A stretch of 48,040 bases of DNA. Source: a virus. Numbering within the stretch: position 1 is the stretch's first letter; every line of letters begins with the position of its first letter. Shown here piece by piece: positions 1 through 48,040 of this stretch. Made by a program: the position numbers and the translations under genes. Below the pieces are notes generated by a model, which did no database searches, had not been told where the DNA came from, and saw only the letters and a list, made by a program, of their open reading frames with translations. The stretch spans positions 1 through 48,040 of the IMG/VR virus record IMGVR_UViG_3300020119_000032; one strand, 5' to 3'.

Positions 1-91
1 AGCTGGTCCACAAACAGTTGAAACAATGGTGATACATATTGCCATCAATATTCTTTAACCACGTCTCTGCCCAGCACTTTGGACATTTCAC
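1..91 (-). CDS. 5' part of zinc-ribbon micro-protein (cut by contig end)
   Basis: This is the left-end copy of the first 30 codons of the gene annotated in full at 47867-48004; the window edge cuts it. The GTG start at 91 overlaps the TGA stop of the upstream gene (90-88), and an AGGAGG Shine-Dalgarno sequence lies upstream within that gene. On the circular molecule this and the right-end copy are one gene. Confidence 0.7.
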   Translation of the reverse strand, partial: MKCPKCWAETWLKNIDGNMYHHCFNCLWTS

Positions 92-127
92 TGTTCACCG
101 CCTCCTACACTTTCCGCCTGCTGTCTG
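1..127. repeat. Terminal direct repeat, left copy (assembly overlap)
   Basis: These 127 bases are identical to 47914-48040. A gene (zinc-ribbon micro-protein) and the start of another run without interruption across the joined ends, so the repeat most simply marks a circular assembly closed with a fixed overlap, 127 being a common maximal k-mer size. It does not look like a biological end: there are no att-like or cohesive-end features. Confidence 0.93.
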
Positions 128-228
128 AGCCATTGCAGGTAAGAACGTATCTCTGCCTCTTCATCGGCTGTCAGAAACAGGGTTACGCGCTTCTTTAGCT
201 TGTCTTCTGGAAGAGGATTACGGCCCAT
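88..228 (-). CDS. Small ribbon-helix-helix-like protein, first gene of the long leftward transcript
   Basis: A 46-residue protein. A basic N-terminus (KLKKR) leads into an alternating hydrophobic strand (VTLFLT) and then an acidic amphipathic helix (ADEEAEIRSYLQWL). This order resembles ribbon-helix-helix DNA-binding or antitoxin-type proteins, though the second helix is short. Its ATG lies about 3 bases after the transcription start predicted from the promoter at 238-266, so the message may be nearly leaderless. The stop codon overlaps the GTG start of the zinc-ribbon gene. If it binds DNA it could autoregulate the late transcript; that is inference. The gene's existence is better supported (promoter, coupling, coding-like sequence) than its function. 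Confidence 0.6.
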   Translation of the reverse strand: MGRNPLPEDKLKKRVTLFLTADEEAEIRSYLQWLRQQAESVGGGEQ

Positions 229-237
229 AGTGAGAAG

Positions 238-266
238 AGTATAGCATTATTTTAGTGGCATGTAAA
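238..266 (-). promoter_or_regulatory. Sigma70-like promoter for the leftward modification/virion transcript
   Basis: On the minus strand a TTTACA -35 box (266-261) is separated by exactly 17 bases from a TATACT -10 box (243-238). The predicted start is near 231, three bases before the ATG at 228. It is the only strong promoter seen upstream of the genes that continue across the contig junction to the structural block. Confidence 0.65.
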
Positions 267-299
267 TAACCATTTTCCTGATGTCAAGAAAATGGTTAT
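266..299. terminator. Perfect 12-bp inverted repeat at the end of terL
   Basis: The arms at 266-277 and 288-299 are perfect reverse complements around a 10-base loop. The stem contains the terL stop codon (298-296) and touches the -35 box of the next promoter. It is A/T-rich at the base with only a broken U-run, so it could be a terminator for the terminase message, an operator for the adjacent promoter, or both. Confidence 0.55.
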
Positions 300-1981
300 A
301 AACCACGCCTCTTCCAATGCCCGCCATACGCCACAGTAGGCGCAGGCGGCTCTTTTGGAGGTATCTTGTAGCGCCTATCGTCGTTCCTCAAGAGGTAGAC
401 GCAGGCTTTAAGACTACTTTGCCGGTCGTCGTGAGCCGTCCCTTCCGCACCGGCCTTTCCTCCGGGAAGGTGAGCATATGTAATGCACTCCTGTACTGTT
501 TCCACTGAATGCAAGAGTAGCCCTGGTTCGCCTCGTCCCATGTCGTTAAAGATTCCGCCCAGGGAATCGTCCATTTCGGGTTTAGTCTTGCTGTTCTCAA
601 TGATTCCATATTTACCATCCTCATCACACCAAATATCTGTGGTTCCACCTTCTATCAGCGCACGTATGCACTCATGCCCGTGATTCAGCCTTAACACGCC
701 AACCCTCGCCTCGTTGTAATGGAACGCCAGCCCTCCTATATCCGCTCCTGCGTTCCATGGGTCAACCTTGCCATGGTAGGTGAAACACTCCTCCCACGTG
801 TCAATATCGAAGCAATGGGCCGAAGTGTTATCGCTCTTGTTGTTCTTGTCAGGGCCTTCTGCCGGGTCGATGCAGATCACGTAGTTATGGCCGGGTTCAG
901 GCTCTTTCCAAACCGTAAACGGACAATGAAACCCTCGTTCACCCGATTGCACGGTGTAAAGAGGCACATGCGTCTGAAGCTCATCCAGCAGCGTCTTCAA
1001 GAATGCACGGTCGTAATACCCATTACCGGACGTGATGAACGCATCCATTGGAAACGTTGGATATTCCTGCTTCATCAACTCCTTGCGCTCGCTTGACTTC
1101 TGCCGATACCAGTAGAGCTGATCGTCCGTCAGGGTGAAGTGATAGAAGTCGTACACGGCATCAGCCATGTGGACTTCTTCAGGCGTTCTGGTAAACCCTG
1201 GAGGCGCAGGTGTGGAATAATCCGGGTCTTCAAACCACGCATAGAATAGGGGCTTCGTGTTACCTTCGTACCCTGGCTTGCTGATGTCTACCCACATCTC
1301 GTAGAAGTGGTTCAAACCATCGGCTGTGCTCTCATGGAACACATTCCCAGACATCGGCACGGCATCATCCAATCCCGCGTCTATTTCGGCTATGGTAGTC
1401 CCGGAGGGTTTCCACTTCGCGTACTCCGACTTGTGAACGTTCTGCCACGTACCAGAACGTCCTACACTTCCCTGCCCCGCTGTGCCAACATACAAGCCGC
1501 TATCAAGCGCACCAAAGAGAAGCTCCTTCTTGTTCGAGAACTTCTTCTTTGGCTGCTTGTGTTTGGGCAAGTTCTCCCAGAACCGGTGCATCATCTGGAA
1601 TAGGCGTTCTGTGGCGTCTGCTTCGTGCGCGAGGATGAGAGAGTACGTTCGAGGGTTGTTGCACGTGTCCGCGAAGATAAGCGCATCTACCAGCGTAGAT
1701 ACACCCTCCTGCCTTGCTTTGAGGATTGCACAGCGAAACCCTTTGAGGTCAACCGGCTTGTCGATGGTCCAACCAGGATAGTTTGCATCGAGGAACTTCT
1801 TCTGAATAGGCTTGAGGTTTTCACCAAGGCTGACTAACTCCCTGCCTTTGGTGCGTATCTTGAGGTCTCTGAGCGTTACGTTGGCAGGCTCCCACTCAAG
1901 CAGCGCATCAACCAACGCTAGCTCCTCATTTGTCATAACGGAGCGTAGCACGGCAAGGTCGTCTAAGGAGATGTCAGGCAT
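296..1981 (-). CDS. terL: Terminase large subunit (packaging ATPase-nuclease)
   Basis: The motor that cuts and pumps DNA through the portal. In the 561-residue product an ATPase domain comes first: the Walker A-like KARQEGVSTL lies near residues 88-97, and a VHKSEYAKW segment near 182-190 matches the Walker B/SE position seen in many terminases. A C-terminal RNase H-like nuclease domain begins with YVICIDPAEG, providing the first acidic metal ligand, and a later HDDRQ-type segment carries further acidic residues. The ATG at 1981 is chosen because it overlaps the upstream stop as TAATG; a GTG at 2008 would add nine residues. Walker A has Glu where family members often have Leu or Met. The family call is firm; assignment to a packaging class is not possible here. 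Confidence 0.93.
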   Translation of the reverse strand: MPDISLDDLAVLRSVMTNEELALVDALLEWEPANVTLRDLKIRTKGRELVSLGENLKPIQKKFLDANYPGWTIDKPVDLKGFRCAILKARQEGVSTLVDALIFADTCNNPRTYSLILAHEADATERLFQMMHRFWENLPKHKQPKKKFSNKKELLFGALDSGLYVGTAGQGSVGRSGTWQNVHKSEYAKWKPSGTTIAEIDAGLDDAVPMSGNVFHESTADGLNHFYEMWVDISKPGYEGNTKPLFYAWFEDPDYSTPAPPGFTRTPEEVHMADAVYDFYHFTLTDDQLYWYRQKSSERKELMKQEYPTFPMDAFITSGNGYYDRAFLKTLLDELQTHVPLYTVQSGERGFHCPFTVWKEPEPGHNYVICIDPAEGPDKNNKSDNTSAHCFDIDTWEECFTYHGKVDPWNAGADIGGLAFHYNEARVGVLRLNHGHECIRALIEGGTTDIWCDEDGKYGIIENSKTKPEMDDSLGGIFNDMGRGEPGLLLHSVETVQECITYAHLPGGKAGAEGTAHDDRQSSLKACVYLLRNDDRRYKIPPKEPPAPTVAYGGHWKRRGL

Positions 1982-2196
1982 TACGACCAATCTAGCCAGA
2001 ATGCCCACAGCATTACAGGAGGATGTGAGGCTGCTTGTCGCTTCCGCTCTGCTTCCCGCTCAGGAGAGAACGCGCAGTCAGGGGTGAACATAGCCTTAAC
2101 TCGAAGCGTACACGCAGCCCTTAGATTAGGCGTCTCGCTCTTATTCCACCGACAGCCCTTGCAGCAGTCTTGCGGAGTCTTCGTGTTGGTTGTCAT
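1981..2196 (-). CDS. Cys-rich small protein coupled to terL
   Basis: A 71-residue hypothetical protein. Cysteines occur as CCKGC near the N-terminus, followed by two more (AACTLR and PDCAF), which would suit a small metal-binding fold. A basic helical stretch (PEREAERKRQAA) precedes a Trp-rich tail. Its stop shares one base with the terL start (TAATG), so the two are translationally coupled. The ATG at 2196 has an AAGGA sequence just upstream; a TTG at 2259 would extend it. I do not recognise the family; a packaging accessory role is only inferred from position. Confidence 0.6.
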   Translation of the reverse strand: MTTNTKTPQDCCKGCRWNKSETPNLRAACTLRVKAMFTPDCAFSPEREAERKRQAASHPPVMLWAFWLDWS

Positions 2197-2326
2197 GCCA
2201 TCCTTGCCTATATTTGTAGTCAGTAGCCCTTCCGGGCATATAAGGAAAACGGCAAACAAACGGCAGATCGTCCACCCTCTCCCTACCTTCTTCTCATGAG
2301 CCTATGGTTCCCTGCTCCGGTTCCCC

Positions 2327-2383
2327 GTGCCCCTTGCCGTGCCCCTTGCCCAGCCAGCTGGTTTAAGGTTCGTATAAGGTTCG
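2327..2383. repeat. Two pairs of tandem direct repeats in the terL leader
   Basis: GTGCCCCTTGCC occurs twice back to back (2327-2338, 2339-2350). TAAGGTTCG occurs twice with an 11-base period (2364-2372, 2375-2383). Both sit in the gene-free stretch 2197-2585, downstream of the terL promoter (2417-2445). An 11-base period places both copies on one DNA face, so they could be protein-binding sites; they are also in the leader RNA. Confidence 0.6.
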
Positions 2384-2416
2384 GTCCCGTTGACAGTCCC
2401 AAGTCCTTGAGCCTGA

Positions 2417-2445
2417 AGTATAGGTGTCGGTCTGGTTAATATCAA
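2417..2445 (-). promoter_or_regulatory. Sigma70-like promoter for the terL unit
   Basis: The minus strand reads TTGATA (2445-2440), a 17-base spacer, and TATACT (2422-2417). Start is predicted near 2410, giving an untranslated leader of about 210 bases before the Cys-rich gene. It lies immediately after the terS terminator, so terS and terL are transcribed separately. Confidence 0.65.
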
Positions 2446-2461
2446 TATACACCACACAAAC

Positions 2462-2503
2462 AAAAATCTCCTTCACCTTCCGAAGAAAGTTTGGGAGATT
2501 TTT
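2462..2503 (-). terminator. Rho-independent terminator after terS
   Basis: The arms at 2462-2471 and 2494-2503 form a perfect 10-bp stem (AAAAATCTCC with its complement) with a 22-base loop containing a small CTTC/GAAG pairing. The outer A/T part gives a U-run on either strand, so it may act in both directions; the terS message reads into it. Confidence 0.7.
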
Positions 2504-2585
2504 CTGAGCACTCCGCGTATCGGCATAATAGGCGATCTCGCTCGGCTCATTCTACGTATGAGAACTAAGCAGTTTAGATTATACC

Positions 2586-3002
2586 TTATGCGCTCAACCT
2601 CAGATTCGCATTCTTCATTATTTCAAGTAGCTTCGCGTCTCGCTCTTCTATACTCGATACTGTATCGCTGATGACCGTAGCTTTACCTTCAAGCAACAAG
2701 CTCTTGTCAATGGCAATACCAAGAACTGTCGCAGCCTGAGCAGAAGTAGCTTCACCAAGTGCTTTCAAAGATTGTCCACACGCTGCAAGGGCAAGTTTCT
2801 TTAACTCACCGGCGAGGTCTGTTTTTTTTTCTGCGACAGACTCTGCCGAGACAGCACTCGGAGCATCTCGGTTATGAATCCAGAGTTTCACTGTAGCAAC
2901 AGGAACTTTGCACTCACGAGAAGTCATCTCAGCGTTGCCACAGGCATCATAGAAAGCAAGCACAACAGCCTTGTCATCATCACTATAGTTACGATATGCC
3001 AC
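2586..3002 (-). CDS. terS: Probable terminase small subunit (helix-turn-helix DNA-recognition protein)
   Basis: A 138-residue protein whose N-terminal half reads as a helix-turn-helix: YSDDDKAVVLAFYDACGN, then MTSRECKVPVATVKLWI, the recognition-helix pattern of transposase-like and TerS proteins. The C-terminal half (Ala/Leu/Lys-rich, residues 60-135) is helical and would suit oligomerisation. Known small terminases bind the packaging site and regulate the large subunit. The GTG at 3002 overlaps the preceding stop as TAGTG. Position beside terL supports the call, but the sequence alone could also be another HTH regulator. Confidence 0.7.
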   Translation of the reverse strand: MAYRNYSDDDKAVVLAFYDACGNAEMTSRECKVPVATVKLWIHNRDAPSAVSAESVAEKKTDLAGELKKLALAACGQSLKALGEATSAQAATVLGIAIDKSLLLEGKATVISDTVSSIEERDAKLLEIMKNANLRLSA

Positions 3003-3124
3003 TATCGCCCTCTCAACGCTTCACTGTTCATCCTGGCAGTATCGCCGGCACGCAAGGCAATAGCATTCACCAGAATAGACAGGAGACAGAATGCAGTTAA
3101 TGCTAAATAGATGAGCTTCTTCAT
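3002..3124 (-). CDS. 40-residue membrane peptide upstream of terS
   Basis: A short gene starting MKKLIYLALTAFCLLSILV, one hydrophobic segment after a Lys-Lys start, then a polar C-terminus rich in Arg. This could be a single-pass inner-membrane peptide or a signal sequence. The stop overlaps the terS GTG start by one base. The ATG lies six bases after the -10 box of the promoter at 3131-3158, so the message would begin at or beside the start codon. No family is recognised. Confidence 0.55.
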   Translation of the reverse strand: MKKLIYLALTAFCLLSILVNAIALRAGDTARMNSEALRGR

Positions 3125-3130
3125 GAGAGG

Positions 3131-3158
3131 ATTATAACATATCCTAACTAGTAGACAA
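3131..3158 (-). promoter_or_regulatory. Leftward sigma70-like promoter (terS unit)
   Basis: The minus strand has TTGTCT (3158-3153), a 16-base spacer and a consensus TATAAT (3136-3131). The start is predicted at the ATG of the membrane peptide (3124), which would make the transcript leaderless. The promoter is back to back with the rightward promoter at 3169-3197. Confidence 0.65.
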
Positions 3159-3168
3159 AGAATTAGTA

Positions 3169-3197
3169 TAGACAATATCTAAGCGCTTTGCTATTAT
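3169..3197 (+). promoter_or_regulatory. Main rightward early promoter
   Basis: TAGACA (3169-3174), a 17-base spacer and TATTAT (3192-3197) precede an AAGGAG site (3215-3220) and the first early gene at 3229. This divergent promoter pair defines the switch point between the rightward early arm and the leftward terminase arm. Confidence 0.7.
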
Positions 3198-3228
3198 GTA
3201 TTCAGTTAACCACTAAGGAGATAGTTCA

Positions 3229-3426
3229 ATGCTAACCAAATCTAAGTTCAGTGTCGGTCAATCAGTTTTCACACCCAAGCACACAACAGCCGTAATAGTT
3301 CACGTAGATCATGGCCTATACGTCGTAGCGTGTTTAATGGAAAGCTGCGACAGCCATCCATTCCTTAAAGACTCGTGGTGCATTGAGAATTATACAGAGG
3401 ACCAGCTAGAGGAGCCTATTGTATAG
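3229..3426 (+). CDS. First early protein, unknown function
   Basis: A 65-residue hypothetical protein with a strong AAGGAG Shine-Dalgarno eight bases upstream. It opens with a strand-rich segment (KFSVGQSVFTPKHTTAVIVHV), reminiscent of small SH3-like barrels that start with a 'G..V' turn, and ends acidic. Being first after the early promoter, it may be an immediate-early host-interaction protein; this is inference from position only. Confidence 0.75.
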   Translation: MLTKSKFSVGQSVFTPKHTTAVIVHVDHGLYVVACLMESCDSHPFLKDSWCIENYTEDQLEEPIV

Positions 3427-3483
3427 CTGTATTCAGTTGAACGAACTAGTAACATCCACACACTTACAGGAGAACTGACCAAA

Positions 3484-3696
3484 ATGAAAATGCAAATGAC
3501 AATTGGCGACCACCACCGAAGCGAACTGATCAGAGCGTCCAGCGCAATGTACGCCGCTGACAATCCACAAGGCCTCGGAGCACTGTTTCATTGGGCGGCG
3601 GCTCAAGACTCGCTCCCCATTGATGTATACGATGAAGTCATGGACCGCTATCGCGAATGGCTGAATTGGAATTGGCCTATAACACCAAAGCCCTGA
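3484..3696 (+). CDS. Early protein, unknown function
   Basis: A 70-residue protein, mostly helical, with a Trp-rich C-terminus (YREWLNWNWP). An AGGAGA site precedes the ATG. The upstream 57 bases include a second copy of the 11-base TGTATTCAGTT found at the early promoter's start region (3197-3207). No domain is recognised. Confidence 0.7.
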   Translation: MKMQMTIGDHHRSELIRASSAMYAADNPQGLGALFHWAAAQDSLPIDVYDEVMDRYREWLNWNWPITPKP

Positions 3697-3782
3697 TTCT
3701 AGCCCAACGTTGCCACACACACGAATTCCAACACCGTGCCGGGTGGTTTGACCCGGCATACGCTAACAGGAGATAGAGAGAG

Positions 3783-3962
3783 ATGAGAACGCTAGAAGAG
3801 CAAGTATTTTTAGCCATCCTTGAAGATAGGTTCGACGCAGCACAAGTGTTACTCGAATCGCTCAACAAAACAGAGCTGTCAACACTGAGAAGGCAGGCGC
3901 GAATCCTAATATCGTACATAAACGAAGAGATGAAGCACGTACTACCAGAGGCGGGCAAATGA
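3783..3962 (+). CDS. Small helical early protein
   Basis: A 59-residue gene beginning MRTLEEQVFLAILEDRFDAA. It is entirely helical in character, with heptad-like leucines and charged faces. ACAGGAGATAGAG provides a ribosome site. Its stop overlaps the next start as ATGA (3959-3962), supporting it as a real member of the operon. Function unknown. Confidence 0.65.
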   Translation: MRTLEEQVFLAILEDRFDAAQVLLESLNKTELSTLRRQARILISYINEEMKHVLPEAGK

Positions 3963-4213
3963 TACCTAACGAAAAGAACCCCGCAGCCGTAGCACTCGGC
4001 AAGCTCGGAGGATCAGTATCCTCCGAACGCAAAGCAGCCAGCTCCCGCGCCAACGGGATGAAAAACAAGGAGAACGCAGGCAGGCCCTTAAAGCCGCTGG
4101 GAGAGTTTGAGTGCAGGTGTCCGCCAGACGCGTTCTACAAGCCAGCAGTCCACACGTACGGCAGGCTTACATGTCCTAGAGGTAGAGCGGAGCGCAGAAG
4201 GGAACAAAAATAG
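3959..4213 (+). CDS. Basic early protein with LGKLGG motif
   Basis: An 84-residue Lys/Arg-rich protein. NPAAVALGKLGGSVSSERKA resembles the short 'ALGxLGGxxxxxxRA' segment common in small phage and bacterial proteins of unknown function. The C-terminal half has cysteines (CRCPP, LTCPRGR) and ends in a basic tail, so nucleic-acid contact is possible. It is ATGA-coupled to the previous gene. Confidence 0.7.
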   Translation: MIPNEKNPAAVALGKLGGSVSSERKAASSRANGMKNKENAGRPLKPLGEFECRCPPDAFYKPAVHTYGRLTCPRGRAERRREQK

Positions 4214-4237
4214 TTTCAAAATAATGTCATAATGGTA

Positions 4238-4266
4238 TTGACAAGTAGACTGCATGGTGCTATCAT
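4238..4266 (+). promoter_or_regulatory. Promoter of the RHH regulator gene
   Basis: A perfect TTGACA (4238-4243), a 17-base spacer and TATCAT (4261-4266), with start predicted near 4273. The last ten spacer bases form one arm of the inverted repeat described at 4251-4295, so repressor binding there would block RNA polymerase. Confidence 0.75.
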
Positions 4267-4295
4267 TACAGTATCAAACGAGGAGGCACCATGCA
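4251..4295. promoter_or_regulatory. Candidate operator: 10-bp inverted repeat across promoter and start codon
   Basis: TGCATGGTGC (4251-4260) is perfectly complementary to GCACCATGCA (4286-4295). The left arm abuts the -10 box and is not transcribed; the right arm covers the ribosome-site edge and the ATG of the RHH gene. Because only one arm is in RNA, this is a DNA site rather than an RNA hairpin. Arm centres are 35 bases apart, about 3.3 helical turns. Confidence 0.6.
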
Positions 4296-4440
4296 GAAAA
4301 CTATAACGGTTCGACTTGATGAGGAATTGATAGAACGCATCAAGAAAATGGCTGAAACCAATCACAGGTCCATGAATGGAGAGATCGAATATATACTCTC
4401 CGAGAAGGCTAAGACTTGCGAAGTGACACAGCCAGCCTAA
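4291..4440 (+). CDS. Ribbon-helix-helix (Arc/CopG-type) transcription regulator
   Basis: A 49-residue protein. MQKTITVRLDEELIERIKKM supplies the DNA-reading beta strand and first helix, and NHRSMNGEIEYIL the second helix with the S-x-N-x-E turn typical of Arc-like proteins. Arc-type dimers insert the paired strands into the major groove. An AGGAGG site precedes the ATG. It has its own strong promoter overlaid by a perfect inverted repeat, so autorepression is likely. The target genes beyond its own promoter are unknown. Confidence 0.88.
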   Translation: MQKTITVRLDEELIERIKKMAETNHRSMNGEIEYILSEKAKTCEVTQPA

Positions 4441-4475
4441 CCACCCACCAACCACTTTACGAGGGAGCCAAGCAA

Positions 4476-4757
4476 ATGCCATTTATGAACGATGACAAAC
4501 GATTTATCAAACCCGCCGCACTTCGAGACTTCCGCCTTCAAGCCAAAGAGATGGGCTGGCCGGACGAGTACACAGCGGTTCAGATCGGAATGGTCAAGAC
4601 CGGTGTACTGGACAGCAGGCTGCACGATTCCTGCGTTCTCCTTCTGGACAACATGTGCACGGAGGAAGAGTACGAGCAGCTCTTCTATGATGGACTGATT
4701 GAAGCGATGCGCCCACTCTACGACATCGTTGTTAAAGGCGCTCAGAGCAGGGTCTAA
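4476..4757 (+). CDS. Early protein, unknown function
   Basis: A 93-residue acidic protein. The ATG at 4476 follows a GAGGGAG ribosome site; an in-frame TTG at 4416 lies inside the RHH gene and is rejected. The sequence is helical with a C-terminal amphipathic stretch (YEQLFYDGLIEAMRPLYDIV). No recognised domain. Confidence 0.75.
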   Translation: MPFMNDDKRFIKPAALRDFRLQAKEMGWPDEYTAVQIGMVKTGVLDSRLHDSCVLLLDNMCTEEEYEQLFYDGLIEAMRPLYDIVVKGAQSRV

Positions 4758-4805
4758 CACACCCTGCCACCCGCCAAACCGAGCCGAGCCTAGGAGAGAG
4801 ATGAT

Positions 4806-5069
4806 ATGAGCTTTTATCAAAGAATTGCCGGACTGCTTGAGAACCATGGGCTTTGGGATGACGAAGCTAAGACCGTGATAGAGCTAGTCAAGGTAGAGCA
4901 ACCTTCAATGGATGGCCGATGGAACGATGACGTGTCCGGCTATCCTGACGCGATTGTGATTACCCTGTGGATGTCAGCCAAGCGCAACGCCATTGAGTAT
5001 CTGAAGGCCAACAAGCCGGAACACTTTGCTTTGTGGCTGCTGGAACCGAAAGAGCAGGCTGCGGCATGA
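4806..5069 (+). CDS. Early protein, unknown function
   Basis: An 87-residue protein with an N-terminal helix, a central DVSGYPDAIVITLWMSAKRNA segment and a helical end. AGGAGAGAG precedes the start. Its TGA overlaps the next ATG (ATGA at 5066). It begins a run of five genes joined by 4-base overlaps through 6169. Confidence 0.75.
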   Translation: MSFYQRIAGLLENHGLWDDEAKTVIELVKVEQPSMDGRWNDDVSGYPDAIVITLWMSAKRNAIEYLKANKPEHFALWLLEPKEQAAA

Positions 5070-5317
5070 GCTACCTAGTACCCGACATCCCGCAGCACCT
5101 TCAAGACGACCTCGTCGAGTGCGAAGAACACTTTGACGACTGCTGCCGCAAGTTCAAGAAGAACCCGAACGGGCTTGGCACAGCGACGGACCTGGCGTAC
5201 GCGATGCGGTCCCTCCAGTCAGCCAGGACCGCTATTATGCAGCACAAGCTTAGCGCCATTAATGCGGAGCTGGACGAGGCAATGGCTGGGGCTGGACGCG
5301 AGGAGAGAGTGGCATGA
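5066..5317 (+). CDS. Small helical early protein
   Basis: An 83-residue protein, acidic at the N-terminus with a CCRKFKKNP stretch and two long helices after it. The start at 5066 is fixed by the ATGA overlap; a longer reading from 5033 would bury it in the previous gene. Function unknown. Confidence 0.75.
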   Translation: MSYLVPDIPQHLQDDLVECEEHFDDCCRKFKKNPNGLGTATDLAYAMRSLQSARTAIMQHKLSAINAELDEAMAGAGREERVA

Positions 5318-5613
5318 GCAAGGCGACGCCGGGACCATGGTTTCTGCATGTATCTGATTCCATTCAGGTCAGCGACAAGCAGTTTCATACGAATAAGAGT
5401 GCAATCGTTCACTGGATGGGGTTTGACAGCAGTGACAAGCCTCGTGACGTTAAGATCGCTAATGCTCGATTGATTGCAAGCGCCCCAGACCTATTGGCAG
5501 CCTGCAAGAACGCCCGTGAGGTGTTTATCAAGAACTCCTCGGAGATCGGCGAGTGGGATTACATCATTCAATCGCTCACGGAGGCGGTGGCGAAAGCGGA
5601 GGCGGCACCATGA
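5314..5613 (+). CDS. Conserved phage hypothetical protein with 'ATPGPW ... NARLIASAPDLL' signature
   Basis: A 99-residue protein with KATPGPWFLHV at the N-terminus and IANARLIASAPDLLAAC near residues 48-64. This pairing is seen in a widespread family of small early phage proteins, often as a module of larger Ea22-like proteins. Its biochemical role is not known to me. It is ATGA-coupled on both sides. Confidence 0.8.
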   Translation: MSKATPGPWFLHVSDSIQVSDKQFHTNKSAIVHWMGFDSSDKPRDVKIANARLIASAPDLLAACKNAREVFIKNSSEIGEWDYIIQSLTEAVAKAEAAP

Positions 5614-5879
5614 GCTACCTAGACACCATCTACACGCCCACGCCCACCGAACTCTATTGGGAGGATGAGCCGGAGCCGCTCACGCCCACGACCGACACGG
5701 ACGAATTAGGACGGGTAATGGATGTGGCTGTGGCCTACGAGAACCACTTACAGGCCGAAGAGGAGGCGTTGCGCCGGTACAGAGGCCCTGAGCGTGTCCA
5801 GGCGGCGTTTGAGAGGCTTACGGAGTGGCGGCAGGTTGCGGGTCCTGAGCGGGTGGCAGTTGTGGAGGGAGTGAGATGA
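5610..5879 (+). CDS. Acidic early protein, unknown function
   Basis: An 89-residue protein with a Pro/Thr/Glu-rich first third (PTPTELYWEDEPEPLTPTTD) and a helical remainder rich in Glu and Arg. The start is set by ATGA overlap at 5610. The stop overlaps the LexA-like gene's ATG. No domain recognised. Confidence 0.75.
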   Translation: MSYLDTIYTPTPTELYWEDEPEPLTPTTDTDELGRVMDVAVAYENHLQAEEEALRRYRGPERVQAAFERLTEWRQVAGPERVAVVEGVR

Positions 5880-6169
5880 AGGGTTTGACTGACAAGCAGA
5901 TTGCAATCTTGGAGTACATCCAGCAGTACAACAACGACACTGCCGGGATGCCGTCCATCAGAGACATCATGGACCACTTCGAGATCGCAAGTAACCGAGG
6001 TTGCACGGTCCATCTGGACGCACTTGAGCGCAAGGGGTACTTAACGCGGCCTCACACGGCGCGAAGCATCCAGCTAACGAAGCTCGGCCTTGATGCTGTG
6101 CTCCACATCGTAAAGAAGAACCCATTGTACCAACTTGGATGGGCAGATTGTGCCAAGGCAACACCATGA
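5876..6169 (+). CDS. LexA-like winged-helix DNA-binding protein without protease domain
   Basis: A 97-residue protein. LTDKQIAILEYIQQY, MPSIRDIMDHFEIASNRG and LDALERKGYL follow the order and spacing of the LexA N-terminal DNA-binding domain (three helices plus a wing). The Ser/Lys self-cleavage domain of LexA is absent. It may compete at LexA-type sites of the host, or act as a phage repressor not switched by RecA; both are inference. It is coupled to its neighbours by 4-base overlaps. Confidence 0.83.
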   Translation: MKGLTDKQIAILEYIQQYNNDTAGMPSIRDIMDHFEIASNRGCTVHLDALERKGYLTRPHTARSIQLTKLGLDAVLHIVKKNPLYQLGWADCAKATP

Positions 6170-6213
6170 CCACCACCATCAACCCGCCGCCCTGCTACTG
6201 GAGCTTGGGGTGA
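6166..6213 (+). CDS. Possible 15-codon mini-gene
   Basis: An ATG overlapping the previous TGA (ATGA) opens a 15-codon frame with a Thr/Pro-rich start and a TGA at 6211-6213. It fits the coupling pattern but is too short to judge from composition. It could be a degraded gene remnant or a re-initiation relay to the GTG at 6233. Confidence 0.25.
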   Translation: MTTTINPPPCYWSLG

Positions 6214-6232
6214 AGCGGGAACGGAGCCAGCC

Positions 6233-6553
6233 GTGAAACTGTTTACCGTTACTTTTGAAGGTGAGGTGCTTATTGCCGCCGAGACCCAAGAGGAGGCGTT
6301 AAAAGCCTTCGACAAAGAGGAGCGCTACATTGTAGGCGACATAGAGTTTGATGTGTTTGCCTATGAGGTGCGGGACGTGTCCAAACTCCATGACAGCATT
6401 CTTGATGGGTGGGCTTATGGCGACAATCAGGACATGACAATCCGTGAGCAGTTCGGATTAACTCCTGAACAGATAGAGGCGAGGGAGGCCGAAGAGAAGG
6501 CCCGAGCCGAATTCGAAGCGCACCCGAAACTATTTGACTTGGCGATGGCCTAA
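6233..6553 (+). CDS. Early protein, unknown function
   Basis: A 106-residue acidic protein with a GTG start preceded by CGGAG. The first 60 residues alternate strands and helices (KLFTVTFEGEVLIAAETQEEALKAF), like small phage proteins that open with a 'strand-AxTxEEAL' unit. The last 30 residues form a Glu/Arg-rich helix. No function is assigned. Confidence 0.75.
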   Translation: MKLFTVTFEGEVLIAAETQEEALKAFDKEERYIVGDIEFDVFAYEVRDVSKLHDSILDGWAYGDNQDMTIREQFGLTPEQIEAREAEEKARAEFEAHPKLFDLAMA

Positions 6554-6621
6554 CACCGAATCCCACCTACCCCGCCCACAGGCCTGATTAGGCAGCGTAC
6601 GGGCTTGGCAGGTGGTGCAGT

Positions 6622-6649
6622 CGCCGGGTGAAGCTAACTAGCCCCGGCG
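6622..6649 (+). terminator. GC-rich hairpin before the MazG-like gene
   Basis: The arms CGCCGGG (6622-6628) and CCCGGCG (6643-6649) pair perfectly, with an inner GCT/AGC pairing. The sequence continues CACCCTTTT, a weak U-run. It may partly terminate or stabilise the upstream message; the AAGGAG of the next gene follows directly. Confidence 0.5.
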
Positions 6650-6673
6650 CACCCTTTTCCCAAGGAGCATGAG

Positions 6674-7027
6674 ATGTACCAAGAAGGCGTTGATGGCTGG
6701 ATGAAGGTTTGTTTCGATGAGGAAGTACGCACCAACGTTGAGGAGCGCGGCGACCGGCTTCTAGAGGAAGTTCTGGAGCTTCTACAGTCCAAAGGGTACG
6801 ACCGAACGAGAGTCAGCAATCTAACCGAATACGTCTTCAATCGGCCACCAGGGGAGCCGTATCAAGAAGTAGGTGGCGTTATGGTCACCTTAGCTGCTTA
6901 CTGCACCAGCGTTGGTATTGATATGGAGCAGGCGGGAGCAGATGAACTCAAGCGCATCTGGGATAAGGTCCCTGAAATACAGGCCAAACAACTCAAGAAG
7001 CGGTTGATTCATGCTGGCATAGGTTAA
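6674..7027 (+). CDS. MazG-like nucleotide pyrophosphohydrolase
   Basis: A 117-residue all-helical protein. ERGDRLLEEVLELLQSKGY near residues 25-43 supplies the acidic helix of the MazG/dUTPase-2 fold, and GEPYQEVGGVMVTLAAYC near 58-75 the second metal-binding helix. Related enzymes hydrolyse NTPs or dNTPs to monophosphates, and phage versions are thought to adjust nucleotide pools or ppGpp signalling. The EVGG segment in place of the classical ExxD is typical of the phage branch. An AAGGAG site lies eight bases upstream. Confidence 0.78.
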   Translation: MYQEGVDGWMKVCFDEEVRTNVEERGDRLLEEVLELLQSKGYDRTRVSNLTEYVFNRPPGEPYQEVGGVMVTLAAYCTSVGIDMEQAGADELKRIWDKVPEIQAKQLKKRLIHAGIG

Positions 7028-7152
7028 CAACCTACAGGGCTTTTTTGGTGGAGCGGCCTCACACGCGGTGAGAGGTGGGCGAGCTACGACGCCCTGTACC
7101 ACACGACAGGTAACCAATCCTGCCTCCACCCCTACTTTCAAAGGAGACGGCA

Positions 7153-7395
7153 ATGCCCGACCATCCAAACGCTGTGTACGAAAGCATCAAGAAGCGGTTC
7201 ATGGCGTTACATGAAGAAGCTGTAGACGCAGGCATAACCTCAGTGTTCGGGCTGTCCGTGGACCACAAGACCATCGGCGCGACGGGTGGCGTTCCGTGCG
7301 AGGTGAGCTTTCTAATCCACCTGCTGACAGCGGACCATATGAACCACATCAACGATGAAGCTAATTGGAGCAAAGGCAAAGGAGACGACTTGTGA
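7153..7395 (+). CDS. Early protein, unknown function
   Basis: An 80-residue protein with an N-terminal helix (YESIKKRFMALHEEAVDAG) followed by a strand-rich middle (VFGLSVDHKTIGATGG). AAAGGAGA precedes the ATG. The stop overlaps the next GTG as GTGA. Bases 7028-7152 hold no gene; they contain a small CTCAC/GTGAG hairpin and a TTTTTT run after the previous stop. Confidence 0.72.
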   Translation: MPDHPNAVYESIKKRFMALHEEAVDAGITSVFGLSVDHKTIGATGGVPCEVSFLIHLLTADHMNHINDEANWSKGKGDDL

Positions 7396-7688
7396 CGGTA
7401 GACGACTTCATCCATCAGCTTTGGAAAGAAGGCACTGAAGAAACTATGTCGATGCCGATCACCACGTTCACCCGAGAGCAGTATTGGGCTTCATATCCCT
7501 CATGGTCACGCGGCGGTGATAGAGCATGGAATCGTTACGGTCTCGGCGGCACAGACACGATGCACGCGATCATGTGGTATCAGCACATCCACAAACCGGG
7601 AAGCCGCGAGCATAGACCAAAGATCATCATGGACGCCGTCAAGAAGGCGGCAGAAGCAAAAGGAGACGGCAATGGAGCTTTGGACTAG
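7392..7688 (+). CDS. Early protein, unknown function
   Basis: A 98-residue protein started by the GTG of a GTGA overlap with the gene before it, with GGAGAC as ribosome site. It has a polar, Trp/Tyr-rich centre (YWASYPSWSRGGDRAWNRYG) and a basic helical C-terminus. No family recognised. Its last 17 bases overlap the next gene. Confidence 0.7.
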   Translation: MTVDDFIHQLWKEGTEETMSMPITTFTREQYWASYPSWSRGGDRAWNRYGLGGTDTMHAIMWYQHIHKPGSREHRPKIIMDAVKKAAEAKGDGNGALD

Positions 7689-7902
7689 CTGTTCATGCGG
7701 TGACTGCCTCAAGATCGAGACATCCCGCCACAAGGCAATCATGGAATGTCCTCACTGCGGCGTACAGGGCGTGAAGCGCATGGTACGGCCCAGGGAGGTT
7801 CCTGAGAGACCGTTGGACGCGGCCAAGGGCATTCTAGTGGGGCTGGTGGGGGCGGGCTTGGTATGGGGCTTCCTGTGGCTGTTGTTTGTGCCGAAAGGTT
7901 AA
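7672..7902 (+). CDS. Zinc-ribbon membrane protein
   Basis: A 76-residue protein. Cysteines in CSCGDC near the N-terminus and CPHCG about 17 residues later form a four-Cys zinc ribbon. A basic linker follows, and then one strong transmembrane helix (ILVGLVGAGLVWGFLWLLFV) at the C-terminus. The ribbon would face the cytoplasm if inserted tail-first. The AGGAGAC site at 7661 fits the ATG at 7672. Function unknown. Confidence 0.68.
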   Translation: MELWTSCSCGDCLKIETSRHKAIMECPHCGVQGVKRMVRPREVPERPLDAAKGILVGLVGAGLVWGFLWLLFVPKG

Positions 7903-7904
7903 CC

Positions 7905-8069
7905 ATGCACAACACCACAGTTAATCCAGGATGGGACCACCTTGCTATCTGGCTCGTCAACCACGGTTGGCCCTGTATAGACGAGATCGACACCGAGGAC
8001 CTTACATACATCATCACCACCCACTACGCTGCCTACCAAGAGGCGTGGGAACCGAGGCTGGAGCTATGA
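7905..8069 (+). CDS. Small early protein, unknown function
   Basis: A 54-residue acidic protein, Trp-rich (HLAIWLVNHGWPCIDEID). It starts two bases after the previous stop and ends in an ATGA overlap with the Lar-like gene. No domain recognised. Confidence 0.62.
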   Translation: MHNTTVNPGWDHLAIWLVNHGWPCIDEIDTEDLTYIITTHYAAYQEAWEPRLEL

Positions 8070-8248
8070 CTAAAGCCTACTGCCCGTTCTGCGGATGCTT
8101 AACACTCAAGACGGAACAAATCCTAAGCACGGATGGCGAATGGGCATACTCGGTACGCTGCGTCAATCCTAAATGCGCGGCAATCGGACCATTCAGGGAA
8201 ACCGCAGTTGAAGCAGTAACCGCATGGAACACGAGAATACAGATATGA
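8066..8248 (+). CDS. Lar-like zinc-ribbon protein (restriction alleviation family)
   Basis: A 60-residue protein. CPFCGC at the N-terminus, then CVNPKCAAIGPF and an ending in EAVTAWN, match the small Lar family. Its founding member in Rac prophage lessens type I restriction by altering restriction-modification enzyme behaviour. Many family members are untested, so anti-restriction is a family-level inference. The methylase gene lies 120 bases downstream, which fits a DNA-protection module. Confidence 0.75.
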   Translation: MTKAYCPFCGCLTLKTEQILSTDGEWAYSVRCVNPKCAAIGPFRETAVEAVTAWNTRIQI

Positions 8249-8251
8249 CGC

Positions 8252-8371
8252 ATGTTTCTAATGCATACCGACATCCACCCGTCAGCGTTCTGGTACGTGC
8301 TGCTGCCCGGCTACCGCATCATGGGCTGGGAGTGGGCTGAGAAGTGTGTGGAAGGGTGGAGGAAGCCGTGA
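8252..8371 (+). CDS. 39-residue protein before the methylase
   Basis: A short gene with a Trp-rich composition; its C-terminal half reads GYRIMGWEWAEKCVEGWRKP. Its TGA overlaps the methylase GTG start (GTGA), supporting it. Another ATG at 8245 opens a different, less convincing frame. Function unknown. Confidence 0.5.
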   Translation: MFLMHTDIHPSAFWYVLLPGYRIMGWEWAEKCVEGWRKP

Positions 8372-9231
8372 GCGTAGCAAGTGCCGCACCGAAGAGGCCA
8401 GTACTAAGATACCACGGAGGGAAGTTCCGCTTGTCAAATTGGGTCATCAAGCACCTTCCACCGCATAGGGTCTACGTTGAGCCATTCTGCGGGGCGGCGT
8501 CCATTCTAATGCAGAAGCCACGAGTCTATGCGGAGGTCATCAACGACTTGGACCTCGAGGTGGTGAACCTGTTCCGCATTCTTAGGGATCCGGAACGAGC
8601 GGACTGCCTGCGCCATTTGCTCGAGATCACGCCATTTGCCCGCGAGGAGTTCAACCTATCGTATGAGCCTGCCACAGAGCCTATAGAGGCGGCCCGCAGG
8701 CTGGTAGTCCGTTCCTTTATGGGATTTGGGAGCGCGGCCCATAACCCGAAGCACAAAACAGGGTTCCGCAACAATGCGAATCGGAGCGGAACGACACCCG
8801 CGCACGATTGGGTCAACTACCTGCCGTCCCTCGAGGTCTTCACTGAAAGACTGGCCGGCGTTGTGATTGAAAACCGCGATGCGCTCGAGATCATGCCTAC
8901 ATTTGATGGAGACGAGACGCTGTTCTACGTTGACCCGCCTTACCCGATATCTACACGCAGCATGATACGGTGGAACTCAGAATGTGATCGTTGCTATGTT
9001 CACGAGATGACAGACAACGACCACCGAGCATTGGCATCCGTCCTGCACCAACTAAAGGGGATGGTGGTTCTCAGTGGATATCGGTGCGATTTGTACGATA
9101 CCGAGCTATTCCCAAAGTGGACACGGATTGACCGCGCCTCACATGCTGACGGTGCTCGAGCTCGAGTAGAAAGCCTGTACTTTAACGACGCGGCGGCCGC
9201 GCGGCTATCTCAAGGTAACCTGGGACTGTGA
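8368..9231 (+). CDS. DNA adenine-N6 methyltransferase (D12 class, Dam-like)
   Basis: A 287-residue enzyme transferring a methyl group from SAM to adenine in DNA. RYHGGK near residue 14 is the D12 N-terminal motif (usually K-W-x-G-G-K), VEPFCGAAS near 37 is the SAM-binding motif I, and YVDPPYP near 190 is the catalytic DPPY. Motif order is that of the alpha group. The GTG at 8368 sits in a GTGA overlap; no partner restriction enzyme is present. It probably protects phage DNA or alters host control; target site unknown. Confidence 0.92.
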   Translation: MSVASAAPKRPVLRYHGGKFRLSNWVIKHLPPHRVYVEPFCGAASILMQKPRVYAEVINDLDLEVVNLFRILRDPERADCLRHLLEITPFAREEFNLSYEPATEPIEAARRLVVRSFMGFGSAAHNPKHKTGFRNNANRSGTTPAHDWVNYLPSLEVFTERLAGVVIENRDALEIMPTFDGDETLFYVDPPYPISTRSMIRWNSECDRCYVHEMTDNDHRALASVLHQLKGMVVLSGYRCDLYDTELFPKWTRIDRASHADGARARVESLYFNDAAAARLSQGNLGL

Positions 9232-9288
9232 TGCCTGCCCGCCGCCAAGCTAGCCCTGTGCGTGTGCGGTGGGAGCCGGGTGGACTGA

Positions 9289-9909
9289 GTGATTACTATG
9301 ACTAAGACTAAACGGTTACCAGAAGCAAAGGATGTTGACTACTACTTCGATGGCGGGTGTATGGTCATTCCGTCCAGCAGCCTGCCCGAAGTAAAGTACC
9401 ACGTGACCGAAGACAGTTGCCCTTGTCCTGCATCGGGGATATGCTGGCATATGAAGTTTCGCAAGAAGGTCCGTGAAGACATCATTATGTCGATGCTTTC
9501 CGCTGGCAGTAAAAGAGCCGACATTCTAGAGAGCCAGGGCGATAACTTCCCTGAAATCCGACAGATGCCCGCTGAATACTGGATAGCCGAGCCTTACGAG
9601 TCCGATTTAGTTGATGAAGACGCGGAATCTGACCTTATCAGAAAGCTTGAGGCGGACAAAGAGAAGGTGAAGGCATTTGACGCGCTGTACGTGGCGGAGA
9701 GAGCGGGCTGGAGGCTATCTAGATTAGACCCGGACTACCAGGGAATTTACACGTGCAAGTTGCGCCGGTATTCGAAACCGAATCGCAAGAACAGGTTTGA
9801 AACAACTAACTTTGCAAAAGGGGTTGGTAGTACCGCTGAAAAGGCATTACTCAAAGCGGTAGAAGACGCGCTGGCCCCGGAAGAGGAGGATGAGCCTATG
9901 GATGACTGA
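9289..9909 (+). CDS. Protein with SWIM-type zinc motif
   Basis: A 206-residue protein. Near residues 45-54 CPCPASGICWHM has the C-x-C...C-x-H spacing of SWIM zinc motifs, followed by a Lys/Arg helix. The rest is acidic and helical and ends EEEDEPMDD. SWIM motifs usually bind DNA or protein partners. The gene lies directly before the ssDNA-binding protein, so a replication or recombination accessory role is plausible. A GTG at 9289 with GGTGG upstream or an ATG at 9298 could be the start. Confidence 0.7.
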   Translation: MITMTKTKRLPEAKDVDYYFDGGCMVIPSSSLPEVKYHVTEDSCPCPASGICWHMKFRKKVREDIIMSMLSAGSKRADILESQGDNFPEIRQMPAEYWIAEPYESDLVDEDAESDLIRKLEADKEKVKAFDALYVAERAGWRLSRLDPDYQGIYTCKLRRYSKPNRKNRFETTNFAKGVGSTAEKALLKAVEDALAPEEEDEPMDD

Positions 9910-9969
9910 GCCGCACCCTGGTTCCAAACTAAACGACAAAACTGACTAGAATGAAGAAAGAGAAAACAA

Positions 9970-10578
9970 ATGCAAAAACTGATTACGCCGACAATGGGAA
10001 TCTTTGGCCCCTGTAGACTTTCGTACCTCACTGTATTCAAGCCCCGCATGAACGAGCTGAAGAAGGAAGAGCAGTATTCTGTCGTGCTCCTGTTCCCCAA
10101 GAAGGACAACGACTTCTGCAAGGACGCGAACGCGAATATTCAGTTCGTGGCGCAGATGATCAAGACTGCTGCTGCTGAGAAGTTCGGGGACTCTGTCAAG
10201 AAGTACGAAATACCCATGAAGGATGGCGACGTTGAGACTGACTCTGAGGGCGAGCCTAAGCACCCAGGCTACCGGTACATGCGCGTCATGGCGAAGGTAG
10301 AGTACCCTCCTGTGCTGATTGACGGGAACCGCAGGCCGGTGACTGGAGGCTGGGAGTCGGGCGATTGGGGGATTATCAAGTGCTCCTTCTTCGGATACGA
10401 CTTCCAGGGTAAGAAGGGTGTCTCGGTCGGGCTGAGAGCCATACAGTTCGTTGCCAAGGATGAACCGTTCGGCAGCTCCAGCGACCCGGCTACGGTAGCC
10501 AATGAGTTTGACGAGGTTGCGGGCTACGTCGCGCCGAATTCTTCCACCAGTGACGAAGAGGACGACCCGTTCGCTTAG
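9970..10578 (+). CDS. ssb: Single-stranded DNA-binding protein (DUF2815-like, T7 gp2.5 type)
   Basis: A 202-residue protein resembling phage OB-fold ssDNA-binding proteins: RLSYLTVFKPRMNELKKEEQ, a strand-rich core, GDWGIIKCSFFGYDFQGKKG and VSVGLRAIQFV. The extreme C-terminus is acidic and ends DEEDDPFA, the kind of tip by which SSB and gp2.5 proteins dock replication partners. It would coat ssDNA at forks opened by the DnaB helicase encoded 1.4 kb downstream. The ribosome site is GAAAGAGAA. Confidence 0.82.
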   Translation: MQKLITPTMGIFGPCRLSYLTVFKPRMNELKKEEQYSVVLLFPKKDNDFCKDANANIQFVAQMIKTAAAEKFGDSVKKYEIPMKDGDVETDSEGEPKHPGYRYMRVMAKVEYPPVLIDGNRRPVTGGWESGDWGIIKCSFFGYDFQGKKGVSVGLRAIQFVAKDEPFGSSSDPATVANEFDEVAGYVAPNSSTSDEEDDPFA

Positions 10579-10587
10579 ACTTGAAAA

Positions 10588-10607
10588 GGGGCCGTTAATT
10601 CGGCCCC
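10588..10607 (+). terminator. Hairpin after the ssDNA-binding protein gene
   Basis: GGGGCCG (10588-10594) and CGGCCCC (10601-10607) form a perfect 7-bp stem with a TTAATT loop. It is preceded by AAAA and lacks a U-run on the plus strand, so it may be a leaky terminator or an RNA-end stabiliser. A strong promoter begins eight bases later. Confidence 0.6.
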
Positions 10608-10614
10608 AAACCCG

Positions 10615-10643
10615 TTGACAGAATTGACAGAATAGGCTATAAC
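10615..10643 (+). promoter_or_regulatory. Sigma70-like promoter for the replication sub-operon
   Basis: TTGACA (10615-10620), a 17-base spacer and TATAAC (10638-10643). A second TTGACA (10624-10629) lies within the spacer. The predicted start is near 10650, giving a leader of about 160 bases with a long hairpin before the TTG start at 10810. Confidence 0.75.
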
Positions 10644-10701
10644 TAAAGTACAACTGCATATCGAAAAAGGCCGTGGCAAGCCTAATCTGGAGAACCGATG
10701 G

Positions 10702-10785
10702 ACCCTTTAGTTCAGCGTCTTTTGTGTCACCTCCTCCAGGAGAATTGCCAACGGACGCGAGGCGCTGAACTAAGGGGTTCTTTTT
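10702..10785 (+). ncRNA. Leader attenuator / possible small RNA with long hairpin and anti-SD loop
   Basis: The arms 10702-10717 and 10763-10778 pair over 16 bp with one G-U wobble, and TCTTTTT follows, the layout of a Rho-independent terminator. The loop contains ACCTCC (10729-10734), exactly complementary to the Shine-Dalgarno GGAGGT (10798-10803) of the next gene. Transcription from 10615-10643 would either stop here as an RNA of about 135 nt or read on. This could be an attenuator, a small RNA, or a translational switch. Confidence 0.6.
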
Positions 10786-10809
10786 GTTTATCTTTTTGGA
10801 GGTTTATAA

Positions 10810-11211
10810 TTGGAAACAGCATCACTGCAATTACCCAAAGACTTAATCGAAGCGGCTATCAATCAGCAGCTTAACGTAGCGATGGCCGCCGCGTTTGTGG
10901 ACAAGGACAGGGTTATTCGAGATTGTGTTACGCGTGTCCTAAACCAGAAGGTCAACGAAAAGCTGGAGCCATCTAGCTATAGTTACGACAAACCGTTTGT
11001 TGAGGTTGCGTTAGGCCAAGCGTTGCGGAGGGCGGTTACCGAGTCACTCAAAGAGCAGATCGAACTTTACAAAGAATCTATCAAGGAGCAGCTTGCTTCT
11101 GAATTGGGCAAGAAAAACTCCCCCGTTGTTAAAAAGCTGGCAGCTGCAATGGTGGACGGATTCACAAAAGCGGCAACGGAGAGTTTCCGACTAACCATTG
11201 CAGTGGAATAA
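10810..11211 (+). CDS. Alpha-helical protein preceding the replication initiator, TTG start
   Basis: A 133-residue, mostly helical, charged protein (QALRRAVTESLKEQIELYKE and similar stretches). The TTG start is accepted because a perfect GGAGG lies seven bases upstream and no better start exists. Expression is probably controlled by the leader hairpin at 10702-10785. No domain is recognised; a replication-associated role is inferred from position. Confidence 0.72.
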   Translation: METASLQLPKDLIEAAINQQLNVAMAAAFVDKDRVIRDCVTRVLNQKVNEKLEPSSYSYDKPFVEVALGQALRRAVTESLKEQIELYKESIKEQLASELGKKNSPVVKKLAAAMVDGFTKAATESFRLTIAVE

Positions 11212-11232
11212 CAGCTCTCACCATAAACCAGA

Positions 11233-11991
11233 ATGACTAAATCTGAGAGCTTCACTAAAATGCCTAACTGGTTCTTTGATGAGGGGTACGCTTCGGCAGT
11301 CGGCCCTAACGCCGTATCCGTGTACATGTGCCTTAGAAAGCACGAGAATCGAAACGGCGAGTCTTTCCCTGGAATGACCCGGATAATGGAGCAAACAGGG
11401 CTTACAAAGCCCACCGTTTTACTGGCAATCAAGGCCCTTTTAGCAAGTGGGACTGTCGAGGAAATTAGAGGAAAAGACGTTCCTGGAAAGCACTCTCAGG
11501 CAGTCCTTTACACCTTCTCAAGACCTGACGAACTAGTAAAGGCCCTTTACCGGTCAAAATCCTTTACTAGTAAAGGGCCTTTACCAAACCGGTCAAGTGC
11601 CTTTACCCAACCAGTAAAGGGCCTTTACCAGCCTTACACTATAAAAGACTCTAAGACTTTTAACAAGAGTACGGATAGTACGATTGATACTGATTCTGAT
11701 ACCGAATGGCTATCCATCTTTGAGAACTTCTGGAAGCTCTACCCAAGGAAAGAAAACAAGGCCAAGGCAAAGGACTGGTGGAGAAGAAACAAACCAGACA
11801 AAGCTACGCGCATCCTCATAGGGAAAAGCCTTGAGACTTACAAGAAGACGACCGGGTGGATCGAGGGGTTTGTACCTCACGCTATAACATGGCTCAATGG
11901 CAAGAGGTGGGAAGACGAACCAATGGCCGTAATCAAATCGGGAGAAGCAGCAGTAAATGGTTTCGTTCCAAGGAGAGCACCACGTGATTGA
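11233..11991 (+). CDS. Lambda-O-like replication initiator with internal origin
   Basis: A 252-residue protein. The N-terminal 95 residues form a winged helix-turn-helix (AVSVYMCLRKHENRNGESF, then MTRIMEQTGLTKPTVLLAI), as in phage initiators that bind origin iterons. A low-complexity Ser/Thr/Pro linker (about 100-155) is the part encoded by the iteron cluster. The C-terminal domain has ENFWKLYPRKENKAKAKDWW, a motif common in phage replication proteins that contact the helicase-loading step. The next gene is DnaB, which it probably loads. Confidence 0.8.
   Translation: MTKSESFTKMPNWFFDEGYASAVGPNAVSVYMCLRKHENRNGESFPGMTRIMEQTGLTKPTVLLAIKALLASGTVEEIRGKDVPGKHSQAVLYTFSRPDELVKALYRSKSFTSKGPLPNRSSAFTQPVKGLYQPYTIKDSKTFNKSTDSTIDTDSDTEWLSIFENFWKLYPRKENKAKAKDWWRRNKPDKATRILIGKSLETYKKTTGWIEGFVPHAITWLNGKRWEDEPMAVIKSGEAAVNGFVPRRAPRD
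11505..11629. repeat. Origin iterons inside the initiator gene
   Basis: AGTAAAGGGCCTTTACC occurs twice exactly (11569-11585, 11613-11629) and once with one change (11535-11551). Its half-site CCTTTAC recurs at 11505, 11544, 11561, 11578, 11600 and 11622, with the inverse GTAAAGG at 11536, 11570 and 11614. ACCGGTCAA also repeats. An A/T-richer stretch follows from about 11636 to 11700. This layout matches the lambda-type origin: initiator-binding palindromes then an unwinding region, all within the initiator gene. Confidence 0.8.
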
Positions 11992-13417
11992 TGATCGGGT
12001 TCCACCTTCCAGCTTAGAAGCGGAGCAAGCAGTCATAGGGTCCTGCCTCGTCAACAGAGAGGCTATTGAGACAGCCGCCTCCATCGTCCAACCAAAGGAC
12101 TTCTACAGGAGCGCACACCATGCACTCTACGAGGTTGTCCTTGCAATGGCCGATCGCGATGAACCGGTGGACCTGCTCACTCTTCGAGAGGAGTTAACCA
12201 AGCTAGACGTTCTGGAGAACATTGGAGGAGTTCCCTACCTCTTCCAGCTACAGAACGCGGTCCCATCAGCAGCCAACGTCCGATACTACGCGGAGATAGT
12301 CAAAGGCAAGAAGCTCCGCAGGAACCTGATAGACGCAGCCAACAAGTTAACCGAGGCCGCGTTCAACGGGGAGATAGACGACAAGGCTCTAACCGCTGAG
12401 GCCGGGAAGATTGTCGAGAACTCCCTGGCTGGAGTAAGTGAACAGGATTACGATCCGATTGACTGCATCGTGGCAAAAGCCTTTGAGAAGATCGAGGCCG
12501 CGTTCGATATGGGCGGTGCGCTCACAGGCGTTCCTACAGGATTATTCGATGTAGACAAGGCTACGGCGGGCTGGCAGCCCGGAGAACTAATCCTCGTGGC
12601 AGCACGGCCCGGTGTAGGAAAGACCGCCGCAATCGTCAACACATTCACATCCGCTGCATTAGACGCGGACAAACGAGTGGTTATATTCTCCCTGGAAATG
12701 ACCGGAGTTCAGTTGATGATGCGCCGGATTGCAGCACAGGCGCAGGTTCCCGGTCAGCAGATGGCGCGAGGCGTCATTCTTGACAGCGAGTGGAAACGAA
12801 TCGGTGAAGCCTGCGCGAAGGAGTCGGCACAGAAGATAGACATCATCGACAACGCGGACATAACCATTCAAGGGATGCGCTCCATCCTTCGCAAGATACA
12901 GCGAACCAAAGGCAAACCGGACATTGTGATGATTGATTACCTTGCGCTCATTTCCTCAGAAGGCCACACAGACAAAGAGCACCTGCGAATAGGCGCATTG
13001 ACCCGAAGCCTGAAGAAACTGGCTAAAGAGTTCAAGCTGCCCGTAATCCTTGCTGCACAGGTTAACAAGGACGTGGACCGAAGAGGAGACGGCAGGCCGG
13101 TACTGGCAGACGTGAAAGAGGCTGGAGAGGCTGACGCGGACATTGTGATGTTCCTGTGGCCTGACAAGAAGCAGCCTCAATCGGACAAGGAGAGGCATGT
13201 ATGGCTGACAATAGCGAAGAACCGGAACGGCCCGATGTACGACGTGCCCCTACTATTCAACGGGGAACTCACGACATTCGAGGAAGTCACGGGGTTCGAC
13301 GTAGTAGCAAGTACATCGAAGAGCATAGAAACGGCCCGTCAAATTGCGTCGAAGGACAGCCAAGAGGATTCCACAGATACCTCGAATTCACGAATCGACG
13401 AGTGGTTCAATGACTAA
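11984..13417 (+). CDS. dnaB: Replicative DNA helicase, DnaB family
   Basis: A 477-residue hexameric helicase that unwinds DNA at the fork. The N-terminal DnaB domain starts PPSSLEAEQAVIGSCL. The RecA-like domain has Walker A VAARPGVGKTA near residues 204-214, FSLEMTGVQLMMR, Walker B-like IVMIDYLALIS, and AAQVNKDVDRR with EAGEADADIVMFL toward the end. The GTG at 11984 has AAGGAG eight bases upstream and overlaps the initiator's end; an ATG at 11957 lacks a good site. No phage primase or polymerase is seen, so host enzymes would complete the replisome. Confidence 0.95.
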   Translation: MIDDRVPPSSLEAEQAVIGSCLVNREAIETAASIVQPKDFYRSAHHALYEVVLAMADRDEPVDLLTLREELTKLDVLENIGGVPYLFQLQNAVPSAANVRYYAEIVKGKKLRRNLIDAANKLTEAAFNGEIDDKALTAEAGKIVENSLAGVSEQDYDPIDCIVAKAFEKIEAAFDMGGALTGVPTGLFDVDKATAGWQPGELILVAARPGVGKTAAIVNTFTSAALDADKRVVIFSLEMTGVQLMMRRIAAQAQVPGQQMARGVILDSEWKRIGEACAKESAQKIDIIDNADITIQGMRSILRKIQRTKGKPDIVMIDYLALISSEGHTDKEHLRIGALTRSLKKLAKEFKLPVILAAQVNKDVDRRGDGRPVLADVKEAGEADADIVMFLWPDKKQPQSDKERHVWLTIAKNRNGPMYDVPLLFNGELTTFEEVTGFDVVASTSKSIETARQIASKDSQEDSTDTSNSRIDEWFND

Positions 13418-13649
13418 AGAACAGCTACTCAATGAGGCTCAGGCGGGAAGGCTGCCACGCAGTATGACAATCGCGCTGTGGAAGTGCAGAGGGCGTGATG
13501 TCACTCTCACCAATTCCGATATGAATCAGTTGGTGCTGGAGAGCAAGAGCGACGAGAACTTAGAATTTCTAATGGAGCAGTTAAAGGTAAACGAAAATGA
13601 AGAAGGTAGTGACCGAAGAGCAGAAGGCAAAACTAAGACAGGGGCTTGA
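13410..13649 (+). CDS. Small protein coupled to dnaB
   Basis: A 79-residue helical protein whose ATG overlaps the last eight bases of dnaB. A short internal segment (MTIALWKCRGRDVTLTNSDM) separates two acidic helices. It overlaps the next gene by 53 bases. It could be a helicase accessory factor; nothing in the sequence proves this. Confidence 0.7.
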   Translation: MTKEQLLNEAQAGRLPRSMTIALWKCRGRDVTLTNSDMNQLVLESKSDENLEFLMEQLKVNENEEGSDRRAEGKTKTGA

Positions 13650-13929
13650 AGAGTTCCAGGCCGAGCGCAAGGAACGGGCCGAAAAAGCGATCACGTTTGG
13701 GAAGTACAAAGTTTACAAACTGGACGAGCACAACGTGGTTATTGCTGAGGAAGGCAAGGAGTATTTGTACTACCCAGAACTAGCTCATGCGCTAAAGGGG
13801 TTACTCCACAAAGAACTGTCCAGCAGCGATGCGCGAGACATCAAGGCTTTGCTGGCAGAAACAGCCCGGATAGAGAAGGCTATATTCTCTTCGTTTTCCT
13901 TGTCCTGCAAAGCATCTCCGGGGCTTTAG
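13597..13929 (+). CDS. Early protein with charged N-terminal helix
   Basis: A 110-residue protein with a long Lys/Glu-rich helix (about residues 5-33), a strand segment (KYKVYKLDEHNVVIAEEGKE) and a helical C-terminus ending in a hydrophobic, Ser-rich tail. Function unknown. Confidence 0.68.
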   Translation: MKKVVTEEQKAKLRQGLEEFQAERKERAEKAITFGKYKVYKLDEHNVVIAEEGKEYLYYPELAHALKGLLHKELSSSDARDIKALLAETARIEKAIFSSFSLSCKASPGL

Positions 13930-14020
13930 GGGTCCGTGACGTGTTCTGAGGCGCAACGGCAGAACTAACACCCACCCGCAGCCGGTGCCGGGATGGTGCG
14001 AGAAGGGAGAGAAAGGGTAG

Positions 14021-14554
14021 ATGAGAATTGGTTATGCCGATCCGCCGTATCCGGGACAGGCTAAGCGGCACTATGAGCACCATGAAGATTATGATGGCGA
14101 GGTTGACCATGCAGAGTTGATACGCCGCTTGAATTCGGAATATGACGGTTGGGTGCTGCATACGTCTTCTCCGGCATTGCGAACCATCGCGCCGCTCATT
14201 CCTGATGATGCGAGAATTCTGGCATGGGTTAAACCTTTTGCCGCCTTCAAGCGAAATGTTCCTGTGGGTTATGCGTGGGAGCCAATCATCGTTAAGCCTG
14301 CTCGAAAGCCAGTGGTTAGCGGAAGGATAACGCCGCTCCGTGACTTCATGGAAACGGAAGTTGTCAGGTGCTCGATTGCCATGAAAAAGGGATTGACCGG
14401 TGCGAAGCCTGAGCCTGTTTGTTTCTGGGTATTCGAGGCATTGGGGCTAAGACCGGAGGACGTTCTGCACGACATGTTCCCAGGGACAGGTGCCGTAGCG
14501 AAGGCATGGGATAAATGGCGAGCGATGTTTAGTCTTCCGTGTGACAAAGGCTAA
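14021..14554 (+). CDS. DNA methyltransferase with DPPY motif first (beta-class or MT-A70-like order)
   Basis: A 177-residue protein. Catalytic IGYADPPYPG lies at residues 3-12 and the SAM-binding segment DMFPGTGAVAKAWDKW at about 152-167, the reverse order of the 8368-9231 enzyme. Amino methylation of DNA is therefore likely, by a compact enzyme without an obvious target-recognition domain; RNA or a free base as substrate is less likely. GGGAGAGAAAGGG precedes the ATG. Confidence 0.75.
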   Translation: MRIGYADPPYPGQAKRHYEHHEDYDGEVDHAELIRRLNSEYDGWVLHTSSPALRTIAPLIPDDARILAWVKPFAAFKRNVPVGYAWEPIIVKPARKPVVSGRITPLRDFMETEVVRCSIAMKKGLTGAKPEPVCFWVFEALGLRPEDVLHDMFPGTGAVAKAWDKWRAMFSLPCDKG

Positions 14555-14584
14555 CGCCTCCCCCTAATTCCAGGGGCTGAGGCG
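14555..14584 (+). terminator. Hairpin after the second methyltransferase
   Basis: CGCCTC (14555-14560) pairs with GAGGCG (14579-14584), and inner CCCC/GGGG tracts extend the stem. It begins right after the stop codon and has no U-run, so partial termination or RNA stabilisation is more likely than a full stop. Confidence 0.5.
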
Positions 14585-14612
14585 GTGGTGGGGAGAGGGA
14601 GAAGGTGTGGGG

Positions 14613-14816
14613 ATGGACGGTTATTGGCTTTATGAGTGGGATGAAGAAACCAGCCAGTTCGACCCTAATGGCGTCTGGATGGGCAACTACTACGGGTACA
14701 GGGCTAAGATTTGGGTGCCTGACTCCATCTCTCCGAATGACGATGAAGCTATCAGCGATTACATCGACCAGCAGCAGTCAGAAGCTGAATCCGGGAGGGC
14801 AAACACATGGGCATGA
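14613..14816 (+). CDS. Small acidic protein, unknown function
   Basis: A 67-residue, Trp/Tyr-rich protein (DGYWLYEWDEETSQFDPNGV). GAGAAGG precedes the ATG at 14613; a GTG at 14607 would add two residues. The C-terminal half is Asp/Glu/Gln-rich. No family recognised. Confidence 0.7.
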   Translation: MDGYWLYEWDEETSQFDPNGVWMGNYYGYRAKIWVPDSISPNDDEAISDYIDQQQSEAESGRANTWA

Positions 14817-15241
14817 CCGCACAACAACCTGACCTGAGAGCACGGGATGTTGCGATTGCGAAGTTGTTGGGCTGGCGCGTGGTTCCCCATAAGTACGGCT
14901 CAGACTACGGTTTTTGGCTGAAAAGGCCGGACGGCACTAATGCCATCAGTGAACCTAGAAATTCCGAGTCAACCACTTGGAACCACGCACCCCTGTATTC
15001 CACGGACCCCGGCGAGTGCGCGAGGTTGCTGGTGGAGGTCATGAAGCGTGGCTGGTTCAATGACGTTGCATACGTTAAGTATCGCAACACCGAGATTAAT
15101 CTGAGCAAGTTCGCTTCAGATGGAACGGTGCTCAGTGCCAGCGGCGCATCAGACAACCGGGACCCGGTGCTGGCGTGGTGCGCGGCCTGCTCTGAGGCAT
15201 GTTTGAAGGCATTGGAGATGGAGGTGGCAAGTGGCAAATGA
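14807..15241 (+). CDS. Early protein of the 'DPxxCARLLVEVMKRGW' type
   Basis: A 144-residue protein resembling small phage proteins with an N-terminal 'VAIAKLLGW' segment, a central WNHAPLYSTDPGECARLLVE unit, and a C-terminal CAACSEACLKAL. The family is common in phages but has no known activity. The ATG at 14807 has GGGAGG eight bases upstream; ATG 14813 would give an ATGA overlap instead. Confidence 0.75.
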   Translation: MGMTAQQPDLRARDVAIAKLLGWRVVPHKYGSDYGFWLKRPDGTNAISEPRNSESTTWNHAPLYSTDPGECARLLVEVMKRGWFNDVAYVKYRNTEINLSKFASDGTVLSASGASDNRDPVLAWCAACSEACLKALEMEVASGK

Positions 15242-15368
15242 CCGCGTTCGTGTTTGTTGGTGTGGCCTGCACCGAATACCAATTGGAGTTGACGGGATAA
15301 ATTGGTACTGGACACGTCACTCCGAATCGGAATGCTCCGTAGACCCGAAAGGGTTGGAGATATGCTAG
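15231..15368 (+). CDS. 45-residue zinc-ribbon-like protein
   Basis: A GTG start with a perfect GGAGG six bases upstream opens a 45-codon frame. VCWCGLHRI near the N-terminus and two later cysteines suggest a small metal site; NWYWTRHSESEC follows. It overlaps the previous gene by 11 bases and the next small frame by 7. Function unknown. Confidence 0.5.
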   Translation: MANDRVRVCWCGLHRIPIGVDGINWYWTRHSESECSVDPKGLEIC

Positions 15369-15427
15369 TGCGGGCTTCCGAAGGCTCTTCATTGGGACGG
15401 ACACGCGCCAAGAGCACCCCGAAATAG
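15362..15427 (+). CDS. Possible 21-residue micro-protein
   Basis: An ATG overlapping the preceding TAG opens a 21-codon basic, Ser-rich frame that ends three bases before the next gene. Support is only positional; it may be non-coding filler. Confidence 0.28.
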   Translation: MLVRASEGSSLGRTRAKSTPK

Positions 15428-15430
15428 TGC

Positions 15431-15613
15431 ATGGAAACAATCAGAGCTAAACAAATGACACCGAACACCGAGCCGCAAGAGAAGCATATCCCGGACTTCT
15501 CCACGGTTGGCATGAGACCGAAGATACGGCAGGGCGGCGGCCAGAACTGGATTAGTGAGAACAAGACGCTGGATACACGTAGGGCGAAGGAGGGCGGGGA
15601 AGATGTGGAGTGA
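15431..15613 (+). CDS. Small polar protein, unknown function
   Basis: A 60-residue hydrophilic protein, rich in Lys, Arg and Gln, probably unstructured in part (PKIRQGGGQNW). It overlaps the following start by 11 bases. No recognised domain. Confidence 0.55.
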   Translation: METIRAKQMTPNTEPQEKHIPDFSTVGMRPKIRQGGGQNWISENKTLDTRRAKEGGEDVE

Positions 15614-15908
15614 GCAAGAGGTGGAGGCAGCGTTCCGTGTGTGGGACGAAGCAGATTATACGCCTGAAGAGTTGGAACTTTGCAGAAAAGGTGAAGACAT
15701 GCTCGCTGCGTACAAGGCGGGGGCGGCATTTGGGCGGGATAAGGGGCTGACCGAAGCCGCCAGTAAGTTCGAGAGTTGGGGATTCAATACTGAGGTTTAC
15801 GCTCACGATGTAGCAAAGATTATTCGTGCACTGATGACCACCACGCCGCAGCAGGTAGAGGGTGAGGTGCCAGATAGTGATGAGATGGCGAGAAGAGGTG
15901 CAAAATGA
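15603..15908 (+). CDS. Early protein with 'AYKAGAAFGR' motif
   Basis: A 101-residue helical protein. EEVEAAF-type start (SEQEVEAAFRVWDEADYTP) and LAAYKAGAAFGRDKGL resemble a loose family of small phage proteins with a 'xxGFxAGxxxA' helix pair, also seen in the gene at 16944-17300. The ATG at 15603 follows AGGAGGGCGGGG. Its stop is in an ATGA overlap. Confidence 0.72.
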   Translation: MWSEQEVEAAFRVWDEADYTPEELELCRKGEDMLAAYKAGAAFGRDKGLTEAASKFESWGFNTEVYAHDVAKIIRALMTTTPQQVEGEVPDSDEMARRGAK

Positions 15909-16072
15909 CGCCGGAAGAAGAGGCGGTGATACGGGCCGCTGAGAGCACGTTCCTTAAGAAGAAGTATTGGCGGCACTTTGAGATTAGCCGTCACATGCAG
16001 CGCGAATTAACTGTGCTTGAAGACGCAGTTGAGTCCATGCAGGCGCGGCGGGTGCGGGAGGAGGGTGAGTAA
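15905..16072 (+). CDS. 55-residue charged helical protein
   Basis: A short gene starting MTPEEEAVIRAAESTFLKKK, fully helical, ending in a Glu/Arg-rich tail. Its ATG overlaps the previous TGA. Coiled-coil or nucleic-acid contact is possible; function unknown. Confidence 0.6.
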   Translation: MTPEEEAVIRAAESTFLKKKYWRHFEISRHMQRELTVLEDAVESMQARRVREEGE

Positions 16073-16073
16073 C

Positions 16074-16331
16074 ATGAGCAGAGATGATCAGCCGATTTAC
16101 GATAAGTTTACAGTTATCCGAAACGATGGTACTGACGCTGAAGGTGGTAAACATCAAGGGTGCCGCTATATCGTCGTAGACATTGACCACGATGAGCAAG
16201 CAATACGAATTTTGTCATATCTTGCGAAGGCGTACATGATAACGCGCCCCACATATTCTGCATCACTGGCTGCGCTTAGGTCCGATCTGGTTGCGGACAA
16301 GGTAGTAGATACTGGCGAGAGTTGGGACTAA
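16074..16331 (+). CDS. Early protein, unknown function
   Basis: An 85-residue protein; the start at 16074 follows GGAGGGTGAGTAAC. The middle (YIVVDIDHDEQAIRILSYLAKAY) resembles a small alpha/beta fold. The stop overlaps the next start as TAATG. Confidence 0.7.
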   Translation: MSRDDQPIYDKFTVIRNDGTDAEGGKHQGCRYIVVDIDHDEQAIRILSYLAKAYMITRPTYSASLAALRSDLVADKVVDTGESWD

Positions 16332-16750
16332 TGGACACTAAACCCGCCGCCGCACCAGCACCAAGTGAACACAGTGAGCAGTGCGCCTTGATTCAGCGAT
16401 GTCAGGTCATGGAGCATAAGTACCCGGAATTGAAGCTCATCTACGCGATTCCTAACGGGCAGATCGGCGGAAATGCGAGGCTAGGAAAGTGGATGAAGGA
16501 GGAAGGCAAGCGGGCTGGAGTGCCGGACCTGTGCCTTCCTGTGGCTAGGTTCGGCATAGCGAACGACTGCGGGGAAATCAAAGCTGAAAACTGGTACGCG
16601 CTCTACATCGAAATGAAGAAGCGCGGAAAGAAGCTGGAGCCTTCGCAGAAAGAGTTCATCCCTCTGCTTCAAGAGGCAGGCAACAAGGTTGTCGTGTGCT
16701 ACAGCGCGGATGAGGCGTGGCGGGAGATTGAGGAGTATTTGAAGCTATGA
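16331..16750 (+). CDS. VRR-NUC domain nuclease
   Basis: A 139-residue stand-alone VRR-NUC protein. Motifs in order are SEQCALIQRC at about 17-26, LKLIYAIPNGQIGG near 37-50, the metal-site core AGVPDLCLPV near 66-75, YIEMKKRGKKLEPSQKEF near 94-111, and VVVCYSADEAW near 122. PD...(E)xK residues (P-D, E-M-K) make the PD-(D/E)xK active site. Stand-alone phage members can be Holliday-junction or flap nucleases. It may process replication intermediates before packaging. Confidence 0.9.
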   Translation: MDTKPAAAPAPSEHSEQCALIQRCQVMEHKYPELKLIYAIPNGQIGGNARLGKWMKEEGKRAGVPDLCLPVARFGIANDCGEIKAENWYALYIEMKKRGKKLEPSQKEFIPLLQEAGNKVVVCYSADEAWREIEEYLKL

Positions 16751-16947
16751 CCACAGAGAAGCCGTCCGCCGCTAACTGTTGGGGTCACGGACAGAAGTGG
16801 CCTACAAGCAAGTGTGGGAATTGCGGGCACGTGTTCTGGAAGCATTCTGCCCGTAAAGATAAAGGCCCCGGAAAGTGCAACCACAACCAGAGGTTGCTAG
16901 GCGAGTGTTCATGCACCGAATTTTTAAGCTGGAGTAAACGAAAATGA
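16747..16947 (+). CDS. Zinc-binding micro-protein
   Basis: A 66-residue protein with many Cys and His: CWGHG, CGNCGHVFWKH, CNHN and GECSC. This suits one or two zinc knuckles. ATGA overlaps on both sides tie it to the nuclease gene. Possible nucleic-acid binding; function unknown. Confidence 0.7.
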   Translation: MTTEKPSAANCWGHGQKWPTSKCGNCGHVFWKHSARKDKGPGKCNHNQRLLGECSCTEFLSWSKRK

Positions 16948-17300
16948 ACAACGAACAACACACACCTGCCACCGCACCCGGACCTGCGCCGGGGTCGCGT
17001 GGGGACGTGGAGACGGCATATTTTGAATGGGCTAATAAAACCTTTTCTGATGAAACACCAATTTCGTTGGTTGAACTTGATCGAATAAGAGATGGGTTTA
17101 AGGCGGGGGCGGAATGGGCTGCGCCGAGCAAAGAGGTGCAGGCGGTGCTGGATGCGGCCCGTGCAGTGTCCAAGTGCCCAACAACTAACTCTCAATACAT
17201 TGAACTACTGAGCGATCAAGATGATGCTGTACGGCGCCTGGAGCGGGTGGAGGCGGGGCGCGAGTGCGAGTGCGAGAAAGGTGGCAACAATGGCTCCTGA
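16944..17300 (+). CDS. Early protein with 'DGFKAGAEWA' motif
   Basis: A 118-residue protein. A Pro/Ala-rich start is followed by VETAYFEWANKTF and IRDGFKAGAEWAAP, as in small phage proteins of unknown function, and then a helix and an acidic/Cys tail (ECECEKGG). It is related in pattern to 15603-15908. Confidence 0.7.
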   Translation: MNNEQHTPATAPGPAPGSRGDVETAYFEWANKTFSDETPISLVELDRIRDGFKAGAEWAAPSKEVQAVLDAARAVSKCPTTNSQYIELLSDQDDAVRRLERVEAGRECECEKGGNNGS

Positions 17301-17553
17301 GCAATTAAAGCCGCAAGTAGACCAGATGCAGGCAGACCTTCAGAGATCCGCAGATAGCCTTCGCAAAATGATTGACGGTCCGGGGTTTATAGACTGGGGC
17401 GAGGCTGACTTTATTCAGGGCGGTTTGCTGGTAGTCGAAAACAACCTTAAAGACGTTATGGCGCAGTCACGCAAAATCCGAAAGGCTTGCACGCCATTAC
17501 TAACGTTCCCTTATGGAACAGCACCAAAACCAAAGGAGGCACCTGATGCCTGA
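17290..17553 (+). CDS. Helical early protein
   Basis: An 87-residue protein; two Gln/Leu-rich helices (VDQMQADLQRSADSLRKM and LLVVENNLKDVMAQSRKI) suggest a helical hairpin or coiled coil. GGTGG upstream supports the ATG at 17290. Function unknown. Confidence 0.68.
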   Translation: MAPEQLKPQVDQMQADLQRSADSLRKMIDGPGFIDWGEADFIQGGLLVVENNLKDVMAQSRKIRKACTPLLTFPYGTAPKPKEAPDA

Positions 17554-17605
17554 CACCACCGTGGAAGTGGCGGTACGAGCTATGCGAGGAGTGAAAGATG
17601 GCTAA
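17546..17605 (+). CDS. Possible 19-residue micro-protein with strong ribosome site
   Basis: AAAGGAGG lies six bases upstream of an ATG opening a 19-codon frame that overlaps both neighbours by eight bases. The strong Shine-Dalgarno is the main support; it may simply serve coupled re-initiation at 17598. Confidence 0.4.
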   Translation: MPDTTVEVAVRAMRGVKDG

Positions 17606-17786
17606 GCATGAATGGGTCCCGTTTCCTCTGTACCGTGCTGAGGGCGTCATCTGGTGCGAACAGTGCACGGTCATCAAGAACGCTGACAACGCCGAGCGAG
17701 AATGCAAAGGGCGTGTTAAACTCCGAAAGTTTGAGAAACCGCTGGGGCAGGCCGGGGGTGGGGCGGCGAAAGGAGCGGAGGAGTGA
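17598..17786 (+). CDS. Small Cys-containing early protein
   Basis: A 62-residue protein with CEQC and a later single Cys, a basic middle and a Gly/Ala-rich tail. It could be a partial zinc ribbon. Its stop overlaps the next GTG (GTGA). Confidence 0.62.
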   Translation: MAKHEWVPFPLYRAEGVIWCEQCTVIKNADNAERECKGRVKLRKFEKPLGQAGGGAAKGAEE

Positions 17787-18052
17787 GATACCCGCAATTT
17801 ACAGTAGGCCAGCTATGCGATGCAATGAAAAGCGCGGAATCAGCAGACGCCGCGCTGGACCTGCTCGATAGCGAAATATTCGACACGTTCGGGATCGAGT
17901 TCAAAGCGCGACGTGACGAGGTTGACTTCGAGAAGCTGAAACGAGATATACGTGGAGTTGTAGCGTACCTGTGCTTTGGCCCTGAACAGGAAGTTACCCA
18001 CCCCTCAACCTGTCCAGAAACCCCTTCTTCTGAGGAGGTGCTGGACTTTTAA
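17783..18052 (+). CDS. Last rightward early gene, unknown function
   Basis: An 89-residue protein with a GTG start in a GTGA overlap. Helical and acidic (AMKSAESADAALDLLDSEIF) with a Pro/Ser/Glu tail. Its final 13 codons are encoded by the terminator hairpin at 18012-18050, and its last 59 bases overlap the convergent leftward gene. Confidence 0.68.
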   Translation: MRYPQFTVGQLCDAMKSAESADAALDLLDSEIFDTFGIEFKARRDEVDFEKLKRDIRGVVAYLCFGPEQEVTHPSTCPETPSSEEVLDF

Positions 18053-18215
18053 CAGGCTCTACATAGTTCGGGTCTACATCCGCGTCTTCCAACCCTTGCA
18101 GCCCTACGCACATCTCAAGGATGGTCTGCCAGTACCTGCGGACAGGAGGGTTCGGAGCCGTGGAGACGCGCCGTTCAGCCTCTGCGCGGATTTCAGATAT
18201 TCTTAACGATGCCAT
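17994..18215 (-). CDS. Last leftward gene, small helical protein
   Basis: A 73-residue protein. A basic N-terminal helix (SLRISEIRAEAERRV) is followed by a Pro-rich segment and a KKGFLDRLRGG tail. AGGAG six bases before the ATG supports it, and it overlaps the stop of the previous leftward gene by 13 bases. It converges with the last rightward gene. Function unknown. Confidence 0.6.
   Translation of the reverse strand: MASLRISEIRAEAERRVSTAPNPPVRRYWQTILEMCVGLQGLEDADVDPNYVEPVKSPAPPQKKGFLDRLRGG
18012..18050 (+). terminator. Rho-independent terminator embedded in the end of the last early gene
   Basis: GTCCAG (18012-18017) pairs with CTGGAC (18041-18046), with inner CC(C)CT/AGG(A)GG pairing, followed by TTTT and then the TAA stop. 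It would end the rightward early transcript exactly at the last codon, where it meets the leftward virion transcript. Confidence 0.68.
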
Positions 18216-18568
18216 GCGAATCTCCTGATAAGAAAGGGGGTGATGTCCAAGTGGGAGACGCTGAACCTCAAGAAGTCTATCCTCTCTTTAAAGTGAAGTA
18301 ACCGGGTACTGCGCAGAGCATGGTATAAACTCAGCGCAACCTTCCCAAACCTGATAATGCTCCGGCCCGCGAACGCTCCGTCAGAGTGGTGCGGTGAATG
18401 GTAGATCACCTCCATGCCTCCAGAGCCGCCGGGAGGAGGCGAGCCAGATTCAAAGTACATGCCCACAAGGTACTGCCTGTCTGCCGCGTCAAATGCCCCG
18501 TCAGGGGTAACCATCCCGTTGATGTCCAAGAGTGCGGCCTGTCGCTTTGCTAATGTATCAATCGCCAT
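18203..18568 (-). CDS. Small structural-type protein with HSPHxSD module
   Basis: A 121-residue protein. The first 40 residues (AIDTLAKRQAALLDINGM) look like the short virion-associated proteins many phages encode near tail genes. A Pro/Gly linker then leads to EVIYHSPHHSDGAFAGRSII. The same module ends the protein at 30657-31313, where it is C-terminal. Here about 48 basic/hydrophobic residues follow, of unlike composition, as if an original stop was lost. Virion location is inferred. Confidence 0.62.
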   Translation of the reverse strand: MAIDTLAKRQAALLDINGMVTPDGAFDAADRQYLVGMYFESGSPPPGGSGGMEVIYHSPHHSDGAFAGRSIIRFGKVALSLYHALRSTRLLHFKERIDFLRFSVSHLDITPFLIRRFAWHR

Positions 18569-19755
18569 TAGCTGTAAGCGCCTCTAGTAAATGTGGTTCC
18601 ATCATCCGATTTCGTAGATGTGCCCACCGGAGTAGACCCGTCATTCTTGAAGACTGTTTCCGTGGTGGATGTTTGTGTTCTCTTGTTGTGAGATTGAACA
18701 TACATCCAGTTCAAAGCGTTCAAAGCAGATGCGGTAATACCCGGCACCGCTGCGAGGTCAGACATGGTTTGTGCCCATACATTCGCAGGTACATCGGCCA
18801 ACAGTTTCCCGAACGTGCCAGCCGTCGTGTGCGCGGCAGTGGCAATATCCCACGGCGCACCACCTATCGCAGTTAACGCGCCTGCTGTGAACGCAGTGTC
18901 CGCGATGCCTGCTGCGCCAATGCCCTGTACGTAGCCAGCAGGCAGCATCATGTACACAGAGGTGCTGTCTGGGGCTGTGGTCCACGCAGGGAATACCGTG
19001 GCGACCTTGGTAGCTCCTACGTAGGACAGGACCATACGGACTTGATCAGAGCCTGTCCCGCCTCGAATGTAAACCCACTGACCGTTGTAAATATTATCCG
19101 TAGCGACCGCGTTGGAGTTCAAGGTAATCGTAGACGCACCGCCCGCAGCAGCGAGACCTTCGTTCACCGAGAACCCGTTGTCAATCGGGTAGATGCTAAA
19201 CACGGATGTGCTGTCAGGATTGGTGCGCCAAGCCCGGTCAATAGTAGCCACCTTCGTAGACCCAACGTAGTTCAAAATCATTCGGTTCTGGCCCGCACCT
19301 GTGCCTGCCACAATCAGGATCATCGCAGGGTCATACAGCCCGTCTGTTGCAGAAGCGGAGGCGTCCAACGTGATAGAGGTAGCCCCGCCTGCCTGAGCCG
19401 TACCTGATCGGATTATGTTGCGCGAAGAGTTCTTGCGCAGCGTGAACCGCTCCACCACCGAGCCTACAGCCGAAATCGAATCCACTGTACCGGTGGTGAT
19501 AACGATGTCAAAGAACGAGCCTGCCGAGTAGAATGACGTGTCCGCCGAGGTGTCTATGGCTACGTGGTTTAGTCCGGTAACGCTGTCAAAGTCCACGGTG
19601 AGGGTAACGCCCGTGGTGGACTGAGTAACCGAATTGTCCTTGTAAACGCTGATGGCAGGAGTGCCTGCCAGGGTGAACGGTGCGCCGGTGGATGGGCGAA
19701 ACGTAGTGAACTTATGATATATGATGGAGCTGGTCTCGAAGTCGCCTAAGCCCAC
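18568..19755 (-). CDS. Tail/fibre-type structural protein with internal repeat
   Basis: A 395-residue beta-rich protein. Residues 1-105 (FTTFRPSTGAPFTLAGTPAI and following) resemble an Ig-like module found in phage tail proteins. Two copies of an about 75-residue unit follow (around 112-185 and 194-268), each ending with 'VGxTKVATxxxAWxTxPDSTSV'. The C-terminal third is Ala-rich with a short variable end. It is probably a trimeric tail or appendage protein. The start shares one base with the previous gene's stop. Confidence 0.72.
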   Translation of the reverse strand: MGLGDFETSSIIYHKFTTFRPSTGAPFTLAGTPAISVYKDNSVTQSTTGVTLTVDFDSVTGLNHVAIDTSADTSFYSAGSFFDIVITTGTVDSISAVGSVVERFTLRKNSSRNIIRSGTAQAGGATSITLDASASATDGLYDPAMILIVAGTGAGQNRMILNYVGSTKVATIDRAWRTNPDSTSVFSIYPIDNGFSVNEGLAAAGGASTITLNSNAVATDNIYNGQWVYIRGGTGSDQVRMVLSYVGATKVATVFPAWTTAPDSTSVYMMLPAGYVQGIGAAGIADTAFTAGALTAIGGAPWDIATAAHTTAGTFGKLLADVPANVWAQTMSDLAAVPGITASALNALNWMYVQSHNKRTQTSTTETVFKNDGSTPVGTSTKSDDGTTFTRGAYS

Positions 19756-21191
19756 TAGATTATCCTCACTACCGGAAGAGCCAGCCCCGCTGCGCTTGCC
19801 TGTGACTGCTGTGCGCTGATGTCCTGATAGTTATTTGTGCCGCCAGGGTAAACCGTAGGATACGCGGTGGCTCTCAGCAACGCGCCCTGCCCTGCTGTAT
19901 TGTTCGGCGTAAAGTCCATAGAACCTGCATTCGTGAAGAATGACCCCGCACTCTGGGCAATCTCCCCTTGAACATTTTGAGCCAAAATCTTCGCGGTATC
20001 GTACTTGGCCGTGGTGTTGTTGTAGAATGCGCAGTTCTGCATTCTAACCGAGCCATATACACCTGCTGCTGAAGTACCTACTCCGTACGCCCCGTTGGTC
20101 TCGAATATGCAGTTAATGAATTGAGCTTCACCGGCAGAGTTCTGCAAGTCTATCGCGCTGCTGAACATATTATAGAACACACACTCCTGACAGTTCAGCT
20201 TGCTCGTGCTAGTTAAGACTATAGCATTACCCGCTGTTGTATTGGTGTCGAATTCACAACGTGTAACAGAGATAACAGCGGTAGAAGAGGAGCTTATACA
20301 GGAACTCTGGTTGTCGTGGAACAGGCATCCATAAAAAGCAATCGCAGCGGTTGAGCTTATACTGACAGAGGCTGAAGTAATCGAATCGGTGAACTCGCAG
20401 CCAACAACATTGTTCTGACTTGTTGATCCACTCGCGCTTATACATAGCGCAGAAAACCCCATGAACTTGACATTCAGGATAGCCTGCTGCCCGTTACCCA
20501 GAGAGATGCCGCGTGTACTGGTAAAGTTAGCACGGTTCCCATCGAATATGAAATTCTCGAAATAGTTGCCTACATTCGAGAATGTTATCATCGCTGTAGA
20601 AGCCGCGTTAACACCCCACCTCAAAGTTGGCCGATTACCTGTGTTGTCTCCATGCGTTACATCGTATCCACGAAGTAGGACAGGAAGAACAGTCGTACCT
20701 ACCGCAATCGTAATTCGACCATTGGCTACGTTGTTTGTCGTAGAGGTTGCCGTGTAAACGTTGGTGGCATGGTACTTAACCCATATGCGATTCCCCGCAA
20801 CGATAGGCACCGAGCCAGCTTTGCCAAGCGTAGCCAGTCCACCGCCCATTCTCCCAACCACAGTCTGAGCCGCAGTTCCTACCGCGCGGTCCATCGTCCA
20901 CGTGTTCGTGCCTGTGTTGACAGAGACAATCTGGTAGAACCCCGCCGTTGCGGTTCCACCCGTCACCTGCAAGACATTGCCCACGTCACCAGCCAGCACG
21001 GTATACCCAGCCAGCAGAATGTCCGTGGTAGTTGCCTGCACAACTCCTGTAATCGTAGCTCCATCAATGAACACCTGCGCTGCGTCCTGCTGTGATCGGT
21101 CCGTGCCGCCAGAGGCAGTGTTGAAACCACCTCCATTTAGATCGTTGCCCCCTGTCCGAAGCTCAATATCTACTGTTGCTGAAAATGCCAT
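19755..21191 (-). CDS. Beta-helix tail protein (tailspike-like)
   Basis: A 478-residue protein. The centre (about 200-400) consists of short strand repeats rich in Asn, Ser, Gly and Cys such as NVVGCEFTDSITSASVSIS and ISVTRCEFDTNTTAGN. These are typical of right-handed parallel beta-helices of the pectate-lyase type used by tailspikes and other receptor proteins. The N-terminal 130 residues are a separate beta domain that may attach to the tail. No catalytic residues can be identified, so it may bind rather than cleave surface glycans. Confidence 0.75.
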   Translation of the reverse strand: MAFSATVDIELRTGGNDLNGGGFNTASGGTDRSQQDAAQVFIDGATITGVVQATTTDILLAGYTVLAGDVGNVLQVTGGTATAGFYQIVSVNTGTNTWTMDRAVGTAAQTVVGRMGGGLATLGKAGSVPIVAGNRIWVKYHATNVYTATSTTNNVANGRITIAVGTTVLPVLLRGYDVTHGDNTGNRPTLRWGVNAASTAMITFSNVGNYFENFIFDGNRANFTSTRGISLGNGQQAILNVKFMGFSALCISASGSTSQNNVVGCEFTDSITSASVSISSTAAIAFYGCLFHDNQSSCISSSSTAVISVTRCEFDTNTTAGNAIVLTSTSKLNCQECVFYNMFSSAIDLQNSAGEAQFINCIFETNGAYGVGTSAAGVYGSVRMQNCAFYNNTTAKYDTAKILAQNVQGEIAQSAGSFFTNAGSMDFTPNNTAGQGALLRATAYPTVYPGGTNNYQDISAQQSQASAAGLALPVVRII

Positions 21192-21236
21192 TACAGGTAT
21201 TGACCAATCTTATCAACGGAGGGTAAAATACAGGAC

Positions 21237-21728
21237 ATGAAAACCTCCAATAACGCAAAATGCGCACAGTGCTCAGCAGAGTTTTACAGGATTAAATCAC
21301 GACTATCTAAATCAGCCCTTCAGTTTTGTAATGTATCATGCAAAGCCGAATGGCAAAAAACCGGACTGAAAGGTGAGTCCAACCCCTGCTATAGATACGG
21401 GAGACACATAGACAAGCGCACTGGATACGCCTACGTCGGCAAGCCTGCCAAGCTGGAACACCGCGTGATAATGGAGGCTCACCTTGGTAGAAAACTGCTA
21501 CGTTCTGAACACGTACATCATATCAACGGCATAAAAGGAGACAACAGAATCGAAAATCTCCAATTAATGCCTGCTTCCGATCATATTACTATGCATTCAA
21601 CAAAAGATACATGGAGCAAACACGGCCACTCGGAATGCATCGTATGTGGCACATCTTCTATTCGCCATAAATCTAAAGGTCGCTGTGCCAAATGTTACGA
21701 ATCTCAGCGTCCTTCAAGGAATAGATAG
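21237..21728 (+). CDS. Free-standing HNH homing endonuclease
   Basis: A 163-residue HNH nuclease. [15 protein letters not shown] and [19 protein letters not shown] contain the HNH core (H-H, N, later His). An N-terminal zinc knuckle (CAQC, then FCNVSC) and a C-terminal four-Cys ribbon (CIVC, CAKC) probably add DNA binding. It is the only rightward gene inside the leftward virion block, sitting between the tailspike-like and 21741-22055 genes, so it is most likely a mobile intruder. GGAGGG lies upstream. Confidence 0.9.
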
Positions 21729-21740
21729 CGTTGCCATAGG

Positions 21741-22055
21741 TTAAGAAGCCTCTAACGGACGAACACAAGGAGCCGAGATAATCCCATCGTTCAAGGTAGT
21801 CACCACGTCAAGCTGCCCGAACGCCTGAGTCACCTGGAGCTTCGTAAGATTAGCAACTCCCTCGCTTGTCCGGTTCTCAGTGACTATATCGGTATTGCCA
21901 GCCAGATTGTACTGACTGCCGCTTGCGTCGATCTGCTGCTGATACTTGATTTTCATGGCCGACACTTCCGCTTTAAGCGCACGGGCGCGTTCGCATAACG
22001 GGCGTATCTGCTCACGAACAAACCTCACGGTCTCCAAATCAGTTATGTCAGGCAC
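21741..22055 (-). CDS. Virion-region protein, unknown function
   Basis: A 104-residue protein starting with GTG behind AGGAGA. An N-terminal helical half (VREQIRPLCERARALKAEVS) precedes a strand-rich half. It could be a small tail or trimerisation protein. The HNH gene abuts its 3' end. Confidence 0.68.
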   Translation of the reverse strand: MPDITDLETVRFVREQIRPLCERARALKAEVSAMKIKYQQQIDASGSQYNLAGNTDIVTENRTSEGVANLTKLQVTQAFGQLDVVTTLNDGIISAPCVRPLEAS

Positions 22056-22068
22056 TAGAATCTCCTTT

Positions 22069-22485
22069 TTACTTCATTCTGATAATCGGCCCTGTCGCTG
22101 GTACTTCCTTCGTCGCGCTGTCCTGAATGCTCTTGTCTTGTCCAATGGCCGCGCCAATGGTGTACGTCTTGTTCGGGTACTGCGTGATGTCCACTCGGGC
22201 AAACCCTACACCTACATCGTCGCCATTCTCGGTAGAGCTATCGTACGAGCGGCCTTCAATCAGAACGACGCACTTGATACCTGCCGAGTGGTTGTTGTCA
22301 TCGAACCATGAATACTTTATGCTCTTAGCATCGCCAACTACGAATACGGGCTGGTCTATCTTGACCTGCCAGTTACCGAGTTCTTTGCCTTGAGCTACAC
22401 CGTACACGTAGTACAGGTCGGTGAGGTTCAGCTTCCCGTACGTGTCTACCTGAAGCGTTTTAATCGGGGGTGGTTGTGCTGCCAT
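22069..22485 (-). CDS. Virion-region protein, unknown function
   Basis: A 138-residue beta-rich protein (TLQVDTYGKLNLTDLYYVYG, VVLIEGRSYDSSTENGDDVG). The pattern suits a compact beta domain, perhaps a head or tail decoration. It lies directly downstream of the lysin gene, with AAAGGAAAA as ribosome site. Confidence 0.7.
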   Translation of the reverse strand: MAAQPPPIKTLQVDTYGKLNLTDLYYVYGVAQGKELGNWQVKIDQPVFVVGDAKSIKYSWFDDNNHSAGIKCVVLIEGRSYDSSTENGDDVGVGFARVDITQYPNKTYTIGAAIGQDKSIQDSATKEVPATGPIIRMK

Positions 22486-22496
22486 TGGTTTTTCCT

Positions 22497-22952
22497 TTAC
22501 GCGGTTGCCGGAACTTCAAAGCAGTCCGTGCACGACTTGAGTGCTAATGAATCCCAGGGCCTGCTGTCTACCCCTACGCCTCCATGAGATTCGAGTGTCA
22601 TTCCTTGATGGACGAGCCACACGTGACCGATCTTCCTGTTTGGCGTAACACGAAGAAACGCGATGAACAGGCGGTTCGGATCGTCTTTCGCATACAAGAC
22701 ATCGCTGTATTTGTCCAGCTTATGCAGGCTATTCTCAGCCCACGCCAGTTGAACCTGTGATCCGTCCGGCAATACCAACTGTCCGCCGGTCGCCTTCGCA
22801 AGCGCGTAGCGGGTCCACCCGGAGCAGTCGATACCGGTGATGTCGTGGCTGTCCATACTGAGCGAAGACGCCTTCGCGCCGTAAACATACTTAACGCGCT
22901 TCTTCATATGCTCATATAGCTCTAGAAGAGCCTCTAAACTTACCGGCGTCAA
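22497..22952 (-). CDS. NlpC/P60 peptidase, probable endolysin
   Basis: A 151-residue Cys peptidase that cleaves peptide bonds in peptidoglycan stems. The catalytic Cys is in TGIDCSGWTRYALAK (Cys43), His110 lies in KIGHVWLVHQG, and His123 (ESHGGVG) fits the third catalytic position. There is no signal peptide or cell-wall-binding domain, so it would need a holin. The two upstream membrane proteins (23140-23481, 23478-23819) are candidates. A virion-associated lysin is the alternative. It overlaps the previous gene by four bases. Confidence 0.86.
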   Translation of the reverse strand: MTPVSLEALLELYEHMKKRVKYVYGAKASSLSMDSHDITGIDCSGWTRYALAKATGGQLVLPDGSQVQLAWAENSLHKLDKYSDVLYAKDDPNRLFIAFLRVTPNRKIGHVWLVHQGMTLESHGGVGVDSRPWDSLALKSCTDCFEVPATA

Positions 22953-23140
22953 TGTGTTCGCTCCAGAACAAGCCCAACAATCTTGACCTTCTTGTTGCCC
23001 TTGAGCCGAATGAACCCTACGTCAAGACCTGGGTCGATATCCACGTCGCAGGTATCGCCAACCGCAGTCGCTTCAATCTTTGCGTCTGCAATAGCGATGT
23101 CCGTTACAAGATGCAATGCGGTCCCAATAATGTCTGCCAT
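22949..23140 (-). CDS. Small beta-strand protein in the lysis region
   Basis: A 63-residue protein with alternating strands and acidic loops (VGDTCDVDIDPGLDVGFIRL, KKVKIVGLVLER). It sits between the lysin and the two membrane proteins, coupled to both by overlaps. Function unknown. Confidence 0.65.
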   Translation of the reverse strand: MADIIGTALHLVTDIAIADAKIEATAVGDTCDVDIDPGLDVGFIRLKGNKKVKIVGLVLERTH

Positions 23141-23481
23141 TAGTTTTTCCCTTTCGATTTGAGTATCTCGATATCCTCATGGTCCTTTTCGATCTTCTCT
23201 TGCAACCTCTGGATATCCGTACGCAGGTTAATTCTGTCCTTTGTGCTATCCTGGTCGAATATCTCTCCGGCAATAGCTCGGTCCTTCAGAGCCTGATAGT
23301 CCTTCGCTGATGGAGCTATCTGCGCGAAGTCGTGTTCAAGCAAAGCCAGCCGAACATTTACGGTATACCATGCCGTAGACAGTGCGACAGTTATGGATAT
23401 GATGGCTCCTCCAACAAGCCAGATAGCCTGCATAAGAGTGAACGCTTGATTGTATCGGTTCGGCTGAACAGTATCGGTCAT
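23140..23481 (-). CDS. Single-pass membrane protein with coiled coil (lysis candidate)
   Basis: A 113-residue protein with one transmembrane helix near residues 14-40 (IWLVGGAIISITVALSTAWY) and a long charged coiled coil behind it. This topology fits an inner-membrane spanin or an unusual holin. It lies upstream of the lysin in the same transcript. Which lysis role applies cannot be decided from sequence. Confidence 0.72.
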   Translation of the reverse strand: MTDTVQPNRYNQAFTLMQAIWLVGGAIISITVALSTAWYTVNVRLALLEHDFAQIAPSAKDYQALKDRAIAGEIFDQDSTKDRINLRTDIQRLQEKIEKDHEDIEILKSKGKN

Positions 23482-23819
23482 TGCCGCCTCTGCTGGCTGT
23501 CAAAGTAACTGTCGATGCGCTTAACCGCTGCCCTCATCTCCGCGTTGGCAACGGCCTCGCGCAAGTCCTTCTGATACATTGCATCCCACTTCCGAGCCTC
23601 GGTTTCCATGAACGCTTCAAGCCTCGCATCCTGAACAAGCTGATGCTCTTTCATAAGGCGAATGCTTTCCGTGTTGTCCCGGATAGCATCGCGGTTCGGA
23701 ACAATGGCAAGCATGATAAACCCGATTAGCTGAAGAAGTCCAAGAATGGACGCAACGCTATATATCTCCTTACGGGGCGGCGATACTTCCGCATGATTTT
23801 TAATCTCGCGTGCTGTCAT
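23478..23819 (-). CDS. Second single-pass membrane protein with coiled coil
   Basis: A 113-residue protein with a membrane helix (SVASILGLLQLIGFIMLAIV) near residues 20-40 and a long helical, charged C-terminal domain. The ATG at 23819 is chosen because GGAG lies eight bases upstream; a TTG at 23843 would add eight residues. It overlaps the next membrane gene as ATGA. The two share topology and length, suggesting a working pair or an old duplication. Confidence 0.72.
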   Translation of the reverse strand: MTAREIKNHAEVSPPRKEIYSVASILGLLQLIGFIMLAIVPNRDAIRDNTESIRLMKEHQLVQDARLEAFMETEARKWDAMYQKDLREAVANAEMRAAVKRIDSYFDSQQRRQ

Positions 23820-23847
23820 TTTGAAGGCTCCGACGTTTAACAAAGGG

Positions 23848-24033
23848 TTACGGCCTCGGACATTCGGGCTGGTCTACTGGTGGGAAAGGTATCTGGAAAG
23901 GCGGCGGGAACGGAGGTACGCCAATACCACCACCCGCAATCCATGCGGCTAACTGCTGGTTGTACGTATCCCAGGCGTGCATCTGCTCAACGTACGTATC
24001 GTAAGCCGCCCACTCTGAAGCGCAATCGTCCAC
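23848..24033 (-). CDS. Pro-rich small protein
   Basis: A 61-residue protein: a Trp/Tyr-rich helix (YDTYVEQMHAWDTYNQQLAAW) followed by a Gly/Pro tail (PPFPPPFQIPFPPVDQP). The GTG at 24033 has AAGGAGG six bases upstream and overlapping the previous stop; an ATG at 24099 would run into the previous gene. Pro-rich tails occur in tail-attachment and virion linker proteins. Function unknown. Confidence 0.66.
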   Translation of the reverse strand: MDDCASEWAAYDTYVEQMHAWDTYNQQLAAWIAGGGIGVPPFPPPFQIPFPPVDQPECPRP

Positions 24034-24044
24034 TCTTGGCCTCC

Positions 24045-24437
24045 TTAGAACATCCCTAGAATAATGATAACATCCGTGCCAACTGTCTTTCGCAGCCACA
24101 ACTGCCGAACACTCGCGTGTTCATACCCGAACTGCTGATCTGTTCCACCAACCTGAACCTCGGCCTGCGTATCGGACGTTGGCGTATTGATGGTGTTCGT
24201 CTTCGTCAGGAACGTACTGCCCGCCGCGTTCGATGCAGACGAGCGCACAAGGGTATTGGGTATCCCGCGGGGAAAGTCGTTGTTATCACCCGGATACGGC
24301 TTCTTGCCCGCGTCCAGGAGAGCCTGATAGGTTGCATAACCTACTCCATCGGTGGCGATGATGTTCCACGCGGTTGAGTTCGCGCTGAACTCGCAAGTCA
24401 CTCTATTTGGATAGAACGGTGAATTTCCGTTAGCCAT
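24045..24437 (-). CDS. Virion-region beta protein
   Basis: A 130-residue Asn/Thr/Ser-rich protein without charged helices, typical of small virion proteins. One-base overlap with the giant protein's stop. A tail or internal virion role is inferred from position. Confidence 0.7.
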   Translation of the reverse strand: MANGNSPFYPNRVTCEFSANSTAWNIIATDGVGYATYQALLDAGKKPYPGDNNDFPRGIPNTLVRSSASNAAGSTFLTKTNTINTPTSDTQAEVQVGGTDQQFGYEHASVRQLWLRKTVGTDVIIILGMF

Positions 24438-27400
24438 TACAGTTTTAACCTCACTTTTCGAGACAATGAACGACTAGGACTCCCGGAACCTTTGTAACCT
24501 TTCAAGAGGCTCTTACCCTTGGGTGCCGGTTCTGCTTTAGGCTTCGGCGAATGCCCAACCCTCACACCAGTCGCTTCGATAGGAAACGCCGTCAAGAACG
24601 CTATAAACGCTTTCGCGGTCTTGTCATCCGTTCCCTTTTCCCTTAACGTATCATACACTTCTCGCATCGCGCCTGCAAGTGGGATAGGGCCGTGACTGAC
24701 TGCATATTCGCCCCATGAGTAAGGCTCTCTGCCACTATCTACGGCCTTCCGCTTCATCTCCGCACTTGCGTTCGGGGTGGGCCTTCCAATCGCATCTTTA
24801 CGCAAGGCAAGGTCTATGGCTATCCCGTACTGAGGAGCCAGCTTACCTCTTGCGTATTCGGCTGCGGCACCACCAATCTCCCGCATATCAGACTTGGCCG
24901 CACCCTGCACCACACGAGCAAGAAACCTCACCGGAGCAAGCGCATTGCCTGTGAAGTCCAACGTCCTGCCGTTCCACTTGAACTTCATAAAGTCGGTCTT
25001 CGTAGGATCAGTAAAGTTTACCTTGTCTTTCTGTCCTGTGGCCTGCTGAAGCCCCGCATTTGCTCCCAATGCGCCCAAATAGACCGCTACAATCTCCGCC
25101 GCCGTCTTCACCCTGTGTACCGCGATAGCCTGTTCAGCAGGCGTAGCGTTCTTCCAGTTGGCAAACGTCTTCGCCGTCTTTACCGGGTCGCCAATCAGGG
25201 CCTTCCACCGAGACGCTTCTAGCGAAGAAGCAAACATTCCTTCATGCACCACATCCGCGATAGGCCCGTGTCCTATACTGCCGGACCCACTTGCCCCGTT
25301 TACCCAATCCGCGACGGCCTTCTGCATGTCGGGGTCTTTTTGAAGCTCTTCTGGGAGCTTACTCATCACATGATCATAGTACTCACTGCGAAACACTTTG
25401 AGCGCATCCATACCTCTGTTACCGGCTCGCCCAACGTTGCCGATGAACTTCCCGTACAACTGGTAATCGTCATAGATGCGGTTCGGGTCCACCTTCAAGC
25501 CCGCCCTCATCTTCTCGATAAAGTTAGGGCTGCGCTCCAATGTCTGCATCGCCGCTTCGTGAATTTCGGGCCGAGCAACGAACTTGAACTGATTGATGAA
25601 GTTAGGCCAGTACGCGGACCATGAAGAAGGACGAGCGATGTTCTTGCCAGCATGAGTAATCATGCCTACCGCGCCATGCCCGAATACTGCTAACCCTCGC
25701 GGGAAGTTAGTGACCGCGCGAAACACCTTCACATACCCAGGCTTGCCCGCAGACTCAACAAACGCCTTCGCATTAGCCACCGCGTTCCTGCGATAGCTTT
25801 GCACCCGGTACATGTCGTTCGTCAGTGTGCGGATGGACTTATTCTGCGTGAACGCATGATTGACCCACTCTGATTTCAAGCCAAGGTCACGAGCCACGCC
25901 TGAAACGGTGTCATGGTAATCCGTGCCCTTGTCGATGTAGTTCTTCTTGGCATGGTCCCATATAGCCCGCACCTCAGAAGTGGTGAAGTTGGGCATCGTA
26001 TCTTTTGGTATCGCGCCAGCCTCTTTGTTCTTCATTACCTTCGAGGCGAACAGGCTGTTGTCAGCGATACGCTTTGCAAAGTGTTCCCGCAGCGCGACAG
26101 GGTCGGAAGGCACTGATTTCACCCGCACGGAACGCGTGCCCGCAGGTGTGGCAGCCTTCTTCTCAGCCGTCGCCTTCAGTGCTTCGTCAATCTGCTTCTG
26201 TAGATCAGAGATGCGCGTCTCGTAGCCCTTCACGGTCTCTGCGTGCTGTGTAGCTTGCGCCTCTTCGTTGGCGTTCATATTTCGCTTGGCACGATTAAAA
26301 AACTCACGGTCTATACTGGTGAATGAGCCGGTGTCTAAATCAGTCTCGCCTTGCTGTGCTTTTCCTGTATTGCTCCACTCGGTTTGATATGGCTTGATAC
26401 GCTTTGCCCATGCAGTCTCTGCATCCTTCGCATCAAGATACTTCTGCTTTAGGTTGGCATCTTCAGGCTTCGCTCGACTGGCATCATACGCTCGATCAGT
26501 AACTTTTCCAAGCTCTTCATACCTAGCTCTGATAATTGCCATGTCTTCGGCAGATACTGCTTTGCCGCGTTCTTCCATACTGGCCAAATGTTCTTCAGGG
26601 TTAACACCTTGCTTTATAAGCTCTCGCCCACGCAGCACGCTATCCTCGGGGCTTATGCCTTCACCCGGTTTAATCTCGCCTATCTTGCCAGCCTCAGCCC
26701 GTACATCGTGAACGCGTTGGGCTATGCCGGTGGTCTTAGGCTCGACAGGTTCCGCAGGTACGCTCTCAGAGGCCCGTGGTTCCGCCTTAACCCCCGTTAC
26801 AGCGGGAGCCTCTGGAGCGACCGCAGCCGGGGTGGTGGGGGCTGCATCTTTAGCAGGCATCTCGATACCGTAGACTGGCTTGCCATTCTTCCCAATAACA
26901 GGTGCACCCGATTCATCGGTCTTGATAGTGTACGTTCGACCGCCCTGCTTAAACGAAGCCGGAGGCGCAGGTTCAGGCTGCACTGGTTTAGTATTCTGTG
27001 GTTGTTCCGGGACCGCAGGACCTGTAGCCTCCGACACTTGCGGCGTGGTGACTTTCGTGCCCTTAGTCTTCCCATGCTCTACAGTCTTCACGCGATTACT
27101 TACAGGAGCTGTCTCAGCAGGTATCTGTCCCTGCTTCGCCGCCTCTCTCATTCCGTGCACGCCAAGCCCCAACATGGCGAGGTCCATGATAGCGCGTACG
27201 GGGTCCTTCTGTAACATGCCAATAGGATCTTCAAGCAGCGGGGCAGCCTGAGTAGCCACCATCGCACCGCCCATGCCAAGTTGCGCGGCCTTACCGAGCC
27301 CGCCAGTTGCATAGGTTAGGGGGTTAGTTACAAGGTCGCCGAGTATAGCCCCTGCATTATCCATTACCTTGCCAACGAGAGGCTCGTTCTGATAACGCTT

Positions 27401-28006
27401 CTGGTTATACATCTCAGTTTCAGGTCTGCCGAGGTTGCGCAGTGGCTGGTCCTTTAGCTCCGCCATCTTCTGAAGGAAGTTCATAGCAGCGAGCTTCTTC
27501 TGCTCCTCCACGTCACCGGGAAGTGTTGCAGGGTTACCGACCATCTCACCAAGATTGTAGAGCGCAGCCTTTACCGGGGCAGCGGGGTAGGAGAGAGCCT
27601 TGCCAGTACCCGCAATTATCTTCTGAACTATGTTGCGATCTGCTTCAGGTGGTGCGGCCCGCATGGTAGGGGTGTTACGCCGGTCCTGACGAGTAGCCCG
27701 TGCCAAGTCGCTGACCTGCGTCTCCGTCAGGTTAGGGTTCTGCCTGCGAATGAGTTCTCGCTCATAGTTCAGCGGGGAGAGAGGACCGATGGGTTTCGCG
27801 GCTTGATCGGCTTTGTAGGTGTCCGAGACTACCCTCGCATTGCCACCCACGAAGTCACCGATAGCACCGCCAATCTGTGCGCTATCTGGTACATCCTCGT
27901 ACCCGTCAGGAGGTGGAGGCATCGCCGCGCTTGCCTTTGTCTTAGCAGCAGGCGGCGCGGCGTCCTCGTATCCCGCAGGAGGTGGTGGTAGGGTGTCAAC
28001 AGGCAT
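24437..28006 (-). CDS. Very large internal virion / DNA-ejection-type protein
   Basis: An 1189-residue protein. The N-terminus has two copies of 'PPPPxGYEDxx' (residues 6-15 and 30-40), then a helical region, a long low-complexity Ala/Pro/Glu stretch (about 290-430), a Lys-rich helical part, and a C-terminal region containing WGEYAVSHGPIPLAGAMREV. The last 40 residues are very basic. The size, position next to Gln-rich proteins and lack of a tape-measure gene suggest the largest ejection protein, as T7 gp16 or P22 gp16 are. No transglycosylase motif is seen. Confidence 0.7.
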   Translation of the reverse strand: MPVDTLPPPPAGYEDAAPPAAKTKASAAMPPPPDGYEDVPDSAQIGGAIGDFVGGNARVVSDTYKADQAAKPIGPLSPLNYERELIRRQNPNLTETQVSDLARATRQDRRNTPTMRAAPPEADRNIVQKIIAGTGKALSYPAAPVKAALYNLGEMVGNPATLPGDVEEQKKLAAMNFLQKMAELKDQPLRNLGRPETEMYNQKRYQNEPLVGKVMDNAGAILGDLVTNPLTYATGGLGKAAQLGMGGAMVATQAAPLLEDPIGMLQKDPVRAIMDLAMLGLGVHGMREAAKQGQIPAETAPVSNRVKTVEHGKTKGTKVTTPQVSEATGPAVPEQPQNTKPVQPEPAPPASFKQGGRTYTIKTDESGAPVIGKNGKPVYGIEMPAKDAAPTTPAAVAPEAPAVTGVKAEPRASESVPAEPVEPKTTGIAQRVHDVRAEAGKIGEIKPGEGISPEDSVLRGRELIKQGVNPEEHLASMEERGKAVSAEDMAIIRARYEELGKVTDRAYDASRAKPEDANLKQKYLDAKDAETAWAKRIKPYQTEWSNTGKAQQGETDLDTGSFTSIDREFFNRAKRNMNANEEAQATQHAETVKGYETRISDLQKQIDEALKATAEKKAATPAGTRSVRVKSVPSDPVALREHFAKRIADNSLFASKVMKNKEAGAIPKDTMPNFTTSEVRAIWDHAKKNYIDKGTDYHDTVSGVARDLGLKSEWVNHAFTQNKSIRTLTNDMYRVQSYRRNAVANAKAFVESAGKPGYVKVFRAVTNFPRGLAVFGHGAVGMITHAGKNIARPSSWSAYWPNFINQFKFVARPEIHEAAMQTLERSPNFIEKMRAGLKVDPNRIYDDYQLYGKFIGNVGRAGNRGMDALKVFRSEYYDHVMSKLPEELQKDPDMQKAVADWVNGASGSGSIGHGPIADVVHEGMFASSLEASRWKALIGDPVKTAKTFANWKNATPAEQAIAVHRVKTAAEIVAVYLGALGANAGLQQATGQKDKVNFTDPTKTDFMKFKWNGRTLDFTGNALAPVRFLARVVQGAAKSDMREIGGAAAEYARGKLAPQYGIAIDLALRKDAIGRPTPNASAEMKRKAVDSGREPYSWGEYAVSHGPIPLAGAMREVYDTLREKGTDDKTAKAFIAFLTAFPIEATGVRVGHSPKPKAEPAPKGKSLLKGYKGSGSPSRSLSRKVRLKL

Positions 28007-29478
28007 TACTTAATCCACTGCCCATTCTTTAAAGTGAACGTTTCCATAACTCCGGTCTTCTTGTTCTTGAACTGTCGTGTCACAGGCGTCGGTGGTCCGT
28101 ACCGTCCAACGGGTGCGCCTGTTGCAGCAGGACGAAGTGTCGCGCCTGCGGACGGGTCGATAGGCATAGGTCCTAACCCACCAAGAGGAGGGAGTGAGTT
28201 TCCGCCGTTGAACTTCGGGAGTTTCGCAGGCTGGCCTGAACTAGTCAAAGGAATCTGGTCTATCCCTAGAAGCATCTGAAGCTGGTTGTTGATAGTCTTT
28301 TGTTCGTTCTGTATCCTCTGAACTTCAGCAGTCTTTTGAGGAAGGTTCTGCTCTCCCGTTTGCCATTGGATACGAGCAGCCTGAAGGTCTTCCAATTCCT
28401 TTGGAGTCGCCGTTCCTGCTACCTGCTTCTGGTAAAGCGTCTGGATGACATTCCCGTAGAACTTATGCTGGTCTGCCGCAGTTTGCTCGGCTGCCTTCGC
28501 ATGAAGAAGTTCCGTATCTAGCCTACCATTCTCACGGCCAAGGTATTGACGTATTGCACTGGCTTCTTGACGGGCAGCCACACTATTCGGTCCCTCTTGG
28601 CCTGTCTCTGCCTTCCAGCGTTGCGTTTGTGCGTTGAACCAATCTATGCTGAGTTTCCCGTTCTTATAAGCCTGATCATACTTTCTGGCAAGCGGCATGT
28701 CCTTGGTTCGGGCGTCATTAAGCATCTGTTGAGAATGCTTCAAAGCTTCCTCTGCTGCCTCTTTAGTCAGGTTAAGAGTAATAGCCTGCTCGTACAAATC
28801 AGTACGGGCTTTGTCCATCTGGTTTAAGACTTCACGGTGACCTATCAAAGAGTTGGCAAGGTTCTGCGTGCGCTGGAAGGCAGGCGATACCTCGTTCTGC
28901 GCATCCTGCAATGTAGGCTGTGGCTGAAACTCTACAAGATTCCCGCCCGTCTGAGTTGGTCCATACGCGCCCATATCCGCACGCTGCTGAGCTCCCGCGT
29001 TCGCCTGCGACACATGCGCGGCAAGGGCCTGTAGAGCGGAGCCAAGGATATTCTGCTGGTCCGCAGGGTCAACCCCTGCCGTGTCCATCGCTACTTGACG
29101 TGTATCGCCAGTCTTAGGATAATTAGCCCCGAACTGCTGACGGGCCTTCTGCTTCAGGTCATTCGCATTCTTCGCTTCCGTAGCAGCCTGCTTCTGGTCA
29201 GCGGTCTGCTGTCGCGCAGTCTCACGTGCTACACGGTCAGCCTCAATCTTATCGGCCCTTGCGTTATCCGCGTTCCGGTCTTCTATCTGGCTCTTCCGGT
29301 AGTCCTGAGTAGCAGCAAGGTTATCCCTACGGAACGCATCAGTCTGCTCCAGTTGATGCTGCTTGTACGCGTTCTCCACTTCCTGCTGGATAGCGTCCTG
29401 CTTCTGCTTCTCTTGCTGGTTGTGGAGCTTCATGGTATCCGTATATGCACCTAGAAACGCATCTACTAACCCAGGCAT
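28006..29478 (-). CDS. Gln-rich coiled-coil internal virion protein
   Basis: A 490-residue protein. Residues 1-120 form a long Gln/Lys/Glu coiled coil; a central helical domain and a Pro/Gly-rich end follow (PPLGGLGPMPIDPSAGATLR). Such Gln/Ala-rich helical proteins next to the portal-distal genes are usual for ejection proteins of podoviruses. The ATG at 29478 has GGGAGG seven bases upstream and shares bases with the previous stop (TGATG). Confidence 0.72.
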   Translation of the reverse strand: MPGLVDAFLGAYTDTMKLHNQQEKQKQDAIQQEVENAYKQHQLEQTDAFRRDNLAATQDYRKSQIEDRNADNARADKIEADRVARETARQQTADQKQAATEAKNANDLKQKARQQFGANYPKTGDTRQVAMDTAGVDPADQQNILGSALQALAAHVSQANAGAQQRADMGAYGPTQTGGNLVEFQPQPTLQDAQNEVSPAFQRTQNLANSLIGHREVLNQMDKARTDLYEQAITLNLTKEAAEEALKHSQQMLNDARTKDMPLARKYDQAYKNGKLSIDWFNAQTQRWKAETGQEGPNSVAARQEASAIRQYLGRENGRLDTELLHAKAAEQTAADQHKFYGNVIQTLYQKQVAGTATPKELEDLQAARIQWQTGEQNLPQKTAEVQRIQNEQKTINNQLQMLLGIDQIPLTSSGQPAKLPKFNGGNSLPPLGGLGPMPIDPSAGATLRPAATGAPVGRYGPPTPVTRQFKNKKTGVMETFTLKNGQWIK

Positions 29479-30254
29479 CAGGAACCTCCCCAATTCTGGT
29501 AGATATTGCCCCACTGTCCTGCGGGTAAATCACCGTACTCCATCTGACCGGCAGGGCCTGAGTTTCCACTCTGTACGGTAGTTCCACCAAGGTTCTGCCT
29601 GATCGGTGGCGTTCCCATTGTACGCCCACCACCAAACCCGCCACCCGTAGCAAACCCCAACAGACCGCCAAGCTGAGACATGGACTGGTTATGTTCCTGT
29701 GTAGCCTGCTGACCTAACTGCTGCTGCATGTTCACTGCGCCGGCAGTCTGTCCGTTCACCAAATTCCCAATCTGGGAAATAGCGTTCAATCTGCTGTTAT
29801 AAGCATTCTGCCCCGCCTGCTGCTGGTTAGAGCTTATCTGCCCGACCATCTTCTGCTTCAGGTACGCTTCCGCCGCCTTCATAGAGGAACTATCCCCGAG
29901 ACCGCGTGCAGCGAGGTTGGCCTTCGCCTTGGACATGATACGGTTCATCGCTTCAGAGTCGAGGCTGTTTTGCTGGTTCAATGCGCCCTGCTGTGCCGGG
30001 TTCAACGAGAACGGGTCCTGAGAACTGGCAGGGTCCGATGGATTACCGCCATTCGGATACATAGGGTTCTGCTGGGCCTGCGGGTTCTGCACGCCGGTGA
30101 GGTGCGCAAGCTGTGCGATAAGCTGGGAGATTTGCTGGCTGCCCTGCTGCTGCGCCTTCTGTGCCTGATCCCCATGCCCGGAATCAGAATAATTTCCACC
30201 CTTAAAAAGTTTTACCCCGATTGGTGAGGTCAAATTGTTGGCGAAACTTCCCAT
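29478..30254 (-). CDS. Gln/Asn-rich internal virion protein
   Basis: A 258-residue protein. The N-terminus is basic, a Gln-rich helix follows (AQKAQQQGSQQISQLIAQLA), then NRIMSKAKANLAARGLGDSS, more Gln-rich helices and a Gly-rich end. The middle 'LAARGLGDSS' segment followed by Gln-rich helices is common in podovirus internal proteins. Probably one of three ejection proteins with the two genes downstream. Confidence 0.72.
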   Translation of the reverse strand: MGSFANNLTSPIGVKLFKGGNYSDSGHGDQAQKAQQQGSQQISQLIAQLAHLTGVQNPQAQQNPMYPNGGNPSDPASSQDPFSLNPAQQGALNQQNSLDSEAMNRIMSKAKANLAARGLGDSSSMKAAEAYLKQKMVGQISSNQQQAGQNAYNSRLNAISQIGNLVNGQTAGAVNMQQQLGQQATQEHNQSMSQLGGLLGFATGGGFGGGRTMGTPPIRQNLGGTTVQSGNSGPAGQMEYGDLPAGQWGNIYQNWGGS

Positions 30255-30664
30255 TATATCGCTCCACTCATCCGGGTCATGTCCGGCTTAAACCCCATGC
30301 GCTCGTACAACTTAAGCAACCCCTTATAATGCGGGTTCTTCATCGACACGTACAAGGCAACCTTCTTGACCCCATTGGACTGCAACATCGTCTTCGTGCA
30401 TCGCCATAGTTCGGCGCAATCACGGAATATCGTATCGGGTGCGCCCTTGCGCTGAAACATGCAGAGCAGGGCCTCGTGACCCTCCACAGCGCACCCGACT
30501 ATAGCAACGGGGCAGCCCCGCGTCTCCAGTATATACACTTGCAGCCGTCCTGTCGATAGGGCCTCCCAAACTTCCATATGAGAGGAAGGCTCATGCTCGA
30601 ATTGACTGGCTTCCTGCGCCTCCAGAATAACCCCGATGTCCTCGAACGTAGCACGTCTAACCAT
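30254..30664 (-). CDS. GNAT-family N-acetyltransferase
   Basis: A 136-residue protein. MVRRATFEDIGVILEAQEAS is the usual first strand and helix of GNAT enzymes; VAIVGCAVEGHEALLCMF gives strands 3-4, VKKVALYVSMKNPHYKGL strand 5, and LYERMGFKPD the terminal 'YxxxGF' motif. It would transfer acetyl from acetyl-CoA to an amine of unknown identity. Similar genes sit between podovirus structural genes, sometimes with a virion role. ATG 30664 overlaps the previous stop. Confidence 0.8.
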   Translation of the reverse strand: MVRRATFEDIGVILEAQEASQFEHEPSSHMEVWEALSTGRLQVYILETRGCPVAIVGCAVEGHEALLCMFQRKGAPDTIFRDCAELWRCTKTMLQSNGVKKVALYVSMKNPHYKGLLKLYERMGFKPDMTRMSGAI

Positions 30665-31313
30665 GCCGGACGATTGACCTTTGAGCATTAGCACTATCGG
30701 AGTAGTGAGGAGAGTGCCGCACGATGTCTGCCACTGTGTTTCCACCACCTCCACCTCCCGGAGTATAAACGATTGTCAAAGCTATGTTGTCCAGCCGGTA
30801 ATCTATGCTTGACCCGGCAAAATTTGTCGTCAGGATGACCTGTAGCTCTAATCGGACATCAGTTGCAGAAGGTTGCCGGTTGGCATTGACTGCCTGCGCT
30901 CCTCCTGGCGTTCGCGCTCCCCATCCTGTACCGGACGCGGGGATAACCGAGAGGTCAATCAAATCACCTCCAGCGGTAACACTCACGCCTCCACTGTCCA
31001 CCACGCGGGCTGAGAACGTGCCGGAACACCCTACGTTCAAAGTCTGCGTCTTGCTATCCCACCCGGTAATCTGGACACTGGTGACCGTGCTGCCCGCGGG
31101 AACTCCCCAATCCTCCCACGTCTGTCCCGTCGCGGCTCTACGGGCTTTCTCCGTGACCGCTACGAGGTTATCCGTGGTTGTAGTGAACCCTACGCATCCA
31201 GGCGGGTTTCCGTCTGCACCAACGAAGGCAAACGCTATCGCTGCGGAGAGTCCTTCATCAGCAAGCCCTTCTGCATCGGCAAGAAATACCCACGTTTTTA
31301 TGACGGTCGCCAT
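30657..31313 (-). CDS. Virion beta-protein ending in an HSPHYSD module
   Basis: A 218-residue protein. It is beta-rich with segments such as WEDWGVPAGSTVTSVQITGW and DYRLDNIALTIVYTPG resembling carbohydrate-binding or jelly-roll virion proteins. A run of glycines then links to a C-terminal RHSPHYSDSANAQRSIVRHG, closely like the end module of 18203-18568. Perhaps a decoration or fibre protein. Confidence 0.7.
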   Translation of the reverse strand: MATVIKTWVFLADAEGLADEGLSAAIAFAFVGADGNPPGCVGFTTTTDNLVAVTEKARRAATGQTWEDWGVPAGSTVTSVQITGWDSKTQTLNVGCSGTFSARVVDSGGVSVTAGGDLIDLSVIPASGTGWGARTPGGAQAVNANRQPSATDVRLELQVILTTNFAGSSIDYRLDNIALTIVYTPGGGGGGNTVADIVRHSPHYSDSANAQRSIVRHG

Positions 31314-31642
31314 TAAGGTTCTACAATCTGGTAGGCAACGGTGGATGTATCCGTTGCGCTTGAACTGGTTATGGTGAACGACTGGCCCGGTATACGGGTC
31401 GAAACTCTAAGCCACCCAGGAGTCCCGCTGTCCTGCTGTGAAGTCAGGAAGATAAGACTGGACAGGGTGACGATGGAGCTAGACACCACGCGTACACCTG
31501 CTACTAAGGCCACGGAACCTGTCTTAGAACCAACGCCCCCGAGCTTACGAACAGGTCCTGAGTTCGCCGCCTGTCCTCCCGGCACCATCTCGGGCGCGGG
31601 GCCAAGATTGGTTATGTCTACGCCGACTCTGTTGATTGCCAT
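31313..31642 (-). CDS. Small virion beta-protein
   Basis: A 109-residue protein with Gly/Ser/Thr-rich strands (GSVALVAGVRVVSSSIVTLS, FTITSSSATDTSTVAYQI). One-base overlaps on both sides place it within the structural operon. Function unknown. Confidence 0.7.
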   Translation of the reverse strand: MAINRVGVDITNLGPAPEMVPGGQAANSGPVRKLGGVGSKTGSVALVAGVRVVSSSIVTLSSLIFLTSQQDSGTPGWLRVSTRIPGQSFTITSSSATDTSTVAYQIVEP

Positions 31643-33612
31643 TAGCTCAGGAACGTGTACTCAAGAATTGAATCACCAAGTGATAAGTCGTTGTACGTGA
31701 ACTCCAGTTCAGCCCAAACTACCTCGCCCTTCATAGCCGTAGTCCACTGCTGCTCAAACAGGCTTCCGTGCTTACGGATGGAACTCCACGCAAAGATAGG
31801 CCACTGCTCTACGAGCTTCCCATCCGCATACCCGCGAATGGTCCCTAGTCTCGTGCCCCTTTTCGCCGAGGTGACCCCGTACTGAATGAAGAACCCAGGA
31901 CGTTTCGTGCGGTTCTCGGGCGGGCCATCACCATCAAAAGGGCGGGTCCGATAAAGAGCATTAACGGTAGCAGGGGCATCTATATCCTTTGGAGTGTCTG
32001 CCACAGTGAAGTAGTTCAGGTATGTTGCGAAGCTGGATAAATCGCCTATGGTTATGAACAGGGTCTCTGGTGCTGAACCGGGTATCTGGGCATTCTGGGC
32101 AAGATACCTTGTAACGGTCTTAATGAACCCATACCCCGCGTTAGACCAGCCGTTCGCCTGCAAGCAATAGCACAGCGTTTCGTTGCCGAGGCTGATATAG
32201 TATCGGTTCTGGCTATAGAACGAGTTCACGTTCAAGAAGACTGCCGAGGTCACCTGAATACTCTGCTGCCTGCCTGTGGAGGTAGGCTCATCAAAGTTAG
32301 CCGTAGCCGTGAAGCCCTGAAACATATGATCCAGTTCCGAGCTTATCTTCCTTATCGCGTATCCGTTCTCGTATCCGAGGGTATACACTCCGTCGTCGGA
32401 CAGGAAGAATACATCGTTTTCGCATCGTTGTACGCTTCTAGGGTTCGCGCAGCCTCGCTCATGAGCTGGTCTAAGTACGAAGGTGCTAGAGTCATCACCG
32501 TAGAGCAGCGAGATGGTGGTCCGCTTAAAGACAGCCAATAAGGACCCCAGATTAGCAAGTCCTGTGACTTCATTATCTCCCTTTCCTCCCACCATGACCC
32601 GTAGCCCGTCAGTGGCGTTGTCCGGTAAATCGAGGCTGCTGAACTGCGTAGGACTGCCTGCGTTGCTTATCTGGATAGTCGATGGGCTGATTTCGTCATT
32701 CAGCACCAGCCTGTCTTTCCAGAACTCCATTATATTCGATGAGCCTGAGAACGGAGGCCCAAGCGCACCGGGTGGATCGTTCTCTCCTGGGCTTGGTGCT
32801 ACGTCGCCTGTCGCTACGGTAGCATCAGAGTTCCCGTCCGCATAGTTACCTGTCCCGATAGCCACGGTCGTCACGAAGTTGAACGTGGTTGCTCCGGGGT
32901 TCAAGCGGTAGATGTTCCACGAAGCAATCCCCGTCAAACCCCCTGTCGAGCCTGAGCCTCTGGTAACCGTGACTGTGCGATTCGTACCTGTCAAGGTGAT
33001 GCTCGTGATGTCCGATGGGCTGCTCTCCCTGCCGAACTCATCCACCATCGTTGTCAGGTACGAGTATGTGCTGGTGAGAGTTAACGAGCCGCCCGCGCCC
33101 TGTGCTAACGAAGGTGCGCCGGGAGTATTGAGGCCAAGTGCATAGAAGTGCTCCGTGCCGCCGGGGTCTTCTACGTAGTACCGGTAGAGCAATCCCCCGA
33201 TGGAAATCACCAACTCCGTCTTGAACTGTAAACTCGTTACTCCAGCGGCTGCGGAGGCTCCGGCAGTGGCAACAGTTGTAAGCGCACCCAGGGAATAGTA
33301 ACTATGCTGTCCATCCAGCCGCTCGTCATAGTTCCACACGTTATACAGGGGAGTGGAGTATACGGTTGTCCCGCTGAACAGGAGGAGCTTATCCAACTGC
33401 CCGTCACTTGAGAGCCACGTTGCGGTTCCATGTATCGTTATCCCCAATGCACTCTGAATGGTCTTGAGCAGCGGAGCCATATCCATACGGTTCTGTCGCG
33501 CAGGCGTGAACCCTTTAATCAACTGGCACCGGTTCTCGGGCATAGCCGCAGGATCGGTATCCGTAGCCATCCCTAAAGGCGCACGATGAAGTTGTGAGGT
33601 ATACACACTCAA
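31642..33612 (-). CDS. Large tail hub / nozzle-type protein
   Basis: A protein of about 656 residues, rich in short strands and aromatic residues. A middle part (LANLGSLLAVFKRTTISLLYG, then FFLSDDGVYTLGY) is the kind of repeated strand pattern found in beta-propeller tail proteins such as P22 gp10 or the T7 nozzle. That fits its place after the connector-like gene (34434-35273). Starts: TTG 33612 overlaps the previous TGA and has AGGG upstream; ATG 33630 and ATG 33570 are alternatives. Confidence 0.68.
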   Translation of the reverse strand: MSVYTSQLHRAPLGMATDTDPAAMPENRCQLIKGFTPARQNRMDMAPLLKTIQSALGITIHGTATWLSSDGQLDKLLLFSGTTVYSTPLYNVWNYDERLDGQHSYYSLGALTTVATAGASAAAGVTSLQFKTELVISIGGLLYRYYVEDPGGTEHFYALGLNTPGAPSLAQGAGGSLTLTSTYSYLTTMVDEFGRESSPSDITSITLTGTNRTVTVTRGSGSTGGLTGIASWNIYRLNPGATTFNFVTTVAIGTGNYADGNSDATVATGDVAPSPGENDPPGALGPPFSGSSNIMEFWKDRLVLNDEISPSTIQISNAGSPTQFSSLDLPDNATDGLRVMVGGKGDNEVTGLANLGSLLAVFKRTTISLLYGDDSSTFVLRPAHERGCANPRSVQRCENDVFFLSDDGVYTLGYENGYAIRKISSELDHMFQGFTATANFDEPTSTGRQQSIQVTSAVFLNVNSFYSQNRYYISLGNETLCYCLQANGWSNAGYGFIKTVTRYLAQNAQIPGSAPETLFITIGDLSSFATYLNYFTVADTPKDIDAPATVNALYRTRPFDGDGPPENRTKRPGFFIQYGVTSAKRGTRLGTIRGYADGKLVEQWPIFAWSSIRKHGSLFEQQWTTAMKGEVVWAELEFTYNDLSLGDSILEYTFLS

Positions 33613-34001
33613 AAGATAATCACCCTGCATCCGGCAATCGCGCCGCCTGTCGTCAGGTTCACGTTCGCCACGTTACCCGGCAGGCTGATAATCAAGGGGC
33701 CGTTAGGGTTAAGCGGGATTCCCGTATCCCCGGTTACGCCCTTCAAGGTAATCGTGACCGCGTTGCCTCGTGGTGGTACGAAGATGAAGATGCGAGAATT
33801 TGTCTGGTCCAGAATGTTGATCTGGTTGAACCCGTTAACAAGGTTAATAGTCTCGTTGAAGATAGGCGCGAAGTTGCTAATCCACGTGTCTATCGGGATA
33901 GGGTTCTGCCCGGACAACGAGGCAATCGCGGATATGAACAGCTTGGATTTACCGGGCGCGTTCCATGTAGGAGGGCTAACGTCACGGATGTTCGCAGGCA
34001 T
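33609..34001 (-). CDS. Virion protein, tandem paralogue 2
   Basis: A 130-residue protein related end to end to the gene upstream (34011-34400): both have 'RDxSPxxW.APG', 'IFxPPxGNxxxITLKG', 'GDTGI' and a 'GCRxI' ending. The fold is probably a beta sandwich. They may form a hetero-oligomer, or one may decorate the capsid. Confidence 0.75.
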   Translation of the reverse strand: MPANIRDVSPPTWNAPGKSKLFISAIASLSGQNPIPIDTWISNFAPIFNETINLVNGFNQINILDQTNSRIFIFVPPRGNAVTITLKGVTGDTGIPLNPNGPLIISLPGNVANVNLTTGGAIAGCRVIIF

Positions 34002-34010
34002 TTTTAGCTC

Positions 34011-34400
34011 CTAGATAGTTATGAACCGGCATCCGGTAATGGCTGCGCCACAGGAGATGGCAATACTCGTTGCGGCAGGACTGGCTGGCAGGGACAGGAG
34101 CACAGGGCAGTTCGGATGCACCGATATACCCGTGTCGCCAATCGGTCCCTTCAAGGTGATACTCGTGGTGTTCCCGTCTGGAGGAATGAATATGAACAGT
34201 CGTGCGTGTGTGCCATCCACAAGGTACGTGTTGTACCCGTTGGCGAGGTCCGCGATGATGTCCGTGTAGGGCGAATAGTTGTTGATCCACACGTCCAGAT
34301 TGATAGGGTCAGGACTGTCAGCAGAATGCTGCGCGGAGATAGCCACGCGCCCATTACCGGGGGCAACCCATGAACTCGGGGATAGGTCTCGAACTGCCAT
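34011..34400 (-). CDS. Virion protein, tandem paralogue 1
   Basis: A 129-residue paralogue of 33609-34001. It shares 'SxxWxAPGxx', LFIFIPPDGNTTSITLKG, the following GDTGI and a GCRFITI C-terminus. The gap between the pair is nine bases with an AGGAGCT ribosome site. Likely a recent duplication followed by divergence. Confidence 0.75.
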   Translation of the reverse strand: MAVRDLSPSSWVAPGNGRVAISAQHSADSPDPINLDVWINNYSPYTDIIADLANGYNTYLVDGTHARLFIFIPPDGNTTSITLKGPIGDTGISVHPNCPVLLSLPASPAATSIAISCGAAITGCRFITI

Positions 34401-34433
34401 TAGCTTCTATTCCTGTTAAAATATGTAGACATT

Positions 34434-35273
34434 TCAATACCTACGTCGGCCCCAGCGACGCATCATACGTGCGTCAAAGATAAGATCAGGAGCCACTTCG
34501 TCATTACTGCCACCATTGAACCACGCGGCAAGTCTTTCTAACGCGGCGGTTGCATCCGGTGCGAACGCTTCGGCCCTTGACCGCATCTCCACGTCATTCG
34601 GCAGCATCTTAGCCAGTTCTATCAGGGCGATGTACAGCACCGAAGGGTCATAGTCTGTGGGTATCTGGTCAAACCCGTCAGTGTCATCGTCAGGAGCGAG
34701 TATCCCGCACCCGGCCATAAACTCCAGATACCCATCGGAGCTTGGCGCAGGCAGGATATAGAGTTTGTAACCCTCAATGGCAAACCTTCTCGCACTGCTG
34801 GCTGCTTCTCCGATGTACTGCGATTCTATCCGGTCTAAGCTCGATAGGATAGTCGGAATAAGCCTCTGGTGCGTCTCCGTACCATCGAACCACCACGCCC
34901 TGCGGATACTGTTGATACTCCGGTCAGTGAACCCAGGCACGGCAGCGAGGTCCAGAATGTACGGGCCTGTGGCAGTCTGCCCTGCTATCGGAACCTGACG
35001 GATCGAGCCTGCATCCGTCAGGTTTATCTGCCTGTTCACCGTTGAACACGCGTTCCGAATAGCGGACTTTATCTTGTAGTTGGAAGGGTCCGGCTGCCAC
35101 GTAGGCTGCATCCCGGCAGGAGGAGCCGAAGTCATCTCCTCACCGTTGGCCGCGTACCAGACGTAAGGCTCGCCCGTATCCTGGTACAGTTCCCACCTCT
35201 CACGAGGTGTCTGTATGCCAAGACGCAGGCGGATGTATTCGATATAGCCAGCAAGAGTGCTTGGCGTTACCAA
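34434..35273 (-). CDS. Head-tail connector / adaptor-type protein
   Basis: A 279-residue mostly helical protein. YKIKSAIRNACSTVNRQINL and DYDPSVLYIALIELAKMLPND resemble helical bundles of adaptor proteins (P22 gp4, T7 gp11), and the order connector then hub fits podoviruses. The TTG start at 35273 directly follows the TAA of the small gene upstream, with AAAGG as ribosome site. Confidence 0.65.
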   Translation of the reverse strand: MVTPSTLAGYIEYIRLRLGIQTPRERWELYQDTGEPYVWYAANGEEMTSAPPAGMQPTWQPDPSNYKIKSAIRNACSTVNRQINLTDAGSIRQVPIAGQTATGPYILDLAAVPGFTDRSINSIRRAWWFDGTETHQRLIPTILSSLDRIESQYIGEAASSARRFAIEGYKLYILPAPSSDGYLEFMAGCGILAPDDDTDGFDQIPTDYDPSVLYIALIELAKMLPNDVEMRSRAEAFAPDATAALERLAAWFNGGSNDEVAPDLIFDARMMRRWGRRRY

Positions 35274-35414
35274 TTACTTGCCTTTCTTCAGAGAAGGCGC
35301 GGGACAGAGATTCGGCATAGGCGGGTTCTGTGCAGGCTTTGCGCCCTTGGAAACCCCGTGATTACCGCTTTTAGGCTCCCCTTTGAAACCAGGATAGCCT
35401 TTTCCATCAGCCAT
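35274..35414 (-). CDS. 46-residue basic Gly/Pro/Lys protein
   Basis: A short gene starting MADGKGYPGFKGEPKSGNHG, with AGGAG upstream and its stop directly abutting the next TTG start. The composition suggests an unstructured basic peptide. It lies between the capsid-region and connector genes. Function unknown. Confidence 0.6.
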   Translation of the reverse strand: MADGKGYPGFKGEPKSGNHGVSKGAKPAQNPPMPNLCPAPSLKKGK

Positions 35415-35423
35415 TCTATTCTC

Positions 35424-35639
35424 CTATCGTGATAGGTTAGTGTCGTCTTGCTCTTTCAGGTCATAATGCCCGAGTTCAGGGTTAGTTAGCTGGCCCCATT
35501 CGTCGTACCTGAGCTTATCCCGGTACGTAGGACAGGCTGAGTAGCCATCGAATACCCTTGGCCCCCACTGCATGTGACGTGGGGGTCTAGGGTTTCTTCT
35601 GTACCTACAGTCTGGACGTTTACGAAGAGGCCATGCCAT
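35424..35639 (-). CDS. Small Arg/Pro-rich protein near the capsid gene
   Basis: A 71-residue protein with a very basic N-terminus (RKRPDCRYRRNPRPPR) and a polar C-terminus. It could bind packaged DNA or act as a minor head protein. No family recognised. Confidence 0.62.
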   Translation of the reverse strand: MAWPLRKRPDCRYRRNPRPPRHMQWGPRVFDGYSACPTYRDKLRYDEWGQLTNPELGHYDLKEQDDTNLSR

Positions 35640-35664
35640 TTCTTTACCTCAAACATGTAGACAA

Positions 35665-36612
35665 TTATGCACCTGCGCTGCCGTAAGTGCCTTTCGCATC
35701 ATCCCAACCAACCGTGTATCGGACACTGGCAACCCAGACATAACCGCCAAGGTTGATGTCGTAGTCAGACTTGGCTCGGATGTCCTGCCGCTCGGCGAAA
35801 TTGACCATATGTTCCTGACCCATAAGGAACCAAGCATTATAAGCACCTGCCGCCGATGTTGCGCCAGTCTTGCGGAAATGAGGCCACTCAACAAGCTCCA
35901 AGTTATCCTGCTTTGCAGCGTTCATGTTGAAGTTGTTGGTGTTTCGTTCCCAATCCCCTTTAGCAATCTGAACCGCAACTTCCCGGAGTTTCGGGTTATA
36001 CACCAACTGCGCAGGCGCGTTGTTGATGATGTTGTAGTTGTTCGATTCAAGCTGCTGCACGAGGTTGGAATACCCCGCGTAGTACGTGGTGTGTGACAGG
36101 TCCACGTCCACGGAAGGCCGGTTGCTATACGTTACACCGCTGTTGTTCAGAGAGATAGGGTGCGCCGTATTGAACAAAGATTTGCCGTCAGGAGAATCAT
36201 TAACAGTAGAAGCTGCCGAGAACCCTGCAATGGCAAACATGTTGGCCGCGTCGTACTCTTTCTTGTTGGCGAAGACACGGGCCATCGCACCACCACGCGC
36301 AGGTACTACGCGCTTCAGTACCCCGTACTCGTCGTCGTCCCAATCTTCCTCAGCAATCACGTCACCGAGGGTTCGCTTGATTGGAAAGTACCGCTTCGAG
36401 AACGACTCCTGAATCTGCGACATGAACGCAGGCATCAGGGGCAAAGTTTGCTCTGGTGGAGCGTAGATTTCCCAACCCTGGCGGTCAAGAATACGTCCAC
36501 TCATTGGTATGACGTGCATCACACGGTCGTAGATGGTAGGATACGCCTTCATCTCCAGACCGAAGTGCTTATTAATGCCTTTGCCAAACAGTGAAGCAAT
36601 GGCGGTTGACAT
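35665..36612 (-). CDS. Major capsid protein (HK97 fold, Mu gpT-like)
   Basis: A 315-residue protein. Features typical of gpT-like capsid proteins are the long N-terminal region, FAIAGFSAASTVNDSPDGKSLFNTAHP in the middle ('xxGxxLFxxxHp'), YYAGYSNLVQQLES, and LVYNPKLREVAVQIAK. The usual upstream partners (portal, scaffold-like, decoration-like) are in place. AGGAGGG precedes the ATG. Confidence 0.88.
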   Translation of the reverse strand: MSTAIASLFGKGINKHFGLEMKAYPTIYDRVMHVIPMSGRILDRQGWEIYAPPEQTLPLMPAFMSQIQESFSKRYFPIKRTLGDVIAEEDWDDDEYGVLKRVVPARGGAMARVFANKKEYDAANMFAIAGFSAASTVNDSPDGKSLFNTAHPISLNNSGVTYSNRPSVDVDLSHTTYYAGYSNLVQQLESNNYNIINNAPAQLVYNPKLREVAVQIAKGDWERNTNNFNMNAAKQDNLELVEWPHFRKTGATSAAGAYNAWFLMGQEHMVNFAERQDIRAKSDYDINLGGYVWVASVRYTVGWDDAKGTYGSAGA

Positions 36613-36621
36613 GATACCCTC

Positions 36622-37272
36622 CTAGTTTGTGAAGAAACCGCCAGTATTGCGCGAGTAGAAAGTATTCTTGCACGTGACGAAGACCGCGCCACCGCCTGCG
36701 GCTGAGTTGTACAACGCGTCGTCCGTGTCTACGCCCTCAACGATGAACGGAGAGTTAGCCTGCGCCGTGTCGTCGTCAATCGTGTAGACAGCAGGCCATG
36801 TAGCCGCAGAAGCAGCAACGCCAACAGACCGGCCCAACAGATAGTAGTTCGCAGTGTCGGATGTCTGTGTCTTGGCCTTGAACTTGTTGGTCTGGTCAAA
36901 GCTAAAGACCCACAGTCTCGTATAGCCCGTGTTCGGGTCACTTGGCAGTGCGTTCGGGATAGAGGGGAGCTGCGGGGTAATTCGGCCCTTCGCGTCCACT
37001 GTAACCGGGGATGTGGTGCTGGTGATGTTGCCGCTGGAGTCCGTACCTACCGCGTAGGGGCAGACGCCAACAACACCGTTGGATGTCGTGATTGTGTCGC
37101 CTGACAGCAACGGACGAACCACGAGGTTTTGACCCGTGGTATATGTCGCGCTGTTCGTGTACACAAGCACGTCACCATTTGTAAGCTGAGTCGATTTACC
37201 GACCAGGACTTCAATTATGTCCGGCGTCGGGAATGCTGGACCTTTTCTTCCTGAATATGCGAAACCGGGCAT
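36622..37272 (-). CDS. Head decoration-type protein
   Basis: A 216-residue beta-rich, Thr/Asn/Gly-rich protein lying directly upstream of the capsid gene, with AGGAGG before the ATG. Its short strands (DVLVYTNSATYTTGQNLVVR, VTVDAKGRITPQLP) suit a decoration or capsid-accessory protein, and its position matches. Confidence 0.66.
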   Translation of the reverse strand: MPGFAYSGRKGPAFPTPDIIEVLVGKSTQLTNGDVLVYTNSATYTTGQNLVVRPLLSGDTITTSNGVVGVCPYAVGTDSSGNITSTTSPVTVDAKGRITPQLPSIPNALPSDPNTGYTRLWVFSFDQTNKFKAKTQTSDTANYYLLGRSVGVAASAATWPAVYTIDDDTAQANSPFIVEGVDTDDALYNSAAGGGAVFVTCKNTFYSRNTGGFFTN

Positions 37273-37313
37273 GTTATCCTCCTATTGCTCGATTACGACC
37301 TTGATCAATCCCT

Positions 37314-38078
37314 CTACTTCTTTGCGAGGTTTCGGGGCCTTACATTGGGCGGCAGGCTGTAAACCGTACCGCTGCGTCGCTCCTGTTGCCGTGCAGGTTC
37401 AGGAGTTGTAACATCGTTTGTTTCGCGGCCATGTCTGCCACCACGCGCAAAGCTCAACTCTTCAGCCCACATCTGAGCCTCGGTAAGCCCTGCATCGCGC
37501 ACGTATGATTCAAACGCACGCCCTGCTGATGGACCTGTTCCAATCATGCCTGCGTTGCGATTCTGGCGCATTCCTGCGTGTTTCAACCTCAGAAGAGCCT
37601 CTTTATCGCTTGGGTTAAAATCGGACTCGTCCATGCGCTCTGTGCGCTGAGAACCGTCGATCTGCTTCTGCCACTCGTCAAATTCAGCCTTTTCTCGGTC
37701 CCTGGAGATTTGTTTAACCTCTTTCGGGAGGGCTACGAGAACGAGATCGGAGCCATTTCGGAACGGTTCCCCATCCTGCGTAATCATGCGGCCCGGCATG
37801 GTACCATCAGGAGCGCGGTTCTCACGCCGCCACTGCTGAAAGCGGTTACCAGGGACTTTGCCAGCCCAATACTTGTCGTCCCGTATCCATGCGTAGTCTT
37901 CCGAGTCCTTGATACCAAGCTCTTCGCGGTCCATCTTGGTAAGGGTGAACTCATCCTCGCCCGGCTCGATCCTATCGGCAGTGCCAGAGGTCAAGATAGG
38001 CTCATTGGCAATCGCTCGCTGTTCGCGGTACTTGCGCTGGTTCTCAGTCGTGTTCAGTCCATCGGTAGGTGTTGGCAT
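37314..38078 (-). CDS. Virion-region charged protein
   Basis: A 254-residue polar protein: an acidic/basic N-terminal half (DREELGIKDSEDYAWIRDD), a central RFQQWRRENRAPDG, and a Gln/Arg-rich C-terminus. It sits between the scaffold candidate and the capsid genes. It may be a minor head protein or part of the assembly machinery. The ribosome site is GGAGG. Confidence 0.64.
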   Translation of the reverse strand: MPTPTDGLNTTENQRKYREQRAIANEPILTSGTADRIEPGEDEFTLTKMDREELGIKDSEDYAWIRDDKYWAGKVPGNRFQQWRRENRAPDGTMPGRMITQDGEPFRNGSDLVLVALPKEVKQISRDREKAEFDEWQKQIDGSQRTERMDESDFNPSDKEALLRLKHAGMRQNRNAGMIGTGPSAGRAFESYVRDAGLTEAQMWAEELSFARGGRHGRETNDVTTPEPARQQERRSGTVYSLPPNVRPRNLAKK

Positions 38079-38090
38079 CGTAAGCCTCCT

Positions 38091-38906
38091 TTACATTTTC
38101 GAGTTGTTACGTTCTCGCTGAAGAATGGATACGATGTCACCATCTGCACCCCAATTGGCAAAACTTGCATTCGCCGCGTCTTTCGGTCTAGCGCGGGAAG
38201 GCGCAATAGCACCACTACCCGGTCGTGGATGAGTTGTGCGTTGCGCTAAAGTAAGGTCCGGCGTCTTTCGCACGGGAGCCGGTGCCTGCTGTTGGACCTG
38301 CGGTATCATCCGCTGTAGTACGGCTCCGAGGTCACCTGTCTTCATAGCCTCCGCGCCTGCGGCCATCAGTAGGGCTGTCACTGCGCCTTCCTTGGTTCCA
38401 CGCACGTTGGCAGGCACCATACTCTCGTACTGGCGCATAGCCGGGGCGAACTCGTCCAACGCTTCCTGAGATATACCAATCTGCCTCGCTGCTGCTCTCT
38501 GCTGTTCCTGCGCGGAGATAGCCTGCATCGCCCTACGGTCCGCGATACGGTCAATCAGGCCAAGAACTGCCGGGTCCACACCAAGAGTTTCCGCCTCGGC
38601 AATGTCTGCCTGCGTGAGCTGTGAGTTCGTGTAGGGCGAGTGGAACTCAGGAGCCGGTTTGGGCGTCTCTGCAACAGGTTCGGGTTCCGGCGCATCGATA
38701 GGTTCTAGGGGATTGCCGTACATGTCACTGGCGACAACGCGGCCATCCTCTAGTTCAACCTCGTACTCCTGATCAGGAGACAGGTACTCAGGCTCGTCCT
38801 CGTCAACCACCTGCGGGTCGGATACCGCGTTTACACGGTCAACGTCAGCCGCGCCCTCGTCTATTTCCAAAGAAGTTTCGACTGGTTCTTGCTCGTCTTC
38901 CGGCAT
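38091..38906 (-). CDS. Probable scaffolding protein
   Basis: A 271-residue protein with a very acidic first 90 residues, an Ala/Gln-rich helical centre (RRAMQAISAQEQQRAAARQI) and a basic, Pro-rich C-terminal end. Acidic helical scaffold with a basic C-terminal tail placed before the capsid gene is the usual podovirus pattern. GAGAACGAGG precedes the ATG. It overlaps the preceding gene by 62 bases. Confidence 0.68.
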   Translation of the reverse strand: MPEDEQEPVETSLEIDEGAADVDRVNAVSDPQVVDEDEPEYLSPDQEYEVELEDGRVVASDMYGNPLEPIDAPEPEPVAETPKPAPEFHSPYTNSQLTQADIAEAETLGVDPAVLGLIDRIADRRAMQAISAQEQQRAAARQIGISQEALDEFAPAMRQYESMVPANVRGTKEGAVTALLMAAGAEAMKTGDLGAVLQRMIPQVQQQAPAPVRKTPDLTLAQRTTHPRPGSGAIAPSRARPKDAANASFANWGADGDIVSILQRERNNSKM

Positions 38907-39144
38907 CCTCGTTCTCCTGTTGTGTCATGGTACGGTCAATCTCGTGCATCTCGGCAGGCATGTCACGAACCGCGATGAGCGCAGCCACGTACCCGCGCCA
39001 GTGGTGATATGTCTCCAGAGTGGCTATTGTGGACGTAGCCTTCTCCTCCATCGCGTCCTGCGCCATCTCTGAAATCCACGGCAGAATCTCTTCCTGCCAT
39101 ATCTCAGACTGGAGGATGCGCTCCCAATTAGGCGGACGGTTCAT
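38845..39144 (-). CDS. Small portal-proximal protein
   Basis: A 99-residue helical protein, Glu/Trp-rich with YHHWRGYVAALIAVRDMP in the middle and a basic Arg-rich tail. ATG 39144 shares bases with the previous stop (TGATG) and has GGAGG nine bases upstream. A capsid-assembly or portal-accessory role is likely from its place; function unknown. Confidence 0.66.
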   Translation of the reverse strand: MNRPPNWERILQSEIWQEEILPWISEMAQDAMEEKATSTIATLETYHHWRGYVAALIAVRDMPAEMHEIDRTMTQQENEDAGRRARTSRNFFGNRRGRG

Positions 39145-39341
39145 CAGCACTTGCCTCCTGCGCTATCCGTGCGGGCAAAGTACAGGTAATTAACTTGCGG
39201 CACTGAAGGCGCACACGCCATTATCCGCTGTTGCCTCAGCTGCTCGTCAGATAGAACCATGATCGCGTATCTGGGATTGCGGCGGTTCAACTCTGAAATA
39301 AGCTCGTCATCAGATGATTCAGAAAGAGTTTTCTGGCTCAT
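39144..39341 (-). CDS. Small portal-proximal protein
   Basis: A 65-residue protein with an acidic helix (SESSDDELISELNRRNP) and a strand segment. It is coupled by overlaps on both sides. Function unknown. Confidence 0.65.
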   Translation of the reverse strand: MSQKTLSESSDDELISELNRRNPRYAIMVLSDEQLRQQRIMACAPSVPQVNYLYFARTDSAGGKC

Positions 39342-39565
39342 TTCTTACCTTTTTTACCAAGGATAGAGTTTGCCTTGGCGTCAATCGTCTTCTTCTCAGA
39401 AGGACTGGCAAATCGTGATGCAAATGCTTTTGCAGTCGCGGCATGTTTCGCATCCGGCATTGGGTACGAGCCAGTAACCGCACCACCCTTCTTAGTAGCT
39501 TTGCCCGGCAAGCCCATCTCTGACTTAGGAACAGCCTTGCGTGCCGCTGCATTTAACTTAGCCAT
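39338..39565 (-). CDS. Small basic protein after the portal gene
   Basis: A 75-residue Lys/Ala-rich protein (KLNAAARKAVPKSEMGLPGK; ends KGKK), the type found after portal genes in many podoviruses and often of unknown role. It could bind DNA or pack in the head. ATGA overlap with the gene below it; one-base overlap with the portal stop. Confidence 0.7.
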   Translation of the reverse strand: MAKLNAAARKAVPKSEMGLPGKATKKGGAVTGSYPMPDAKHAATAKAFASRFASPSEKKTIDAKANSILGKKGKK

Positions 39566-41565
39566 TAGAATCCTCCCATTCCGTTAGAACCGCCGCCTGC
39601 ACTCGCTAGAGCCTGCATCGCCTGATCATCTACCATCGAGTACCCCTGCTGGATACCTTGACCTTGCTGGTTGGGGTCTTGCGGTGCACCAATGCCCATA
39701 GGGCCTTGCTGCTCCGGTTGGCCGGTCATTGGGTCGATAGGTACGGGTGCAGGCGGCGGATTGCCGATATAGGTCTGTGGGCTTTTCTCTCCTGCCAAAA
39801 TAAGTAAACGATGGTACAGCGCGTAACAGTAGGACTGTGCGCCTATCTGGGTAGCTGGACCTAACTGCGTCCAGTACTGAGTCACTATCTCCGCAACCTG
39901 CTGCATCTTCTGCATTCTCAAGCTCGGAGATGCGCTCTCGCTGTTGGCCTGCGGGATGAACTGGAATTTGCGCTCGGCCTGCTCTTTGTTGATCGTCGTC
40001 TTCTGGCCGCCCTGCACCACGCTATCTTCATCGGACATATGCTGAAGCTGGTACGCGAGCATCAACTTGAAATCTTCCATAACGCCGCGCTGCGCATTCG
40101 ACAGGAAGAGGTCGAACTTGGTCTGCATCATGGCTTCGGAGAACTGGACCTCCGCCGCTTTGCGGACCTTCCCGCCCATGTTACTGTTGACGCTCTCAGC
40201 CGCTGCGATGCGCTGCGCGGAACTGTCAAGCATCTGGAGCCACGGCATGATAAGAGCCTGTGCGCCTACGTCCCAGACAATCGGCTCCATCCCACCGTCC
40301 GCACCGTTCAAGCGCGGCATCAGGCGTCCAGGAGCGAGTTTGTACTTCGCGTACTTTGTCAGCCACGCCTCGGGAACGCTCATTGCAGGCGTGCCTTCAA
40401 GGTTCATGTTATTGATACCGAACCTTGTTATGGCGGTCATCTCATCCTGAATAGCCGTGATGAGAGAGACGATACCTTCACCGAGTAATCGGTTGGGCTT
40501 CGGGCAGACGCAGGTGATAGAGTAGGGGCGTAATCCGTCTGGGCAGCTAGAGTAGGACTGCTTGAATACGATGTTCAGTGCGGGGCAGCAGAGCCACTCA
40601 CAGTCTACGTGCATCAGGGTATCTGGGATGCGGGGCTGGCACTGCTCGTTCAGAAGATACGGGGCGCGCCCAACTACGCAGAAACACTCCCACTCACCAG
40701 ACTCGCGAGGCTGGCCCATAACCGCCTCATTCAACCCATCCCGGATAAGCTCATCATTCCTGCTCGTGCCGGTCTCACCGTCAAACTGTGCAGGCCCGCG
40801 CTCTATCATCTCCGCGACGGCATCCGCATCGTATCCGAGGTCTTTGACTCCTAATAGCAGGTCCTCAGAGGTCAACCACATCCGTTCTATCGTGTTGATG
40901 CAGCCCTGGTCCTCTTGCGGTCCCCAGGCTGAGATCGGGTAAACGTAGAAGTCCCACGGGTCGATCGCTCGGAATTGGAATTTCTTCTCACCGGGAACCT
41001 CGGAGAGCACAATCTGGTCCTGCGCTTCGCTTTGGTCCTCACCGTCTACCATAGACGGGTCTAATATCTGCCCGTCAGGGGTTTTCTGTGCCAACTCGAA
41101 AGAGCGAGTGATAGGTTGCACCATATCAATGCGCTTAGGAGCGTAACGAGATTCCAAAGCGATATAGGTAGTGTCGTAAAGAGCTTTCTCATAGCCGCAT
41201 ATCTGAGCCTTGGTGTTGAGTAGAGTTTCTACGCTGGAGGCTCCGTCTGTATCCTCATCGTCCACGCTCTCCATCAAACAGTACGGGGACTGCTTCAACG
41301 CCGCGTACAGGGCTGCACAGAGGGTTGTGTGGAGTTCACGGGAGATTGGATGCTCTACTTCGCAAGCACCGGGCCACGGTTCTGAGCCTACCGTCTGAGA
41401 CACGCCCTCAAGCTGCCATCTAAGGGAGCGAAGGTCTTCATCTCTGTCGGCGCACGCGTTTATCACGTCGTGAACACGCTGGCAGAGAGCCATGTCCATA
41501 TCCCCCTGTAAATCAGGAGGTAGCTTCAGTGCGTACGGGTCGGTTGTCTCGGTATCTGCTGGCAT
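39565..41565 (-). CDS. Portal protein (P22 type)
   Basis: A 666-residue protein forming the dodecameric DNA entry channel. Hallmarks include EPWPGACEVEHP near the N-terminus, KKFQFRAIDPWDFYVYP, the stem region LLGEGIVSLITAIQDEMTAITR and a Gln/Gly/Pro-rich C-terminus. Length is near that of P22 gp1. There is no Shine-Dalgarno sequence before the ATG at 41565; a structured RNA leader with a tRNA-like 3' element ends six bases upstream of it. Confidence 0.9.
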   Translation of the reverse strand: MPADTETTDPYALKLPPDLQGDMDMALCQRVHDVINACADRDEDLRSLRWQLEGVSQTVGSEPWPGACEVEHPISRELHTTLCAALYAALKQSPYCLMESVDDEDTDGASSVETLLNTKAQICGYEKALYDTTYIALESRYAPKRIDMVQPITRSFELAQKTPDGQILDPSMVDGEDQSEAQDQIVLSEVPGEKKFQFRAIDPWDFYVYPISAWGPQEDQGCINTIERMWLTSEDLLLGVKDLGYDADAVAEMIERGPAQFDGETGTSRNDELIRDGLNEAVMGQPRESGEWECFCVVGRAPYLLNEQCQPRIPDTLMHVDCEWLCCPALNIVFKQSYSSCPDGLRPYSITCVCPKPNRLLGEGIVSLITAIQDEMTAITRFGINNMNLEGTPAMSVPEAWLTKYAKYKLAPGRLMPRLNGADGGMEPIVWDVGAQALIMPWLQMLDSSAQRIAAAESVNSNMGGKVRKAAEVQFSEAMMQTKFDLFLSNAQRGVMEDFKLMLAYQLQHMSDEDSVVQGGQKTTINKEQAERKFQFIPQANSESASPSLRMQKMQQVAEIVTQYWTQLGPATQIGAQSYCYALYHRLLILAGEKSPQTYIGNPPPAPVPIDPMTGQPEQQGPMGIGAPQDPNQQGQGIQQGYSMVDDQAMQALASAGGGSNGMGGF

Positions 41566-41570
41566 ATGTT

Positions 41571-41646
41571 TGGGTGCAGTCGAAGGAGTTGCACCTTCCG
41601 CCCTCCGCTAAGAAGTGGGACTCACTCTCCGTGAGCTAGACGCACC
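41571..41646 (-). ncRNA. tRNA-like element directly upstream of the portal start
   Basis: 76 bases with a GGTGC 5' end paired to GCACC near the 3' end, a TAGCTCAC...GTGAG D-arm, a GAAGG/CCTTC T-stem with a 7-base loop (TGCAACT), and a TTCTTAG anticodon-like loop that would read CTT (Lys). Against a working tRNA: the anticodon stem is mismatched, acceptor strands are of unequal length, and the T-loop has G at position 55. It may be a decayed tRNA, or a mimic acting in leader processing. Confidence 0.35.
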
Positions 41647-41660
41647 ATAAATGAAAGAAA

Positions 41661-41708
41661 GGGTCACTCAACCCCTTGCGGAGCGAGTAACCCTTGCGGA
41701 TTGAGTGA
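41661..41708 (-). promoter_or_regulatory. Mutually exclusive hairpins in the portal leader
   Basis: Stem A pairs 41701-41708 with 41664-41671 (8 bp perfect). Stem B pairs 41685-41693 with 41661-41669 (9 bp, one G-U) and is followed on the RNA by CTTTCTTTC, terminator-like. They share bases 41664-41669 and so cannot coexist. CCCTTGCGGA is also directly repeated (41673-41682, 41691-41700). Confidence 0.55.
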
Positions 41709-41722
41709 GTATAAAAGTTGTA

Positions 41723-41845
41723 TTTTGACTGCGCCGCTGCCGACTCTTTAAGGGTTCGGCTCCTATTTGCGCCCCGATGCGACTGCTCTTTTGGCCCTAC
41801 CCTCGGGGCTTGGGGTATGCGTAGCTCCGAAGAGCGCAGTCAAAA
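41723..41845 (-). ncRNA. Structured RNA domain closed by a 12-bp stem
   Basis: The arms 41834-41845 and 41723-41734 are perfect complements over 12 bp. Between them the minus strand can form GCTC-TTCG-GAGC (41835-41824), a highly stable UUCG tetraloop hairpin; TACCC/GGGTA and GCCC/GGGC pairings at 41794-41817 that compete; and an 8-bp hairpin with one mismatch at 41739-41760. A third GACTGC-type segment (41781-41786) could replace one closing arm. The UUCG orientation shows the minus strand is the functional RNA. Confidence 0.6.
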
Positions 41846-41864
41846 TGGCTCGAACAGGAGATGT

Positions 41865-42128
41865 TCAACTCTCAGTATAGCTATGTTCCGCTTCCGTGTC
41901 AACAATATCCTGCTCGTCCTCTTCATTTGGCACAGGATTGGTATCAATTACCGGGAAAAGTCTGCCGATAGTGACAAGTTCGTTGCAGAATTTGCACTGT
42001 CCGGTCAAATTCCAGCTTCCTTTGTCCTGCTTGATATCGTGGACCCTAAAGAATACGGAATCGCCTACAGGACAAGCAAGCGCATTGTTGCAGCGGGTGC
42101 ATTTGTTATCCACAAGGTTACTTGCCAT
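41865..42128 (-). CDS. Zinc-ribbon protein before the portal leader
   Basis: An 87-residue protein with CTRCNNALACP and, about 30 residues later, CKFCNELVTI: four cysteines for a zinc ribbon, followed by an acidic tail (NEEDEQDIVDTEAEH). The last gene before the structured leader; a GAACA/TGTTC hairpin (41852-41866) overlaps its stop. Function unknown. Confidence 0.68.
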   Translation of the reverse strand: MASNLVDNKCTRCNNALACPVGDSVFFRVHDIKQDKGSWNLTGQCKFCNELVTIGRLFPVIDTNPVPNEEDEQDIVDTEAEHSYTES

Positions 42129-42783
42129 TTATTTCCGCCATTCCTTTGAGTATCGGGCATTCGCCATCTTCGCATGAGTGTACGACGTGTAACCCACACC
42201 GAACCTGGGGTATCTTGAACCACTTCAGCTTGTTCCACTCTGCAAACTCCTCTGCCGCCTTCGCTACAGGTGGGTCGTCGCTATCATGGAATAGCCAGTG
42301 TGCGCCCTTCTGAGCGTAGTTGTAGGATTCGAACGCATCGCGCAGGGCGTGCTCGTATTCGTGGTTGGCGTCGATGTGGATGAGGTCAAACTGGGTAGGG
42401 CTGTGGCTTCCATATCTATGCTGAAAAGAATGCCATGAGGCAAAGTATGTAGGCAGGACTGTGAATTCACGAGCCGCTAACTGCTTGCCATATTGAATAC
42501 TTCCGGGCCACTGGCTCTCATCGTCTATCCAATGAACTTCTGAGTAGTGAGCGTCTATGCCAGATAACAGGCTCAACGTACTGTACCCGTACCCCACACC
42601 CACCTCAAGGAACGCTTTGGGCTGGAGCCACTGTCCGAGTCTTCTGTACCAAGCGTACTGCTGGATAACTTCATTCCAGGTTAAAGTACTATCTCCAGGG
42701 TTCCACAGCACACCTCCTACAGTAGTCTGAGATGGATGAAACCAGCGGTTTACCAAGGCGTCCTTAAACTCTTCATCAGTCAT
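42118..42783 (-). CDS. Class I SAM methyltransferase (Methyltransf_24 type)
   Basis: A 221-residue enzyme. Motif I is FLEVGVGYGYSTLSLLSG near residues 58-75, then VHWIDDES and the characteristic DLIHIDANHEYEHALRDA near 133-150, with HDSDD as metal-site candidate. Related enzymes methylate sugars or small molecules and sit in glycan gene clusters. Here it lies in the same operon as three glycosyltransferases, so methylation of a phage-made sugar is a reasonable inference. Confidence 0.82.
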   Translation of the reverse strand: MTDEEFKDALVNRWFHPSQTTVGGVLWNPGDSTLTWNEVIQQYAWYRRLGQWLQPKAFLEVGVGYGYSTLSLLSGIDAHYSEVHWIDDESQWPGSIQYGKQLAAREFTVLPTYFASWHSFQHRYGSHSPTQFDLIHIDANHEYEHALRDAFESYNYAQKGAHWLFHDSDDPPVAKAAEEFAEWNKLKWFKIPQVRCGLHVVHSCEDGECPILKGMAEINGK

Positions 42784-42961
42784 TATCCACCTCTACGTAC
42801 CTGTTATGAGATTGACGAACAAACCTGATTTCTGAGGTTTTACAGGCAACAGCAGGCCCGGAGACTTCTCTAGGTAATTTCATATTTGCACGAGCTAACT
42901 CAACTTCTTCCTCAGTTAGTTCCTTATAAACCGTACCGTCTTTTAGGATAAGCTGGATCAT
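42776..42961 (-). CDS. Small protein between two methyltransferases
   Basis: A 61-residue protein starting MIQLILKDGTVYKELTEEEV, a strand-turn-strand followed by an acidic helix. ATG 42961 overlaps the previous TGA. Function unknown; its own stop overlaps the next gene's start region. Confidence 0.62.
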   Translation of the reverse strand: MIQLILKDGTVYKELTEEEVELARANMKLPREVSGPAVACKTSEIRFVRQSHNRYVEVDND

Positions 42962-43536
42962 ACTCGCTCCGTCCATACCAACATCTCGTAGCCGGTCGCG
43001 CTGTCTGCCTGATGCTCCGTCTTTAGTATCTTATGCCCTGCGGCTGCCACGGCCAGGTCAAGGTGTTCCAAGGTTACGGATGTGTGGGGGAAGTCTGTTC
43101 CGTCGTCTAGATCGTGCTCGGAAATGGCTACGGCGAATAGCCCATATGCAGAACCTGAAATCATCTTATTTAGAATGTTATCCCACTCATGCAAGCCGAA
43201 GTGCTTCAGGAATGCGAACGAGCACGCTATATCGAACCTTTCAAATCCTACTTCACGCATGTCCATACATTCGATGACGCCTTTGGTGCATCGCTCTTTT
43301 GCGCGTGCTATACATCGTGGATTTTTATCAATGCCAACGTAATCACAGGAGTCTATTTCACACGCAACAAGGCCGGTTCCACAGCCAAATTCAATCACAG
43401 TGGTTAGGTCATTCTCTTCCATGAAGTCTTTAACATACTGAGCATTCTTCTTATAGAACCCCTGCCGCGCCCACTCCGCCTCTTCGTTCTCAAGGTGCGC
43501 CGGGTCCATCAAATACTCCGAATAGTCGCTCTTCAT
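42958..43536 (-). CDS. Class I SAM methyltransferase
   Basis: A 192-residue enzyme with VIEFGCGTGLVACEIDS (motif I) near residues 48-65, YVGIDKNPRCI (motif II) and FDIACSFAFLKHFG (motif IV region), and a C-terminal strand set ending GYEMLVW. Small-molecule or glycan methylation is likely from the context. The start at 43536 overlaps the previous stop. Confidence 0.83.
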   Translation of the reverse strand: MKSDYSEYLMDPAHLENEEAEWARQGFYKKNAQYVKDFMEENDLTTVIEFGCGTGLVACEIDSCDYVGIDKNPRCIARAKERCTKGVIECMDMREVGFERFDIACSFAFLKHFGLHEWDNILNKMISGSAYGLFAVAISEHDLDDGTDFPHTSVTLEHLDLAVAAAGHKILKTEHQADSATGYEMLVWTERV

Positions 43537-44516
43537 AGATGAGGCTCCATCCATTGAATGATGTCGTCAACGCCGTGCCTGCCGTAAATCATAGGCAGGG
43601 CCTTCTGTGCTGAACCGGGATACATCCACGCGCTTGCCATTCTTTCATCGAATGTCAGGTTGCCACCCTCCACGATACTATCCCCTTCAGGGCGCCACCA
43701 GATAGCTGTAGGAACGTTCAGGTAGTGCGACATGATACCTATCCCGGACTGGTAGGAGACAACAGCTTTGGCCTGTGAGCAGATTTCAAGGGTTTCGAGG
43801 ATGGAGAATTCTGAGATGCAATTGGTCCAGTTGTCCAGGCAGTCGGTATCAATAAGCGGTTCAACATGCTTTTCATAGTAGCTCGCATCGTAGCCTGCAC
43901 CGACTACCACGATTTGAATTCCATACTCTCGAATCAGAAGGCAGCCAAGTTTAGCCCAATCATCTACCGTCCACAGCGCACCTCGGTTATGCCCTGCCTT
44001 ACTGCTTTCGAGATTGTTGCACTCCGCGCCCATGAAGAATACGACATAGGGGGAGTCTAATAGAGGGCGCAAGTCTTTGCCAATAACAAAATCGTGAAGG
44101 ATGCGGCTCCAATCAATCTTATACTCAGGCAGCCAATCTTCCAGCCTGACACCATTCTCCAAATCACGGTTAGGGATAGCTACGAAGTCCACCTCATCGC
44201 GCAGGTAGAACGGTGGTTTTCCATCAGGAATGTACCTGTAGCGGCCCTTCTCGTCCGTAGGGTCACCTGGAAGCAGCAGAGGCCCCTTGGAGCCGTTCAC
44301 AGGCGGTATCTGGAGGTATCGGGCACTGCTTACGAAGTCGAAGCGGCGCAGGAGTGGCAATGCGCGGCATTCAAGCTCGTTACGGTTCCAGCCACCGATA
44401 AGGATTTCTACGGAGTCATGACCGTGCTTGCGGGCTATGTCCTGCGCTTTTGTAAGGCACCAGACGGAATCCCCGATACCTTGGGCTGTGAGGATGCGGA
44501 ATGGTCTATTTGCCAA
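43533..44516 (-). CDS. GT9-like (heptosyltransferase-type) glycosyltransferase
   Basis: A 327-residue protein. ILTAQGIGDSVWCLTKAQDI is the first GT-B strand-loop with the G-x-G-D typical of ADP-heptosyltransferase-like enzymes, and AVVSYQSGIGIMSHYLNVPTA is the C-terminal nucleotide-sugar-binding segment. It is a distant relative; donor and acceptor are unknown. A similar enzyme is at 46544-47479. Confidence 0.78.
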   Translation of the reverse strand: MANRPFRILTAQGIGDSVWCLTKAQDIARKHGHDSVEILIGGWNRNELECRALPLLRRFDFVSSARYLQIPPVNGSKGPLLLPGDPTDEKGRYRYIPDGKPPFYLRDEVDFVAIPNRDLENGVRLEDWLPEYKIDWSRILHDFVIGKDLRPLLDSPYVVFFMGAECNNLESSKAGHNRGALWTVDDWAKLGCLLIREYGIQIVVVGAGYDASYYEKHVEPLIDTDCLDNWTNCISEFSILETLEICSQAKAVVSYQSGIGIMSHYLNVPTAIWWRPEGDSIVEGGNLTFDERMASAWMYPGSAQKALPMIYGRHGVDDIIQWMEPHL

Positions 44517-45420
44517 AGTATTTGCACCGTGCCATTTCCTCTTTCACCGCGTCCTCGCGCTCATGCATCGCCTTGTAGCTCAACGCGCCGGCCTCTTCCT
44601 TCGTCATGCCCATCGCTTCTACCCATGCCTCGTGTGTGTGTCTATCGTGGAGTTTGGGCTGGGCAGCGGTACTTCCACCGAAATAGTGCACGAGCGGCGG
44701 TCCGGGGAGACAGACAATAGATTGGCCTGAATTAAGCCAAGTTCTGACCGAGATAGATTCATCAAGGCACCACGTGCCATCCGCGAATCCTCCCACACTC
44801 CTGTAATGCTCAGACCGGGCTGCAAAACCGCACCCGTTGACATTGACATAGCTTCGGGCAACTCCTTCACCGTCCCAATGCGGATTTCGAGGCACTTTCG
44901 GAACCCAATCGGTATTCGCATAGAAGTTCTCCTTCACCCAGAACGGCTTCTTATAGCCCATCTCCTCCAGATACGGCGACCACTCACCATCCTCGGTTCT
45001 GCAAAGGTCGTGGGCGTTCCAGTAAGGGAACTGCACGAGAGAAACCGTCTCAAGCGGGTTTTCCTGAAGGAAGTAAATCATATTGGACAGCGCACCGGGA
45101 GTTACGGCAAGGTCGTCGCCGAGGTAGATGACCCAATCTGGATTTTCGTAGGCCCAAAACGCATATTCAAACGCCTTTTTAGCCGCACCGTGCATGTTAG
45201 ACCACTCATCAAGATGATGCAACTCGATCTCAGAATACTCTACCCACAGCTCATCATATGCCTGAGACACCCCATCATATCCACACGGGTCTTCTACTAC
45301 AAGGAATTGCGCAGAATCAAACGCTGACGGGTCGTTCTGCTTGATTGTCTTTAGCATGAATCTAAGCCGGTCAACGCCGTTGTAAGTAGGAATCACCACC
45401 GCTACTGAGGGTTTACTCAT
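44506..45420 (-). CDS. GT2-family glycosyltransferase
   Basis: A 304-residue GT-A enzyme. VAVVIPTYNGVDRL opens the nucleotide-binding fold, IYLGDDLAVTPGAL contains the metal-binding acidic pair, and NVNGCGFAARSEHYRSVGGF with a later DESIS acts as acceptor/catalytic region. ATG 45420 has GGAGAG upstream and overlaps the small membrane gene before it. Confidence 0.87.
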   Translation of the reverse strand: MSKPSVAVVIPTYNGVDRLRFMLKTIKQNDPSAFDSAQFLVVEDPCGYDGVSQAYDELWVEYSEIELHHLDEWSNMHGAAKKAFEYAFWAYENPDWVIYLGDDLAVTPGALSNMIYFLQENPLETVSLVQFPYWNAHDLCRTEDGEWSPYLEEMGYKKPFWVKENFYANTDWVPKVPRNPHWDGEGVARSYVNVNGCGFAARSEHYRSVGGFADGTWCLDESISVRTWLNSGQSIVCLPGPPLVHYFGGSTAAQPKLHDRHTHEAWVEAMGMTKEEAGALSYKAMHEREDAVKEEMARCKYFGK

Positions 45421-45539
45421 CTTACTCTCCACACTATTGTTGGCGAAAAGATAATATAAGATGCACACCCTAGAATTATCAACGCGCCTATAATTAATGA
45501 CAATGCAACTGCTACTTGGCGGTCGGTGAGTTTACTCAA
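45417..45539 (-). CDS. 40-residue membrane peptide
   Basis: A TTG start in a TTGA overlap with the previous stop, GGAGAAAATC as ribosome site, and an ATGA overlap with the GT2 gene frame this gene exactly. The protein has one hydrophobic helix (VAVALSLIIGALIILGCASY) and a short basic end. Function unknown. Confidence 0.58.
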   Translation of the reverse strand: MSKLTDRQVAVALSLIIGALIILGCASYIIFSPTIVWRVR

Positions 45540-45784
45540 GATTTTCTCCAGTCTCCAGGGCCGTGCCACTTGAGAATATAGTCAAATGAACCGCATTTAC
45601 AGCAATAATTATCAGTCCCATTTGGATCTCTACATACACTGATTTCCCCTGACAGGAGCGCATAATACTTTCGCTGAACATCCCATATAGGAACAAATGC
45701 ACTAGCTTCTTCTATAGGGACTTCACGGTTCCAGTTTGTAAACTTGTCAGGAATGTTGTAGTACTCCTTACACAAGGCTGTCAT
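45536..45784 (-). CDS. Small Cys-containing protein
   Basis: An 82-residue protein with CCKCGS near residue 60 and two other cysteines, a possible zinc ribbon, followed by a Trp-rich end (ILKWHGPGDWRKS). It is coupled on both sides. Function unknown. Confidence 0.65.
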   Translation of the reverse strand: MTALCKEYYNIPDKFTNWNREVPIEEASAFVPIWDVQRKYYALLSGEISVCRDPNGTDNYCCKCGSFDYILKWHGPGDWRKS

Positions 45785-46395
45785 TTTCGCCCTTCATTCT
45801 TAAACACTATCAGATTCTTGGAAACCCACCACGCAAAATTGGCATGCTCACGGGCCGCAATAGCCATTCGGACATCCTCAGACAGCCCCGCAAAGAACGT
45901 AAGTCCCTGCCGCTCGAACAGGTCTATCCAGTAGGGCATCTGACGGCAGTTAACATGGCCTAACCCATCCTGACCCTCTCCAGCAGCCCCGAATACAAGC
46001 CATCCCTGATTGCCCATGAGCTTCTTGATTGTCTTGGTGAACTCCAATGCGCATTCAGGCTCGATATGCTCTCCTACGTCAAAACTGGTGACCAGATCGT
46101 ATCCGCCGTAGCTTATGGACTTCTTGCTGTAAGGATTGCGCAGGTCGTGAAGATCTATCCTTGGATGCATCTGTGCCGCGTGCGAGCTACCCTCTATCCC
46201 GTACGCGTCCACGTTACGGTCCAGAAACCCCTGCAAGAGCGCGCCACCACCACAACCAACGTCCATCGCGTTACGGGGCCGAAACATGCGCTTAAGCTCA
46301 TCTGCTATCTCCGCGTAGGCTTCAAGGGCGCGGTCGGAGACAGAGTCGAGTTGGTATTGCCTGTGATAGACTTCGGAGATTACTTGCATCGTCAT
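45781..46395 (-). CDS. Class I SAM methyltransferase (Methyltransf_23 type)
   Basis: A 204-residue enzyme. AMDVGCGGGALLQGFLDR is motif I; VDAYGIEGSS and YDLVTSFDVGEHI are motifs II and IV; GWLVFGAAG precedes an HVNCRQMPYWIDLF segment close to those of sugar or ubiquinone-type methyltransferases. ATG 46395 shares ATGA with the previous stop; ATG 46407 is an alternative. Confidence 0.85.
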   Translation of the reverse strand: MTMQVISEVYHRQYQLDSVSDRALEAYAEIADELKRMFRPRNAMDVGCGGGALLQGFLDRNVDAYGIEGSSHAAQMHPRIDLHDLRNPYSKKSISYGGYDLVTSFDVGEHIEPECALEFTKTIKKLMGNQGWLVFGAAGEGQDGLGHVNCRQMPYWIDLFERQGLTFFAGLSEDVRMAIAAREHANFAWWVSKNLIVFKNEGRK

Positions 46396-46547
46396 CTTTT
46401 CACGCATACCGGAACATTATTGGCACCTTTTACCCAGACGCCTCCAGTTCTAGAGCAGGCGTTATCTGAAGCCGCGCAGTACACAAGGATCGCGACTATT
46501 AGGGCACCGATAATGCAGGTTGCCACAACACTAACAAGCGATTTCAT
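46392..46547 (-). CDS. 51-residue membrane or secreted micro-protein
   Basis: A short gene framed by ATGA overlaps on both sides. It has a hydrophobic N-terminal helix (LVSVVATCIIGALIVAILVY) and a C-terminal part CSRTGGVWVKGANNVPVCVK with two cysteines. It could be a single-pass protein with an outside loop. The 'C-x-x-TGG-x-W...C' pattern occurs in many small phage proteins. Function unknown. Confidence 0.62.
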   Translation of the reverse strand: MKSLVSVVATCIIGALIVAILVYCAASDNACSRTGGVWVKGANNVPVCVKR

Positions 46548-47479
46548 TTCAGCACCTTCTCAATCCACGGACATACCTCATCCATCAAATCTGCGACTTC
46601 GCAGTTTGCAGACAGAGGATGAAAGTCCATATCGTAAGTACCGGGCATGTGTGTACCGTTCGGATGCACGGATGTACTTACCGGATTCCAAAGCCAATCC
46701 GGGAATGCTTGGAGCGCGGGAACACCTAGATACTTGGCAAGAATGGTCAAACCGCTGTCTAGTCCGATGTGAGCGCGTCCACCAGCGATCGTTTCAATAG
46801 AGTCTTCAAGGGGCAAGTCAAGACTGAGAGTTCCTTTTTGTGGCGTGTAATGCTGGAAGACCTGCTCTGCAAATGGAACATCCCATAAAGCTCCGACTAC
46901 CTTAACAGGAATTCGGAGCTTCTCCTCAATCTCTTTAAGTTTCCGCGCCCAGACCTTCACAGGCCAATTGCCTTCCACATACGACTTCATACACATATGA
47001 ACGGTTATGTAATTCCTGGCAGTGTGAGTATTCCATCTATAAATCTGTTTCGGTGCTGGATTCTGCATTGGAAGCCACGGCATCCAATGCACCAGCTTCT
47101 TCCCACTCTCCAGATGCCGATTAGCATGGACATAGTAAATCCCGCCCTCTCCCACATCCTCACGGCTCAGTTCACCCGGAGCAAGCAACAAATCCCTGTT
47201 ATCCACGGTGCAGAAGTCATACTTCACTCCTAGCATGTCCGCGTAGGGCTTCACGCGCTTCGCCTCGTCATCGTTGAACCAGAAGGTTATGTCCTTGCCA
47301 CCGTCAATCAGGTTCTTGTACTTCGCGTAGACCCAGGCGAAGTCACCAATCCCGTTCGGAACAAGCAGGTGAAGCTGACCTTCGTCTACGGGCATCCTGT
47401 CGGCAGGGACTTGCGGCTTTAACGTGCCATCGCTGCGGAAGAATAGTTCGGGGTTCGGGATAGGGGTTTCTTGTGTCAT
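46544..47479 (-). CDS. GT9-like glycosyltransferase, second copy
   Basis: A 311-residue protein related in layout to 43533-44516: LLVPNGIGDFAWVYAKYKNL at the start of the first fold and HIGLDSGLTILAKYLGVPAL in the second. A role in transferring a sugar from a nucleotide donor is likely. The first 25 residues of a longer reading to 47554 are rejected because ATG 47479 gives an ATGA overlap. Confidence 0.77.
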   Translation of the reverse strand: MTQETPIPNPELFFRSDGTLKPQVPADRMPVDEGQLHLLVPNGIGDFAWVYAKYKNLIDGGKDITFWFNDDEAKRVKPYADMLGVKYDFCTVDNRDLLLAPGELSREDVGEGGIYYVHANRHLESGKKLVHWMPWLPMQNPAPKQIYRWNTHTARNYITVHMCMKSYVEGNWPVKVWARKLKEIEEKLRIPVKVVGALWDVPFAEQVFQHYTPQKGTLSLDLPLEDSIETIAGGRAHIGLDSGLTILAKYLGVPALQAFPDWLWNPVSTSVHPNGTHMPGTYDMDFHPLSANCEVADLMDEVCPWIEKVLK

Positions 47480-47709
47480 TTGCCCACCACTACCGGCATC
47501 GGGATTACGGTTGTATTGGATTTCGATTCTCCTGCCCTCCACATAGCTGTGCACTCGTACTCTTTCTTATCCTTCATGCACGCCTGCATAAACTTAGACT
47601 GTTCCTTCTGATTGCTTATGTCCATGTGCCAAAGAACAGCTACAAGAAGCCCTATCAATCCGATTATAATCAAACCAGGACATAGTAGGTCCCAATCCCA
47701 ATTACGCAT
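47476..47709 (-). CDS. Single-pass membrane protein
   Basis: A 77-residue protein with an N-terminal helix (GLIIIGLIGLLVAVLWHM) and a polar outside domain containing two cysteines. Start shares bases with the lipoprotein's stop (TGATG). Together with the lipoprotein gene it could form an inner/outer membrane pair, as spanins do, but its C-terminal domain is shorter than usual. Confidence 0.66.
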   Translation of the reverse strand: MRNWDWDLLCPGLIIIGLIGLLVAVLWHMDISNQKEQSKFMQACMKDKKEYECTAMWRAGESKSNTTVIPMPVVVGK

Positions 47710-47870
47710 CAGTTCACCTTCTGTTGAGGATACGGGCGGTTCTCAGGTGGCGCGGGTGGCTGGTCCTGATACACAGGGTTACGGGCGGGGTCTACGGGAC
47801 GAGTACCAGAACCACAGCCGCAGGAGCAGAACAACACTAAGAGCAACAATGCTAAATATCTGGTCTTCAA
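47709..47870 (-). CDS. Small Pro-rich lipoprotein (Rz1-like candidate)
   Basis: A 53-residue protein with a TTG start, AGGAG nine bases upstream and a TTGA overlap with the zinc-ribbon stop. A Leu-rich signal sequence (LALLLLVLFCSCGCGS) has a lipobox-like segment before Cys15 or Cys17. The mature part is Pro/Gln-rich (DQPPAPPENRPYPQQ), as in outer-membrane spanin subunits. The position beside a membrane protein agrees, but the lysin is 25 kb away, so the role is unproven. Confidence 0.58.
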   Translation of the reverse strand: MKTRYLALLLLVLFCSCGCGSGTRPVDPARNPVYQDQPPAPPENRPYPQQKVN

Positions 47871-48004
47871 TTCTCATCACTCCTACCAATCGGGCTTAGA
47901 GGAATAGGCTCATAGCTGGTCCACAAACAGTTGAAACAATGGTGATACATATTGCCATCAATATTCTTTAACCACGTCTCTGCCCAGCACTTTGGACATT
48001 TCAC
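47867..48004 (-). CDS. Zinc-ribbon micro-protein spanning the contig junction
   Basis: A 45-residue protein. CPKCWAETWL and, 14 residues after, CFNCLWTSY are the two Cys pairs of a zinc ribbon. GTG at 48004 with AGGAGG upstream, and GTGA/TTGA overlaps on both sides. Bases 47914-48004 are repeated at 1-91. Its position right after the RHH-like gene (88-228) suggests an early member of the leftward transcript. Function unknown. Confidence 0.62.
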   Translation of the reverse strand: MKCPKCWAETWLKNIDGNMYHHCFNCLWTSYEPIPLSPIGRSDEN

Positions 48005-48040
48005 TGTTCACCGCCTCCTACACTTTCCGCCTGCTGTCTG
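47914..48040. repeat. Terminal direct repeat, right copy (assembly overlap)
   Basis: Identical to bases 1-127 over the full length. One copy should be removed when the genome is treated as a circle. Confidence 0.93.

Follow-up and report, generated by a model that had tools for sequence, protein, structure and literature searches.

Ahead of the portal gene of this virus lies a gap that may be a 5′ untranslated leader in which a promoter and a terminator gate the portal and structural genes, a reading to which we give an even chance. Four things can be read directly from the DNA: a close match to a sigma70-type promoter at the 5′ end of the gap, a hairpin with a T-tract at its 3′ end, the conservation of both in a relative, and the first rank of the hairpin across the genome. 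The original prediction had proposed a structured RNA leader that regulates the portal gene and had overlooked both the promoter at 41902-41874 and the terminator character of the hairpin at 41659-41695. These two conserved elements now speak for a regulatory leader, whereas the closing stem, the tRNA-like element and the alternative stem on which that proposal leaned do not hold up.

The window, by which we mean the whole stretch of DNA analyzed, is an IMG/VR virus record of 48,040 bp. Its two ends share a direct repeat of 127 bp, so the record probably represents a whole circular phage genome of approximately 47.9 kb. The gap (41566-41864) lies where it had been placed, between the portal gene and an 87-aa ORF on the minus strand, in a leftward arm that also holds terminase, capsid and head-tail genes:

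39565..41565, minus strand: portal gene, SU10 type (PF23899, E 9.5e-14; phrog_1216, E 2.1e-12)
41865..42128, minus strand: 87-aa ORF without a known family, with the promoter in its 3′ end
296-2008, leftward arm: terminase gene
35665-36612, leftward arm: capsid gene, Mu gpT-like (weak match)

It is also the longest gap of this arm, as claimed, save for 21192-22068, which carries an HNH gene on the opposite strand. Another opposite-strand ORF, 41718-42149, extends into the leader and is not preserved in the leader of the relative. Leftwards across the junction of the two ends, a block of approximately 6 kb with methyltransferase and glycosyltransferase genes comes after terminase, and the leader and the portal gene come next; in the distant phages examined, which have a capsid fold in common with the window, the portal gene directly follows terminase. 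The portal ATG lacks a Shine-Dalgarno site, which was thought to set it apart from its neighbors. This is half right: such a site precedes most of the next genes downstream, but the leftward genes starting at 43554, 44516, 46407 and 33630 also do without one.

Three other features of the window deserve mention. Two more hairpins with T-tracts, at 266-299 and 2467-2498 (minus strand), flank the terminase gene, each closely preceding a promoter-like site (TTTACA-17-TATACT or TTGATA-17-TATACT). A cluster of four 21-nt repeats with inverted copies (GTAAAGGCCCTTTAC) at 11532-11631, within the replication-initiation gene, is possibly an origin. The third is a weak Rfam match at 35412-35481 (minus strand), the best one downstream of the Mu gpT-like capsid gene. 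It is to Mu-gpT-DE RNA (RF03012) and scores 17.7 bits in the window and, at the corresponding site of the relative (6545-6614), 12.5 bits, against a cut-off of 49. It sits where the family is expected and ends at the AGGAGA...ATG of a 46-aa ORF; the match is below threshold and mostly a Shine-Dalgarno stretch, and it may be chance.

Queries with the portal (whole and conserved core), terminase, capsid and head-tail proteins against IMG/VR and GTDB genomes found only IMGVR_UViG_3300014968_000030, here called the relative, a 21.3-kb record whose portal protein is 97% identical and whose portal-region DNA is 88% identical to that of the window. Among 50,697 phage records, tblastn with the portal gave no match, and the capsid matches lay at 23-30% identity. 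DNA patterns built from the 3′ hairpin or from the promoter plus palindrome retrieved the relative and one AT-rich contig that shares no protein with the window, and blastn of the leader against phages and plasmids returned only a 28-nt chance match. The leader is approximately 130 nt long in the relative, compared to approximately 300 nt in the window, and the first 25 portal codons show six synonymous and three nonsynonymous differences. Between window and relative, the longest stretch of identity (113 nt, 36596-36708) covers the end of the gene at 36622-37272 and the start of the capsid gene. The relative also holds two diverged copies (7598-7975 and 8007-8393) of a gene that is single in the window (33609-34001). 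Limited as it is to one genome, this comparison separates the striking “structures” of the leader into conserved and lineage-specific parts.

At the 5′ end of the leader, the following features cluster in and just beyond the end of the upstream gene:

41874..41902, minus strand: predicted sigma70-type promoter (TTGACA-17 nt-TATACT) within the 87-aa gene, at its 3′ end
41848..41923, minus strand: 76-nt block identical in the relative, spanning the promoter, the predicted start site and the 5′ palindrome
41850..41868, minus strand: palindrome TTGAACA-TCTCC-TGTTCGA at about +1, conserved at 19/19 positions, the sole perfect copy in the window

The promoter matches 11 of the 12 consensus positions with a spacing of 17 and is the best promoter-like site on the minus strand. 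It was scored against the sigma70-type consensus (TTGACA, 17 ± 1 nt, TATAAT), on the assumption that these rules apply in the host. Three sites as good occur in the genome, compared to a mean of 0.35 per shuffle, and none of the 40 shuffles reached three. The promoter sequence is identical in the relative. Since sigma70 promoters usually start transcription 6–8 nt past the −10 box, the transcript should begin at about 41868, in the first bases of the gap, and the gap would therefore correspond to an untranslated leader.

The 76-nt block around this promoter is the second longest identical run between window and relative over 21 kb. It takes in roughly the final 19 codons of the upstream gene with no synonymous change, and the gene is far less alike further upstream. 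Part of this identity could reflect recent recombination rather than constraint. The palindrome, for its part, would act either in the DNA, as an operator, or in the transcript, as a 5′-terminal hairpin; with respect to the operator reading, the window has somewhat frequent GAAC-N-GTTC sites, whose spacing varies.

The 3′ end of the leader carries the second conserved element:

41659..41695, minus strand: terminator-like hairpin of 16 bp with a GCAA tetraloop (AAGGGTTACTCGCTCC GCAA GGGG T TGAGTGACCCTT)
41649..41660, minus strand: T-rich tail TTTCTTTCATTT after the stem, identical in the relative
41646..41715, minus strand: conserved 3′ block of the leader, 68/70 nt identical in the relative
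41701..41708, minus strand: TCACTCAA, able to pair with TTGAGTGA of the terminator 3′ arm

Like an intrinsic terminator, this element consists of a stable, G+C-rich stem-loop with a T-rich tract at once behind it. The hairpin has a predicted stability of −24 kcal/mol and a pairing probability near 1 when the full leader is folded at equilibrium, and the segment around it (41651-41722) is the strongest-folding part of the gap (z = −5.2, 0/500 shuffles). We ranked hairpins by a terminator score after d’Aubenton-Carafa, which serves here for ranking only. By this score, the hairpin (41693-41661) comes first among all T-tract hairpins on both strands of the window, as does its counterpart in the relative. 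A score this high arose in 3 of 40 shuffled genomes, and the combination of d ≥ 20 with dG ≤ −20 kcal/mol in 1 of 40, anywhere in 96 kb of strand; the position of the hairpin had been fixed beforehand and is conserved.

Conservation points to the same element. The relative keeps all 16 pairs, one of them by a change from A-U to G-U, and the two substitutions in the 70-nt block, one of which lies outside the hairpin, both leave the terminator fold intact. Pairing conservation is judged here from two genomes, so that covariation amounts to this single change. Because the T-tract TTTCTTTCATTT is interrupted by C and A, termination at the hairpin may be partial. A conserved −10-like TATACT, which has no −35 box, lies ahead of the hairpin. 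The portal ATG of the relative lies just 14 nt beyond the stem; this leaves no space for a further promoter, and the portal mRNA must therefore cross the hairpin.

The remainder of the leader differs between the two genomes, including the two parts that had seemed most distinctive:

41722..41846, minus strand: central domain closed by a perfect 13-bp stem (41722-41734/41834-41846)
41566..41648, minus strand: 83-nt insertion/deletion difference, flanked by TATG, which contains the “tRNA-like” element (41571-41644)

The closing stem had been given as a perfect 12-bp stem (41723-41734/41834-41845); perfect it is, but its length is 13 bp. Its pairing probability in the full leader is approximately 0.87, and the window contains four perfect inverted repeats of at least 13 bp with a loop of at most 150 nt, compared to 0-1 per shuffle (40 shuffles). 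In the relative, an unrelated 34-nt sequence replaces the whole domain and forms an equally stable 12-bp hairpin (GCGCCCUAGAGU-CCCUGUA-GCUUUAGGGCGC). We also considered the stem as the terminal repeats of a mobile element and rejected this idea: it has no other copy in viral contigs and none further in the window, and no flanking target duplication was seen. The sequence does contain the UUCG hairpin and the GCCC/GGGC and TACCC/GGGTA pairings as described, and the gap as a whole folds better than shuffles (z = −2.86, 2/200).

The 83 nt at the 3′ end are missing from the relative, where the portal ATG stands directly after CATTT. The TATG on both sides of the difference fits a short-repeat deletion or insertion. 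In the window, the ATG that starts the portal gene of the relative (41646-41648) opens an 8-codon frame, MVRLAHGE, out of frame with the portal gene. The tRNA-like element lost in the relative does not hold up in the window either. ARAGORN at default settings finds no tRNA; at an 80% threshold the element scores, as do 70 of 2000 shuffles (3.5%) and 22 other places in the window, 23 with this one, which is chance level. Its own fold has z = −1.6, its acceptor stem has a pairing probability of 0.04 in the full leader, and the best Rfam match there, a tymovirus tRNA-like structure, reaches 18.6 bits against a cut-off of 40. Relatives were expected to keep the pairings of the leader if these mattered; this one has the pairings of the hairpin at 41659-41695 but neither those of the 12-bp stem nor those of the tRNA-like element.

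As the original prediction had it, no known RNA family is recognizable: an Rfam scan of the window and of the leader of the relative gave nothing above cut-off, riboswitches and other cis-regulatory families included. Nor do the two leaders share a conserved peptide. That of the relative contains no ATG, and TTG or GTG frames either differ between the genomes or are very short. Attenuation by translation of a leader peptide was rejected for want of a conserved frame.

Several other explanations could account for parts of this picture. A possible but doubtful one is an ordinary, stabilized 5′ UTR, in which the promoter is real, the hairpins protect an abundant structural mRNA or act as processing sites, and little termination occurs. 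The hairpin that begins at about +1 and is conserved at every position would suit this role, as would the imperfect T-tract and the exchange of the central hairpin for an unrelated one of equal stability, as if any hairpin sufficed. It does not explain why the 3′ hairpin tops the terminator score in both genomes with its T-tract kept exactly. Termination without regulation seems to us unlikely. Here a constitutive partial terminator would damp or insulate transcription from terminase and the methyltransferase/glycosyltransferase block, and leak-through would set the dose of portal protein. The leader does lie at the downstream edge of that block, which separates terminase from portal here; the distant phages that share the capsid fold have the two genes side by side. 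However, a promoter conserved letter for letter stands between the block and the hairpin; the terminator would therefore stop the new transcript too, which is wasteful unless regulated.

Two further alternatives place the function in the RNA itself. In an RNA-only switch, which we regard as improbable, the upstream copy of the tandem TCCGCAAGGG repeats would pair with the terminator 3′ arm, and a ligand, a protein or the ribosome would decide between the two forms. The two competing stems at 41661-41708 that had been proposed are indeed readable in the sequence, and 41701-41708 is a possible antiterminator strand: it forms 8/8 pairs in the window, where the alternative stem is predicted in the growing chain, only transiently, just before the terminator completes. 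At equilibrium, however, its probability is near zero, one pair is broken in the relative (7/8) by the substitution outside the terminator hairpin, the growing chain of the relative does not form the alternative, and the searches gave no match to a known riboswitch family. It is hardly credible that the leader is a structural or packaging RNA in the loose manner of the phi29 pRNA, perhaps with a tRNA-like end. The leader adjoins the portal gene and folds somewhat more strongly overall than shuffles, which is what the suggestion has in its favor. The phi29 pRNA serves a different genome-packaging system, and it gave no Rfam match at gathering score, nor in the leader at E up to 5. The leader of the relative is less than half as long, lacks the tRNA-like part and contains an unrelated central hairpin, and the tRNA score is at chance level. 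Neither sequence, Rfam nor the relative thus lends support to this idea.

We therefore return to the promoter-terminator leader, for which we infer a transcription start, termination, and a readthrough switch with its timing. Transcription would start at about 41868 from the sigma70-type promoter within the final codons of the upstream gene, and approximately 210 nt on (130 nt in the relative) polymerase would reach an intrinsic terminator directly before the portal gene. Most early transcripts would end at the hairpin and yield a short, structured RNA. Later in infection, readthrough into the portal gene and the genes behind it would be permitted by a factor or by a change in the growing transcript, much as with lambda pR′-tR′ and Q or with AlpA. 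In a more specific form, which we consider quite unlikely, the nascent RNA (5′ hairpin, GCAA hairpin and tandem TCCGCAAGGG repeats) would act together with a phage factor to gate the capsid genes, and the terminated form would be a stable small RNA.

Q-type proteins load at the promoter spacer and the first transcribed bases, and both are invariant between window and relative. Unlike lambda, the genome contains no match to the Q-family profiles PF06530 and PF03589, and we do not assign the leader to the Q system; with PF06323, not even the control gave a match. Because many of the early genes lack a known family, an unrelated antiterminator could be among them. Lambda pR′ and tR′ are a published precedent for a promoter-terminator leader (PMC4604602), and the likeness, on our side drawn from sequence, extends to a promoter, an untranslated leader of 100-200 nt, an intrinsic terminator and late genes behind it. 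In contrast to lambda, where lysis genes follow, the leader here precedes portal and structural genes, its terminator touches the first start codon, and no −10-like pause element better than 3/6 was recognized by eye.

Other systems resemble the leader in part. In the Pseudomonas aeruginosa alpBCDE operon, controlled by AlpA, intrinsic terminators stand immediately upstream of the first gene (PMC7969949). The arrangement behind a promoter and immediately before the first ORF is the same here, although alpBCDE is a bacterial operon with a known regulator and a tested terminator. The gene transfer agent cluster of Caulobacter, under GafY/GafZ, combines a long untranslated leader with terminators that are subject to antitermination (PMC11150451). 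It, too, is a phage-like structural gene cluster with a leader and terminators, but its terminator follows the first gene and is made of 150-bp repeats, and GafZ is unrelated to Q. Finally, in the case of HK022 put RNA, a phage transcript begins with neighboring stem-loops (PMC9378689). Adjacent 5′ stem-loops also occur in the window leader, but the second is not conserved in sequence in the relative, which speaks against a sequence-specific element of the put type.

It is plausible that the leader is a fresh case of an already known type of control in an orphan phage. If the promoter-terminator reading is true, a phage with one close relative in the collections searched would gate its structural genes without a recognizable Q. 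This would point to an unrecognized antiterminator, and a small, defined DNA fragment of approximately 330 bp from the site could serve in the search for it.
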